Assembly (NCBI GenBank): GCA_024195265.1
Contig: JAJLRJ010000013.1
Span: 6,286,075 to 6,350,074 of the forward strand
Source: Dendrophyllia cribrosa
Lineage: Eukaryota; Cnidaria; Anthozoa; Scleractinia; Dendrophylliidae
Direction: 5' to 3'
DNA: 64,000 bases
Of the stretch, positions 1 through 64,000 are shown one piece after another; the stretch's first letter is position 1, and each line of letters starts with the position of its first letter. Under the pieces are notes generated by a model. That model did no database searches and was not told where the DNA came from. It worked only from the letters and a program-made list of their open reading frames with translations. Made by a program: the position numbers and the translations under genes.

Positions 1-1490
1 TTCAGTGAGCCATAACTTTGCAACCGTTAAACCAAAAACACTCAAACTTTGCAAGATGATACACTTAGCAGCACTTGTTTACGTGATGTCATTAATTTCT
101 CTGAAAACTTGGCCAAACAAAAAATTGCCTGGCGGCCATATTTGCATTCGGTGTATACACAGGATACAAAAGTGTATCCCTAAGGAGTTCAAACGGAAAT
201 TAGCATACAAGAAAACAAGTAGCTTTAGTAGAATCCCGATCTCCTTTCATTGGGAGCCACAATCCCTGGACTCACACAGAAACTCGACCTCCTGTCCTAA
301 TGAGATTTACAACTATTTTTCATCCAATCTTTTTATTTTGAAATTTATGAAACCCTCCTATTTGTTATTTCGAATTTACCTTGGTGAAAATTGAAACGTG
401 TAACCGCGGCTATTTTTATCTTATTATACATCCCACTTTTTAATTCAATACATTGATATACTGCCCAAATATGGTCATAATGCTCTCGATATCGGTAGCT
501 CTACATTACAAATATCCGGCGATGGTGATAAATTTCGCACTTTGAAGGAAAGCGAAAATGACGGCTGCCTGCAATTTCGTATCTTTGGGAGGAAAATGCG
601 TGAGCCAATAGATACAAAAGGGAAAAGAAAGAAAAAGGTGAAAAAAAAGTGTAGAGAAAAATTATTGATCACATAATTGCACAAAAAGGCACGAAATTTT
701 CGCGTTGTGTCGCAGGTCGTGTCAGCGTTTCTTGGCGAAGCTTAATGAAAGCTTGTTCAACCACTCGACACGGAGCGAATGAAGGAACAAATGCCTTATA
801 GTTAACACCTCTGGAATATGATATAGACTTGAAACTTCCTCAGAAAAGTTTATGATCTTGGTTTTAAGCGGATTGAAGCTAAAAGATCTTGCCATTACGG
901 CTGTAGGCAAAAAATTGAGCAAGTTTGTAAACAACGGAGCGATCGATTCGGCTCGTACTTCGATGTTTGAAAATTTGGTGCTGGGTTAGGGTTAGGGGGC
1001 TAAAAAACATTAACTACGGGTAACGATGTTTTAAACGTTCATTGTGTCTTTACGCTGTGAATTTTTATAAGACATACTTTCCTCGCTGCCGTTTTTTCAG
1101 ACATTTTGCCGCTCTGATCCGCTCTGTTCAGGTAGCCGTGTATCTGTTCAATTTGTTCCGATTCTGAAAAGACACAAAACACTTATCACTAAGAAATGCT
1201 CTGCCATTTTACTGTATTTTAATCCGTGTAGTCTCTACAGCTCTGTCCCGTAAATATAAGGTAAAATATTGTAGTAAGCCTTTTTACTTAATAAAAGGTT
1301 GTATATCTCAAAGTTCTCTTTTCTAAACTGTAATTTGTTATCAATGTATTGAATTATAAAACAGTTATAGTGCTCAAGCTCGCTCAATATCGCCTGATTT
1401 AAGCCGACGAAGCCGTAGGCGAGTATTGCGCGCGCTTTCGCACTTTAACCCTATTTCGCCTGTTATGTTTAATTCAATGTATAATTAGCT

Positions 1491-1580
1491 CTGTTCCTCT
1501 CTTTTTCTTTTCCTTATTGTTGTTATATATTGTAATTGAATAAGTGTGAATAATAAACTTGAACTTGAACTTGAACTTGG
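1491..1580 (+). repeat. Retroelement-like 3' tail ending in (TTGAAC)n
   Basis: A T-rich stretch leads into AATAAACTTGAACTTGAAC and further TTGAAC hexamers. Such a short repeat after an AATAAA-like box is typical of the 3' end of a non-LTR element or SINE that uses a simple-repeat tail. No body of the element was recognised upstream, so the class is open. Confidence 0.35.
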
Positions 1581-2115
1581 GGGCACAAAGTGCCCGCGCT
1601 AACTTTCAACAGTCATAACTTCTTAAATATGTATTCCAACGCCATCAAACTTTGTGACTTTTCCTAAAATTTATCTGGTAACAATGACATATGATTTTAT
1701 TGATCACTTGACTTGATGTTTCCATGGCAACAAGATTTTGACAGCCATGTTTTTTATTTTTTAAATGTGCATATCTTTACCTTTGAATGACGAAAACAAT
1801 GTTTATTGGTATAACTTTTACATTTTTACGTCTTTTAGCGTTTATTTATTGGTTTTGATTAGTTTTGAGTCATTTAGGACGGTTTTTAAGAGGTTTTGAA
1901 AAATTTCAGAAATCCATTGTGCGGACCGCAAAGGAGAAAGTTTTGGACGTACTATGTACCCTCTAGGTTTCATTGTCGCCGCGCCCCTCCAGAACCCAGG
2001 CTCAGGAACTCAAAAAAAGCCCAGGCAAAAAAGGGTTTACTGTTAAATATTTGCATTCCTTGACGTAAAAAGAGAGAAGAAACTAACCGAATAGAATGAA
2101 GGTTTAAATAAAGGT

Positions 2116-2150
2116 TTTACATTACATTACATTACATTATACATTACATA
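2116..2150. repeat. (ATTAC)n microsatellite
   Basis: About six ATTAC pentamers, slightly interrupted. No coding role is seen. Confidence 0.8.
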
Positions 2151-2393
2151 GATTAGGCTAAGGTTCTAAAGGAATAAATTCCTACTACAAAACGTACACT
2201 CCAAAATATGTGTACCCAAAAATGGACCGAAATTCATGTAGTGGAAAAAACCCGACCAAATTTGATAACAACAAGTAGCCTCGGAACCGAAATAAGAAAC
2301 CAAATCACATTAGCCAAAAGAAATTAAGGAAATGGTACTTCCATTCAATAAGCAGTTGCAGAGCACGTGGTCGGTTAATAGTCGAGTCTGCGG

Positions 2394-2467
2394 TTGTGGC
2401 CTTGGCTGCGGCTGCGGCTGCGGCTGCGGCCTTGGCTGCGGCTGCGGCTGCGGCTGCGGCTGCGACT
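2394..2467. repeat. (GGCTGC)n hexamer minisatellite
   Basis: GC-rich repeat of GGCTGC/CTTGGC units in otherwise AT-rich DNA. Two blocks separated by CCTTGG suggest an internal duplication. It lies about 500 bp upstream of the first visible CUB-gene exon. Confidence 0.8.
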
Positions 2468-2970
2468 GAAATGTTTTACAGTTGACTCTTCTGTAACAGA
2501 AGGTTATGAAGCCGGGTCAAAAGATAAAATAAATTGAACTCGTTCCTGCAACATGGGATTATAGCGGCAGCATAGTCATTCGAAGTTATTGAAATTGCAT
2601 TTTGAAGAATTATTATAAAGTACGATAACAAATATAAAGAGACATGAAATTTCAACAGATATTTCTTTCAAACAATTTTTTTATCTAAGAAAATTGAAGA
2701 TCCGTAACCAGGATTCATTATATAATAATTAAAAAGTAAAAAAAAAAACGTTCACTGGTTAAAAATTTTAAAAACTATAAGTTTTCGACAACCGTCCTGT
2801 TGTCTTCAACGGATAGAAAAAATAACAATTTCTCACTTTGTTTTTCATATTCCGTTAATATCATTAAGCTAATTTATTCCTATTTGAAATTTGTTATTTT
2901 TATATGACAACCTTCTTGCAATTATAGAAGTATAAATATTGCCTTAAAGTGGTTAAATTATCTTTTATAG

Positions 2971-3513
2971 GGATCGTTACTTTGCCTCCGTGGACGAACC
3001 CACCGACAACTAATTACCCACCGTTCACAACTCAGAATCCACATCAAGGTAAAATAAATAAAATAAAAAAACAAATAAATCATTTTATTTAAGTGTCAAA
3101 GGTATTTAGCACGCGAGTACTAATTGGGAACACTTTCCAGAACTAATTGGAATTAGGAAGTGTTGGTTTTTGAGGAGAGGAGAAAACCGGAGTACCGGCC
3201 GGGAGAAAAATCTCTCGGAGCAAGGAGAGAACCAACAACAAACTCAACCCATATATGACGCCAGGGCCAGGAATCGAACCCGGGCCACGACATGAGAGGA
3301 TAATTCACTCTTGCCCTGAATCGAAAATTAGATGATCCCACATTTGTCAAAACAGCACCTTGTTGCTATCTTGGGTATCAGTACCACACCATGTTGTTGG
3401 TCCAGTGGGAACGAGCATGGTTGGCATTACCCGTTATCGTTAGACCGATATAACTGTAAGAATAATTGTAAGTAGAATGCAGAGCCCCACTTAAACAGCA
3501 CGATCCAAACTTA

Positions 3514-3544
<31 letters not shown>

Positions 3545-6500
3545 CGATGATGATGTTGATGATGATGATGATGTTGATGATGATGATGATGATGATGATG
3601 ATGTTGATGATGGTGATGATTTCTTGTCAGGGTATCCACCATTTCACTGTAATAAACAAAAGCTAAAAATACAAAAACAAAAAAAAAACAATGACAAAAT
3701 GTAATATTTAAAACTTAACTGTAAACATTATACAAGTATCATTCTTTTCGTGTTCGTTATTTGTGAGCCATCTGGAAAATACAACTAAATATCTAAGTTA
3801 ACTAGGGCTTGATCGTCATTCCTTATTCATAACCTAATTTTCTCCTGTAACAGGGTGTGGCGGTGTTGTCTACAACATGCTACAAAGTCCCGGATATCCA
3901 AACACCTACCCAAACTCCCTGAACTGTGTTAATTACGTGAATATTCCTTACGGCAAGACGCTGAACATTTATTTTGCTGATTTTGACGTGGAAGGCGGTG
4001 GGTTTTCTTGCAGGTAAATATTGGTGTTCAGATTGTGTTTTTGTAAGATGCTCAGCGGATGGGAAAACGTGGCACAGGTAGATTTAGCGAACATCCACGA
4101 TTATCGACGATCCATAGTCTGGAATAGAAACAAAACCATATAAGACTCGGGCATCAACAATCGCGCAGTCTCAGATCAATCTCACCTCTGGCAAGAGATT
4201 AAGCGTTTCTTCGCGATCACCTTCGTTTGGATGGTTAACCGCTCTTAAAGGAGCTATGTCATGGTGATTTTGAGGTTTTCGGGTCAAAACCGTCCCAAAT
4301 TAAAACTAAGTACCTTTGTCGTACAAGAAATGCTTAAAGAACACTAACAGGAAGATATCAAGTGAATTAGCAGAGAAAATAAACCATAATCGGAGTTTTA
4401 AAGAATTTTCTAAGACACAAGCGATAAACTTGAAATAATTGGCCCAATTTTTTCAAGATTCAATCCATTTCCATCCTGGCCATCTGCAGCGCAAGACACT
4501 TATTTTTACTTTTAGAGCACTAGTAGAATAATTTTAAACAAAACTGGATTCTTAGTTTTGGAATTTCACTGATATAAAGATGTATTTTGGCTTTTTAAAG
4601 TAACGCTAAAAATGGTGACATAGCCCCTTTAAATAAGACACACTACTGTGTTCCCAGTAAAAAACAATATGCTTTCAAATTTCCGTAACATGTCTTTAAA
4701 ATTTAAGTGAAGCTTTGTCAAAAACCATCTTTAAAGAATTTCGAAAGCAATAGACGTTTTATTCCACGATATGCGCATTGAAATGTAACACAATCCCAAA
4801 GTGATGAATTAAACTAGAAAGATTTACTGTATATAGCACGCCATATCGTGTCGCTCCGGATTAAAAATCATGAGAGTTTCAATATATCAAGGTTTAAACA
4901 CGCACAGGACGAAATAATGAATTTACTAGTCTTTAAGACAAAATTAAATTTTACTTAAAGGTATCGAAAATCTTTAAGTTGAGACGTAAATACTCTTAAA
5001 TGTATTAAAGTAAGTAAGAACATTTAAGTTATCTTTAATTCAATTTTTCAACAACTTAAAGGAAACTTAAATTGTTCATTACTTGCTTTAAGTGTTGTCA
5101 AGTATAGGCTTATTTAAGTAATTTACGGTGCACTTAAAGATAGTCGAAATTGTTCTTTAAGTTTTCTTTAAGGAACCTTTACTTGCACTTAAAATCGTTA
5201 TTTCGTCCTGTGACGTGTCTAGCCACGAATTCCTTTCTGTGCAAAACTTAAAATTGCATCATCCCCTGAGCTCCCCTGCCTGTTCAGTGTGTATAATGTG
5301 TATAGAAACAGACGAATCTCTTCAACACATTTTATTTATCTTAATAAACACTAAACTTGAATGTTCTGTGCAAAGGGTAGAGAGTTTAGTGACCTTATAA
5401 TTTCAACTGTCTCGAAAAATTGCAATTTTTTTAATTTCTTTTTTAATTTGTTTCTATAGCTATGACTATTTGGAGATTACCAATGACCGCGGCCAGTCCT
5501 ATGGAAAATACTGTGGACAGCGAACTGGACAAAGCGTTAATGTAATTGGACGTAGAGCTGTAATATCTTTTCATTCAGACGGGAGTGTTCAAAGACGGGG
5601 ATATAAATTGCGTTTCTATTTTAACTGTAAGTATTAATCTCTAATTAGTTCTTTGCCAAGGGCTAACCCCAATCTATTCATTTTGTGGTTATTTAACGAT
5701 TTTTCAACACAGTCGTATCTAGTGATGGATATTTACCAGAGCGGTGAGGTAGATTTGCAGTGAAACTAAACGCAAGGAATATTCTTACTAAAAGTGAATC
5801 AGCCATATTTTCACACAGCATCTGTGTAAAGACCTGTTATATCAAAGGAACTTTGCGCGCCAACAGAATAATAACTAAGAAATATTATAATAATGATAAG
5901 AACCTACCTAGAGTCCTTTACACCTGAAACATTTAAAGGTCAGAAAACTTTTATTAACTGCTAATTCACTCAAACATCTCTTCCGAAAACCGATTCTCTA
6001 TCTCCTTGAGATACATCCAGACATTCCAGAGCTCAGCCAGAAACCCGAGCTCTTCTTCTCCTTGGGTCTCACAGAGATATCCATGGGCTCTCACAGAAAT
6101 CCGAGCTCAGTCCAACTTTCCTTGGGATTACATCGAGGATTTTTGGAGTGTATGAAACGATCCTAATTGCACAGTCCAAATTAGATCCAACTACTATCTG
6201 GGGACTCTCCTACCATCCCAATATTGCTATCTTATATTCCAATAATTGCTATCTTATATTCGAACAATGCTATCTTATATTCCGCTTTATGCGCATTCCT
6301 TAAGGAAAAGAGATAAATTCCTACTGAATACAGCTTAGCTGGACTAGTTTGAACACATATTTGCAACTCTGAGTTTTTATGCTTCTCTCGAAGCAATCAT
6401 CAGGCAACTGACCAAAAATAACGAATACATTCAGGCAAATCTTGAATGTATCCGTTATTTTTGGGCAGTTGCCTGATGATTGCTTCGAGAAAAGCATGAA

Positions 6501-9500
6501 ACTCAGAGTTGCAAATATATATGTTTGAACAAGTCCACATTCTTTCTTTTTATATACATATTAATTTATATATATCGCTTTCATGTCGTTTATCTCTCTT
6601 TTATAGCAAACGCTACATTGGCTCCGTCGACGAACCCACCGACCACATATAATCCACCGACAACATATTACCCACCGTTCACAACTCAGAATCCATCACA
6701 AGGTAAAGAATAACTTGCATTCATTGTTAGATTGCTTAGGTCACACACAACAGAAAGAAACCATTTGTGTGGGAGAAAAGCTGGAAAGTAACTAAGTGTT
6801 ATTCAGACCCGAGTGCTACCGGACACATACGTCAAACGTTAGTCAACGAAGCTAGGCTAGTGTCACAAGTTAAAAGCTACCAAACCCTTAGGGTATTATG
6901 CAACCACCAGGAAATTGCAATAAATATATATTCAAAATTGTCATTCCACTCATATAAGACCTCATACATTTTTACTCAAAGAAATTGTCAAGCTTGTACG
7001 ATAGTGTACTGAAGAAGCACCAGCCGGCGAAACATACACAATGAGGGACTTGTGATTAAGTTCGCTGCTTGCTCCATTGATACATCCTACGTGCACACCA
7101 GTGATAGTTAAATTTGTGAAAATACGAAGAAAGGGAGAATCGTTTTTGTCATAGTTCAAAGGACATCCAGTATGTAGTTTCCCTTTTTGGCGATTATTTG
7201 GCAAGTTTAGGGCTTTCTAAAAAACAAAAAAAAATCGATTGCCTTACATTTTAACAATTTCAACGATGACTGGTGTGACATGCACACGTGCGCAAGTGAA
7301 CTATTATGATGACGATGATGATCATTATTATCATTTATTGTCAGAGTATCCACGATATTACAATACTAAAATTTGCCATACCATAACAAAAACAAAAGCT
7401 ATAAAATACAAAAACAAAAACAATGACAAAATGTAATATTTAAAATTTAACTTAAAACATTAGGTCATTCTTTTTGTGTTCGTCACTTGTGAGCTAAAAT
7501 GCCATCTGGAAAATACAACTAAATATGTAAGTTAACTTGACTTGATCTTTATTCATTATTCACAAACTACTTTTCTCGTTCAACAGGGTGTGGCTCTGTT
7601 ATCTCCAACACCCTTAAAAGTCCGGGATATCCAAGCAACTACCCAGCCAACATGGACTGTGTTTACAGGGTGCATATTCCTCATGGCATGGCGATGAGAA
7701 TTTACTTTAACCGTTTTGACGTGGAAAGTCATTCCTACTGCAGGTAAAGATTGGCTTTCAGATTTGTTTTTAAAGGTACTCAACGAATCGGACCGATTAT
7801 ATTGAAACATGGCACACGGAGATTTAGCGAACGTCAGCGTAAACGCACATTTTATAATATAATTGCATGAACCTAAATTGTTTAAAATTGACTTAAAGTA
7901 ATATAAACTGTTTCGAAAAAAATTCAAACACCGTACTGTTGAAGCTTCATGTGCGACCACGTTTCGTAAAAAAAAAAAACAATTAAGCGACCACCTTTCC
8001 TAAGCGACCACTTTTCCAAAATACCAAATTTCTTCCAGTCAAATTCAAACCACTATAGTCTAAACCTCTCCTAAGCGACCACTTTTCCAAAATACCAAAT
8101 TCCTTCTAGTCAAATCACTATGGTCCAAACCTATTGTAAGCGACCACCTCTCGTAAGCGACCACTTTTCCAAAATACCAAATTTCTTCCAGTCAAATTCA
8201 AATCACTATAGTCCAAACCTTTCATAAGCGACTACCTCGTAAGCGACCGCGATCACTTTCGTCGCTGGTGATTTTTATTTTTCTATTGTTTCGCCTCTGG
8301 AAAGCGACCACTTACACAAAATTCGATGGCACTGCAGACGCAAATTGAATCATTTGGTAACAGTTCAAGTCCAATAAAACGACATTTCGTCCTTTGCATC
8401 AAATATTCAATATGAAACAATATTTTGCACTGATAGGAGCTTTGTACATTAAAATTGCTATAGGTTCATATGATTCAGAGACGATTTCATATGATTTAAA
8501 GTAAAGTTACCTGTGGTCTGACCTTATGGTCTGTGGCCACCCTGTGGTCTGATCTTAGAAGCAAACTATGATTGCAAGAAAGCACAGTAACACCATCCCC
8601 TCGGTATGACCAATACCTTACGCATGCGCAAACCAAATTACCCTGGTAGTGGCAGCCATGGACAGCTGTTTCGTCCTATTTAGGACTCATCAGCATACAA
8701 TACCGATTGGATGGTGTAGTGTTACTGATGTCTGGCTTATAGTTAAGCAATAGAACACATTTTCTATGAGTTTACCGGCGTGATAAACCCACGCGGGATG
8801 TTGGGAGAACACGAGAAAAGCTTGTAAATCACGAGCCGCAGGCGAGTGATTTACAAGCTTTTCGAGTGTTCTCCCAACATCCCAAGTGGGTTTATAACGC
8901 CGGTAAACTCATAGAAAATGTGTTCTATTGCTTTTATGAAATAACTATGGAAAGCGTTTGGAAAGAGAGAACTTTGTTGTAGTTTTGTGCCGATCAAGTA
9001 GCTTATTCTCATTACATTCATCGGATGACGCGGGAAAACCAATCAAAGCGGCTGAAAGAATAAATGAACTTTACACGATGCCACTGACAAAGCTGCACTG
9101 ACAAATTCACGGGTTCAACGAAAGTGATGAAAAGTTTTAGCGCTTTGAAATTCGTCAGTTGAAATTTATCAGCTGAAAGAAGAAAATGTATTGAATGATT
9201 CAAAAGTTCTTTCAATTGGAAATCCAGAAAATTGTGTCCGGAATCTGCCGCCGCAAACCTGAATGTACGAGGAAAGTTTGGAAGCCTACAATTTTTATGT
9301 TGGATTCAAAGATTGCTTTCTTGTCAAGAATTTTTCAATTGGAATAAAGGTTAGTTCCAGAAACTCAGCTTCTGAAACTGTTTTCGACTTTATTTATTAC
9401 TTTGAAGTGTACAATGAAGCCCGTACTTCTCTACATTTTAAGTACTGAATGAAAACTAAGCTCATTGTTTTTAAGCCTACAGTTCTGAGAGTTAGATTGG

Positions 9501-11699
9501 TTTGATGGAACAAACTGAATTGTTTGATCATTTCATGGAAATAATTTGTTCAACCATAAACCTATAATGTTTGTTAGCTTCATTTTCTTCTTGCTAATTG
9601 ATCATCCTTGCTTGGACACATAATCAGAATTTAAACTGCATCCGGTACAAAAGTATTGCATTAAAAAATCTCAAAAACAAAACACGATAAAGCGTATAAA
9701 TGGATCGAATCGACGTAAAATAATTATCCTAAACAACAAAGCTATAAGCTTAAGCCTTGCTTTTTAATTCCACTGTGCAAATCCGTCTTATTTAGAAGTT
9801 ATCTTAGGATCTGTAAGAACATTTACAAAACTTCAGTTCAGTTAATTTCAATCGAAAATTTCCCGGCTCAGTTTGAAAGCCATTGTTTGCTCTTTGGGTT
9901 TCAAATTTTTTTAGCTTTTCACTAAACCTTCAGCTCAGCGAACTTCACAAAGTACATATCGAGGTTGTTTTGATTGTCATTGATCGCTGAAAATATATTC
10001 CTGTTGTTGATATCAGTTTTAAAATAAGCTTAGTGTTCTTTTGTCGATAAGCCATTTTTTGCTTCCGTACGTGGGAAATTTTTTATTTTTATTTTGTAGG
10101 TTTGAGCAGCAACTTATTGTTTACAAGAAACAAATCCTCTGTTCTCATCTTCTCAACAGACCACAATATGCAATAAGACAATAAACCGGCTCGAGTTGGG
10201 AAATTCTTTTTCCTCACCGTACGCTTGTGTTGATGCGGTAACGGAAAATTGAACTTTGTTTACTTTACAGTTTCTCTTGCGCGATTTTCTATGAGTTTAC
10301 CGGCACAATAGTCAATAGGTCTTTGACCAATCAGAACGCGCGTAGTATCTCAGTTATTTTATAGTTTCCCATAATAACTGACCACCTCCCATAAGCGACC
10401 ACCTCGACTTTGAAACTGTATTTTTATTCATTTTACTTATATAGGTATGACTATTTGGAGTTTTCCAATGAGAACAACCAGACCTTTGGAAAATACTGCG
10501 GTTATAAAACTGGACAAAGCGTTTATGTATCGGGACATTATGCTGTGATATCTTTTCATTCAGACTTCAGTTGGCAACGTAGTGGATATCGTTTAACTTT
10601 CTATTTTTACGGTAAGTACAATTACAATGCTATGTTACTTTTCCAGGGCTGAGCCTAATCTGTTCATTTCCTTTTTGTTGGTTTATTGTTTATTTTATAA
10701 TTATTCGACAACGTGAAGGTGGCTAGTGGTAGATAATTACCGGGCTGGAAAGTTGTGCGGTTAAATACGGTATTGGTCAAAGTTACTTAGAAAATATACA
10801 GTCACCAAAACTTGTTTTAGTGTATCCCAAACCAGTCATTTCAGATTTAGTTTTAGTCAAGAAGCAAACTATGTTGTTTTTAATATTTGCTACTTTACGC
10901 GGGAAAAATTGTTCTGGCTACTGCTTTAGAAGAAGACAAATTACAGTAAACGGTTGAAATGCGCCGCCTTATCGTCGCCACATTTAAATCGAACCATTTC
11001 ATGATCTTGCTATCAGAAGGTATTAAGCAGCTGGGTTTTTAGAAACCAAATCATCACGGTTGTCATTAGTACGACCGCCACAAAAACTAGCGTTTTGTGA
11101 CCCAAAGTAGTTGAGCGAGACCATACTGCAGTATTCAGGTGAGAAATTTATTTATATTTAGGTGAACTGTATAGTGTTTGGGACAACTACTCTTGAAGAT
11201 TGTAAACTTAGTATTTTCTAAAGATAACATTTGTACTGACTTAAATAAATTCAGGATGTTGCACAGTACCGTTGAGTTTACATGAATAATAAATACATTT
11301 GCTGACCTATTTATTGTATTTTCGTATGTTCTGAGCTTTCTATGCCTTTTGACAAACATTATGTTTTGCGTGTGTTTTTTTAAATCCAACTACTGGTCTG
11401 CCCTACCTAGGGACTCTCCTACCAATATTGCTATCTTATATTCTAATATTGCTATCTTATATTCCAATATTGCTATCTTATATCCCAATATTGCTATTTT
11501 ATATTCCAATATTGCTATTTTATATTCTAATATTGCTATCTTATATTCCGCTTTATGCGCATTCCTTATTCCTACTGAATACGGATAAAAACACGTGTAC
11601 ACAAACATGGTCCGAAACTCATAACAGCTATGTAATTTTGAATATCATTAAAAATAGTTCCTCCTGATGTTATTTGTTATTTTTAAATGTATATGACAA

Positions 11700-11744
<45 letters not shown>

Positions 11745-11849
11745 TGAATGTATCCGTTATTTTTGGGCAGTTGCCTGATGATTGATTCGAGAGAAGCATG
11801 AAACTCGGAGTTGCAAATATATGTGTTTGAACTAGTCCATATTCTTTCT

Positions 11850-11890
<41 letters not shown>

Positions 11891-12945
11891 AACACAATAA
11901 AGGACAAAACTAGTTTGATTCAATTAAACCTATATTTCAACCAGTTAAAGTGGTCTACATCAGGGTCACCCTGATGAAGACCACTTTAAGTGGTTGAAAT
12001 ATAGGTGTAATTGAATCAAACTAGTTTTTTCCTTTATTGTGTTAACATATATAGTTTTAGAGGAGTTATTTCAACTAGTGGATACTTGTGATAAATTATA
12101 TATATATATATATAGAAAGAAAGAAAGAATATGGACTAGTTCAAACACATATATTTGCAACTCCGAGTTTCATCCTTCTCTCGAAGCAATCATCAGGCAA
12201 CTGCCCAAAAATAACGGATACATTCAAGATATACAAATTTGAAAATTAGGAACAATACCTTCTAGCGTGACGTGTCAAGATACAATTGGTGAACAGCTTA
12301 AACAACGGTGTTCAATAGAAATTTTTTAGAATGTCTACAGGACGACGTCAGTTCATTTCTATTGTTGAGAGTTGAGTTAAGCTGTTCACCAATTGTATCT
12401 TGACACGTCACACTAGAAGGTATTGTTCCTAATTTTCAAATTTGTATATCTTGAATGTATCCGTTATTTTTGGGCAGTTGCCTGATGATTGCTTCGAGAG
12501 AAGCATGAAACTCGGAGTTGCAATTATATGTGTTTGAACTAGTCCATATTCTTTTTTCTATACAAAGCTCTGGATTATATCCATTGAGCACTTTTATAGC
12601 AGATGAAGAGTTCAATTTTTCCTCTACTAGTTATATATATATATAGGCTGAGTAAAAAGGTTTACACAAACGGTGAACTCTTCAGCAGAAGGATCCAAGG
12701 ATACGACGCCACCACGTGAATTTGTAGAGAAGTGTAATGAAAAACGATGGGGCGAACTTCTTACTGGTCCTGACAGGTTTTATAACGTTTCGGCCTTCGG
12801 CCTTCTTCAGAAATTGCTAAGAATTAAAAACTAAAAACTAAAAACTATGTAAAATGATAAAGTTATACAAGTTGTGACTTATATACGTTAAGCTACAAAA
12901 ACAAAAGAAAACGAGGTTACGTAACATAACAAAAGAACTAAATTA

Positions 12946-12995
<50 letters not shown>

Positions 12996-15900
12996 GTATA
13001 CCTGGATTTTTGAAAAGTAACCGTTCGTGAGTGTTGCTAGTCTTTTTTTTTTCTCGCCTTCGCTCCCTTTCCCTCTTCTCTCTCTCTTCTCTGCGGTGAT
13101 TTTCGGGCTGATCGGGGTCATAAAAAAACCTTGTTTGGGCTACTTGTAGTGAAATTGCTGTAATTTTCGTTGACCACCTTTTCAAAAATTCAGCTATATA
13201 TATATATATATATCGGTTTCATGTCGTTTATCTCTCTTTTATAGCGGCAAACGCTACATTGGCACCGTCGACGAACCCACCGACCACATATAATCCACCG
13301 ACAACATATTACCCACCGTTCACAACTCAGAATCCATCACAAGGTAAACAATAACTTGCATTTATTGTTAGATTGCTTAGGTCACACACAATAGAAAGAA
13401 ACCATTTGTGTGGGAGAAAAGATGGAAAGTAAACTAAGAGTTATCCAGACCCGAGTGCTACCGGCCACATACGTCAAACGTCAGTCAACGAGGCTAGGCT
13501 AGTGTCATCGAGTTAAAAGGGTTCCAAACCCTTAGGGTATTATGCAACCACAAGGAAATTACAATAAAAAATATCTTCGGAATTGTCATTCCGCTCATAT
13601 AAGACCTCATACATTTTTACTCAAAGAAATTGTTAAGCTTGTATGATAGTGTACTGAAAAGCCCATGTACACGATAAGGGACTTAATTGTGAATAAATTC
13701 GCTGCTTGCTCCATCCTACGTGCTCACCAGTCATAGTTAAATTTGTGAAAATACGAAGAAAGGGAGAATCGTTTTTGTCATAGTTCAAAGGACATCCGGT
13801 ATGTAGTTTCCCTTTTTGAGAATTATGCCTTCCCCTTTAAAGTGATGATTTTAGTTGGCGATTATTTGGCAAGTTTAGGGCTTTCTAAAAACAAAAAATT
13901 TTTTTTCGATTGCCTTACAATTTAACAATTTCAACGATGACTGGTGGCACACGTGTAGAAGTGAACTATTAATGATGACGATGAATATATTTATTATGAT
14001 TTCTTGTCAGTATCTTTTCTTGGAGTATCCACCATATTACAATAATAAAATTTGCTATACAATAACAAAAACAAAATGTAATATTTCAAATTTAACTGAA
14101 AACATTATATCATCCTTTTTGTGTTCGTCATTTGTGAGCTAAAATGCCATCTGGAAAATACAACTAAACATCTAAGTTAACTAGACTTGATCTTTATTCA
14201 TTATTCACAAACTACTTTTCTCGTTCAACAGGGTGTGGCTCTGTTATCTCCAACACCCTTAAAAGTCCGGGATATCCAAGCAACTACCCAGCCAACATGG
14301 ACTGTGTTTACAGGGTGTATATTCCTCATGGCATGGCGATGAGAATTTACTTTAACCGTTTTGACGTGGAAAGTCATTCCTACTGCAGGTAAAGATTGGC
14401 TTTCAGATTTGTTTTTAAAGGTGCTCAACGAATCGGACCGATCATATGGAAATATTTAGCGAACGTCAGCGTAAAAGCACATTTTTAATATAATTGCCTT
14501 AACCTAAATTGTTCAAAATTGACTAAAAGAAATTCATTTAACTGTTTCGAACAATTTCAAAAACCGTACTGTTGAACCTTCATGTGCGACCACGTTTCGT
14601 CAAAAAATTAAGCGACCACTTCTCCTAAACGACCACTTTCCTAAAATACCAAATTCCTTCTAGTCAAAGTAGTATAGTCCAAACCTCTCGTAAGTGACCA
14701 CTTCTCCTAAGCGACCACTTTTCCAAAATACCAAATTTCTTCTAGTCAAAGCAGTATAGTCCAAACCTCTCGTAAGTGACCACCTCTCCTAAGCGACCAC
14801 TTTTCCAAAATACCAAATTTCTTCTAGTCAAAGCAGTATAGTCCAAACCTCTCGTAATTGACCGCGATCACTTTCAACGCTGGTGATTTGATTTTTTCTA
14901 TTGTTTGAACCTCTGGAAAGCGACACTTACACATATTTCGATAACACTGCAGACGCAGGTGTTAAAGTACAAGTCCAATAAAACGAAAATTTTGTCCTTT
15001 GCATCAAAAATTCAATATGATACAGTATTTGCGCTGATAGGAGCTTTATACGTTGAAATCGCAGCCTATATGTTCATTTAGGTTCATATGATTCAGAGAC
15101 AATTTCATAACCTCTTATAAGCGACCACCTACCATAAGCGACCACCTTGACTTTGACGCATTTTGCGTGGTCACTTACGAGAAGTTCAAATGTATTTTTA
15201 TTCATTTTATTAATGTAGGTATGACTATTTGGAAATTTCCAATGAAAACAACCAGACCTTTGGAAAATACTGCGGTTATAAAACTGGACAAATCGTTTAT
15301 GTTTCGGGACATTATGCTGTGATATCTTTTCATTCAGACGGAGGTGTTCAACGTAGTGGATATCGTTTAACTTTCTATTTTTACGGTAAGTACAATCACA
15401 ATGCTATGTTACTTTTCCAGGGCTGAGCCTAATCTGTTCATTTCCTTTTTTTTGGTTTATTGTTTGTTTTATAATTATTCAACAACGTGGAGGTGGCTAG
15501 TGGTAGATAATTACCGGGCCGGAAAGCTGTGCGGTTAAATACGGTATTGGTCAAAGTTACTTAGAAAATATACAGTCACCAAAACTTGTTTTAGTGTATC
15601 CCAAACCAGTCATTTCAGATTTAGTTTTAGTCAAGAAGCAAAATATGTTGTTTTTAATATTTGTTACTTTACGGAGGAAAATTGTGCTGGCTACTGCTTT
15701 AGAGACAATAAACAGTAAAACGGTTGAAATACGCCCTTGTCGTCGCCACATTTAAATCGAACCATTTCATGATCTTGCTATTAGAAGGTATAAAGCAGCT
15801 GGGTTTTTAGAAACCAAATCATCATGCAGATCATGGTTGTCATTGGTACGACTGCCGGAAAAACTTGCGTTTTGTGACCGAGGGTAGTTGAGCGAGACCA

Positions 15901-18900
15901 TACTGTAGATTTGAAGAAATGTTGAGCGTTCTTGGCTTATGAAATAAGCTGCTCTATTCAGTACTCAGGTGAGAAATTTATTCATATTTAGGTGAATTGT
16001 ATAGTGTTTGGGACAACTGGAGTGATTTTCCTCAGACCGTGAAATAGTTAGTACACTAATAGAGATTAGTAGATCTTATTTCCATTGCTTTCTCTTGTGT
16101 CTATTTGACTATTATACACTAACTACTAGAAACTGTTTCACGGTCTGAGGAAAATCACTCTACTCTTGAAGATTGTGAACTTAGTATTTTCTAAAGAAAA
16201 CATTTTGTACTGACTTAAATAAATTCAGGATGTTTCACAGTACAGTTGAGTTTACATGAATAATAAATACATTTGCTGACCTATTTGTTGTATGTTCGTA
16301 TGTTCTGAGCCTTCTATGCTTTTTGGAAAACATTCTTTTTTACGTGAGCAGCAGTTAGGAATGAGTAGTTATCTGCAGAGGCGGCTGAGCGTTTTGAAAG
16401 GTGGGGAGGCTCACCGTACACTAAGCCAATTAAGCGCATAGCCCTACTTAAATTTCCCAAAATGTCCTTTGCGTAGTTCGTTAGTACAAGCAAACCTCTC
16501 TCCAATCTTAACAGTGTCCAGTTTGTCCGTCATCGATTTGTGAGAATGCATAAGTAGGCAGTTGTTCAGACGATCCTGCTTCATAGTGCTTCTTAGGTAG
16601 TTCATTGAGTCGTCGGAGGGCAGAAAATGTACGCTCTGAAGTCGCCGATGCCACAGGTTATGTCAAATTCAACCTTTATGCTACGCTAGCGATATTTTCG
16701 GTTCCGAAACGTAGAGGGGCAAATTTTCGTTTGGGGGCTACAGCCTATGTTATGTTGTTTTCATGCCCTGAGGTGAATAACACAAATTAGTATATACTGA
16801 AAGAGTGAATAGCATTGTTGGCGCGCTCTGATTGGCTGCTGAAACTCGGAATAGCAAGTGCTATTCACCTACCAGCAATTTGCGCGCGAAAATTGTAATC
16901 GTTGACAGCAAAAAATGGGTTAAAAAGCATCATTTTCGTTATATTATCTCACTGTTTCAGTATATACTAAAACTCCGCGGCGAGGTAAATATCCACCACT
17001 ACCCACCTACACTGAGGTGAATAGTTGTTTTAAATTGTTCCGAGCTCAAGTAGCCAGTGATATTATAAATTAGCGTTTAAGATGGTTCCAAGTAGTTTTT
17101 TTGGGTCACACTTTCCTTTTTGAATGCACTTATACATAATCTTACTTTAGCTCAATGAACCTGAATTTGATACCAGATGTTAGGTTTGGATAAAAGTTTT
17201 CGATGATGCTCTTTTTATGCCAATCAGCGTTTCCATAGAAACGGTAAACAAACATGGCGAAAAACAGTTTTTACTAATTATCAATCGATTTTGGGGCTAC
17301 CCGCGACAAGCGAAGAAATGCGTTATAATCTACACAGTGTAGCACACTAAATGGGAAAATTTCAAACAAATTAAACTGTTCGATTTTAAAAAGAGTGAAA
17401 ACGTCAAGCAAAACTGCATTTGAATGAAAAGCTCGATCTCTTTATTGCCGAGGAGTTAGTCAAAGCTATTTGCAGGGAGTAATTATTTAAGTCTGAGGAA
17501 ACTTTCTGTGGTAATTTAATAATAATTCGTGAGACGTATGGAATGTTTTGATCGCTTATATTTCAAACATAAAAAACACATCTTAAAAATGTTTCAGTGA
17601 TTTATTTAAAATCGAACAGTTTAATTTTTTTGAAATTTTCCCATTTAGTGTGCTACGCTGTGTAGATTATAACGCATTTATTCGCTTGTTGCGGGTAGCC
17701 CCAAATCGAAAGATATTTAGGAAAAACTGTTTTTCGCCATATTTGTTTACCGTTGCTATGGAAACGCTGATTAGCATAAAAAGAGCATCGCTCAAAACTT
17801 TCATCCAAGCCTAGCATCTGGTATCAAATTCATATTCATTGAGCTAAAGTAAGATTATGTATAAGTGCATTCAAAAAGGGAAGTGTGACCCCAATAAAAC
17901 TACTAGGAGCCACCTTAATGCTTTTGTTGGTTATCAAGTTGCAATTCAGTATTTTGGATAACCGTTGTCCCGTCACTGTTCTATTTTGCTCCACCAGGCA
18001 ACTCCACATCGGCTCCATTTACAACTAACGGACCATATCGTAAGTAAAGCGGAATCAATTGTGCAACCTTAAACTTTAAAAATATTATATATTGATCAAT
18101 GTCCGTAAAATCCTACCTCCAACAAAGGTTAGTTCTTAGTTATATCGGCTGGTTGAGGCACAATAACAGTCAGTTACAAGCAAATCTCAAACTACAGCAG
18201 CAGCAGCTTACTCTGACTGACTGTAGATCGCCAAAGATAATTTAGCATTTCGGTACAACTATAAATTTTCATCTAAAGGTTTTGTTCAGAAAAACCCATG
18301 TGAAAGGTCAAGATTGGGTTGTCCCTAGGGGTTAGGGTTATGTTTGTGTGTTCTCGTGTTACTGTCGCGCAAGCGCGTGACAATTTATAATCGAGCATGG
18401 CTTCTCGTGGGGTATAAACCAGGCGAGTTTTTTTTTTTTCAGTTTTTTTTTATCAGATCGTCGCCATATTCTCCCTCGACAAACTTGTCTCCTTCGCACG
18501 TGCCTCAAGCGAGCTACAGCAATATCGTATTGATTTGCTGCTTGTAGGCCAATTCTCTGCAGCCGACGTCTTTCACGGATTAAATAAGTAAACATTAAAC
18601 CACATAACTGGAAAGCTGCTGCTAGACACGCCAAAGAAAGGACGATCGCATTTACCGCTACAACGTGTCTTCCCGCCATCTTGCTTAGCAACCACCCCCT
18701 TGAGTTAGCCCTCCCAGCTGGGGATAACATTTCTCATGTGAACTGGCGCTGACTTCTGACCCTACTAGGTAGGGTGAAGACGTCTCAAGGTGTTTTACAG
18801 TGCCACGCGCCATACCGTGAGCCAATCAGAGGGCACGAATTCAATTGACGTGCACGCCTCCTCGCAAAGTTGAGCACGATGGAATGTAATCTTGTCGCTT

Positions 18901-21900
18901 CGTGTTTATCACAGGAGTGTAAAAATAGTTACAAAATGCAAATATTTTTTTCACTTAATTGCTTCACACATATCCGCAGTTACGAAAATGATTATAAGAA
19001 CAAGAACTCTACGAGTAGTGAAATCGGGCTTTAAGGGTCTTGTAAGTGCCCCAAAGGCACAAGAATTAATCCAATTGTTATGATTTGTTTTAAAGTCATT
19101 TTTCCGGTCAGACAAGGTGATCCGTCTCGCACGTTACTACGTCATTTGAAACCTTTAATCAGTCTTTCGCAATCGTTTGTGCATGCAAGTTAAGTTTGAA
19201 GTACCATTTATCTGTTCCACGAAAAGAAAGAAAAGGAAATCGATATCGATCGGAACTCTCGCCAAATCCGGCAATAATGTAACTTCGTTTTACTTGATAT
19301 ATTTCGTTTCGTCATTTTCTTTTTTCTTATGTTGTAAATTGATTTTCAGTTTCACGATATTGATAATGTTTTTTCCGCAGTTTTTCACTTTTCACAGCTA
19401 TATGTAAAAGCCTTCTATTACAACTACGAAATGAAGAATAAACAGTCAATGAATTCTAAAGTATCACAGTGAATCTTCGATTGTGGAGCAGTTACACTAC
19501 TGGCTATGCTTCGAATTCTTAATTTCTTAGGTACGCTTAAAGCCTGTTTTCACAACTACAAAACAAGTTCTCGTTAAAACGCGAACCAATCATTTGACTT
19601 CAACCCCCCCCCCCCCCCCCCCTGGGGGGGTCGGGGGTACTCTGCAAATTTTTGGGCGGGGGAGTGCTGCTAGGACATTGAGATCCTTAACCGTATACTA
19701 GACCATTTTAGCTGCATTTTGCAACCTTATTCTAGGCTAAACACCAAAAAACCCTACCCTATCCTAGACCAAATTTTTAAACGCTTTCTTTGTTATTAGT
19801 TACCAGGGGTCAGTAAAAATGCCGTACTGCCCACCGTACCAATTTTTAAATGCCATTCGGCCAGTGAACCTTGTCAAGACTAAATTCTTCACGCAACTGA
19901 TCAGTTTCGCAGAAAATGATACCCAGTATTCTAGACCAAAATTTTCTGATTACTATACCCTATCCCAGACTAAACTGCCTGAAAACCATCCCCGGGCTTC
20001 AAACCCAGTGTAGAAAATTAAAACCGATCTGTGGACTTCGGTAAACGCTACAGCACTATATATGTTTCTAAATGTGTAGCCATTCGGGAAAGCGCTCAGT
20101 CTTTCAAAGTAAACAAACACATGCGTCTGCTATTTAAAACACAGGCATTGAGAAGATAAGTCGATAAGCAGAACGTTTTAGATGATTCGCCGAAGGTCTG
20201 TTTTCAGTTCATTTGTCATAAATTGAAGTTTTCCAGCTTGACTGATTATGGTTGAATTTTCCTTCAAAACGTCACTTCATATCTTCCTCTTGGTGTTCAA
20301 AAATCAATTCGTGTTTGACATCACATAAACATTAACAATGGTTAACTCAACCTTTGAAACTCTTATCTCAAAAACACTTGAAACAGAATTTTCTAGAACT
20401 TTCTAGAACAGGCATCTAAAAGTGAGCAGGCTCGGCAGATTGCCAAGCAGCCCAATAAATTAGCTGGTGATATCGTGGAAACTTGTAAAAAAAAAAAGGT
20501 TTGTCGGGTGCTCATGGTCAGGCTAGTCGCATTGTAAAAGATCAAATGTTGACTTTTGTTTCCATTGCTTTAAAGCCACTGGTTATCCCACGGGCGTACC
20601 AATAAATACAGGGCGCCCAACACCAGGAACACCAGGACCAAACCCCCAGAGGTAAGTCAGTGCCAATTTACTCACCAGTTCCGTTTGCCATTTCAATAAG
20701 CACTCTGCATCGGCCGTCTTTGGATTTTTCTTACGGCCAAGTCCATTATAAATGTTATGTATACCTTATAGCCTTATGGTCTAGGTAGAGGATAAGTGTT
20801 ACCGAATAATTCGTTTTTCTTATTCTATCCTGTAATAACATAAATAATCACGGAAGGTCAGTTAGCCCATAAGATTGGTAGGTCGGATACAATGTAAGCT
20901 GGCAAGCTTCTGAAGGTGAAAGATAGGTACGGAGGAAGGAAGGAAGGAAGGAAGGAAGGAAGGAAGGAAGGAAGGAAGGAAGGAAGGAAGGAAGGAAGGA
21001 AGGAAGGAAGGAAGGAAGGAAGGAACTTGAAGAAATAAAGACAGGCTAGTAGGTTCCAATTTGTTTAATTTTTTTAGTATGACTGGATTGTCTAGGAGCT
21101 AAATTTGTAGGGTCAGCCTTCAAGTTCAAATAGAGAAAGGTAAATTAACCGTCGTGTGTTCACGTTTTCCCCGAAACCTATAATTTGATCATTTGACGTC
21201 ATTGTTTTGCAGGGAAGGCAAAGAAATGTACCAAAATGTAAAACGCACGTGCAGCACGTGCAGAAGCGTTGTTTTCGCTCATTAAACCTATTGTCAGTTT
21301 TGCGCCGTTCTCTATGCTGTCGCCATCGTGGTTGCGTAAGCTCCCTAATGTTTCTCCAAGACGTCTGGCCAGCCAGAATTGTATATGTAGAAAGGAATGT
21401 TTCACTACAGCATGTCCTTGAAAGTAATAAGAACGGCAAAGAGCTAACGTTACTGATAAATAATGCTCTTCGTAAATATTTTTATACAACATCTGTCTTA
21501 TATTTTATTTCAGTCGTCTCAAATACTACATCAACGTTTGCAAAGCGTTACTTGTTCAGGTAACAACATTAACATCCTACAAGTAATAAACAGTTACCTA
21601 GCATGATTATAAAATTAGAAAATCAAATACATGAAAGCAAAAGTTTGACAGCGTGTGATTTTTACTTTACCATGACCATTTTGACAAAATAGTCATTGGC
21701 TGTCTGGTTTGCACTTACGTCACATAAAAATTTAGAAGCAGTAAAAAACATATTTCGATCCCAAAATGATTATGAAATTGAAGAGAGTTTAAAACTACAC
21801 TGAGCTTGAGACCAAATGAAGTGAAGCTAAGTGAAGCGCAAGAGCAAGTGCGTTGAAGAGTTATATTGGCAAATTTATGGAATTGAACGGCCATCTTGGT

Positions 21901-24900
21901 GCACTTCAGTATACACCAACATGGCAGCAAAAACTTCAAAGTCTTCCTAATTACACCAACAATCTCATCACAAAAGATTGGATTCTCCCTAATTTCAATT
22001 AAATCGACTTATAAACATCTATAATGTAAAAATAACTTTCAACTGGTTCAATTTTGTTTATTTTCACGGTTTATCTGAAATAGTGCGACGAATTGCGTGT
22101 CACATTACAAACCTTTGCAATGTCGGCGAGTCGCAAATTAATAACCTTAAACCGGCGGGTAAAGCACGCCATAACTAGTATTAAGATACCTGAGATCAAT
22201 CCAAATCTGAAGAATCCGACGTTTCCTCGCGGGCATGGCAGTCGATCTTCCTACGTTTTTCAGGCTTGAGAAGAATTATTACTGAAACTTTCCTCGAACA
22301 AAATATTGGCGAACAAGCAAGACGGATCTGGCGAACGAACTGGCTTTTGTGTAGCCTTCATATTAGTACACACGAAACGGACTTTAGACCTGCAGGCCTC
22401 CGATTGGGCAGAATAATACAAAGGATTTTTTCTGCTCAATCGGGAGGAAGCATCCATAGAGCTGTTTGGAACTGGCCCGGTAAGACTTTGTCCCCAGGGG
22501 CTCTTCTCTTTATTTCCAACTTTTGTTTTGACGCCGATTTTTTTACCCGGCGTCCCGCCTTTCCCTCGCTCAAGGAAATGCGCGCGCTATGATTGGTTAA
22601 ACCGAATTCATTATAACTCGATAAAGCACGCCCATGACGTAAGGTTCATTATAACCGTTTTTATTTTATAAAAGAAATAAAAAAACTTGTTCCTCGTGCA
22701 TTGTTGAGTTATATAAGCACTTGGGAATTTTTAAGAACACTCGAGAAGTGCGAGAAGCACTCGCCTTTGGCTCGTGCTTATCTGCACTTCTCTCGTGTTC
22801 TTAAAAATTCCCGCGTGCTTATATAACTCAATAATGCACTCGGCGCGTTTTTTATTTCTTTAATATATCACGTTTTCTCTTTTTAACTTAGTAAAAATGA
22901 GTATTAACTCTAATTTAGGCCATGTTTTAAAAGAAGCAGTCATCTTGCTCAATACCATTGAAGATGTCACCTAACTCGAACTGATGAATGAATTTTAATT
23001 GTGTTTTGTTGTTTTAAAGATGGAATATATCGTAGACAATCAACTTGGTAATAACAGCGTGTCTGTCCGGGAACACAAAGGTAATTAAAAAGTGTAAAAA
23101 TTAAAGTCAATTTTCACATATTTAAAAAGGAAATTTAGAAAAAATTGGAATTGGTGGTGAATAAACAGAGTGATTCTTTTCCAATTTTTTTGCGAAATCG
23201 ATTTTGAATTTAAACAGTATAAAACCATTAAACACGAACTTAGGATAACAAACATATTAATTTGTTAAAGGAAGATTAAATTCAATGCAATCAAACGATT
23301 ATAGTGTCTGATCATAAGGCTCAATAAAAATAATAACATCAGCCTAAATTCAACAAAATTCAATCGCGATAAAATAGGGCCAAAACGAAAGACTGCATTT
23401 GTTTTAGTTTTGAAATGAAAATAATTTTCCTTTTTTTGATTATTGGCCTCAATTTTGTGTTTTAGAAAAAAATTAGACTGCAAAACAGTCGTTTTTTTCC
23501 GCTGGCTCGCTCGCAAAGGCGCGAAGCGCAAAAGTGTGGTCGCGCGCGAGCGGGTGTGTGAGGCGACAAAAAAAACTTTTATTTTTTATTTTAATTTTTC
23601 ATTTTTTAGCGTCTCTCCCCAGTCCCACTCTTCATATTCACCGTCGCTCCAGACCTTTCATTCAAAGACCGCGCACATTCGTATGACGCAAAAAAATACG
23701 ACTGTTTTGCAGTCTAGAAAAAAATCTGATAAAACGAAAACTAAGAAAACTTGCCGCTGACCATTTTATGACAGAGAAAAATTCTCAGCCAGCACTCTAA
23801 GCCGACTTAGTTATGTTGCCTTTAACCAATATTGCCATTTAAGTTTGACTATTTTTGCTGACAGCTCGTGTCAAGAAAGCCATCAATGACGTGGATGCCG
23901 CATTGAAAAGTGATGGACGGCAGAAGCGTGACGTCATGAAGACAATGATGGTCGACCAATTAAAGAAGAAGGCCGATGAGTTGTTGAATAAAATGGAAAC
24001 CAAGCAAGGTATAAGACTTATGAAGTACATATTTTATAGAAGGGTATCACTAATTGATTTAGTCTGCCTAGTATTATAGTCGATAGGTTTGAGTTCTTGA
24101 GTTGTTATTAAGGCTAGATTCGGCTGATACACTTCAGTATATATTTCAGTTAATGAAGAAGAAAGATATCTCCATAAATATTTGCAACTTGAAAAGCAGT
24201 TTTTTCTTTAATTGTTCTTCGACTCTTAGAAAATACATAATTATAGTGACTAGTAATATTGTTCAAGTGTTACGAAGGGCCAGTCACATAGCAAATGTCG
24301 AAATATCTGGCATTAGTATAAATCTAGCAGTACCAATGGTACTAGCTGATGGGTTTCGCTACTTTCTATCTTTGTTATTGCAGTAACTGAGTGGGTAAAA
24401 GAACTTAGTTCGATCTCAATAATCTTAACTTCATAATAACAGTTATTCCCTAATTTATCTAGCTTTTAAAGGGACACTGTCACCTATTTTTAGTATCACT
24501 TTGAAAAGCCAAAAAACACATTTTTTTTAAATGGAAACCTACAAATAATGGTCCAGTTTTGTTAACAAACACTCTACTAGTGCACAGAAACTAGTATTCG
24601 TTATCTTTGGCTGCGGATGGCCAGGATGGAAATGGATTGCAACTTGAAATAATTGGTCAATTTTTTCAAGTTCCTCCCAAGAGTCGTGGAAAAATCGCAG
24701 AAAAACTTATTATGGTTTGTTCTTCCTTGAAGAAATCACTTGATATTATCTTCTTGGTGTTCTAAAAGCAATTTTATGCTTGAGCAAAGGTACTTTGTCA
24801 CATATTTAGTGCATTTTGACCAAAACACAGCAAAATCTGCGTGACAATGCCCCTTTAAGAACACTTTGAAATATATCATTCTAAATATTAAAACTGTACT

Positions 24901-25362
24901 AGAGTAATAACAAGGTAAAAACTCATAAACGACAAAATGTTTATTTTAATTAACTACTTATCTGACTCTGACGGTTTTTTTGTTAGTTACTGGATTTATA
25001 ACAAAACAGCAGATCAACATCGAGGTCACTAATTAATACATAACAATAGAGGTTACTACTACAAAAGGTGAAATTGAAAAGGTTATTTATTTTTAATTAA
25101 AAATTAAAGCGATACACGAATTTCTAATTTTCACCTCATTCTAAAAATTAAATTATTCGACATCATCAATCAAGGAATGTTATGTGTTAATAAACAACAC
25201 TCAATGATAATTGACAATTAATTATTGGCAGGTGAATTTAAGAAGCGTACTCTGTTGAAACTGCGAGAGAAGAAGCGTGAAGCCAAGGGACGTCAGTTAA
25301 TACAGAAGACAACGAAAACCATCAGTGATACCTTGGACAATATGGTACCGAGAAAGCAATAA
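2971..25362 (+). CDS. Multi-CUB-domain secreted protein (3' part, spliced)
   Basis: Predicted exons: 2971-3048, 3854-4013, 5460-5626, 6607-6702, 7587-7743, 10445-10611, 13245-13343, 14232-14388, 15219-15385, 17998-18039, 20576-20651, 21514-21559 (weak), 23020-23080 (weak), 23865-24008, 25232-25362. All have AG/GT borders and the codon phases join throughout. The product has three repeats of a Thr/Pro-rich linker plus a CUB domain. Each CUB shows an N-half opening with CG(G/S), an (N/D)C about 25 residues on, a Cys just before the split, then YDYLE(I/F) and KYCG in the C-half. These are the family's four disulfide cysteines and hallmark motifs. Two further short linkers and a Lys-rich, helix-prone tail follow, ending at TAA. 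CUB domains are extracellular beta-sandwich protein- or carbohydrate-binding modules, so a secreted or matrix role is inferred. The signal peptide exon was not found. No protease or lectin domain is visible. Confidence 0.82.
3125..3350 (-). mobile_element. tRNA-derived SINE (minus orientation)
   Basis: Read on the minus strand, a pol III B-box GGTTCGATTCC (complement of about 3270-3280) is followed by a body with GAGTTTGTTGTTGG, GCTCCGAGAGATTTTTCTC, GTACTCCGGTTTTCTCC and CTCAAAAACCAACACTTCC. This body matches my memory of the conserved central domain of SINEs widespread in cnidarians (Nin-DC-like). The A-box side is decayed. It sits in the intron between the first linker and CUB exons. Confidence 0.65.
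3514..3620. repeat. (GAT)n trinucleotide array
   Basis: About 107 bp of ATG/GAT repeats with occasional TTG and ACG interruptions, in an intron of the CUB gene. Confidence 0.9.
4245..4632. mobile_element. MITE-like element, TTAAAGGRGCTATGTCA family, copy 1
   Basis: The ends are inverted: TTAAAGGAGCTATGTCA on the left and TGACATAGCCCCTTTAA on the right. The interior is shared with copies at 24466-24858 (inverted) and 58588-59013, and in part with about 54480-54720. A 5' fragment-like end also appears near 27460-27485. It is non-coding and intronic. Confidence 0.7.
4903..5212. mobile_element. MITE-like element with 15-bp TIRs and TTAAG-rich interior
   Basis: CACAGGACGAAATAA at 4903-4917 is exactly inverted at 5198-5212. 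ACG flanks both sides, consistent with a 3-bp target duplication. The interior is packed with CTTAAA/TTTAAG motifs in both orientations, resembling the subterminal repeats of cut-and-paste transposons. A CACTA-like superfamily is possible from the CAC terminus and 3-bp duplication, but this is inference. Confidence 0.7.
6220..6292. repeat. 21-bp minisatellite (short array)
   Basis: About three units of AATATTGCTATCTTATATTCC, ending in CGCTTTATGCGCATTCCTTA. The same unit is expanded to six copies in the duplicate at 11422-11550. Confidence 0.8.
6345..6541. repeat. Palindromic foldback repeat with hammerhead-like core, copy 1
   Basis: The left arm (6345-6433) and right arm (6436-6541) are near-perfect inverted copies. 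They centre on ATTCAGGCAAATCTTGAAT. Each arm contains CTGATGA followed by a hairpin and a GAAAC-type box (intact in the + arm, decayed in the minus arm). Related copies are at 11738-11850 and 12128-12551. It lies upstream of the unit 2 linker exon. Confidence 0.75.
6469..6514 (+). ncRNA. Hammerhead-like ribozyme motif
   Basis: Read 5' to 3': stem I strand TTGC, core CTGATGA, stem II TGCTTC with AAAGCA around a GAGA loop (one mismatch), GAA, stem III ACTC/GAGT, then T, then GCAA closing stem I. The core residues match the hammerhead consensus CUGANGA...GAA...UH. The U-U pair at the base of stem II and the UUU-type cleavage triplet make activity uncertain. Confidence 0.5.
7009..7033 (+). ncRNA. 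Degenerate hammerhead-like core
   Basis: CTGAAGA, a weak GC-rich hairpin, then GAAAC. GTGTA before the core and TACAC after it pair perfectly, but the U-H cleavage element is not in register. It is absent from the equivalent place in copy B (about 13651), where the region is shortened. Confidence 0.25.
7985..8250. repeat. 82-bp minisatellite in CUB intron (copy A)
   Basis: Repeated AAGCGACCACTTTTCC, AAATACCAAATTTCTTC and AGTCCAAACCT blocks, about three units. The same array is present in copy B at 14603-14860, and stray GCGACCACC units lie near 10375-10410 and 15115-15160. Confidence 0.85.
8585..8727 (-). mobile_element. Small inverted-ended element carrying a hammerhead ribozyme
   Basis: CAGTAACAC...CATCCCCTCGGTA at the left is mirrored by the complement of TACCGATTGGATGG...GTGTTACTG at the right, with a 4-nt indel. 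The 143-bp element encloses the complete hammerhead at 8645-8704. The size is close to that of the small retrozyme or Penelope-terminal sequences known to carry hammerheads. Assignment to that class is inference. Confidence 0.5.
8645..8704 (-). ncRNA. Type I hammerhead self-cleaving ribozyme
   Basis: Minus-strand RNA from 8704 down: GGUA (distal stem I), an internal loop, UAUG (proximal stem I), CUGAUGA, stem II GUCC-UAAAUA-GGAC, GAA, the self-complementary ACAGCUGU (stem III), C (cleavage residue), CAUG (proximal stem I), an internal loop and UACC (distal stem I). Every conserved core residue of the hammerhead is present, and all three helices form. Predicted cleavage follows the C at 8661, before 8660. 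The self-complementary stem III suggests dimeric action, as known for very short stem III hammerheads. The motif is antisense to the CUB gene within its intron. Confidence 0.85.
8748..8935. mobile_element. Foldback (hairpin) element
   Basis: AGAACACATTTTCTATGAG at the left is inverted as CTCATAGAAAATGTGTTCT at the right. The arms, about 90 bp each, meet at a short GC-rich centre near 8833-8845. It could form a long hairpin. Non-coding. Confidence 0.75.
11422..11550. repeat. 21-bp minisatellite (six units)
   Basis: Units of AATATTGCTATCTTATATTCY. Since 21 is a multiple of three, several frames stay open on both strands and give artefactual repeat peptides such as NIAILYS. These are not treated as genes. 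Confidence 0.9.
11701..11742. repeat. (AT)n microsatellite
   Basis: Pure AT dinucleotides. Similar runs at about 11859-11886 and 13195-13213 flank inserted repeats in the upstream part of copy B. Confidence 0.9.
11771..11816 (+). ncRNA. Hammerhead-like ribozyme motif, palindromic-repeat family
   Basis: TTGC, CTGATGA, stem II TTGATTC/GAAGCAT with one mismatch, GAA, stem III ACTC/GAGT, T, then GCAA. It has the same order as 6469-6514 and 12478-12523. Here the repeat is a single arm, not a palindrome. Confidence 0.5.
11888..12046. mobile_element. Foldback element with GTTAAC ends
   Basis: GTTAACACAATAAAGG at the left is inverted as CCTTTATTGTGTTAAC at the right. The arms, about 78 bp each, meet at CAGGGTCACCCTG. 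Both arms carry a CTGATG-type core, intact only in the right arm. AT dinucleotide runs flank it. Confidence 0.8.
11967..12007 (+). ncRNA. Hammerhead-like ribozyme motif in a foldback element
   Basis: CACC (stem I), CTGATGA, stem II ACCAC/GTGGT with a closing A-T and a bulged G, GAA, ATAT (self-complementary stem III), A (cleavage residue), GGTG (stem I). The stem I pairing of CACC with GGTG on either side of the core is what raises this above chance. The bulge in stem II lowers confidence in activity. Confidence 0.45.
12155..12200 (-). ncRNA. Hammerhead-like ribozyme motif, left arm of foldback
   Basis: The minus strand gives TTGC, CTGATGA, a stem II hairpin (one arm GAAGGA instead of GAAGCA), GAA, ACTC/GAGT, T, GCAA. 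It mirrors the motif at 12478-12523. Confidence 0.45.
12478..12523 (+). ncRNA. Hammerhead-like ribozyme motif, right arm of foldback
   Basis: TTGC, CTGATGA, stem II TGCTTC-GAGA-GAAGCA (six pairs), GAA, stem III ACTC/GAGT with a one-base loop (or ACT/AGT with three), T, GCAA. This is the best-formed member of the palindromic-repeat family. Confidence 0.55.
12786..12810 (-). ncRNA. Hammerhead-like core (partial)
   Basis: The minus strand reads CTGAAGA, A, GGCC-GAA-GGCC, then GAAACGTT. The core and stem II are sound and ACGT can self-pair as a short stem III. Stem I pairing is poor. It lies in an insertion of unknown type upstream of the unit 3 linker exon. Confidence 0.35.
12943..12997. repeat. 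(CT)n(AT)n compound microsatellite
   Basis: A run of TCTCTC followed by ATATAT. A further CT-rich patch follows near 13060-13095. Confidence 0.9.
13245..15385 (+). other. CUB unit 3: linker, CUB N-half and CUB C-half exons
   Basis: Exons 13245-13343 (99 nt), 14232-14388 (157 nt) and 15219-15385 (167 nt). The unit is nearly identical to unit 2. The N-half differs by one residue (YRVYIP instead of YRVHIP) and the C-half by about five ([23 protein letters not shown]). Intron sequence around the exons is also shared, so the whole 5.2-kb genomic block was duplicated, not just the exons. The linker begins one codon earlier than in unit 2. Confidence 0.87.
14603..14860. repeat. 82-bp minisatellite in CUB intron (copy B)
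   Basis: Three units. AAAATACC starts at 14643, 14725 and 14807, giving an exact 82-bp period. It is homologous to the array at 7985-8250. Confidence 0.88.
16019..16161. mobile_element. 143-bp MITE insertion in copy B
   Basis: Ends GGAGTGATTTTCCTCAGACC and the complement of GGTCTGAGGAAAATCACTCT form about 25-bp inverted repeats (both extend through CGTGAAA). Duplicate copy A has no element at the same point (ACAACT joined to ACTCTTG at about 11183-11195), so the borders are defined by comparison. ACT flanks both sides, compatible with a 3-bp target duplication as in PIF/Harbinger elements. Confidence 0.82.
16783..17036. mobile_element. Dispersed repeat with TAGTATATACTGAAA ends, copy 1
   Basis: Inverted ends near TAGTATATACTGAAA (16788) and CACTGTTTCAGTATATACTA (16950-16969), with homology continuing to GGTGAATAGTTGTT. 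A second copy with the same interior (TTGGCGCGCTCTGATTGG) is at 56935-57186 in a vitellogenin intron. Confidence 0.7.
17077..17920. mobile_element. Large foldback element (about 840 bp)
   Basis: Arms 17077-17395 and 17605-17920 are inverted copies (AAGATGGTTCCAAGTAG on the left, CTACTAGGAGCCACCTT on the right), with about 210 bp of spacer between GTTCGATTTT and AAAATCGAAC. Arm identity is high but imperfect. Non-coding. It ends about 80 bp before the linker exon at 17998. Confidence 0.78.
17998..18039 (+). other. Short linker exon of the CUB gene
   Basis: A 42-nt phase 1 to phase 1 exon between CCACCAG and GTAAGT reads [14 protein letters not shown] with the preceding G. It resembles the other Thr/Pro linkers and has an NST sequon. 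It sits just after the large foldback element at 17077-17920. Confidence 0.65.
18359..18730 (-). CDS. Hypothetical ORF with a membrane segment (antisense, intronic)
   Basis: The frame holds 123 residues. A second Met in a good context (CAAGATGGCGG) starts [18 protein letters not shown], which continues as one hydrophobic segment and then an Arg-rich stretch ([22 protein letters not shown]). It could be the 5' exon of a nested gene or of a decayed Harbinger-type transposon gene, whose proteins often begin with Arg-rich stretches. No catalytic motif is visible. It lies antisense in a CUB-gene intron. The function is unknown and it may not be a gene. Confidence 0.22.
   Translation of the reverse strand: MLSPAGRANSRGWLLSKMAGRHVVAVNAIVLSLACLAAAFQLCGLMFTYLIRERRRLQRIGLQAANQYDIAVARLRHVRRRQVCRGRIWRRSDKKKLKKKKLAWFIPHEKPCSIINCHALARQ
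19605..20012. repeat. Dispersed repeat starting with a poly-C/poly-G tract
   Basis: A C18-T-G8 tract leads into GGGGGTACTCTGC and repeated variants of CCTATCCTAGACCAAA and TATTCTAGACCAAAATTTTC. A fragment with CCTATTCTAGACCAAAAC recurs near 37665. No coding potential. Confidence 0.55.
20576..20651 (+). other. Pro/Gly-rich linker exon of the CUB gene
   Basis: A 76-nt exon between TTTAAAG and GTAAGT. Phase 1 in, phase 2 out. It encodes a Pro/Thr/Gly-rich segment ([13 protein letters not shown], then [12 protein letters not shown]), probably an extended spacer between the CUB modules and the C-terminal tail. Confidence 0.6.
20932..21024. repeat. (GGAA)n microsatellite
   Basis: About 22 near-perfect GGAA units in a CUB-gene intron. 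The antisense peptide of repeated LPSF is an artefact. Confidence 0.95.
21090..21345. mobile_element. MITE-like family AGGAGCTTTAGCAAC, copy 1 (right part)
   Basis: Shares TTCAAGTTCAAAT, ACCGTCGTGTGTTCACG, ATAATTTGAT, GCTCATTAAACCTATTGT and the right end GTGGTTGCGTAAGCTCCCT with 52965-53302, and in reverse with 43075-43455. Confidence 0.65.
21514..21559 (+). other. Possible 46-nt exon of the CUB gene
   Basis: Flanked by TTATTTCAG and GTAACA. In the phase left by the exon at 20576-20651 it reads [15 protein letters not shown] and ends in phase 0. Another frame reads [15 protein letters not shown] but does not match the incoming phase. It is supported mainly because this exon and the next together restore the frame needed by the exon at 23865. 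Confidence 0.35.
22670..22862. mobile_element. Foldback element
   Basis: AAAGAAATAAAAAAAC at the left is inverted as TTTTTTATTTCTTT at the right. The arms pair through GAGTTATATAAGCAC and AAGAACACTCGAGAAGTGC, with a short centre near 22765-22785. Confidence 0.75.
23020..23080 (+). other. Possible 61-nt exon of the CUB gene
   Basis: Flanked by TTTTAAAG and GTAATT. Phase 0 in, phase 1 out, reading [21 protein letters not shown] in two adjoining parts. It has no recognised motif. The phase closes exactly with the flanking predicted exons, which is the main argument for it. Confidence 0.4.
23473..23716. mobile_element. MITE with TAGACTGCAAAACAGTCG ends
   Basis: TAGACTGCAAAACAGTCG near 23474 is exactly inverted as CGACTGTTTTGCAGTCTA ending at 23716. 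The interior has a GC-rich CGCGCGCGAGCGG block. It lies in the intron before the first C-terminal tail exon. Confidence 0.75.
23865..25362 (+). other. Lys-rich C-terminal tail exons of the CUB gene
   Basis: Exons 23865-24008 (144 nt, phase 1 to 1) and 25232-25362 (ends in TAA). The first encodes [18 protein letters not shown] and [18 protein letters not shown]. The second encodes [18 protein letters not shown] and ends [11 protein letters not shown]. Charged residues with regular leucines suggest one or two amphipathic or coiled-coil helices with strong positive charge. This is unusual after extracellular CUB modules. An AATAAA at 25358-25363 overlaps the stop codon, and another lies at 25927-25932. 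Confidence 0.7.
24466..24858. mobile_element. MITE-like element, TTAAAGGRGCTATGTCA family, copy 2 (inverted)
   Basis: Ends TTTTAAAGGGACACTGTCACC and GTGACAATGCCCCTTTAA. The interior matches the reverse complement of the element at 4245-4632, including the GGATGGAAATGGATTG block. It lies in the intron between the two C-terminal tail exons of the CUB gene. Confidence 0.65.
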
Positions 25363-25754
25363 ATGGAGTGGTAAGGACAATCGAGTTTTAACTCGTGAAT
25401 ACGTGAAGCGTAATGAACGGGTTATCGCAGACGGTGACAAATATGCAAATTTTCACTCACTCACTCACTCCCTCTATCACTCGGCTGTAAACTTTTCGGT
25501 AGGGTCGCAGCTCTTAGAAGCCTCTATTTTTATTGGCCTTGTAAAACACAGCTGCTATTGTTTTTAGGGTTAGGGTCCATTGTTGTGTTATTTGTCCTAT
25601 TGTTATCTCTAAGGGTGGCAAGCCAATGGTGTGAGACCTTTTAAGAGCTGCGACATCACCCAAACTTTTCATCAAACGCACATCTACGTTGAAATGATAA
25701 AATTTAACCCTTATTAGGTTCTAATTCTAATATGGTCTAATATGGTGTTCTGCT

Positions 25755-25797
25755 CCTATACCATTGAACCCGGGTTCGAATCCAGGCGGGGTCGTCT
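25755..25797 (+). repeat. tRNA-like B-box fragment (SINE remnant)
   Basis: GGGTTCGAATCCAGG matches a pol III B box and most of a T-arm. No matching 5' acceptor or D arm could be built in the preceding 60 bases, so this is not called a tRNA gene. Confidence 0.35.
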
Positions 25798-27905
25798 AAC
25801 GTATTTTTTTTATTTTTCCTTTCGTTTCTTTCTTTTTTCCAACTGGACATTGTGAAAGTGATGTACTGTTTTTTTTTTTCTTTGCGTTTGAAGTCGTTCG
25901 CTTTTCAAAAAATATCGAACCGTGTTAATAAAAACAAAAACTTACCATAATATTGCGTTACGCGTTAGCTCGCGGTACAAGGTTCAAAAATGACATGCTG
26001 GTATTTAAATCGTCTTATTTGCAAATTCTATACACTTTCGGATTCCAGCATAGCTAGATAAGCCTGGCAATCGGCTTTTAATCTTTAATGTTTTCAGTCC
26101 ACAAAGTTAATTTGTAATATCGTTCCATTTTTGGCCACAATTATGGCTCCTGCAAAGTATAAACTAAGGATTCTTTTCCCATCGCAGACTCTATACTTGA
26201 CTAAATGAAATATTCAACTTCAATTCAAAAACATAGATAACCTAGTATTGCCATCCGGTCGTACTCATAACCCCTCAAATTTGATAAAGAATCTTCGTTT
26301 CGTATAGGGATGATATCTGTTTACAAACATTCTTTTTGTTATTCAAATGTGCCAACCACTGGAACAAAAGAACCCTTTGTTTCGGCAGCCAATAAGGCTC
26401 TGGTTGGCACATTAATAACAATTGGTGACGTCACTGATATCTTCCCTATTTACGATTTGGCCTTTGATTTGTATTATATTAATCCCTCCATTAATTTGCT
26501 TGTTGTTAGCTAGCGTTAACCATAGGGTCTAAAACAGCAAGTACCAGTTTTTCTCAATGTAAGTGAATCAACTACTTTTGAATAAGAAGAAACATATTTT
26601 CTTTTTATCATTCATTCGTTCGTTCGTTTAATTATTCATTCATTCATTCATTCATTCATATATTCGTTCAGGGGGAGAGGAAAATTGAAATAACGGGCTT
26701 TTCAGAAATGATGAGGATAAAAAGCGTTTTTCTTGTTAAACTTAGCGGCAGCAAAGTTATCACAGCAGGTTAAAATGGTCTGACTCAACTTGCGGCGGGC
26801 GTTTAACCTGAATATTTTTGTTGTTGTTGTTAGTTTTCCACAGTTAAGATGCAGAAACGACCTTTTGAACACTGGACCGGAAATGACAAAGAAAAGAGAC
26901 AAAACGGACGTAGATGTAGCTTGTAGAGGGAAAAACGAGGAAGAAGCGTCAAACAAACTGATGTTCTGGCCTAAAAAGCTTCTATTGATTAGATCTGGTT
27001 GTACGTTGGATTATAGTCTGTAATTCTACTAAAATAAATGAGGGAAACTAAATAAAAGAATTCATTGAACAACTGTCTCTTCTTTTACCTTTTATAATTA
27101 GTGCAACGTCTTCTCCTTTTTTTGTTTTTTGTTTTTTTCACAAAAAGTGAATTAAATTCAGTTGACAATCTGATAAGTACACCGATTTGGACACACTTTC
27201 CTTGGATCTTAGCTGAATTTGATTTCCTTTTTGCAACCTTGAAACCGCAGTCCACCTGACTCTGACCCTGGCCTGGGTTGGAGGATCATGCATACTGTCC
27301 TACTGTCCCCGGCCCCCTCCCTTGCCTTCCCTCAAATCTTACAAGACCTGACGAAAGAGCTTTCGTTAAAAGAAATAAATGTCGGATTTCAAGATGGCGG
27401 AAAACCATGGTTTCCGCCGATATAACCATGTCTTTTTGGCTTTCTAAATTAACACCTATAATATGGTGATATAGCCCCTTTAAAAACACCCGACTATACA
27501 TATGATATGAAACTCGAGAACGCCAAATTTTGTGCCCAGAGAATACTTTTAAATTTAGGCAAATCTATATCTTACGGCTCATGCTTCGCCTTGGCTTCAA
27601 TGGGAACCCTAGGACAGAGACGCTTTCGACAATCTTCAATCCTATTTATTAAAAGCTTTTAACTGCATTTCCCTTCTTATATCATTATATTTTTCAGCAC
27701 AGTGTGTAAATGCCGATAGCCTGAAAAGTACTGCCACCCATTGAAGAAAGACAGGCTCAATGTTTATTATGAGCAATACGGAACACATTGATTTAAATAA
27801 TAAGTGTGAAAATTGTCTTGTCACGATAAAAATATGCTTTTTCTTCTCCTTATCGTGCTCAGTCATGCAGTCAATTGCTGGTTTCAGAGTCCCAGTCGCA
27901 CACAC

Positions 27906-27929
27906 CCCCCCCCCCCCCCCCCCCCCCCA
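27906..27929. repeat. Poly-C tract
   Basis: A run of C residues broken once near its end by an A. Length calls in such tracts are unreliable. Confidence 0.85.
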
Positions 27930-28593
27930 CCCAAAAATATACAGAGTAACCCACGGGGAATCAATGCAATAAAAACAATTTCAAAGGAAATACAGTCTTC
28001 ATTGTATGAAGTGTTGTTATGGTATCTTTCCCTGTTTATGGCTCCTGACAAATCAATATACTGATCACTGGTTAAAACGTTTTACTTACGCTTTTCGGAA
28101 GATTCAAGTGCTTGGTCAAACATAGCCTGCTAGCAGTCCCTTTCCGGAAGGTGGCAACGGGGGAGAGGGGGAGAGGGCGGGGGAGCGGGGGTGCCAATCA
28201 CGCATCACGCTGAATTTTTAGATTAAATCACGCATCACGGAGAACAATTTTAACTAATTGCGCGTCACGTAAAAAAAGGGGTATAAAAGTGCGCTAACAG
28301 AAAATTTCTCGTTGTGCAGTAGCTTGCAGTGGTTCACTAGTGCTAATGCTGCTATCATCTCCGGCCGCGTAAACTAACACCAGAACTCTAAAGTCTCTTG
28401 TTTCTCTGCTTACCGTTTCGGTCGACATTGTTTCGACTGTTTCATGCGATCTCTGGATGATTACCCAGCTAACAGTCCCCATCGATCTTCCTAGGAAAAA
28501 ATCGGGATGAAAAAGGAATCTCCTTTCCTCTTCCCGAATTTTTTTTTTTTTTGGAAGATCGAAGGCGGGCTCTGCTAGCAGGATACCTCGAGC

Positions 28594-28642
28594 GGGCGAG
28601 CGGGCGAGCGGGCGAGCGGGCGAGCGGGCGAGCGGGCGAGCA
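28594..28642. repeat. (GCGAGCGG)n minisatellite
   Basis: About six GAGCGGGC octamers. TGCTAGCAGG at 28575 mirrors CCTGCTAGCAG at 28128, hinting at a MITE of about 455 bp just upstream of the array. Confidence 0.8.
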
Positions 28643-31077
28643 GATCACGCGATTGGCGATTGTCCGAGCGATCAAAAGTGATGCTTCCGGCTCCGAGCTC
28701 ATAGTTTAGTAAAACATATTCATGTATCCTTTCGATATTTTATTACTAAAATCAGTTACTCGTCTCTTCCACCTTATATACCTAGAACAAAATGAACCCC
28801 GTTTCGGATAAAGCAAAAACGGCAGATTATCCCAGACAGAGGATTATTAATTTCCGGGCAACAAGCTTTCGTTTATAATTTGCGCTTTGTGGAGCCTCAG
28901 TAAAGAAACATAATTTTCCCCATTTTTTGTAATACCTTTAAGTTACTATGATCCCTTTTAAATTACAGTGTATTTTGTTGATCCTTCGCATACTAAATTA
29001 AGAATTTCCCCTAAACTATTTGCTCAAAAACAATTTCAGTAATATAATTAGCAATTTTAGACAGCATGGCGGTGTGTAAAAGCTTAGAGGTAAAACCTTA
29101 GAAGACAATCCATATGATAATAAAACAGCTTTTTTGTGAAATGTAAATTTCATTTGAAGTTTTTTTTTTTCTAAATCTCAGCTTTTTGAAGCACAACTCG
29201 GGAATAAAAGATAACCCTTTTTTGCAGTGGTTACCAAGACTTTATACAACACATAAAGAACCCAACTTGGCGCGGCAAGAAATCAAAGCTCGAACGCTGG
29301 ATCGATATTTTCAGACACACGGAAATAAACACATAAACCGACAATTAAAATATTGATGTTGTTTCCATGTCAACACGGTGTCGGTACAAAAAATTATAAT
29401 ACACGATATTGTTTTTACGGTCACGCAAGAAAATGTGGAAATAAAATAATTTTTCACTCAAAATATTAGCTTAAGTGGTTTGAGAGGCACGTTTTAAAAA
29501 GAATTAAATAAATCGTCTTTATTTCACGGATCACTAAAAGAACCTTCAGAGAGAAATTAATTCGGCGTCGAGATTTGCACGAATCGATAAAAACGCACAG
29601 CTGCTTGAAGAAACGTGCATCAAACCGTCGAAAATAAATTTATACGCACATATCTTGTTCTCCAGAGGGTTCTATATTTATACCATGTCGCACACAAACG
29701 CAACATATCGCTTCTTTTCAGACGTTTGTCGTGCGATAAATTTAGATTATGAAAACCTTTGAGCCTCAGAGACGCCAAATTAAAAGATGAATCTGCTTCG
29801 CTTTTTTCCTAGCTAGGGGGCGATGCAGACAGCTCTTAATAGCTGTCTCTTGTTCGATTGTTTGAAGTAATCGCCACTATTTAATCTCGCTTTGGTATCT
29901 CACCAGAAAAACGTGTAATGGGTCGTGTTTCGATAAATTTATCGATTACGTCCGTGCCAAAGGCCTAAATGCCGCTCTTATGTGTCGCGTCGCGTCGCAA
30001 CAAAACTCGAAATTTAACATCTAATTATTTTTTTCTTGCATCCTTTTAACATTAAAACGAATCCGTATAAGTACTTTTTTTACATAAGTATTTAATGCCT
30101 GAAGAAAGACAAGCAAAAGGAGTTCGCGGGCGCGACGTGAATACGGGTTTATATTTGCGAGGTAAACACAGATTGCGTGATGCGGGATAATAGGAGAATT
30201 TCCGGTGTAATTTTGTTATCAGCACTAGTTTATCAACAGGCATTTTGGAGCCAGCGTGCCGTGCCGATATGTCGGAAGCGTGTGATGAACAAAAGCTTTC
30301 AAGAGTCAGTAAAAAAAATTAATTTGCGTTTAACACGGGCGATATTTCACTTGGATTCAAAACACTTCCTTTTATACAGGAACACGGAGGTTAAAACAAT
30401 ACCGCCTTTTCCTCGGCAACTGAGGAATAATTTAAATTCGGCCTGCGAAAATCATTAAGCTGTGACTTGTAATTAATGTGCAACAGTGAGGAATCAAAAG
30501 CAAAAACTGAGACAATCGGCGAATAGAAGACGGAGAAAAACAGGAGTCGGATTTCACGCAGAAAGTGTTATGCGTTATGTAAACATTGCTGGCAATCTTC
30601 ACACTTTGATACAGCCTATAATTACTGGCAAATACGCGTTAATTCCGTAGCAGACGATTGCCGCTTTTCAAAGCCGTCATTGGGAGAATTGGTCGCTCAC
30701 AGTCAGGGATTTATTTTCAATGCAGATTCAAAACTGAAAGGTGTATCCTCGAGAGAGCTTTAGCGGCGATTTCCGCTTGCTGTAGACTGTCAGGAGCGAT
30801 CTGATAACAGCGGTTCTTGAAGACTCGTGTAATTAGCTGTGTGAAGGGAAATTGTAGCTTTGAATGCTTGGATATTTACCCGTGGCGATCCCTGGCGATA
30901 ACCAAGCATTCTTCTATGGGCTTATGAACTGGCATCAAGATAGCAAAGCGCATTTGTTGTTTGACAAAGTTGCGCGACAGTAAAGCTGTTCCTGCGTTTA
31001 TGACCCAAAAGAGGCAAGATCGACTCCACTTTAAGGCGTTTGTCAACATCGTATAAAGCCGTGTCGACGTTCGAAAA

Positions 31078-32040
31078 ATGGCGGACAAATTTGATACTTT
31101 GTCGAATGATTCCCAGTCGTTGCCTTATCCATATGAAGAGCAAGAGATGTACTCCGAAAACATTCCGGCGCACGCGATTTTTCAACTCATCGTGTTCACA
31201 GCTATCTTTATGGTTGGCTTCTTTGGAAACTGTATCGTCATTTACGGCGTTCTCCAGCAGGGACCTGCAAAGACCACCAGTAGCATATTCATAGCGAATC
31301 TTGCGCTCAGTGACTTGGCTGTGTTAGTGCTTAGCTTGCCTGTAGGATTGTTGCAAGAACTGGCATCGTGGCCCTTTGGCGAGATGGCGTGTAAGATCTT
31401 CTTTCCTCTCGGGGACGTTTTTCTGACCGTCTCTATTTTGACGTTGACGGCGATCGCGCTGGATCGCTACCGCGCAATTGTTACGCCGTTCAAGGAACGT
31501 TTTAGTAAAACACAAGCGAAAATCTGCGTTTTTGTCATCTGGGTTTGCTGTTACTTAATAGTTGGTATTCCAACTTCGTTCATTCTTAAACTTGTGTCCA
31601 CAAACGGAGTAAATATATGTTATCCATTCTGGGAAGGCGTGCTGGTGCGACAGATTCACAAGATCTTCATAGCCTGCTTAGCGACTTTACCACTGTTCCT
31701 TATTGGTTACTGTTATTTTCGAGTTGTTATAGCGCTGTGGAAGGTCAGAATAATCCATCGCGATTCCGCCAAGAACTCGCTAACAACGATTCGCCTGGAA
31801 CAGAAACGCAAACTCGTGAAAATGTTGATTATTATTGTAATCGCCTTCAGCGTGTGTCTGTTGCCCTACATAATTTTCGCCTTAGTCTTGGAATTTACCG
31901 GAATGGAACGAACTTCTTCCGTGAATGTAGGTCTGGTAGCGGTTTTGTCGTTGCTTTATGCAAATAGCGCTATCAACCCGTTAATTTTGTGTACAATGAG
32001 CAAAGATTACCGAAAAGGATTGAGGCCGTGCGGTTGTTAG
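31078..32040 (+). CDS. Class A (rhodopsin-like) G-protein-coupled receptor
   Basis: An intronless 320-residue frame with seven hydrophobic segments. TM1 has GFFGN (N51) and TM2 has LALSDLAV (D79). C105 before TM3 can pair with C181 in extracellular loop 2. TM3 ends in DRYRAIV (D129-R130-Y131), TM4 has W155, TM5 has P205, TM6 has CLLP (residues 260-263) and TM7 has NSAINPLIL (N300-P301). The N-terminus is short and acidic with an NDS sequon. The tail is short and ends CGC, a possible palmitoylation site. The start in AAAATGGCGG has good context. The DRYRAIV run recalls peptide-receptor groups, but the ligand cannot be told. Two departures from consensus are the missing Trp in CWxP and the missing Tyr in NPxxY. 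Confidence 0.92.
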   Translation: MADKFDTLSNDSQSLPYPYEEQEMYSENIPAHAIFQLIVFTAIFMVGFFGNCIVIYGVLQQGPAKTTSSIFIANLALSDLAVLVLSLPVGLLQELASWPFGEMACKIFFPLGDVFLTVSILTLTAIALDRYRAIVTPFKERFSKTQAKICVFVIWVCCYLIVGIPTSFILKLVSTNGVNICYPFWEGVLVRQIHKIFIACLATLPLFLIGYCYFRVVIALWKVRIIHRDSAKNSLTTIRLEQKRKLVKMLIIIVIAFSVCLLPYIIFALVLEFTGMERTSSVNVGLVAVLSLLYANSAINPLILCTMSKDYRKGLRPCGC

Positions 32041-32209
32041 AGACAACAGACCTGCGGTAAACCCTATGAAAATGAGCTGAGTTGGGTGACCTTGAAAACT
32101 GAAGGGAAAAAAAAACAAGAAATATTTTTGACACTTGTTTTTTTAACTTCTTCACTTCCACGCGCACCCAAGAACAAAATTAACCGGACCAAACAAAAGG
32201 AAAGTTTTA

Positions 32210-32480
32210 CTCAATAGTTTTGATCTCATTGGTACACTTTAGAATTTCATTCACAGACTCAAAATTTTCAACCACCTTGTACAGCATAATAAACAGTACC
32301 ACAGGAAAGTACTGTTCAATAGCTTTCATTTGAACGGTCACACTTTTGGATTTCATCCACAGACCAGTCAAAAGTTAGAACCACCTTGTACAACATAATA
32401 AACAGTACGACAGGAAAGTGCTGCTCAGTAGCTTTCATTTGAACGGGCACACTTTGCTGCTGAACAATTACAATACAAAT
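32210..32480. repeat. 106-bp monomer repeat family, block 1
   Basis: Two to three units with the consensus pieces TTTCATTTGAATGGTCACAC, GGATTTCATCCACAGACTCA, AAAGTTAGAACCACCTTGTA and CAGCATAATAAACAGTACCA. It begins about 170 bp after the GPCR stop. Confidence 0.8.
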
Positions 32481-32614
32481 AAATTAAACGCTGGAAATGA
32501 AACGAAGGACCGTGAAGAAGTTAAATGCTGTATATGTTTACGAAATATTTGAAACTGTAGATTTATTGTTGAGCTTTTATAGCAGTTGATGTACATAATG
32601 AAGTTATTGTTTTA

Positions 32615-32620
32615 AATAAA
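32615..32620 (+). promoter_or_regulatory. Candidate polyadenylation signal of the GPCR gene
   Basis: AATAAA about 575 bp after the stop codon, followed by T-rich sequence. Repeat monomers occupy the stretch between them. Confidence 0.4.
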
Positions 32621-33576
32621 GACATGTTAAAACTTAAGATGAACATGTCCATTGTGCTTCAAAACTGCCGATAGCACTGACATCTGTTTTGTATCAAGCC
32701 CTCTTTAATATTGTTACAACGAAAATTGTTTAACTGTGTAACCCAAAACCTGAAAGAAGTTTAAAATCTCAATTAAGCTCGCCGTTCTTCTACTAATTAT
32801 GATGATCAGTGACCCTTGCCATGTGATTATTTTGAAATAACATGGTGATGTGGTTATATTATTTTGCAATAACATAGTCTATTAATAATGCGGTACATTG
32901 AAAAGTAAATTTGAACTATAAAATGGTCTAAAATAAAACTCATTATACGTCGGGGTTTTTTTCAGCACTTGTTCATCTTTGAGCGATGTAATCCAATTAC
33001 GGTTTTCCTCTTGTAACAATCCAAGTTCAACAAACGATGAATCGAGATTAAAAATAGAATATACCACAGTATTCATTTTAGCAAAATTAGGCTTTGATTT
33101 CCGAACCAAAGGCTGTCAGGAAAATTCGTAACTCACCATTGAAACAACAATTGGCAGTATATTATGCTAAAGTTTTGAGAAAAAAAACACTTCAGCCTTT
33201 AATCTGGCAGCGTGTGAACAACTTCTTTCATGGGGGTATTGTGCGTTAAAGAAAAATCGATGAGTGGAGCGAACGTACACTGTAGTGTCGCTTCTTCTCC
33301 TTCCCAGAGCACGCTCGGTTTGCCCCCCACCAACTTTGCTAAGTCGATACCCGGCCCTAAAAGAGCCTGTTCACAGACTATTGCTCTGGCTAAAGAGTTT
33401 AAGTTCAGCTGAACATGTACACTTTCATTTCTGAACCCGGCCAAGATGGACACGAGATGAAAATACTTCATTTGCGAACTAAACCTGAGGATTGCTCAAG
33501 ATTTACATCGATTACATCGGGTATTTCATTTCTGTGGTCACAGTTACATAAAGGTGAGAACTTATATTGTACAGCA

Positions 33577-33652
33577 TAACACTGATGAGGGCTATGCCTA
33601 TGCCCGAAATTGTACAGCGTAACACTGATGAAAGGCTATGCCCGAAACGTTT
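33577..33652 (+). ncRNA. Two tandem hammerhead-like cores
   Basis: Unit 1 is CTGATGA, GGGC...GCCC hairpin, GAAA. Unit 2, about 45 bp on, is CTGATGA, AA, GGC-TAT-GCC, C, GAAACGTT. In unit 2 ACA before the core can pair with TGT after it, and ACGT can form a short stem III. Unit 1 lacks a clear cleavage site. Both share TTGTACAGC(A/G)TAACA upstream. Confidence 0.35.
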
Positions 33653-33744
33653 GTGAACTATATATCACTATGACACTTTTTACAAACATTTCTTTTAACT
33701 ATTTTTTCACGTTTTTAAAACACATATCAAACCACAGGAGGTTG

Positions 33745-34345
33745 CTTTTGAATAGCGTCCATTTGAATGGTCACACCAGCTTTAAGATTTGATCCACCGG
33801 ACTCAACTGACCACCTTGTACAGAAAAATAAAAAGTGTCACAGTGACAGTACTGCTCGTACATAGACTCAATAGTTAGAACCACCTTGTACAGCATAACA
33901 AACAATACTACAGGAGAGCACTACTCGATAGCCAGTTCATTTGAATGGTCACACTGGCTTCAAGATTTCATCCACGGACTCAAAAGTTAGAACCACCTTA
34001 TACAGCATAATAACAGTACATACTTGCTCAGAAGCTTTCATTTGTGTGGCCACACTTTAGGATTTTATCCACAGTCTCAAATGTTAGAACCACTTTGTGC
34101 AGTTCAGTTCAGTTCCGTCGACCTAAGTGTCGAGACTTCAGTCGGGCACAAACCAACGTTGTGTTGCATAATAAAAAGTAGTACTATTTAATGATAATAG
34201 CCTTCATTTGAATAGTTTTACTCAAAAGTTTAAATCACCTTGTACAGCATCATAAACAGCACCACCACAGGAAAGTACTGCTCAGTAGCTTTCATTTGAA
34301 TGGTCACACTTTAGGATTTCATCACTGATTCAAAAGTTAAACGAT
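33745..34345. repeat. 106-bp monomer repeat family, block 2
   Basis: About five diverged units with TGAATGGTCACAC, ATCCACRGACTCAAAAGTTA and CCTTGTACAGCATAA. Unit spacing is less regular than at 55950-56450. Confidence 0.75.
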
Positions 34346-37300
34346 CATACATCTGAAATAGCTTGCGGCAAGCTTCTTTCCACTTAGCTTGCTCGCAGGC
34401 TAATTCTGGAAGTGAAGCGGTAAAGACAATAAAGTTGTAAAACTGCAATAAAAGTTATTTAATGGGTGATGCATGATACCTTGTTTATAAACTCAATCTC
34501 GTCTCTTTTAACACAAATGTCTTTTTTTATTATCAATTTTAAATCCAATACAGGTTGTGCATGTGTAACAGAATCTGCGTCTAACGAAATATTTGTAATG
34601 ACCTCCCCTGTCATTTTTCAACAGTCTCAATTCGCTGTCAATACATGTCTGATCGTTTAACTGGGATTTACATTCAATCCATAATCCTTTAGTTTAATTC
34701 TGGTACATGTTTCGTGAGCTTTCGTGCGGCGCGAAAGGTTTTGTTAAGCGATAATTTTGCTCACGTACTCAAAAGTTAGAACCACACTGGGTTAATCTGG
34801 CCCACGCCCGGGCAACAGTGTCAGTAAGTTTGAAAATTTTTAAACATCTTTTTATCTGTTCATTTCTCTCATCTGCTAATTTGATTTTCTTGTTTAAATA
34901 ATGAAAGCACAAATATGATCTGACTTACGCAATCAATGTGCGGAATAAGGATCTAGCTTTTCTGCGAAAAAACCGTTGAAGGAGAGGTATTTTCTCATTT
35001 TACCACATTACATTTGTAAAATGTTTATTTTAGAGTAAAGGAAATAGACTGTTTGATTGTTTAGGCAGATTCTTTCCTTTCATGAAACAAAGCCATGATC
35101 GTAGCCGTTTCTGACTGAGCTGGTTTCCTGAAATCCGAAAGGTTAGTGCCAAGGCCCAATAAAATTAGAGGTTCTAAAGAAGTGCATGGTATTTGCCAAA
35201 TGCAAGCTATTGTCAGGCTGAGTAGACATTTTGCAGAACAGTCAAGTGGTGTTGCCTGTTTATAGCCTTTTCTTTTATTTATTTTTCAGATTTTTCTAAG
35301 TTATGGCAGATTGATCATTGAGATTATAATATCCCGTTTGGAAGGAACCATTTTCGGCCCCAGGGTCAAGCCTCGATTCATCAGTTGTATGTGATTTCTA
35401 GATAACTTTGTAATCCATTCTTGAAATCCGTTAATTTTTCTGTGAATCGACTTTTAATTTTCTTTCCTTTTACAATTTTGTTTGTTAATTTTGTTACCCT
35501 TGTAGTCTTAGGGTTAAATAAACAAAATATTGCATCGTTGGAAATACTGATTAGCACCAGTTATCGAACAGTTTATCCGCAGGAAGTGGTGAGCCAAATG
35601 AACGTGCGGGAATTCCTATAGCTTATCTAAGTTATTCCTGGTATGGTCTGATGCATTACACTCTTCCCTAATTTTTGTCGTTCTTATAAAACCGCTAAAC
35701 CGACTTTTAACATCTAACAGGAGGATTGATTAGAGTGAAGACAATATGTACAATCGGTAAACTAAACGTAGGTTTTATTTTATCACGTACAGGTCTCGTT
35801 TGAAATGCGCTAAACTATATAATACTTTATTCTTTTTGTTAACCATTTCACTCCCAGAGTCAGTTATGGTCCTCTGGAGACATCAGTGTAACGTAGTTCT
35901 AACGTTTGAGTCTGTTGACGAATTCCTATGGTGTGACCGTATTCAAATAAAACCTCTTCCGCAGTATTTTTGCATGGCCGACCATTTGTTTTTCAAGTTA
36001 CAAAATGAAAGTTGGAATTTTTCTTCAATTTTGATTTTTTGGCACTCTTGGGTGTTAAAGGATTTACAAAAAACAACAACTCAACGACAAGAAACTATAC
36101 AAGTACTGAGAGGATTTAGTCTGAAAACGGTGTCATATTCTAAACAGTTTACCGGATTAGAAACAATAAGATCCAACACAAATTGTTTTACTATCTTTTC
36201 TGGGAAATTAAGCTGTTTATGGGCAATAAAGCCGTTTAATAATACAACCACGAGGCTATCAGCAGTTTGATGAGTCCAAGATATCTCATGTTCTTTTGTT
36301 GATAACGAAGAATTATCACAACACAAAAATCCCAAATTTCGTTTTGCAAATTATTAAAAAACAAACAGTTCTGTCAGAAAGTACAGCCGAAGAGCGTTCT
36401 TTTGAATGGTCACACAGAAGGTTTTCGTCCACAGACGTCTCAAAAGAACCACCTTGTACAGTATAATAAACATTACCACAGGAAAGTACTGCTCGATCTA
36501 AGGGAGAAAACGTGTGGAGAAAAATAAGAAGAGAATGTTTCAGTTCTGCATGCACATGACGTGCATGTGGGTTCCACAGATTGTTGGTGATATTAAAATA
36601 CTTTGTACTAATCTAAATGCTCAATCACCATGAAGTCGAGCGATAAAGGACGGAAGGGAATTAATAAAAATAGGATAATATTCACAATACCGTTGCCAAA
36701 AGGCAATAAGCGGAAAACATCGTGTGCAGTCCATATTGGATTATGGCCAATTAAAACAATGACTGATTCTCCCCTTAGCTTAATTTCAGTGTTAGCTGGG
36801 AGAATTTGGCTGTCGACTGATGAATGTTTTCTTTCATTCTTTGCTGGACTGAAATGTGCGAACTGGAACCTCGTCTCTGAATAACTAACAATAATAAACT
36901 AACAGAGACAAAAGACCAGGCTATTGACAGTCATCTATTTTCCCGTGTGTTCGTCGAGATACTACACGCTATCTTCACTTTCAAGCGACCCCTAGGCCTG
37001 AGCAGTTTTTGCCTGACTTTAGGACTTGATTCAGTCATGATCCCAGTGTTTTGTTTAAGCGTAGTCATCATAAAGACCCTAAATAGCTAGGCGGGGAATT
37101 TAACCATGGATATTGCCTCAATCCTTATTTTTTTTCTGGCTACGGCCCTACAGTGGCCCTGGACTATCTCGACTATCTCCAGCTTTTAGCATACTGTAAC
37201 ATTCGAGATCGAACTGGGTAAACAAACGGCAAAACAGGGTACTGTGAACTGCCTCAGACCACTATAAGACCACTAAAGTGCTAATTTTAAGCATGTGCTG

Positions 37301-38700
37301 TTTAGGCCAAAGTGACAAGTGTGGCACGTTTTAACAACACCTTGTTTTCGAGAGATAAAAAATTAAGCCGTTTTATCTCGCATGTATTGGAACAGTTTTT
37401 TAAACAAACTGTGAGCTCTGGTTTCAGTGGCGAAACAAGAATGAACGCAACGTGGAAACTGACTCGATGCAAGGACGAATGTATCGAAGAAATGCTTAGA
37501 AGCTTTTATTTAAATGGCCACACATTCCAAGCCAGAAAACAAGGGAGCGGGAGCTCCTTAAATGACTGCCCTGGGAGAGGTGGGAAGATAACTCATGATG
37601 TAGTTTTCAAAAACGCCCCTCTTTTCTCTTTCCCGAGTTTCAATTCCTACTCTACGTACCGGCCCTATTCTAGACCAAAACTTTCTCCATAGTTCAGCTT
37701 GCAAACGAAGCATTGTATTTAACTTAGAGGGTAACACAAATTCATATATAACTTTGACCTCTTCAGAACTAAGTGAACTAAGGGCCTGGCTAAACGTAGA
37801 AAACATTCAGTTGTAGAAACGTACATTGTTTAATTCTTTTAATGTGGCTAAACTGGGAAACATTGGTTTTCAGGTAGGAAATGTTGCTTCCGGGAACGGC
37901 AAGTATGTTTTTGGCTTGATTCAATAAACCGTTCCTTGTGTCTGGGAAGCAAGATTTGCAACCCCAACAACTGCTTCTCGCGCCGCTAAACTGGGAAACT
38001 AGTTTGCGTCTACAGCAATGTTTCTTAGTTTAGCCAGGTCTTAACAGTAACAAGGAGGTGTTATGGCTTCAAATAGTTCAACACCTTTTAACAGTTTTTC
38101 AACGCATTGCTAAACGCAATTCGATTTGATGATGGACTTACAATTGCTGTTCGTTTTAAAAACGGGACACGCTAGTCGACTATTTTTATACATGGAACCT
38201 TTTAATCAATTTAAACATAATCCAGGTGCAATAAAGATAAGGATTTTTAATGAATTTAAAAGAAATTTAGAAAAGCCGGCTTGCTTGGTTTGATCTTTGG
38301 GATGTAAACTTTTTATGACATGTCTCCGGCCTCTTTGGCCAGGGGTTTTACGTGTTTAGACCCATGTAGTTCCTCGTTTACCTTTTTTCAACCGAAAAGA
38401 ATGTCCGAAAAGAACTTTTGAGAACTTAACTCTTAGGAATGTGAAAAACAAAACTCTTTTAAATATCCTTTCGTGCAAAGGTCATGAACGCGGCCAAAGC
38501 GCTTGCTCTATAAATAGACAGTGTTCTTTGATCATGGACACTTGTCTTATCTTCGAAGTAGCCATGTTAATCTGATGGTGAAGACATCTAAAACTTCCAC
38601 TTCAAAATTTTTTTTCAGGCAATAACCTTTTCATCTCCCCACCCCCCTTCCCCCCGACCATGGAATCATTGTAGGTTCGCCACTGCAAAGGAAAGCTTCG
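34346..38700. other. Intergenic region
   Basis: No gene recognised. It contains further monomers of the 106-bp family (about 35844-36010 on +, 36390-36500 on minus), each preceded by or ending in a CACTCCCAGAGTCA-type border. The remaining sequence is AT-rich with only short, motif-free frames. The frame at 37312-37692 ends in the CCTATTCTAGACCAAAAC repeat and is not considered coding. Confidence 0.5.
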
Positions 38701-38721
38701 AAACAGTACAGCATAAAGGCC

Positions 38722-39045
38722 GGTTCACACAGGCGATTTTCGGTGCAATTTTTGTCGCACTTTTCGGTGCAATTTTTGTCGCGCACAAGTTGCATCTCCA
38801 AATCGCGTGTGTAAACTAGCGGCGTTTTTAGTGCGATTTGGGAGCGATTTGCGCGCGATGTCGCAGAGGTTTTGAACATTTTCGAAACCTGATGCAACTT
38901 GGTGGTGAGTTTTGGGAAAATCACAACAAATCAAAGCAAATGTCGCACCCGAATCGCACAGAAAATCGCTGCTAGTTTACACTTGCGACAAAAATTGCAT
39001 TGGAGAGCGCAGCAAAAATCGCATCAAAAATCACATTTGTAAACA
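38722..39045. mobile_element. MITE-like element with repeated GCGATTT motifs
   Basis: Begins GGCCGGTTCACACAGGCGAT and contains many GCGATTTT/AAATCGC and TTTTTGTCGC/GCGACAAAAA motifs in both orientations, ending in AAAAATCACATTTGTAAAC. The organisation resembles PIF/Harbinger-derived MITEs. Exact borders are uncertain. Confidence 0.5.
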
Positions 39046-39215
39046 TAATAATTGACCAAAGTTCAAAACACTGCAAGCAAATTAAGTAGCTGCGAAAACA
39101 AAGGAAAAGAGCATTCTATTGCCGATTTTGAACATTTTAGAGAAGGGAATCTTATCCCCCGAATTCACTATCTGCTTTCACCTTTTCGAAAATTCTGGCT
39201 GATCTTATTTCGTAC

Positions 39216-39218
<3 letters not shown>

Positions 39219-39246
<28 letters not shown>

Positions 39247-39640
39247 TACTCCCTATAATGGGTTATACGGGGATGCTCCGCCCGAAAGGGGTACCTTTTT
39301 TAGGCTGGAGGTATATGAAAGGGTCGGTATTTCACGAGTTGAAGTATATGAAAGGGTAGGGATTTCACAAAGAATAGGAAAGGGTAGCGAAAACACGAGT
39401 TGAAGTATAAAAAACGTAGGGAAAACTGTGATTTAAGTATTATAAAAAGCGCCTTTCAAAATATATCAAACAGACGCACGTAAAGGCTATATGAAAGGGG
39501 TACCATTTTCAATGAAAGGTATACGAAAGGGGTACCATTTTCAATGAAAGGTAAATGAAATGGGTACCTTTTCTGTCAAAAACGGTATATGAAAGGGTAA
39601 GGGTTTGGACTTCGGGGTCCGGGATTTCGTACCCACACTG
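39219..39640. repeat. Poly-G tract followed by a GTATATGAAAGGG tandem repeat
   Basis: A G-run of about 28 bases leads into GTACTCCCTATAATGGG, then short direct repeats with GTATATGAAAGGGTAGGG, ATTTCAC and GGGGTACC. Non-coding. Confidence 0.75.
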
Positions 39641-39739
39641 GTAACCTAAGCGGAAATTGTCTTCAGAGTAAAACGATCAGGGAACTGGTTACTGGAAAAC
39701 ACGCCGCCGAAACAGCAAAATTTCGCATAGCTTATTTCA

Positions 39740-40110
39740 ACGTTATATCGCCAAATGCCACCAAATATACAACTTAGTTGGATAAAAAGATTCTTTAGAG
39801 CAAAACAAACGCAGTAGTGAGGAGAAAGAGCCGGGGCAGGATTACAAGGATTGAAGTGGATTAAAGTTCATGAAATTTCAAGTTGATTTATTGACGGCGG
39901 TCAAGAAATCAAACTTGCCATTCTTGTGAAATACTGAGTGACTTTTATAGTCGTTATCAAGTTGACTGTTTAGTTCATATTTCTTTGATTCTATCACTTT
40001 TACCGACGGTTTCTTCCAATTTCAAGATAATAAAGTAAGCTTAAACCAAGCTCCTGGCCATAATGCTGATAATGAACATGAAAACACGATATTTCAGCCG
40101 GGACAGTGTC
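39740..40110 (-). repeat. Dispersed repeat (inverted relative to 42597-42935)
   Basis: Shares, in reverse, the pieces GCCACCAAATATACAACT, GGATTACAAGGATTG, TCAAACTTG and CGATATTTCAGCCGGGACAG with 42597-42935. The end CAGCCGGGACAGTGTCC matches GACAGTGATCCCGGCC. Confidence 0.6.
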
Positions 40111-40384
40111 CTTAAATGGCGTTGTTCCTGTTTAACATATCATTAGTGCCTTTAATGAAAACAAGGTGAATGCTAATACAGTTTGAGCTTTGGTTACGGT
40201 TCTTTTAGCTGAACATTTCAGCGGCAGAAACATTAAGGAAAACGAATCTTATCCCCTGAATATATAAGCTGCCTTCACCTTTCAGAAAATCCTAGCTAAC
40301 TTTATTTCGTACCCAAACGACATATTTCATCCCTCCAAAAGCATAACGTTTTCAGATGTTACCAAAGCTTGTGGCCATATTTTA

Positions 40385-40910
40385 CTTAAAGTGCACATGA
40401 AGTGAAATATCACTACTATTTTTTTTTTGATAATCTGAAAATAGGTGTTTTAAGAATTATTTAAATAAGTCACTTGAAGTGGCGGGAACATATTTTAACA
40501 AGCGACGCATGTTGGACATTAGACCTGGGTTCCAGTGACGTCATTAGTGTGTAAACAACTGAGCGCGTAACTTGTTTTACAGTGGAGTTTTGGCAACCTG
40601 TGGAAGGATTCTTTCCATTAAATATGTTTGAAAGCGACGCGTATTTTAGCCCCGGGTTCATCCCCTTCTCCGCCAGGTTTTGTTGTGATCGAACACACGA
40701 ATGACGTCACAAATCCATTGTTTGTACCTTTTTGGCCGCGCTCAAAATGTCGCAAATTTCAGGCCATGGCGGGAGTTTTCAAACCGCTAAAAATAGTAGA
40801 TCCTCTTCGTGCAAAAGAGGAAAACGACTGAAAATGAAATAAAGGTGAAGATATAAACAACATAAATCCCTAAAAACGGTTGTGAGATTTCACTTCATGT
40901 GCACTTTAAG
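40385..40910. mobile_element. MITE with CTTAAAGTGCACATGAAGTG ends
   Basis: CTTAAAGTGCACATGAAGTG at 40385 is exactly inverted at 40910 (CACTTCATGTGCACTTTAAG), and pairing continues past this. The 526-bp element has no convincing protein. The frames within it are fragments. Confidence 0.82.
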
Positions 40911-41095
40911 GCGGGGGTACACATGAATTCGAATGGAATTTTAAGAGGTTTAAAGAAGGGATAGAAGAAGGAAAATGATTTTTGGAACAACAACAGACAG
41001 TTGGTACCCACGCAAGAACACCCCAGGTTGCTAGTGGACTACGAGAATTTAGTTTTATCGACTGAGTCGATAAGGTAAATTGACCACCGTAAAAA

Positions 41096-41144
41096 GATTC
41101 AAATAGCTGACGTTTCGAGCGCTAGCCCTTCGTCGGAGCGAATC
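41096..41144 (-). ncRNA. Hammerhead-like ribozyme motif, left arm of Penelope-like remnant
   Basis: Minus strand: GATTC-GCT (stem I), CCGACGA (one substitution from CUGACGA), A, GGGC-TAGC-GCTC (stem II), GAA, ACGT (self-complementary stem III), C (cleavage residue), AGC, TATTT, GAATC (stem I). Both parts of stem I pair perfectly. The U-to-C core change probably abolishes activity. Confidence 0.5.
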
Positions 41145-41234
41145 AAGGAATTGTGGGTAGTGTGTGGTTTTATATAGTAAGCGGTGGAGCTACGCTATTG
41201 GTGGAAATTTGGTGACGTGAAAAACAAATGTAGA

Positions 41235-41468
41235 TTAGTTGAATGAAAAGCGTTCGTTGATTCCGTGGGGTTTGAGAGTGCCGATTTGAAAGATGATTTT
41301 TTGTTCTAGGTTTTTACGGCTTTCTGTGTTACCCTGGTGTAGGGAAAGGCCGCAGATTGTCATGTGTTGTTTAGAATGGTTAGTAAGATTAAAATGGCGC
41401 GCGACTGGTTTGGATGCGTCTTTGTCATTTTTTTCAACGTCTCGGAGATGTTCACGAAAACGGTCGCC
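41235..41468 (-). pseudogene. C-terminal fragment of Penelope-like GIY-YIG protein
   Basis: The minus strand is open for 77 residues to a TAA at 41235-41237. It reads FREHLRDVEKNDKDA, SKPVARHFNLTNHS, TICGLSL, LEQKIIFQIGTLKPHGINER. The run F+EHL...PVA+HF...HS...E...I..I.TL.P.GIN is, from memory, characteristic of the region around the GIY-YIG endonuclease at the C-terminus of Penelope-like reverse transcriptases. The GIY and YIG motifs and the reverse transcriptase are missing, so it is a 5'-truncated remnant. At 41473 it is joined to an inverted copy of its own 3' end. Confidence 0.65.
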
Positions 41469-41620
41469 CAGTCTTTCAAATCGGCACTCTCAAACCCCAC
41501 GGAATCAACGAACGCTTTTCATTCAACTAATCTACATTTGTTTTTCACGTCATCAAATTTCCACCAATAGCGTAGCTCCACCGCTTACTATATAAAACCA
41601 CACACTACCCACAATTCCTT

Positions 41621-41669
41621 GATTCGCTCCGACGAAGGGCTAGCGCTCGAAACGTCAGCTATTTGAATC
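41621..41669 (+). ncRNA. Hammerhead-like ribozyme motif, right arm of Penelope-like remnant
   Basis: Same sequence as 41096-41144 on the opposite strand. GATTC-GCT pairs with AGC-GAATC, and GAAACGTC follows stem II. The same CCGACGA core substitution is present, so it predates the arm duplication. Confidence 0.5.
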
Positions 41670-41809
41670 TTTTTACGGTGGTCAATTTACCATATCGACT
41701 CAGTCGATAAAACTAAATTCTCGTGTTTCATCCCCCCACCGACGCAGCACCACAGTTTCTCTAGAAACTAACCCCATTCATCTGCTAGTGGACTAGTTTG
41801 GTGTCCATC

Positions 41810-42075
41810 CATTAATTATTAACTACAAATGCTAATTTTAAAACTTCATTAAATCTTCAATATTTCTTATTTCTCTAAATTTTACAAATCCTTTGAGAAA
41901 AACTATTTCCTCCCAAACATACCCAAAAATCACCCAAAAATTTACAAAACACCTTATAACATAGATTCATGAGACGAGGATAGAGTTTTTCAGGATTGCT
42001 TGATACGTGAACGAGATATTTTCATTAACCATGTTAAGTGGCGGAAATGGCGTTCAGGTAGAACCCCGCCTTAAG
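41810..42075 (-). repeat. Dispersed repeat, partner of 55110-55345
   Basis: Reverse-complement similarity to 55110-55345: shared pieces include TTACAAAACACC(T/C)TATAACAT, CGAGATATTTTCATTAA and CCCCGCCTTAA. Non-coding. Confidence 0.55.
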
Positions 42076-42339
42076 AAAACTTTAATTTTTAATCCTTTTT
42101 ACTACGAAGTTTTAAGATGGCAAAGGTCTTCTGAACAGCTCTCCTCCAAAACCATTCATTGGATGCTCCAGACAAATTAGATTTTATTCAGTTTTAATCC
42201 AATTGATCAGAATCCGATTCAAGATTCAAGGAGAAAAAGGCTGAAGGCATTTTTTAATAAGGGTGAAGAAGTCGTGTTGAACTGTGTAAACTCGAAAAAC
42301 ATTCTTCTTTCACTGATCTCTTGGTTCAAATTCTCTTTT

Positions 42340-42500
42340 AACCCTTTCACTCCCAGAGTCAATTATGGGGACATGTAGTGTAGTTCTAACTTTTGATTCT
42401 GTGGACGAAAACCTATGGTGTGACCATTCAAATGAAACCTCTTTAGCAGTACTTTTGCATGGTACCATTTGTTTTTCAATATTTTACAAAATGAAATTTG
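42340..42500 (+). repeat. 106-bp monomer repeat family, block 3 with left border
   Basis: TTTCACTCCCAGAGTCAATT, then reversed monomers (TTTTGATTCTGTGGACG, GTGTGACCATTCAAATGAAA), then ACAAAATGAAATTTGGG. The same borders flank copies at about 35844-36010 and, inverted, 50280-50625. The recurring ends suggest a mobile unit that carries monomers. Confidence 0.65.
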
Positions 42501-42596
42501 GGATCTGCATTTTTTTTCGTTCAAAAACAACTAGCTACTGTATGAAACATGCATGAGGCTTTTCCGGTCGCTTTATAACATTGTGCAATGTTCAAG

Positions 42597-42935
42597 ATTT
42601 AAAGAGACAGTGATCCCGGCCGAAATATCGTATTTTAATAATCATGGCCAGAAGCAGGCCTAAGGTAATGAACGCAAAGAAATATCAGCTTAAAGATAAA
42701 ATGACGGCTAAACTAGATGACACCAGAATGGCTATAATTTTGTTTCTTGATCACTTGTGACGAATTGAAATCAAACTTGATTGAATTGATGAACTGTAAT
42801 CTGCTTCCATCTTTGTAATCCTGCACTTTTTCCACAGACTACTGCTTCTGTTTTGTTCTATAGAATATTTTTATCCAATTTAGTTGTACATGTATATTTG
42901 GTGGCATTTGACTGTATATGACATTAAAGTTATAA
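42597..42935 (+). repeat. Dispersed repeat (partner of 39740-40110)
   Basis: Begins AGAGACAGTGATCCCGGCC and ends near GTGGCATTTGACTGTATATG. It is the reverse-complement partner of 39740-40110. A MITE or short retroelement is possible, with no terminal duplication identified. Confidence 0.55.
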
Positions 42936-43074
42936 AAGTAGCAAAATCTCGTTATTTCCGAGCGGAACACTATCCCTTCGGAAGATAAAAATGGCAGAAG
43001 AGTAGTTAGCTATAGAATGGGATACTGTTACAATGTGTTCTCCATCACGTTTCTCGTTGTGGGACAAATAAAAA

Positions 43075-43455
43075 GGGAGCTTTAGCAAACACGACGAGAG
43101 CGGCACAAAACAATATGTTTATGAACGAAAACGATGCCTCTGCACGTGCGTTTGCATTTGCATACATTTCATTGCCGTTCGGCTGCAAAACAACAAAGTC
43201 AAATTATCAAATTATAGGTTTTGTGGCGGGAGAACGTGAACAATCGACGGTTAATTTTCCTCGCTCTATTCTATTCTATTCTATTCTATTCTATCGCTCT
43301 AATCTTCCTCGCTCTCGCTCTATACAATTCAGTCGCATTAGGCAAATTGAACAATTTGGAACAACTTCAAAGTAGTTTAAATCTGAGCACAAATTCTTTT
43401 TTTCAATGACGTTTTCTTTCGCGTTGCCGTCGTGGTGCTCAGTAAAGCCGGCCCT
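43075..43455. mobile_element. MITE-like family AGGAGCTTTAGCAAC, copy 3 (inverted)
   Basis: Begins GGGAGCTTTAGCAAACACGA and carries the reverse of the shared interior (GCACGTGCGTTTGC, CGTGAACAATCGACGG). A CTATT pentamer expansion at 43266-43296 interrupts it. Confidence 0.6.
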
Positions 43456-43839
43456 AATTAATCGCGTCTAAACAACGTGCGTATGATCAAACAAAACAAA
43501 ATTCAGTGTCTATGAATGGAATTAGACAGGCTAAATAAACAGCTTTCGGCTGTTTTGCGTTCTGAAACGTGATGTGAGGTTAAAAACCTCTCCATGGAAA
43601 ACAAAACGTTTGGGTTGGATTCTAAAAACTGGCAAAAATCAGGGTATTTTGCAAAAGTATGGCGATGATCCAAAAATAAGCTCTTGTTGTTTGACATTGC
43701 TATGTATGGGAGAATTGAACCCTTTCCGTATTTCCGTGTATTGTGGTCAGTGGACAAAATCGTCTGGTATGACGATTTAAAAGAAATCTCTTTAGCAGAG
43801 CTTACTTTCATGTGGCACCGTTTATTAAGCATGCTGTAC

Positions 43840-44060
43840 AAGGTGATTCTAACTTTTGAGTCTGTGGATGAAATCCTAAAGTGTGACCATTCAAATGAAA
43901 GCTACTGAGCAGTACTTTCCTATGGTACTGTTTATTATGCTGTAAAAAGTGGCTCTAACTTTTTGAGTCTGTGGATGAAATCATACTGTGTGACAATTCA
44001 AATGAAAGCTCTTCAGCAGCGGTTTCATGTGGCACTGTTTGTTTATCGGAATTTTTGGAC
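43840..44060 (+). repeat. 106-bp monomer repeat family, block 4
   Basis: Two reversed units: ACTTTTGAGTCTGTGGATGA, AGTGTGACCATTCAAATGAA, GCAGTACTTTCC and TACTGTTTATTATGCTGTA. Confidence 0.75.
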
Positions 44061-44274
44061 TTTGGATTTTGGACTTTTCTTCTTCGACCTGCCGCCACTT
44101 ACAGAAAATACTAACAGAAAGACAAAACAAGTCTAATCCCTCAATGCCTTACTCGATGCCAGCGGTGAAGCTGTCATGATGAAACACAAACCTCTTCTTT
44201 TCATCAAAACATTTCAGCACGCCACAGCACAGGCAGCCCAAGCTCAGTATGTTATGGTTCTTTGATTATATAAT

Positions 44275-44839
44275 ATGGCTCGTTTGCATAATATACGACG
44301 TATCAGCAAGTTTCTTACGATGGAGTCTACCAAGCTTCTGGTGCATACTTTCATAATGGGACTCATCGATTACTGTAACAGTTTTCTTTACGGTTTACCG
44401 ACCACTCGTATCAATACTGAGCTGCAACGAGTGCAAAACGAAGTTGCTTGGCTAATTTGTTCAACTCCGCGTTTTAGCCACGTAACTCCCGTGTTATATT
44501 TTTACATTGGTTACCAGTTAGATTTAGAATCGATTTTAAGACTTTGATAATTACTTTTAAGGCCATACATGATCAAGCACCTGAATACGTTTGTAATCTT
44601 CGATTCTACATGTTAAGAATCCTTCCAGGTATGGTCTTCGCTCTGATTCTGAACTTTTGTTAGTACCACCGTCCATGAAAACGAAGAAAGCACTGGATGA
44701 CAGGGCTTTTACTGCTGCTGTAACATCACTCTGGAATAAATTGCCGAGTGCAATAAGAGAGGAGGATAATTTTGAGCGTTTTAAGTCCAAATTGAAGACA
44801 TTTTTATTTCGAGTAACATATCCTTTGTATAGCTCTTGA
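44275..44839 (+). pseudogene. Broken LINE reverse transcriptase C-terminus (jockey/CR1 type)
   Basis: Three frames in sequence give one retrotransposon tail. 44275-44547 reads IRRISKFLTME, LIDYCNSFLYGLP and LQRVQNEVAWLI...HVTPVLY. A frameshift near 44505 continues as LHWLPVRFRIDFKTLIITFK and AIHDQAPEYVCNL. From about 44630 it reads RYGLRSDSELLLVPP, then AFTAAVTSLWNKLPSAIREE and FKSKLKTFLFR, to a TGA at 44837. The DYCNSLL.GLP...LQRVQN.AARLI...LHWLPV...FK...K series is typical of the post-RT region of jockey/CR1-clade non-LTR elements. The RT catalytic domain and endonuclease are absent. A trinucleotide array follows at 44951-44992. Confidence 0.78.
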
Positions 44840-44950
44840 TTTTTGTAATCTTACTATCCGTCATACATACAGAATTGTAAATAATTACTTTTAATTAATC
44901 ATTTTATTCGCATAGTTTGTTAATTTGCGCCATAGAAATATCAATAATTT

Positions 44951-44954
44951 ATTA

Positions 44955-44992
<38 letters not shown>
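44951..44992. repeat. (ATT)n microsatellite
   Basis: About 14 ATT units directly before the foldback element at 44995, possibly the simple-repeat tail of the LINE remnant upstream. Confidence 0.9.
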
Positions 44993-44993
<1 letters not shown>

Positions 44994-44994
44994 T

Positions 44995-45417
44995 ACGCAA
45001 CGAACGATTTATAGACTATGTATGGGAAATTCACTTTAGTCTTATACATGCTAAAATAAAGCTATTAATGTAGAAATAAACTTCACTTACCTCAACATTG
45101 GGTTTTCGTTGTGTCGTTTATGCAATTTGGTGTAAATGATGTCCATTTTAGACGGTTTTGTAGCTTACGAGTTTTTGCGATTTCGTTGGTTGTCGGTTCC
45201 ATGTACGGTATGAATGGAAACGACAACCAACGACATTGCAAAAACTCGTAAGCCACAAAACCGTCTAAAATGGACATCGTTTACGCCCAAATTGCAGAAA
45301 TAAGAAAAAGCCATTGTTGAGGTAAGTGAAGTTTATTTCTACATAAATAGCTTTATTTTAGCATATATAAGACTAAAGTGAATTTCCCATACAAAGTCTA
45401 TAAATCGTCCGTTGCGT
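44995..45417. mobile_element. Foldback element with ACGCAACGRACGATTTATAG ends
   Basis: The left end ACGCAACGAACGATTTATAG pairs with the right end CTATAAATCGTCCGTTGCGT (one mismatch). The arms, about 190 bp each, continue through TTCACTTTAGTCTTATA and TTACGAGTTTTTGC, around a short centre near 45200-45215. Near-complete symmetry suggests a young insertion. Confidence 0.85.
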
Positions 45418-45529
45418 CATATCAAAGAATCATAACATACTGAGCTTGGGCTGCCTGTGGCCACAGATGTCAAAGTCTAAGGGTTTTTGCCTTTAATATC
45501 TCTGATCAGCCAAACATCATAAAGCGAAT

Positions 45530-45660
45530 GATATACAGTTCAACATGTTCAACAATTGTTTCTGAACAAATGTTGAACGATGTTGAACAATGCTGAACAA
45601 ATGTTGAACGATGTTGCAACTTGTTGAATGAGTAGAAAACACATTCAACATTTTAAAACG
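45530..45660. repeat. Tandem GTTGAAC-rich block
   Basis: Repeated TGTTGAACGATGTTGAACAA and inverted GTTCAACA units over about 130 bp. An element with similar TTCAACA motifs resumes near 46440-46500. Confidence 0.6.
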
Positions 45661-46654
45661 ATTAGCTGTCGTCGACTTGTTGAATGGAATTCCCCACACC
45701 AGAAACTATGAAAAATACCATAATACTCTTTAAAGTGCAGGTTTGGGTGGTGCTTGATGTAAGCCTGATTTTTCCAATCTCCTTTGTTTTCAGCACGAAC
45801 TGCACGTGCTGTGCACTTCTTGGCAATTTGCATAAGGTGCACATTTGTATACGAACACACAATGCTTCGTCCTTGTGTTCCTACATGTACTCTGAATGCC
45901 ATTGTGCCATTCTACCAAAGGAGACTTGAATAATTACACCCCGGTGAGACTGAGCCTGCACATAAACGTCATAAACATATTTTCCGAGTTCATCTGGTTT
46001 TATCAACTGGGTTGATGTCCAGTGGCGCAGCCAACCCATAGGCCCGTAGGCCCGGGCCTACAAATTTTTCAGCCCACTTGTGTTACATTAATTTTTTAAG
46101 AATTGGAAATGAAAAATTTAAATCCATTCTCTTTTATCAAATATTAGGATTTCGGTGCTGTCAAGATACACATAAAACCACCAGTAAGTGAAGGATAAAG
46201 CATTTTCAAGGGCCAATATCGAAAAATGTTCCGGGGGAGTATGTCCCCGGACCCCTCTAGAAGCGGCCCCTTTGGGCCGGATGACCAGGCCTACAACTCT
46301 TCTAAAAGTTGGCCACCGATTCAAAAGCTAACATTTCGAGCGCCAGCGAAAGCTGAAAACGATTCAGCAAATTATTCCCCAACCGACACAGCACCACAGT
46401 TTCTTTAGAAAACTAACCCCTTTATTCGTCTATTTTCGTTCACCGCCGTTCAAAATGTTGAATGGCCTACTTCAACATTCAACATGGCATGATACACAAA
46501 GCTTGAGTAAGTGTGTTGTGGTTTTAGTCAATGCAGTAGGTTCACTGAATCTATTTCACTCCAGAGTCAAATTTGAACTGAATACCTCCTCAAACTTATT
46601 ACTATGAATTCATGAAGAGAAACGAAAGAAAATCACTACCACGAATGAGGTTTG

Positions 46655-47672
46655 GCAAAATAATACTAATTATCATAAAATTTATAAACTTTTAACTCTG
46701 AATTTCACCAAGAATTCTTAATGGTTTGTGGAGCTATATCAAATACTCAAAAGAGTGTTTCATCAGGCATTCAAACACCTTGAAGTGGGTTAAAAACTGT
46801 GTTGTACTTGATATAATTATCATAAAGTGTCGCAACGTTTGCTTTTGATTTCTCCAAGAATTCTTGATGGTTTGAGAAGCTGTATCAAATACTCAAACGA
46901 GTGTTTCATCAGGTATTCAAACACCTTGAAGTGGGTTAAAAACTCTGTTGTACTTGATATAATTATCATAAAGTGTCGCAACGTTTGCTTTTGATTTCAC
47001 CAAGAATTCTTAATGGTTTGAGAAGCTGTATCAAATACTCAAACGAGTGTTTCATCAGGTATTCAAACACCTTGAAGTGGGTTAAAAACTCTGTTGTACG
47101 TGATATAATTATCATAAAGTGTCGCAACGTTTGCTTTTGATTTCACCAAGAATTCTTAATGGTTTGAGAAGCTGTATCAAATACTCAAACGAGTGTTTCA
47201 TCAGGTATTCAAACACCTTGAAGTGGGTTAAAAACTCTGTTGTACGTGATATAATTATCATAAAGTGTCGCAACGTTTGCTTTTGATTTCTCCAAGAATT
47301 CTTGATGGTTTGAGAAGCTATATCAAATACTTAAAAGAGTGTTTCATCAGGCATTCAAACGCCTTGAAGTGGGTTAAAAACTCTGTTGTACGTGATATAA
47401 TTATCATAAAGTGTCGCAACGTTTGCTTTTGATTTCTCCAAGAATTCTTGATGGTTTGAGAAGCTATATCAAATACTTAAAAGAGTGTTTCATCAGGCAT
47501 TCAAACGCCTTGAAGTGGGTTAAAAACTCTGTTGTACGTGATATAATTATCATAAAGTGTCGCAACGTTTGCTTTTGATTTCTCCAAGAATTCTTGATGG
47601 TTTGAGAAGCTATATCAAATACTTAAAAGAGTGTTTCATCAGGCATTCAAACACCTTGAAGTGGGTAAAAAA
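46655..47672. repeat. 146-bp satellite array, about seven units
   Basis: GTTGTAC(T/G)TGATATAATT recurs at 46801, 46947, 47093, 47239, 47385 and 47531, an exact 146-bp period. Each unit has AAGAATTCTTRATGGTTTG, GAGTGTTTCATCAGG and CACCTTGAAGTGGG. Units 2-4 share AAACGAGTG and TCAGGTATT, while units 5-7 share AAAAGAGTG and TCAGGCATT, so there are two subtypes in blocks. The last unit breaks at GTGGGTAAAAAAAAGG. Confidence 0.95.
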
Positions 47673-48437
47673 AAGGCTCGGCTGCACCTCGTGTGTTTCA
47701 ACCCAGTTCTTGGTGTTGAGATATCCTAATGAAACACTCTTCCTTGTTTGTTATACCAGAAACCCACAAGTGGGTTAAAACGTGCAACTGTCTCTTGTAC
47801 GCTTCAAAACAAGCTTCCGATTATTCAATTTCCTAAGAAGTCGTTACAGCCATATTTGGAAAATCAAGATAAAAAAATTAACCAATCAATTCACTAGAAC
47901 AACTTGCTTCCAATCTCGAGGGACCGAGGGGTTTCCAAATATGGTACTAAGCAAAAAATGAATTTTCGGAAGCTGTGAATGCGCGTTACTCGTTTCAACC
48001 CACTTAGGGAAATGGTCAAAACTATTGTACTCGGACATGACCCACCATTTTACAAAAAGACTGGTGGTCTTTTTATGTACCCCCTCTCCCCGACCTAAAA
48101 AGATGGTGTCTTGTTGGTATAGCCCCTATTCTATCAGGAGTAGAAAGTGAGATAAAGATTTAAATATTCCTGTGCCGTTTTACTGGTAATGCAAGCTTCG
48201 TGCACACAAAATATTTAAGTCTCAACTCCAATTTTTAAGCCAAAAAATTTAGTCCATTACACTCATCAGATAGGTGGTATCTTGCATAACCCCCTACCCC
48301 TACACAAGGTGGGTCCTGGTCGAGTATACTTGTTATGACCACTTCCCTTTATGGGTTTCTTAATAAAGAGTCTGAGTCTGACAGAACCTTCGAATATGAC
48401 CAATGAAATCAAAGCAACTCATTGAATAGTCCTTTTC

Positions 48438-48493
48438 GATTCGCTCTGACGCAAAGCTAACGCGCGAAACGTCAGCTTTAAAATAAATGAATT
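48438..48493 (+). ncRNA. Diverged hammerhead-like motif, second Penelope-type copy
   Basis: GATTC-GCT, CTGACGC (A9 changed to C), AAGCTAACGCGC (poor stem II), GAA, ACGT, C, AGC, then GAATT. Stem I is kept (GCT/AGC and GATTC/GAATT with one G-T pair) although the sequence differs from 41621-41669. The core U lost there is present here. Confidence 0.4.
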
Positions 48494-50279
48494 AATTAAT
48501 TAATCTTTTTGCGATGGCCAATTTACCTTACTAATCAACTCAGTTCAAACCAAATTAGAAATGTTTCACTTCACAGCCAACACAGCGGCACAATTTCTGC
48601 AGAAACGTATCCCTTTATTTTTGTTATTGATCGTTTAGCTCGATATTTTGAAAAATAACTATTAAGATTTTTTTTTCTTTTTTAGCTCAAACAATCGTGG
48701 GAATAGAAAGCTTATGACGTATTTTATGACTTACCGACAGTACATTTACAACAAACAACACCGTATGGGTCTTTCTAGATTACTTTGTGAACTACAAACT
48801 AGACACAAATAAAAGCAAAAAGTTCAGACAAGGTCGGACACCATTGAAGTCTTAGCGTGTGTAATTGTATTTGTTTGTCTCGGACTTTGCTTTCACTTGA
48901 AGCTCTATGAAGTCAACGATAAACGCCAATTGTAATACGATCTTAACTGTTTTGAAGACTCTTGAGGGTCCAAATGTCGCCAATGTTGTGGCTTACGATG
49001 CGTTTTTTAAAGCATAATCTAGTTATTTTAAAATAGCCTATAAATCATCGATATTTGACATATCCCTCTTTTCATACATCGACGAAATAAAGGACTTTGA
49101 CCTTTTGGAATTTTGATTTTGTTGTTACTTCTGACAATGTAAACAGATTTTGTATTGTAATGTCTCTTAAAAGCTTACCCTATGTTTGAACCAACACTGT
49201 TAGCCAGTAAAGAAGAGCTTAGCAGAGTAAATGGTTGTGAGCCCAGGAATCTGGCTGTTCTACATTGTCTAGATCTTTAAAACACTGTTGTTGGAGACTC
49301 GTGGTATTTCATCCTGAAAGTCCTAAGCGGAAATTGTCTTCAGAGGAAAACAAAGGAGGAAACTGGTTAACGCTAAGAAAAACACTTGGAATTAATAGCC
49401 CTGTTCCTGTTTTCTATATCATTTTAGTGCATTTATTGAAAACGTTGTGAAAGCTATACAGTATGAGCTTTTTGGTCTTTTAGCTGAATATTTCAGAGGC
49501 AGAAAGTTCTAGAAAAAGGAACTTTATCTCCCAAATTTACTAGCCGTTTTCTCCTTTTCGAATATAGTTTCGTATCCGACAAGACATCATTTATTCCTTA
49601 GAACTTAGAATCAATTACACCCAAATGGGTTTCTCTAATACTGGGCGGGTCGGTTTGCGGTTAAAGCCTACGTAAGTGCCTTGGCACTTTTAGAGATCTT
49701 ATAACTGGCATGGCTGACTGCTTAAAGCTATTTAAGGATAAAAATGTTACTACTTTTGAAGGAAGGAAGTTCCAGACTCTGATTGTTCTTGGGAAGAAGG
49801 AATATCTGCAAGCTAATACAGTTGACTGCTGTTATTGATACGTTAAGCGATGTCTCGTAGTAAATGAGGTAGAAGAGCATGTAACCTGGTCAGGAAGTTT
49901 ACAATTAACAAGACCATTGTGAAACTCCGAAAACAGAAGACGTTCAATTTTCCGATGTGACATTTTACCAACGAAACTCAAGCTTTTAGTCTGGCCTTTT
50001 CGTTGGATGTTCCTGAACTATGAAATTTTCAGATAGTTGTAGCACGACCAAACTACAGTAAAGTTCCTACACCAGTTTGAGGTATCGAAAGTTTGAAATA
50101 TCAAGAGTTGAATTCTGCAGTAAAGCTGGTTTGAGTTAGCAAGACGTTTGCCGTATAATTGGGAGTCAGAGTTTTACTGTAGCTGTACGAAAAGTCTTAA
50201 AACCATTTACGACATATTGTTGTGGCTACATGGCAAAATTATTTAATATTTTTAGCCAACATTGTCAAATATGAAAATT

Positions 50280-50625
50280 CAAGTAAAATCCTAAATTTCA
50301 TTTTGTAAGATATTGAAAAACAAATAGTACCATGCAAAAGTACGGCTGACGAGGTTTCATTTGAATGGTCACACCATGGGATTTCATCCACAGACTCAAA
50401 AGTTAGAACAAATGGCACCATACAAAAGCACTGCTGAAGAGGTTTCATTTGAATGGTCGCACCATAGGATTTCATCCACAGACTCAAAAGTTAGAACAAA
50501 TGGTACCATGCAAAAGCACTGCTGAAGAGGTTTCATATGAATGGTCACACCATAGGATTTCGTCCACAGACTCAAAAGTTTGAACAACACTATATGTCTC
50601 CATTATTGACTCTGGGAGTAGAAGG
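50280..50625 (-). repeat. 106-bp monomer repeat family, block 5
   Basis: Three units with TTTCATTTGAATGGTC(A/G)CAC, AGGATTTCATCCACAGACTC and AAAAGTTAGAACAAATGG, bordered by the inverted CCCAGAGTCAA-type end near 50610. Confidence 0.8.
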
Positions 50626-51118
50626 ATTAATTGCAATAATTTCTAAACTGAACTCGCAAAGGAGTATTTTTAAGTGAATTGAGCCCGTTTTACTCTTATA
50701 CGCGTAAATCTTGAGCCAATTGCTGAAACTTGTTTAAGCATGAGTTTTTAAATAAAAACTTAAAACGGGCATCCATTTATACAAACGCTGTTTGGGAGTA
50801 ATTTCGTGCAATTTTTCTCTGTACGTTTTTTCGATATGTTGAGAAATAAGATATAGAGTGTGGAAGGCTAATACTTAAATTTAGAAATATTGTGGCTATG
50901 GGTAAATGATGTATCAATTCAAATTCGTGATGTCTAGAAATCTGCGTGGGTCTCTCAAGGTGAATGGGTGCCCATGGGAAAAAAATTATATTTAATACTT
51001 CAATTTAGTCAATGTTGTGACTAATAAGAAATAAAGGTTTTTATTTTCTAGAATTAGCCTAAACTCTGTCGAAATTTGAAAGGGTCTAGTTTTCAGTCAA
51101 TCAATACTTTATCTGCCT

Positions 51119-51353
51119 GCCCAAAAGTCCAAAGGTACACAGCAGTCTAATTCATAACTATCATATGGAGCTGGAGCTCTCAACAAACCCTGCTGGGCTT
51201 ACAAGGAGAGCGCCTGTTACAGCATTCTATCATATCATATTTGCCCAAAAGTCCAAAGGTACACGGCAGTCTAATTCATAACTATCATATGGAGCTGGAG
51301 CTCTCAACAAACCCTGCTGAGCTTACAAGGAGAGCGCCTATTACAGCATTCTA
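51119..51353. repeat. 124-bp direct duplication
   Basis: GCCCAAAAGTCCAAAGGTAC starts at 51119 and again at 51243. The two copies differ at only a few bases (ACAGCAG/ACGGCAG, GCTGGGC/GCTGAGC). About 500 bp upstream of the vitellogenin TATA box. Confidence 0.9.
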
Positions 51354-51799
51354 ATTATTGCATACACATAACAGTCATTTAACAACATGGCCATGGTCCA
51401 AGTGTTCTTTGGTTTGTAACCGTCATATTTAGATTAATTTTTAGTTTCTATAACCAGTTAAAATAATACCATTATTTATTACAATATTTCTAATTAAGAT
51501 AGAAGGTATTCTTTGATTTTTCCTTTAAAAATATATCTTGATTGTGAGCTGTTAGAATGCTGTTCCAGATTTGACTTCCTCTATATAGCTGTATTATGGC
51601 GCAAGTGAATGGAACCCCAAGGAACAAGCCAATGTTGTGGCTAAGCCATTGACGATCCAACATCGATCTATAATGTTTCAAAACTGAGGTGGGTATAGTT
51701 TATGGCCAAAAACGGAACCCCGGGAGAAAACATCGAGTTAAGTCCACGGTGTTGTGGCTAAAACAGAATTCACCTTGTGCTTGAACTTGCTGGCTAGCA

Positions 51800-51806
51800 T
51801 ATAAAA
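51800..51806 (+). promoter_or_regulatory. TATA box of the vitellogenin gene
   Basis: TATAAAA lies 54 bp before the ATG at 51860. Initiation about 25-30 bp downstream would leave a 5' leader of roughly 25-30 nt. The position and clean match fit a highly expressed, regulated gene. Confidence 0.7.
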
Positions 51807-51859
51807 GTCGGGTGATTTTTCTCCATCGCATTTGCTGCAGTTGTCGTTCATCCAACACC

Positions 51860-54800
51860 ATGAATGCCTTTGTGGTGATTCTTCTGTCGCTTGGAGCGGC
51901 TGGTGAGTAAAACTACTTGTCGTGGCTTTTTTGTTCTAACGCCGAATTGTTCACTAAGTAATACTGATATAATTTCTTCATCTCATGATTATGGACATAA
52001 TAAATTTTCTGAATGCAGTTGTCGTTTATGCGACACAGTAGGTCCTAAAAAAGGTTACTCCCCTTTGTTGAGGAGAATTTATTTCGTTTACTTGAAATAA
52101 TTTGTCAAGCTGTCATTTAAGTTCATAAGTTTTAGTTAGAATTAAATTTTCTTTACTAAAAAGCGATAATTGTTGCCGACATTTTCCATCAACTCTTAAT
52201 TTTCTCAAGCTGTTTAAATCTGTGTTGTTTTATTCCACAAAATGACCTCCCTCGCAAGCGAAAAAGAGTAATTCGATGTGCATTCTCCGTAACTGAAATC
52301 GTTTAACATTTTCAGATTAAAACATTATGCCAGTAATACTTTCTGTAGTACATTATTTTTCACTGACTTTTGTGGATTGAAATTGACCATTTTTTTTCTT
52401 TATTTCTTTCTTTTCCTTCAGCTGCTATGCAGTTTGGTGAGTAAAACAGTGTCAACTTGTTAACTTGTTTACTGGTCTTTGTTATAGTGAGGTGCACTTA
52501 GACTGTTAAGCAACTTTGAAACGTTAGTGCATAAATTGAATAAAAGCGAATTGTTTAATTTAGGAGTCAGTCACCCTCTTTTAGTTAACAATGAAACCAA
52601 GCGACAGTGGTATTCAAACATTTTCGCTTCATGTAGTCGCTTTCAGTCTGTTTTCTGACTTCATGTACATTTAAAATCATTTATTACCTACTGTCTACCT
52701 ATACGTTAGCGAGCTATTTCAATAGAATGCCAAGTCGAAAGGTCCCGCTATCTTTTTTAAATAACCCACAGCTAAGTTATTAATAAAGTTGGTTAAATAA
52801 TGTAGCGACTATGCACTAGCGAGTAAATTCATAATTAAAAGAGGACAGGTTAAGTCAGTCACAAGTGAAAGTGCATTTTTTTCTGATTCAGCATAAAAAA
52901 GAAACGTATTGAGATAATGTTTGGGTAATTATAAAATTCACTTTGATAAGTATTAAGGAGCTTTAGCAACTACGACAGCAACGCCAAAGAAAACGTCATT
53001 GAAAAAAGAATTTGCGCTAATTTTAAAATTGTTTAATTTGCCTTATGTCACTGAATTGTTCAAGAGCTGAATTGGTAGGGACGGCATTCAAGTTCAAATG
53101 GAGCAAAGGAAATTAATCGTCGTGTGTTCACGTTCTCCACAAAACATATAATTTGATGATTTGACGTTGTTGTTTTGCGGGAACGGCAAAGAAATGTATC
53201 AAATGTACAACGCACGTGCAGAGGCATTGTTTTTGCTCATTAAACCTATTGTTTTGTGCCGCTCTCGCTGCCGTTGCCGTCGTGGTTGCGTAAGCTCCCT
53301 ATTACAATAAATTTAACGGGAAACTTGGACAGCAGTAGAATATTCAAACTCACATTTTTTCAGAGTTTTTATCAGTTCACTTTCACATTTTAATAACGTA
53401 TCATTTACATTTGTTTCCAGGCTACCTGAAGGGCCATCGATACACGTACTACTACCAAGGCGATGTTTATCATGCCATTCCTGGTGGTTCCGCGAAGACC
53501 CTGGGACTGAGAGTGAAGTGTCATGCGTACATTGATGTATTCAAGAAGACGGAAATGCAGTTCACGGTCAGCGGTTATTTCTATTAAAATATCAGTATAT
53601 TTTACTATAGTTGTACACATCAAATGTAGGTCTGTTTTCTGTGATAAAACGCAGTTAGAGCAGTTTTCAATAGGCCATTTCCGAGTTGCCTTTAGCCTCT
53701 CTATCAAAGCGAGGCTAGGTGCGAAACCTTTCATATGAAAATGAGTTTTCATTCACATGCAAATAAAACTTATTTGCATGTGAATAAAAACTCATTTTCA
53801 TATGAAAGGTTTCGCACCTAGCCTCGCTTTCAAAGAGAGGCTAAAGGCAACTCGGAAATGGCCTATTGAGTGTCGTAAAACCAAAAACAAAGTAATTACT
53901 CTGACCAATCACAGCAGTCATAAACAATCCAATGAACCAATCAGAGCTCGAAGCAATTACATGTCGGCGGCGCCAAGCTCGGGAAAACGCGTGCGAGCAA
54001 GTCACGATTGGTTTTGGTTTTACTTCTGATTGGTCGAGAAAGGGGCGCGAGATTTTTTAGCCAATCACAAAGCGTAGCAATGCAAAACCAAAGCAACTGT
54101 GTAATTACTTTCGACACACACTTAATTGAAAACTGCTCTATAAGTACATCTTGTTCAACCAATTAGAGAACGGTTGGCAATTCTTTTTTACCCTCCCTGC
54201 TTTTACAATGGTATAGGTAAAATCGGCAAACTGATCCCTACGGCAAGGAGAAGTTGTACAACGTTAGTTATACAACGTTGTGTATAACTAGACTTTTTTA
54301 ATGTAAATGTTGGTGGAGATTCCAATATTAATTGGAAAGTGGGAGTGCGGGCAACTCAGAAGATTAACAGGTGATCATTATTTAACGTTAAGAGAGCATC
54401 GATGTAATTTAATACAGCACTGACGCTATTCAGTTTTACAACCTTCCCAAATACTTCTGTATGCAATTGTAGTTTTGCGGGAGACAGTGTCACCTTAGTA
54501 GCAATTTGAAAGGCCAAACAAAATATGGAAATATATCCATAATGCTCCAGTTACATTCATAGTGTACTGAGCTATTGTCAGTTCTCCTTGTCTGCGGACG
54601 TCCCGGATGGAAATGGTTTCATGAGACTAGAAAACATTGGCCAACTGTTTTTATTTCAAGTTTTTATCTTTGTCTTAGAAAAGTCTTTAAGTGATTATGG
54701 TTAGTTGTCCTTTCAAAGAGTCTCGTGATATTTTTCTTTCGGCGCTCTTAACTCTTTAAGCCCTGTGAGTGCCATATTGCACATTATCACATAAATGGTT

Positions 54801-57504
54801 CAATATCTGGTCAATGTTAATGAATTTTTCCACCAAAATGGTCTTGAAAAGATCTACTCAATGACAACAGAAAATTATACCCCTGCTCTATGTGATGTTA
54901 TTGACAACCCCTCAAACTTTTCAATGTTTTTTCTTTTGGTACGTTATATAAGAGATAATTCATGTTATTCTACTCACTGAGAGCTGCAAAATAAGGTATA
55001 GTTTGAGTTGTACCTCGTAGCAGTATGACTAATTATTTCGTCTATAAAAAAGAAGGCACTTAGCCAAACATTTAGAACTGATTAGAACTCGTCCATGTGA
55101 TATCTCCACTTTAAGGCGGGGTAAACCTATGCCTTTTTTTTTTCCGCCGCTTAACACGGGTTTAATGAAAATATCTCGTTAACGTTTCAAGCAATCCAAA
55201 TACTCTATGCTTATTTCACGAATCGATGTTATGGGGTGTTTTGTAAATTTTGGGGGGATTTTTGAGCATGTTTGGGAAGGTATAGTGAAGATTTAATGAA
55301 GTTTAAAAATCAGAATTTGAAGTTAATAATTAATAGATGGAGCCAAAATAGTCCTCCATCAACCTGAAGTGCTCTGGCGTAGGACTAGGTATCAACTCTG
55401 TCTGTTGGTGTTCCAAAAATCATATTCTTTCTTCTATGCCTTCTTTAAACCTCTTAAAATTTCATTCAAATTCATGTTTACCTCCCCCTTAACCTTTATC
55501 GAGCAAACGTCGACGTCTTTTCTTGTCTTGTATTTTTTACACCTTAGTTCGCAAACATTGAAGTCTATCAAGTCACAGGAAACCGCAAAGACCCGAAACA
55601 GCAGCAGGAGGTTGCAGTAGACGTAAAGGTCTTAAAGGCAATGGAACACAAACTGTTCCTATCCTGGAGGGCCAGTTTTAAGGCGCAAGATGGCAGCATT
55701 AAAGAGATCTATGCACACCCTCAGGACGAGGAATGGTCGATGAACATCAAACGCGGGTTCGTGAATCTGCTCCAGGTCTCACCGCATTGGAACAATATGG
55801 AGGCAAATGGCAAACAATTTGTGACTCAGCACGAGGTTAGAAATAATTCAATGCAGTTATAAAAAGGTTCACTCCAATACGAAGTGATTGACATGCGAAA
55901 AAGGCGGAAGCTGGAAAATTGTTAAAAGAAAATAACGTCAAATCTCATTTTATAAAATATTGAAAAACAAATAATACCGCAGGATATACCTTCTCAACAG
56001 CTTTCACACGAATGGTCATATTTTAGACAGACTGAAAGGTTAGAACCGCATTTTACAGCAAAATATACATACCATTAGAACGTACTGTAAAATAGCTTCC
56101 ATTTGAATGGTAACACTGTAGGACTGATTTCATCCACCGACTCAAACGTAAGAGCTACCATGTACAGCATAATAAACAGTACCAAAGGAAAGTACTGCTC
56201 AGTAGCTTTTATTTGAATGGTAATACTTTAGGATTTCGTCCACAGACTCAAAAGTTAGAACCACCTTGTACAGCATAATAAACAGTGCCACAGGAAAGTA
56301 CTGCTCAGTAGCTTTCATTTGAATGGTCACACTTTAGGATTTCATCCACCGACTCAAACGTAAGAGCTACCATGTACAGCATAATAAACAGTACCAAAGA
56401 AACGTAGTGCTCAGTAGCTTTCATTTGAATGGTAACACTTGACCATTTCATTGGCAAAGACTTCTCGAGGTCTCAATACCAAGTCATTTTTCTTTCGCAA
56501 TCGTTTATTTGTCGAGCTGCATAAGTCTACGTAACCGCATGAAACTGACTCCAAGGAATATTCTTATTAAGTGAATCAGCCATATTTTCACGTAGGATCT
56601 GTGTGAAGACCCGTTATATCAAAGGAACAAAGCAAGGAAACGTATAAAACCACGGTTTAACAAACTATGTTAAAAAATGTACTCCGTTTCATAACCTGAT
56701 AAGTTTGCCTTTTCCTTTTCAGACCACCGCAGTGGGCGAGTGCCAAGTTTCCTACGTCATCGACGAGGACAACAAGCAGCAACAGGCAAAGGAGCAATTC
56801 CTAAAGATTACCAAAGTGATCAACTACAATAAATGCAGACAGCGCCCTGAATTTAGCCTAAACACCTTCTATGGACAGTGGTGTGAAGGCTGTAAACAGG
56901 TAAGGAAATCAAATGTAATCTTCTGAGACTAACACACATTAGTATATACTGAAACAGTGGATAGCATTGTTGGCGCGCTCTGATTGGCTACTGAAACTCG
57001 GAATAGCAAGTGCTATTCACCTCCCAGCAATTTGCGCGCGAAAATTGTAATCGTTGACAGGAATAAATGAGTTAAAAAGCATCATTTTCGTTATATTGTC
57101 TCACTGTTTCAGTATATACTAAAACTTTCGCGGCTCGGTAAATATCCACCACTACCCCACCTACACTGAGGTGAATAGTTGTTAAATATACAACATTAAA
57201 ATGAAGCTCAGAAGGCCTAAATCGTCTTAAAAATTCGTATTCAACTAGACTAAAATTTCGCCTCAAACTTTCTTAAAATCTGAACGTTTGAAAATAATAC
57301 TTTTGTTTTCGAAAGGCTAAAAATTTTTATTTTGGGTTCGAAATAAGGTCAGCTAGGTTTTTAGGAAAGTTGAAAGTAGCTGAAATATTCAGCTGAAAGA
57401 ACTAAAGAGCTCATATTGTATTATTTTTCACATAGTTTCCTTTAAATGCACTAAAATGATATGCAAAAACAGTACAGGCAGTTCCATGCGTTTTCCTAAT
57501 CGTC

Positions 57505-57535
<31 letters not shown>

Positions 57536-60500
57536 TCCTAAATATTTGTCGTTTGATGCCCCAACAGACCTACATTTAAAATGTCTGGAATGAGGGGTTA
57601 AAAAAAAATATTCGAAGAGTACTTACCACAGCATATATTTCTTTACAGAGCATGGGCTATGCACCATACCACCGCTCGTTCGGGCAAATTGACCACACAA
57701 TGACTGGCTCCAAACGCAACGGTTGGATCTTCCACAAAACCGTGGCTTATGAAAAGCACGTGGTCACGCCATTCTCTCGATCAGGGGGACAGCTCACCGC
57801 ATCCGCCAGGTTAATAAACGTTACCGTTTTGTTACTGAATAAAGCTTTTGATACGCTGATGTTGATGTATGAATAAATAAATATATTTTGCGTTGCAACA
57901 TAGATTGAAGATGCGTGCGTTAGCTATGACAAAAAATGTTATCAGACCCTCTATTTATTTACTCTGTCAAACTTCAAGTTTGTAAATGCTAAAATGAAAA
58001 AAAGTGATAAATTTCGACGCTGTTCATATAATTGTTTTACCGACTTTTCGGCAATGCTGCCTTCTTCAGGGTACAAAACTATTAAAAAAAAATCGTTAAA
58101 AAGTCAACTTTCAAAACCACTCTCTCGAGCCTTAAATCAACAAAACACTGACACAAAATAACAACATCATCCTCTTATTCATATTTTTTAAGCGGTTTTA
58201 GTTTAGTTTAATCTGTTTTAGAAGCCCTGAATGTCGCATTTAGAAAAGGCTAAATTTACAACCGACGCAGCCATTTAAGATCACAGTTCACCACAAAATT
58301 CAAACAGGGGATGGTTAGCTTGTGTGGCTTCTAAGATTACCAAATAATACGATTCTTTTTATCCACACAGGCAAATCCTGCAGTTTCTGAAGAAAGATGC
58401 TCTGGGGCAAGAATGTGAGTATCACAAAAGATGGTGATCAAGTTCTAATTTCTCCTTACAATGTCAATTCATAGTCAATCATACATTACAGTAAAAAGAA
58501 ACTGTATTAAACATTCAGGACGTCAAAAAAGCTTTAGCAATAAATTACATTTACCTCTTTTATGTGTTGACTTTATCTGTAAAATATTTAAAGCAGCTAT
58601 ATCATGGTGATTTTGAGGTTTTTGGGTCAACACAGAAAAATCCAGAGTGTTATGGCAACACCAAAAAGGTGTAAATGATTGCAGCTGTGTGGACACCAAT
58701 TAAAACTAAGTACCTTTGTCGTACACAAAGTGCTCATAGAACACTACCTAAGTGAATTTTCGTATAGAAAATAGACCATAATCAGAGCCGGTTTTAGTGA
58801 GGTTTCCAAGACAGAAGCAATAAACTTGAAAAAATAAGCCAAATTTTTTCAAGATGCAATCCATTTTCATCCTGGCAATCGGCAGCCCAATTCACTTATT
58901 TTTACTCTTAGAGCACTAGTAGAATAATTTGAAACAAAAATGGATCATTATTTTTGGGTTTTCACTGATACAAAGATGTATTTTAACTTTTTAAAGTGAC
59001 AGAGCCCCCTTAATTGACCAAGTGTTATTTTCTTCTTAGCAACCGAACTGACAAAGAAGATTAGCCTAATATTTTTCGCTGAGAATCCCGACTGGCGCGC
59101 CCGTCACGATGCTCAGTTCCAACAGAAACTACCTCAACAGGTAAATGATTAATCCTTTCTTACCGACAGGAATTGAATTAAACAATTCAATAAAAAAACG
59201 AATTTTAATTGGTAAAATTCTGACAAAAAAAGTTTCGTTGAAAAGTACCGCTTAAGAACTTTTATTTGAATGGTCACACCGTAGAATTTTATCCACAGAA
59301 TCCAACGTTGCAAACAAATGGTATCGCTACATCACACTATCCTAAAGCTTTCGTGGTAAGCCTGGTTTGAATTCACCTGGAATCACCTGGAATGTAACCT
59401 GGGAAGCATGTGTTCTTTTGTATGTCATATCACATCCCCCCCACATGCTCAGGAACTCGAAAAAAAACCCAGGCAAAATAGGGTTAACTTGAGTTACCTT
59501 CCCTAAAGATAAAACTTTTCAGTCTATACCCTGTACGAGAATGATTTATCGGATCTCGTTATAGATTGGTTTTCAATTGAGTGTCGAAAGCAATTATGCG
59601 ATTGCCTTGGTTTTTGCAGTACTACGCTTTGTGACTAGCTAAAACATCTCGCGCCAAAACTAATTGTAACACTTTCGTACTTGTCACCGTTTACTTGTGC
59701 GATTTGCTTCGAGTGCCTATTGGCTCATTAGATTGTCTGCGTTTGTTGGATTGGCCAGGGTAATTATTTTGGTTTTGGTTTCACGACACCCTGACCAATC
59801 ACAGAAGTCGTAAACAATCCAATGAACCAATCAGAGCTCGAAGCAATTACATGTCGGCGGCGCCAAGCGCGGGAAAACGCATGCGAGTAAGTCACGATTA
59901 TTGGTTTTGGTTTTACTTCTGATTGGTCGAGAAAGTGGCGCGAGAATTTTTAGCCAATCACAAAGCGTAGCAATGAAAAACCAAATGAAAACTGCTCTAA
60001 AGATCGCCCTACTGTACTTTTCTTACAGGTGGAGAAATGTATCGACGAAATGTGCAAAGCAGCTAAAGATCCTGTCAGCCAACTGGCAGCGCAGAAGTTT
60101 GCTGCTGTTGTCCATCTTTTGAGGAAATGCAACAAAGTTACTCTGCAACAGCAGGTCGAGAAGATGCTGACACGACAGGACCAAACAGAGAGGTAAAGGC
60201 GAGTCTACCACGACAGTGCCTAAAGGGGCAGTATCACGAGGTTCCACGCGCGGTACTGTTCACTATTCTTGCACCGGAATTTTGGACATATCACTGTTAA
60301 AAGTGATTTTTTCCTTTCTTCCGGCTATCAAAACGGATTTTTTGATTCAACAAATACCTCCACTTCTCGACGGCCTTTTTGAATTTGCGAAATCAAACTT
60401 GAAAACTGGGCCGACGTTTTCAAGTTTCGACCTCGTGATACTGCCCCTCTAAGTTTAAATTTAAAAAAACTCGTTTTGAAAATTCGGAATGATAAACAAC

Positions 60501-62170
60501 ATCACAAGAAAGAAAGCAGGCAAATCTCGAAGACTCAAGCCTTAAGCCTGCGGTATAATTTGTATTTCACTCTAACTTAAAAGCATTTAACCCTCGAGAA
60601 AAAAAAAACATGCCAAACGTGTCGAATGACATACTTTCATTTTAGGATTTCATCCAGGGGTCGATTTAATAAAACTTTTACACTTGTAATTTACTTGTGT
60701 AGCTATTGTTATAAACCTCTGAAACAGTGGCTACACTTGTAAATTACTCTTGTAAAAGTTTTATTAAATTGACCCCAGGATAAAATTTTTAAAACACCTA
60801 CGGGGATTTGGACGGGTGATTGTAATGGAGGCGCTAAGCAGGCTATGCAAATTGCACGACGTAATAATTGTTAGAGTAACACTTGAAAATTGGAACTCTG
60901 GTGTAGATAATCACCCAAAAATGGAGAAAACTAGTTCACCAAACATGTCAGAATGTAAACGACAAAAGAATTAAACAGAACAAGAAAAGAAGTGAAAAAC
61001 GTCTTCTATAATCCATAAGTGAACAGACACACGGCAAAATGGAATCTATTTGTAAAATACAAGTAAAAAGAGTAAAATTACGAACTTGCCTCGTAGCGCT
61101 CGACTGTTCGAAGATTTGTTCCATTTTAGGTATTTTTCAAGTCGCCAAGAACACTTTTCGTCTTGGTTTCTTCTTTTTCTTGCTCATAAACAACTCCTGC
61201 TAAACATTTTTCGAGGCTTTCACTTGCTCATTCCATAATAATCTCGCAAACATTTTCAAAATTGTGCGCCATGTTGGACAAAACAAAGCAAACAATTTTT
61301 CTATGACGTCAGCCGTGCGTCTGTACTCTGATAGATCATAGCCAACGACCAATCACAGAGAGCGTAGCATTCAGTTCATTGTATTAAACCTAACAGAAGA
61401 GACATAGATCTAAATCCTTATGCTTTTTCTCTCACAGGTGGTATTGTCTGGATGCCTTGTCCTTTGTGGGGACCACTGAGGCTTTCCAAGTCTTGAAGCA
61501 ACTTGTAGAGCAAAAGAAGATCGCTAAACAAGAAGAACTTCAACGCGTGTTCATGGGACTAGCATATGCTCCGATACCCACCGCTGTTCACATCGAAACC
61601 GCTTGGGTGAGTGAGTAACAATTGGCCAAGTTAATAACATTGGTCTAACATTGGTCTAACATTGGCCTAATTATAACATTGGTCTGGTCTTACACAACCA
61701 TATTTAAAGAAAAGCATCAGTCAACTTGATATAAGCAGGCTTACAAGTAGATATACTGTACTGTAGAAGAAAAGACTAAACAAAAGAACGTCGATTCTTA
61801 ACAATACAGGCAACCATATGACGTCATAAAAATGGCGGTGCGCGGGAAATTAAAAAGCACAAATATGCGATATTCATATCCAATTATTCTGTACACTTCA
61901 ATTTTTTTCCACTTGTTATTTCAACAATGTAACATCAGTTTGTAACAGTTGAGGTTGCTTGTTAGGATTAACTGTAGCAGTAGAAATTAGGTTAAGTAAT
62001 TTAATGACGTTCCTGAATCCTCGTAGGAACTGTGTAAATATCCTGAAGTGGTTAAGGATGTTACCAGTCACCGTCATTGCTTGCTCTCATTCGGAGCCCT
62101 GGTAAACAAAATCAATCAGAGACCTGTACAGGACACCAAAGCTGTGACAGCCTGTCAACAGTACGTGAAG
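51860..62170 (+). CDS. Vg: Vitellogenin / large lipid transfer protein (5' part, spliced)
   Basis: Exons: 51860-51902, 52422-52436, 53421-53566, 55548-55835, 56723-56899, 57649-57809, 58371-58414, 59040-59140, 60029-60192, 61438-61606, 62027-62170. All have AG/GT borders and matching phases, giving about 484 residues before the window ends. The signal peptide is MNAFVVILLSLGAA. Next comes the lipoprotein N-terminal domain: YLKGHRYTYYYQGDV, LGLRVKCHAYIDV, NIEVYQVTGNRKDP, LSWRASFK, GFVNLLQVSPHW, AVGECQVSYVID and FYGQWCEGCKQ. A helical segment follows (SQLAAQKFAAVVHLLRKCN, WYCLDALSFVGTTEAF). This order fits the Vitellogenin_N (LPD_N) beta-barrel and start of the superhelix. Vitellogenin carries lipid to eggs. 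An apolipophorin- or apoB-like member of the same superfamily is the main alternative. The donor at 53567 (GTCAGC) is weak, but it is the one that keeps phase. Confidence 0.85.
52422..52436 (+). other. Vg: 15-nt microexon of the vitellogenin gene
   Basis: CTGCTATGCAGTTTG between TTTTCCTTCAG and GTGAGT. Phase 1 in, phase 1 out, adding AAMQF near the signal-peptide cleavage region. Both its own donor (GTGAGTAAAAC) and that of exon 1 (GTGAGTAAAAC) are the same sequence, which hints at a small exon duplication or strong constraint. Confidence 0.65.
52965..53302. mobile_element. MITE-like family AGGAGCTTTAGCAAC, copy 2
   Basis: AGGAGCTTTAGCAACTACGA at the left and TCGTGGTTGCGTAAGCTCCCT (in two parts) at the right form imperfect inverted ends. 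It occupies the third quarter of vitellogenin intron 2, about 120 bp before the exon at 53421. Confidence 0.7.
53655..54140. mobile_element. MITE-like element with GAGCAGTTTTCAAT ends, copy 1
   Basis: TTAGAGCAGTTTTCAA at 53655 is mirrored by ATTGAAAACTGCTCTA ending at 54140. The interior has GACCAATCACAGCAGTC, CGAAGCAATTACATGTCGG and TTTTTAGCCAATCACAAAGC, shared with 59569-60000. A separate palindrome is inserted near its left end. In vitellogenin intron 3. Confidence 0.75.
53670..53867. mobile_element. Near-perfect palindromic insertion (198 bp)
   Basis: TAGGCCATTTCCGAGTTGCC at the left is inverted at the right (GGCAACTCGGAAATGGCCTA). The arms, about 95 bp, meet at GCAAATAAAACTTATTTGC. The related element at 59569 reads TTTTCAATTGAGTGTCG without it, so the insert is precisely delimited between TTTTCAA and TTGAGTG. 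Confidence 0.85.
55110..55345 (+). repeat. Dispersed repeat in vitellogenin intron 3
   Basis: Starts TTAAGGCGGGGTAAACC, contains GAAAATATCTCGTTAACG and TTTTGTAAATTTTGGGG, and ends in GTTAATAATTAATAGATGG. Partner of 41810-42075. Confidence 0.55.
55950..56450 (+). repeat. 106-bp monomer repeat family, block 6 (four to five units)
   Basis: ATTTGAATGG starts at 56101, 56211, 56317 and 56423, giving spacings of 110, 106 and 106. It occupies vitellogenin intron 4. A further single unit lies near 59255-59310 in intron 8. Confidence 0.85.
56935..57186. mobile_element. Dispersed repeat with TAGTATATACTGAAA ends, copy 2
   Basis: Nearly collinear with 16783-17036. It begins 35 bp after the donor of the vitellogenin exon ending at 56899. 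Confidence 0.7.
57504..57533. repeat. (GTT)n microsatellite
   Basis: About ten GTT units in vitellogenin intron 5. Confidence 0.9.
58034..58079 (-). ncRNA. Hammerhead-like ribozyme motif antisense in vitellogenin intron 6
   Basis: The minus strand, from 58079: GUUUU, GU, ACC (stem I), CUGAAGA (complete core), A, GGCA-GCAU-UGCC (stem II, four pairs), GAA, AAGU, C (cleavage residue), GGU, AAAAC (stem I). ACC/GGU and GUUUU/AAAAC pair perfectly around a two-base bulge. The only weak point is stem III (AAGU, one A-G mismatch where ACGU would be expected). Confidence 0.55.
58588..59013. mobile_element. MITE-like element, TTAAAGGRGCTATGTCA family, copy 3
   Basis: Begins TTAAAGCAGCTATATCATGG and ends GTGACAGAGCCCCCTTAA. 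Its interior follows the copy at 4245-4632, for example AAACTAAGTACCTTTGTCG. It fills most of vitellogenin intron 7 and ends 26 bp before the acceptor of the exon at 59040. Confidence 0.7.
59569..60000. mobile_element. MITE-like element with GAGCAGTTTTCAAT ends, copy 2
   Basis: Begins GGTTTTCAATTGAGTGTCG and ends GAAAACTGCTCTA, sharing the interior of 53655-54140. It ends about 29 bp before the exon at 60029, so the acceptor's polypyrimidine tract and probably its branch point lie at or inside the element's edge. Confidence 0.72.
60221..60451. mobile_element. MITE with TAAAGGGGCAGTATCACGAG ends
   Basis: TAAAGGGGCAGTATCACGAG at 60221 is mirrored by CTCGTGATACTGCCCCTCTA near 60450, with one mismatch. 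231 bp, in vitellogenin intron 9, starting 28 bp after the donor at 60193. Confidence 0.82.
60655..60779. mobile_element. Short palindromic MITE
   Basis: GGGGTCGATTTAATAAAACT at the left pairs with AGTTTTATTAAATTGACCCC at the right. The arms continue with ACACTTGTAATTTAC / GTAAATTACTCTTGT around the centre near 60715. In vitellogenin intron 9. Confidence 0.8.
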
Positions 62171-64000
62171 GTAACGTTAAACGTTAGCATAATGAACTAT
62201 GCTCTCTAAACGCGCACGAACTAACTTTAGCCCTTTCAAACCGTGCAGTCTCCAAGCCCAGTCCAAAAATAGAAAGAAGACTTACATATCATTCGCAAAT
62301 TGCCAAGAAATGAACAGCACCAGGGGATAATATTTAATTTCAATGGTCACACATTTATTTTACAGACCCATTAATTTGACTTTGATGTTTAAAGATTAAC
62401 CGTAATTTACTCGGTGTAAAGCCAAGTAACAAGTTAAGAGCGCCTGTCCGTAAAAATCAGACAAATTTGAATTTTTTTGGCAAGTAATAAAAATTCGATT
62501 TCTTTCATATTTTAAAGTTCGATAGATTAAGGTATAACAAAAATCACTTGATACTTTTTTCGGCCAAATATCTTTTTATTTAAAAGAAAAATTCAAAAAA
62601 CGAAAGTCCGTTAAAATCGCCATTTGAGGTGGAAAATTATTGCACAATTTTGACAGTCTCGCTTGCAAAAACAAGTAACGCTACAGCATTTAAAACATGA
62701 AAATCATATTTTGCAATCTTTAATTATCTAGTAGAGTGATTTAGGGAATTATTTTGTTGTTATTTGCTTGCAAAATAATTTTATTTCGAAGACATATATT
62801 TTACTTCTTTAAAAGTACCTCGTAAACAAAACAACTTTTCACCATGTGCTAAACCTTCAAACGGATTAAGTTTCTGTTGGTTAATTTTTATAAAGATGAT
62901 CTCAAGATTGCCGTAAAAATTTCTTTGGGCAAATGATTCAGAGCGACGCGAGAGCATTTCAAAGTTCGTTAAAATTAGAGTTATTTGACCTTACGAGGTC
63001 AACAATCAATTTGCGGGTCACACAAACATTTCACTTTCCACCACATGTCTTAACATAAATAAGGTTAAAGTAGCCACATAGAAAAAATGTTTTGAAATTT
63101 TCTTACCTTATTTGTTGTAGAAGACTTATCCAGAGATCATTTTCTTGCATTTTTTCACCGTTCATGATATGTCCTTTACTCTTGTTTACGACGTCCGATA
63201 AACGTCGGACGACAACAACGTAATATTAAACGGTCGGGTCAGCCAATCTTTGTTAAACTTTCGACACTTTTCAGTACCACGGCATCTATTCAAAGGGCTA
63301 AGTACCTTTTGGAGCGTTTCTCGGTTTTGTAGTGCGCTAAAAGATTTGCAATGTTACTTTGAAGTACAAACCAAAACATGTCGGACGTTTGCTTTCAGTC
63401 TTTTTACAGTTATGTCACGCAATGCAGTTTTGTTTGCATTTAAGGGGGTAGGGGTGCGGATAAGGCAACTAAATTGAAACACTTTTGCAAGAGTAAAAAA
63501 ACCATAACTGTTTACAAATATATTTCAGCACCATTTAATTTTCGTCGTTAGTCAATATGTTCTAAAATATATTATTTGGTAGCAATAGCCTTTTGCGAGC
63601 ATCGATTTTTAACTCCTCTCCCCAGTCTTGCTTTCCATATTGGATGCTTTTTTCTCGTTTCCTAAATTTACCTTTTTACCATACGAGTCGAGGTGCTCTA
63701 CTTGATGGAGCTGCCCCTGAAAGATGGGTATACCAGGGCTTCCTGTGGATAACATCATGCATGTGATCTCTTTTTCACTATAAATTTCCAGTTTGCGGAT
63801 CCAGCTTGCTCATAAGGAGAGGGGGTGGGAGATGGAGTGAAAATGGTTCTGAAAAAAAGTTCGGTCCCTCGAGTCTTTTTCTTCGCCAAAAAAGGGATGG
63901 AAAGGGGCCGCTTCCCTAGATCCGCCACTGAACTAAATTCGACAACTTTAGTTTACAACTACTTCCTTTACATTTCTAGTAAACAACGCTGCTCGACATA
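62171..64000. other. Vitellogenin intron 11 (continues past the window)
   Basis: After the donor at 62171 (GTAACG) no further exon with a matching phase was found. The AG at 63978-63979 (TTTCTAG) is followed by TAA in the phase-0 frame needed, so it is not used as an acceptor here. Sequence is AT-rich, with a small GACGTCCGATAAACGTCGGACGAC-like inverted repeat near 63190-63212. Confidence 0.5.

What the first reader, a model, noticed from the sequence alone, without database searches (positions are those of the whole stretch)
8645..8704. Complete type I hammerhead ribozyme antisense to a CUB-gene intron
Seen directly: on the minus strand all core nucleotides of the hammerhead (CUGAUGA, GAA, U-C at the cleavage site) occur in order, with a 4-bp stem II (GUCC/GGAC), a self-complementary stem III (ACAGCUGU) and a two-part stem I (UAUG/CAUG, including one G-U pair, and GGUA/UACC). 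Known: this layout matches type I hammerheads of Schistosoma satellites, newt satellite RNA and animal retrozymes or Penelope-like elements. Inference: this small element (8585-8727) was mobile, because the duplicated copy of the intron lacks the roughly 1.9-kb block that contains it.
Basis: partly seen in the sequence, partly recalled or inferred. Interest (0 to 1): 0.85.

Follow-up and report, generated by a model that had tools for sequence, protein, structure and literature searches.

The report
Broken coral retrozyme with hammerhead ribozyme
The window holds a real self-cleaving RNA motif (a hammerhead ribozyme) left over from a small jumping element with many copies in this coral-like genome, and the way the copies are built hints at which enzyme moves them.

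Summary
A type I hammerhead (RF00163, 42.6 bits, E 1.6e-7, the only Rfam match over its cut-off in the window) lies at 8699-8655, minus strand, antisense to a CUB-domain gene. It is not a self-contained 143-bp element but a worn copy (about 8562-8744) of a dispersed family with a 340-nt repeating unit, like the retrozymes reported from animals, in an anthozoan genome. Copies consist of one or two cDNA-like arms with variable 5' breaks. All 26 two-armed copies examined are head to head. Target-site duplications are enriched: 17 of 56 copies against 0.4% of 550 controls. A second family (527-nt unit) is sharper: in 15 of 17 two-armed copies the arms start at two different fixed sites, one each, and all 15 have a duplication of at least 10 nt. 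This resembles the published signature of Penelope-like elements, and Penelope-type reverse transcriptase plus GIY-YIG frames occur in this genome. In the window copy the break falls at the ribozyme's edge, so stem I is chimeric. Cleavage was not testable.

The parts
8655..8699 (-). Type I hammerhead ribozyme motif; expected cut between 8661 and 8660
   Evidence: RF00163 42.6 bits, E 1.6e-7; core read by eye
8562..8696 (-). Direct arm of the insertion: 3'-anchored piece of the family unit, broken off at its 5' side at the edge of the ribozyme
   Evidence: alignment to family copies
8702..8744 (+). Inverted arm: short piece of the same 3' end, head to head with the direct arm
   Evidence: aligned over 8702-8738, score 36 against at most 26 in 500 mononucleotide shuffles; 8739-8744 by eye
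8697..8701 (.). Junction between the two arms; supplies part of the chimeric stem I
   Evidence: comparison with relatives
7744..10444 (+). Intron of a CUB-domain gene that holds the insertion in antisense
   Evidence: splice sites by eye; joined flanking exons match PF00431, 89 bits
8492..10373 (.). Block absent from the duplicated intron (copy 2 aligns up to 15109 and again from 15117); larger than the insertion

Best explanation
The hammerhead sits in a decayed copy of a non-autonomous retroelement of the metazoan retrozyme kind (unit about 340 nt) that was inserted by a Penelope-type machinery. Shown here: the family is dispersed; some copies hold more than one unit in tandem; copies are one or two arms, usually sharing a 3' end, with variable 5' breaks; two-armed copies are head to head; target-site duplications, mostly 10-14 nt, are enriched. 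Inferred: tandem transcripts are cut by the hammerhead and the monomer may be circularised (published for the coral Acropora millepora); a Penelope-type enzyme makes a staggered cut, both DNA 3' ends prime reverse transcription at fixed internal sites downstream of the ribozyme, and the two cDNAs are joined head to head. In the window copy one cDNA stopped at the 5' edge of the ribozyme and the other after about 43 nt. The core survived but stem I became chimeric, so I expect weak or no cleavage from this copy, and no part in the CUB gene, whose pre-mRNA carries the other strand.
For: RF00163 match. Dispersed copies: 45 matches listed, 40 of 993 candidates scored; 83 exact cores. Tandem unit of 340 nt and arms longer than one unit, such as 668 nt in L071. 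[-][+] order in 26 of 26 distinct two-armed copies. Duplications of score 8 or more in 17 of 56 copies against 0.4% of 550 mismatched flank pairs; score 11 or more in 11 of 56 against 0. Family B: 15 of 17 two-armed copies have one arm from each of two start sites, all 15 with a duplication of 10 nt or more; 1 of 20 one-armed copies has one. Published Penelope-like features: inverted pLTRs, 8-10-bp duplications, optional tail on one inverted pLTR (PMC3846280 passages); the anole protein extends both strands and starts at two internal sites (PMC11167929 parts 1-2 of 4). In this genome 150 GIY-YIG matches were scored; of 12 adjacent pairs within 5 kb, 11 are [-][+]; one has an open reverse transcriptase frame upstream.
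Against: Family A does not show the two-site rule, and in 9 of 26 two-armed copies at least one outer end is not at the common 3' site (L016, L017, L020, L025, L026, L065, L068, L079, L091). Half of the two-armed family A copies (13 of 26) gave no duplication of score 8 or more, nor did the window copy. The tail of family B, about 94 nt, is longer than the 31 bp reported for Penelope. Penelope hammerheads are described as minimal variants, these are closer to canonical ones. In vitro the hammerhead was not needed for insertion by the anole element (PMC11167929). No circular RNA was shown; multi-unit arms also fit a linear tandem RNA. No complete Penelope-like element was read here. Samples were chosen by similarity or ribozyme score.
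Confidence: 0.75

Rival explanations
1. A MITE-like DNA transposon with terminal inverted repeats that happens to carry a hammerhead and is moved by a transposase.
For: Ends of the window copy and of many relatives look like inverted repeats; copies are short and dispersed.
Against: The inverted parts differ in length and join at different points from copy to copy, and many copies lack one arm; duplications are not of one length; arms can exceed one unit.
Confidence: 0.06
2. The same retrozyme family, but inserted by a LINE-type enzyme (single-strand target priming), the head-to-head copies being later or accidental events such as twin priming.
For: One-armed, 5'-truncated copies exist in both families; Nematostella hammerhead repeats with 15-bp duplications were compared to LINE insertions (PMC4918200 passages).
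Against: In family B duplications go with two-armed copies (15 of 17) and not with one-armed ones (1 of 20), the opposite of ordinary LINE copies; in 15 of 17 the two arms use different start sites. In twin priming, as I recall it, the inverted part comes from further 5' in the RNA, whereas here both arms usually hold the same 3' end.
Confidence: 0.14
3. The window hammerhead is kept by selection as an antisense regulator or processing site of the CUB gene.
For: The core is intact in a worn copy.
Against: It belongs to a dispersed repeat; stem I is weaker than in most relatives; the duplicated intron lacks it; it lies on the strand opposite to the gene.
Confidence: 0.03

Closest known systems
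Metazoan non-LTR retrozymes (Cervera & de la Pena 2020, PMC7229834, parts 1-4 of 6 read)
   Same: Type I hammerhead once per unit, tandem units of a few hundred bp, dispersed in an anthozoan genome, target-site duplications longer than 4 bp.
   Different: The window copy is a single broken unit. Head-to-head arms are not described in the parts I read. The coral example has 220-240-bp units; here 340 (family A) and 527 (family B).
Penelope-like elements (PMC3846280 passages; PMC11167929 parts 1-2 of 4)
   Same: Head-to-head inverted ends, short duplications, a tail on one arm in family B, reverse transcription starting downstream of a hammerhead.
   Different: No protein-coding frame was seen in the element; the tail of family B is about 94 nt rather than 31; the ribozyme is nearer to the canonical form.
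Rfam Hammerhead_1, RF00163
   Same: Full model matched; core and stems II and III as in the model; loop II UAAAUA against CAAAUA.
   Different: The two outer stem-I pairs of the model are not standard pairs in the window copy.

Membership tests
Type I hammerhead ribozyme (RF00163) | Covariance score over the curated cut-off, catalytic core in order | tested here: met
   42.6 against 34 bits; core by eye
Type I hammerhead ribozyme (RF00163) | Loop 1-loop 2 tertiary contact | tested here: inconclusive
   Stem I and its inner loop are chimeric in the window copy; minimum-energy folds of the window stretch and of four relatives alike do not show the ribozyme fold, so folding does not decide
Type I hammerhead ribozyme (RF00163) | Self-cleavage | not testable with these tools
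   needs a bench assay
Metazoan non-LTR retrozyme | Tandem units of about 150-450 bp, each with a type I hammerhead | tested here: met
   340-nt unit in relatives; the window copy itself holds less than one unit, so met by the family, not by this copy
Metazoan non-LTR retrozyme | Target-site duplications longer than 4 bp where present | tested here: met
   family: 17 of 56 copies; the window copy itself has only an inconclusive AAGC/AAGCAA by eye
Metazoan non-LTR retrozyme | Expression as linear and circular RNA | not testable with these tools
   no RNA data
Penelope-like element (autonomous) | Reverse transcriptase and endonuclease frame in the element | tested here: not met
   the 183-bp window insertion has no room for one; the six stop-to-stop frames of 130 aa or more in the window do not cover it
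Penelope-like element (insertion structure) | Head-to-head inverted ends, short duplication, tail on one arm | tested here: met
   family B, 15 of 17 two-armed copies; family A head to head in 26 of 26 but without the two-site rule
MITE / DNA transposon | Constant terminal repeats and fixed-length duplication | tested here: not met
   variable arm lengths and junctions, variable duplications

The most novel reading that the evidence does not exclude
Animal retrozymes are inserted by Penelope-type enzymes through dual-strand priming: a staggered cut of about 12 bp, each DNA end priming reverse transcription at its own start site on a hammerhead RNA that is often more than one unit long (circular or multimeric), leaving two head-to-head arms with one tail. 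The one-site-per-arm rule of family B (15 of 17, all 15 with a duplication) would be the genomic record of a dimeric enzyme at work.
Probability: 0.6. Interest if true: 0.65.

Novelty: new member of a known kind. Interest (0 to 1): 0.42.

Why it matters
Which enzyme moves animal retrozymes is open: their discoverers call Penelope-like elements a strong candidate and leave LINEs possible (PMC7229834). The insertion structure seen here can be read from any genome and makes that question directly testable. The hammerhead in the window is itself ordinary: more than 6000 type I motifs are reported from the coral Acropora millepora (PMC7229834).

Tried and rejected
DNA-transposon (MITE) reading: rejected because arm lengths and junctions vary and duplications are not of one length. 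Single-ended LINE-like insertion as the whole story: does not explain the [-][+] pairs or the link of duplications to two-armed copies in family B. RNA folding as evidence for activity: dropped, since the minimum-energy folds of the window stretch and of four relatives alike lack the ribozyme fold; the whole element folds stably (z -3.5; z -3.9 for 8585-8727), as expected of inverted arms. A cluster of 5' breaks just upstream of the ribozyme in family A was not pursued, because that sample was chosen for having the ribozyme. A sequence search against solved structures with the reverse transcriptase piece gave only a chance match (E 0.65). ARAGORN found no tRNA in the window.

Rows dropped before counts: L062, L067, L077 and L082 (same places as L018, L017, L076 and L071); L014 and L015, which look like one insertion in a duplicated segment, stayed as two. 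In one search, L036, L038, L057 and L059 were counted with L035, L037, L056 and L058, and L093 gave no usable cluster. The Fisher test (15 of 17 against 1 of 18, p 6e-7) used a hand count of one-armed copies; my recount is 1 of 20. My note (12 of 12) is superseded.

Full report
WHAT IS THERE. The window encodes a type I hammerhead on the minus strand at 8699-8655: RF00163, 42.6 bits against a cut-off of 34, E 1.6e-7 for the whole window, the only one of 4227 Rfam families to reach its threshold (same match on 301 bases). By eye the core CUGAUGA / GAA / UC^C is in place, stem II is GUCC/GGAC with loop UAAAUA, stem III is the self-complementary ACAGCUGU, and the expected cut lies between 8661 and 8660. 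Stem I is short: UAUG/CAUG with one G-U; the two outer model pairs are not standard pairs.

WHERE IT SITS. It lies in an intron (7744-10444, splice sites by eye) of a plus-strand gene whose flanking exons, joined, match the CUB domain (PF00431, 89 bits), so it is antisense to the gene. The neighbouring copy of the gene has the same intron without 8492-10373. That block is about ten times longer than the element and includes a separate foldback element at 8745-8933; its absence cannot be read as the empty site of the hammerhead element.

A DISPERSED FAMILY. BLAST of 8585-8727 in the window's own genome (627 Mb, 22 contigs) listed 45 matches, with 40 of 993 first-look candidates scored, so this is a lower bound. 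The exact ribozyme core, with one N and one Y, occurs 83 times and the reversed control 0 times. Of 30 fetched loci, 27 hold an RF00163 match over the cut-off (15 of 15, 12 of 15), 26 of them at the aligned copy; in L009 the match is elsewhere in the locus and the core of the aligned copy is broken.

ARMS, NOT TERMINAL REPEATS. Aligned to real copies, the loci consist of one or two arms that usually share a 3' end some way downstream of the ribozyme and break off at variable 5' points. Loci fetched with the upstream part of L018 show that the sequence closes on itself after 340 nt in L018 and that arms can exceed one unit, for example 668 nt in L071. Of the loci, 26 distinct ones have two arms, and in all 26 the order is [-][+], head to head; none is [+][-]. 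By my reading both outer ends fall at the common 3' site in 17 of these 26; in L016, L017, L020, L025, L026, L065, L068, L079 and L091 at least one does not. The window copy fits: a direct arm 8696-8562 (minus) and an inverted arm 8702-8744 (plus), the latter aligned over 8702-8738 to the 3' end of L010 with a score of 36, where 500 mononucleotide shuffles reached at most 26. Its 5' break falls at the edge of the ribozyme: most relatives read GCCATG CTGATGA, the window copy TATG CTGATGA after the junction. Hence its outer stem I is chimeric.

TARGET-SITE DUPLICATIONS. With one rule for all, 17 of 56 family A copies have a duplication of score 8 or more, against 0.4% of 550 mismatched flank pairs; for score 11 or more, 11 of 56 against 0 of 550. 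From the same table, 13 of 26 two-armed copies and 4 of 30 others reach score 8. The window copy (listed there as one-armed, since its short inverted arm was missed) has none; its only candidate by eye is AAGC/AAGCAA, which I call inconclusive.

A SECOND FAMILY MAKES THE RULE SHARPER. The RF00163 search of the genome gave 73 matches, 72 over the cut-off, with 74 of 97,571 candidates scored. Its best hits belong to another family, B, with a 527-nt unit in L058/L059. From 40 loci (30, 10), 17 distinct two-armed copies remain. In 15 of 17 one arm ends at unit position 128-146 and the other at 223-240, and all 15 have a duplication of 10 nt or more. The exceptions (L039, whose second arm ends at neither site, and L098, whose arms both end near 232) have none. 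Of 20 one-armed copies by my recount, 1 has one. A Fisher test on an earlier count (1 of 18) gave p 6e-7. On the first 26 distinct loci, 13 had 10 nt or more against 0 of 496 mismatched pairs.

HOW IT MOST LIKELY WORKS. Penelope-like elements are known for inverted pLTRs, 8-10-bp duplications and an optional tail on one of the inverted pLTRs (PMC3846280, passages). In vitro, the anole Penelope protein cuts and extends both strands and starts reverse transcription at two adjacent internal sites; hammerhead mutants still inserted (PMC11167929, parts 1-2 of 4). Family B shows that structure, and family A most of it, without a protein-coding frame that I saw. The genome also has such enzymes: 150 GIY-YIG matches were scored of 3990 candidates (the family itself is general and also rings in 12 of 14 control genomes). 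Of 12 adjacent pairs within 5 kb, 11 are [-][+] and 1 is [++]. The one stretch that I could read upstream of a GIY-YIG match is an open 400-residue frame with a reverse transcriptase domain (E 2e-11), in the same frame as the match; about 300 bases between them were not read. Many of its listed relatives carry PF00078, PF01541 and PF26215. I infer that a Penelope-type enzyme inserts these hammerhead RNAs from both ends of a staggered cut. That the RNA was circular is not shown: multi-unit arms also fit a linear tandem transcript.

KNOWN OR NEW. Metazoan retrozymes with type I hammerheads are known: Acropora millepora is reported to have more than 6000 type I motifs, 1508 of them canonical, found in 220-240-bp repeats (PMC7229834, parts 1-4 of 6); Nematostella repeats have 15-bp duplications (PMC4918200, passages). 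Penelope-like elements or LINEs have been proposed as movers (PMC7229834; PMC7761336 passages; PMC11722881 passages). My searches (open-licence papers, mostly seen as listings; no supplements) showed no paper that describes head-to-head arms in retrozymes; that is no proof that none exists. The window element is a new member of a known kind; the insertion structure is what a specialist may not know.

LIMITS. Samples were small and chosen by similarity or ribozyme score. Family A does not show the two-site rule. No complete Penelope-like element was read. No RNA or biochemical data were at hand.

Noticed in passing
L031-L060, L092-L101: A second hammerhead family (B, 527-nt unit, 56.2-bit RF00163 hits) with two alternative 3' ends about 94 nt apart, usually one per arm.
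   Followed up: partly
8745-8933: Foldback element (arms 93 nt, 92% complementary, 3-nt loop) that begins at the base after the hammerhead insertion ends.
   Followed up: no
46702-47672: Tandem array, period 146, about 6.7 copies, 97% matches.
   Followed up: no
32234-32455, 43804-44040, 50319-50587, 56027-56451: Arrays of a related 88-109-bp minisatellite repeated across the window.
   Followed up: no
41041-41724: Inverted repeat with 253-nt arms, 99% complementary, 178 nt apart.
   Followed up: no
7414-15494: Tandem duplication in the CUB gene; 10414-10720 and 15188-15494 are 93% identical.
   Followed up: partly
L009 1474-1662: A family copy with nearly the same arm junction as the window copy but a broken ribozyme core; another RF00163 match (48.2 bits) lies at 2156-2200 of the same locus.
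   Followed up: no
31057-32040: Single-exon GPCR frame, 82% identical to an Oculina patagonica protein.
   Followed up: yes
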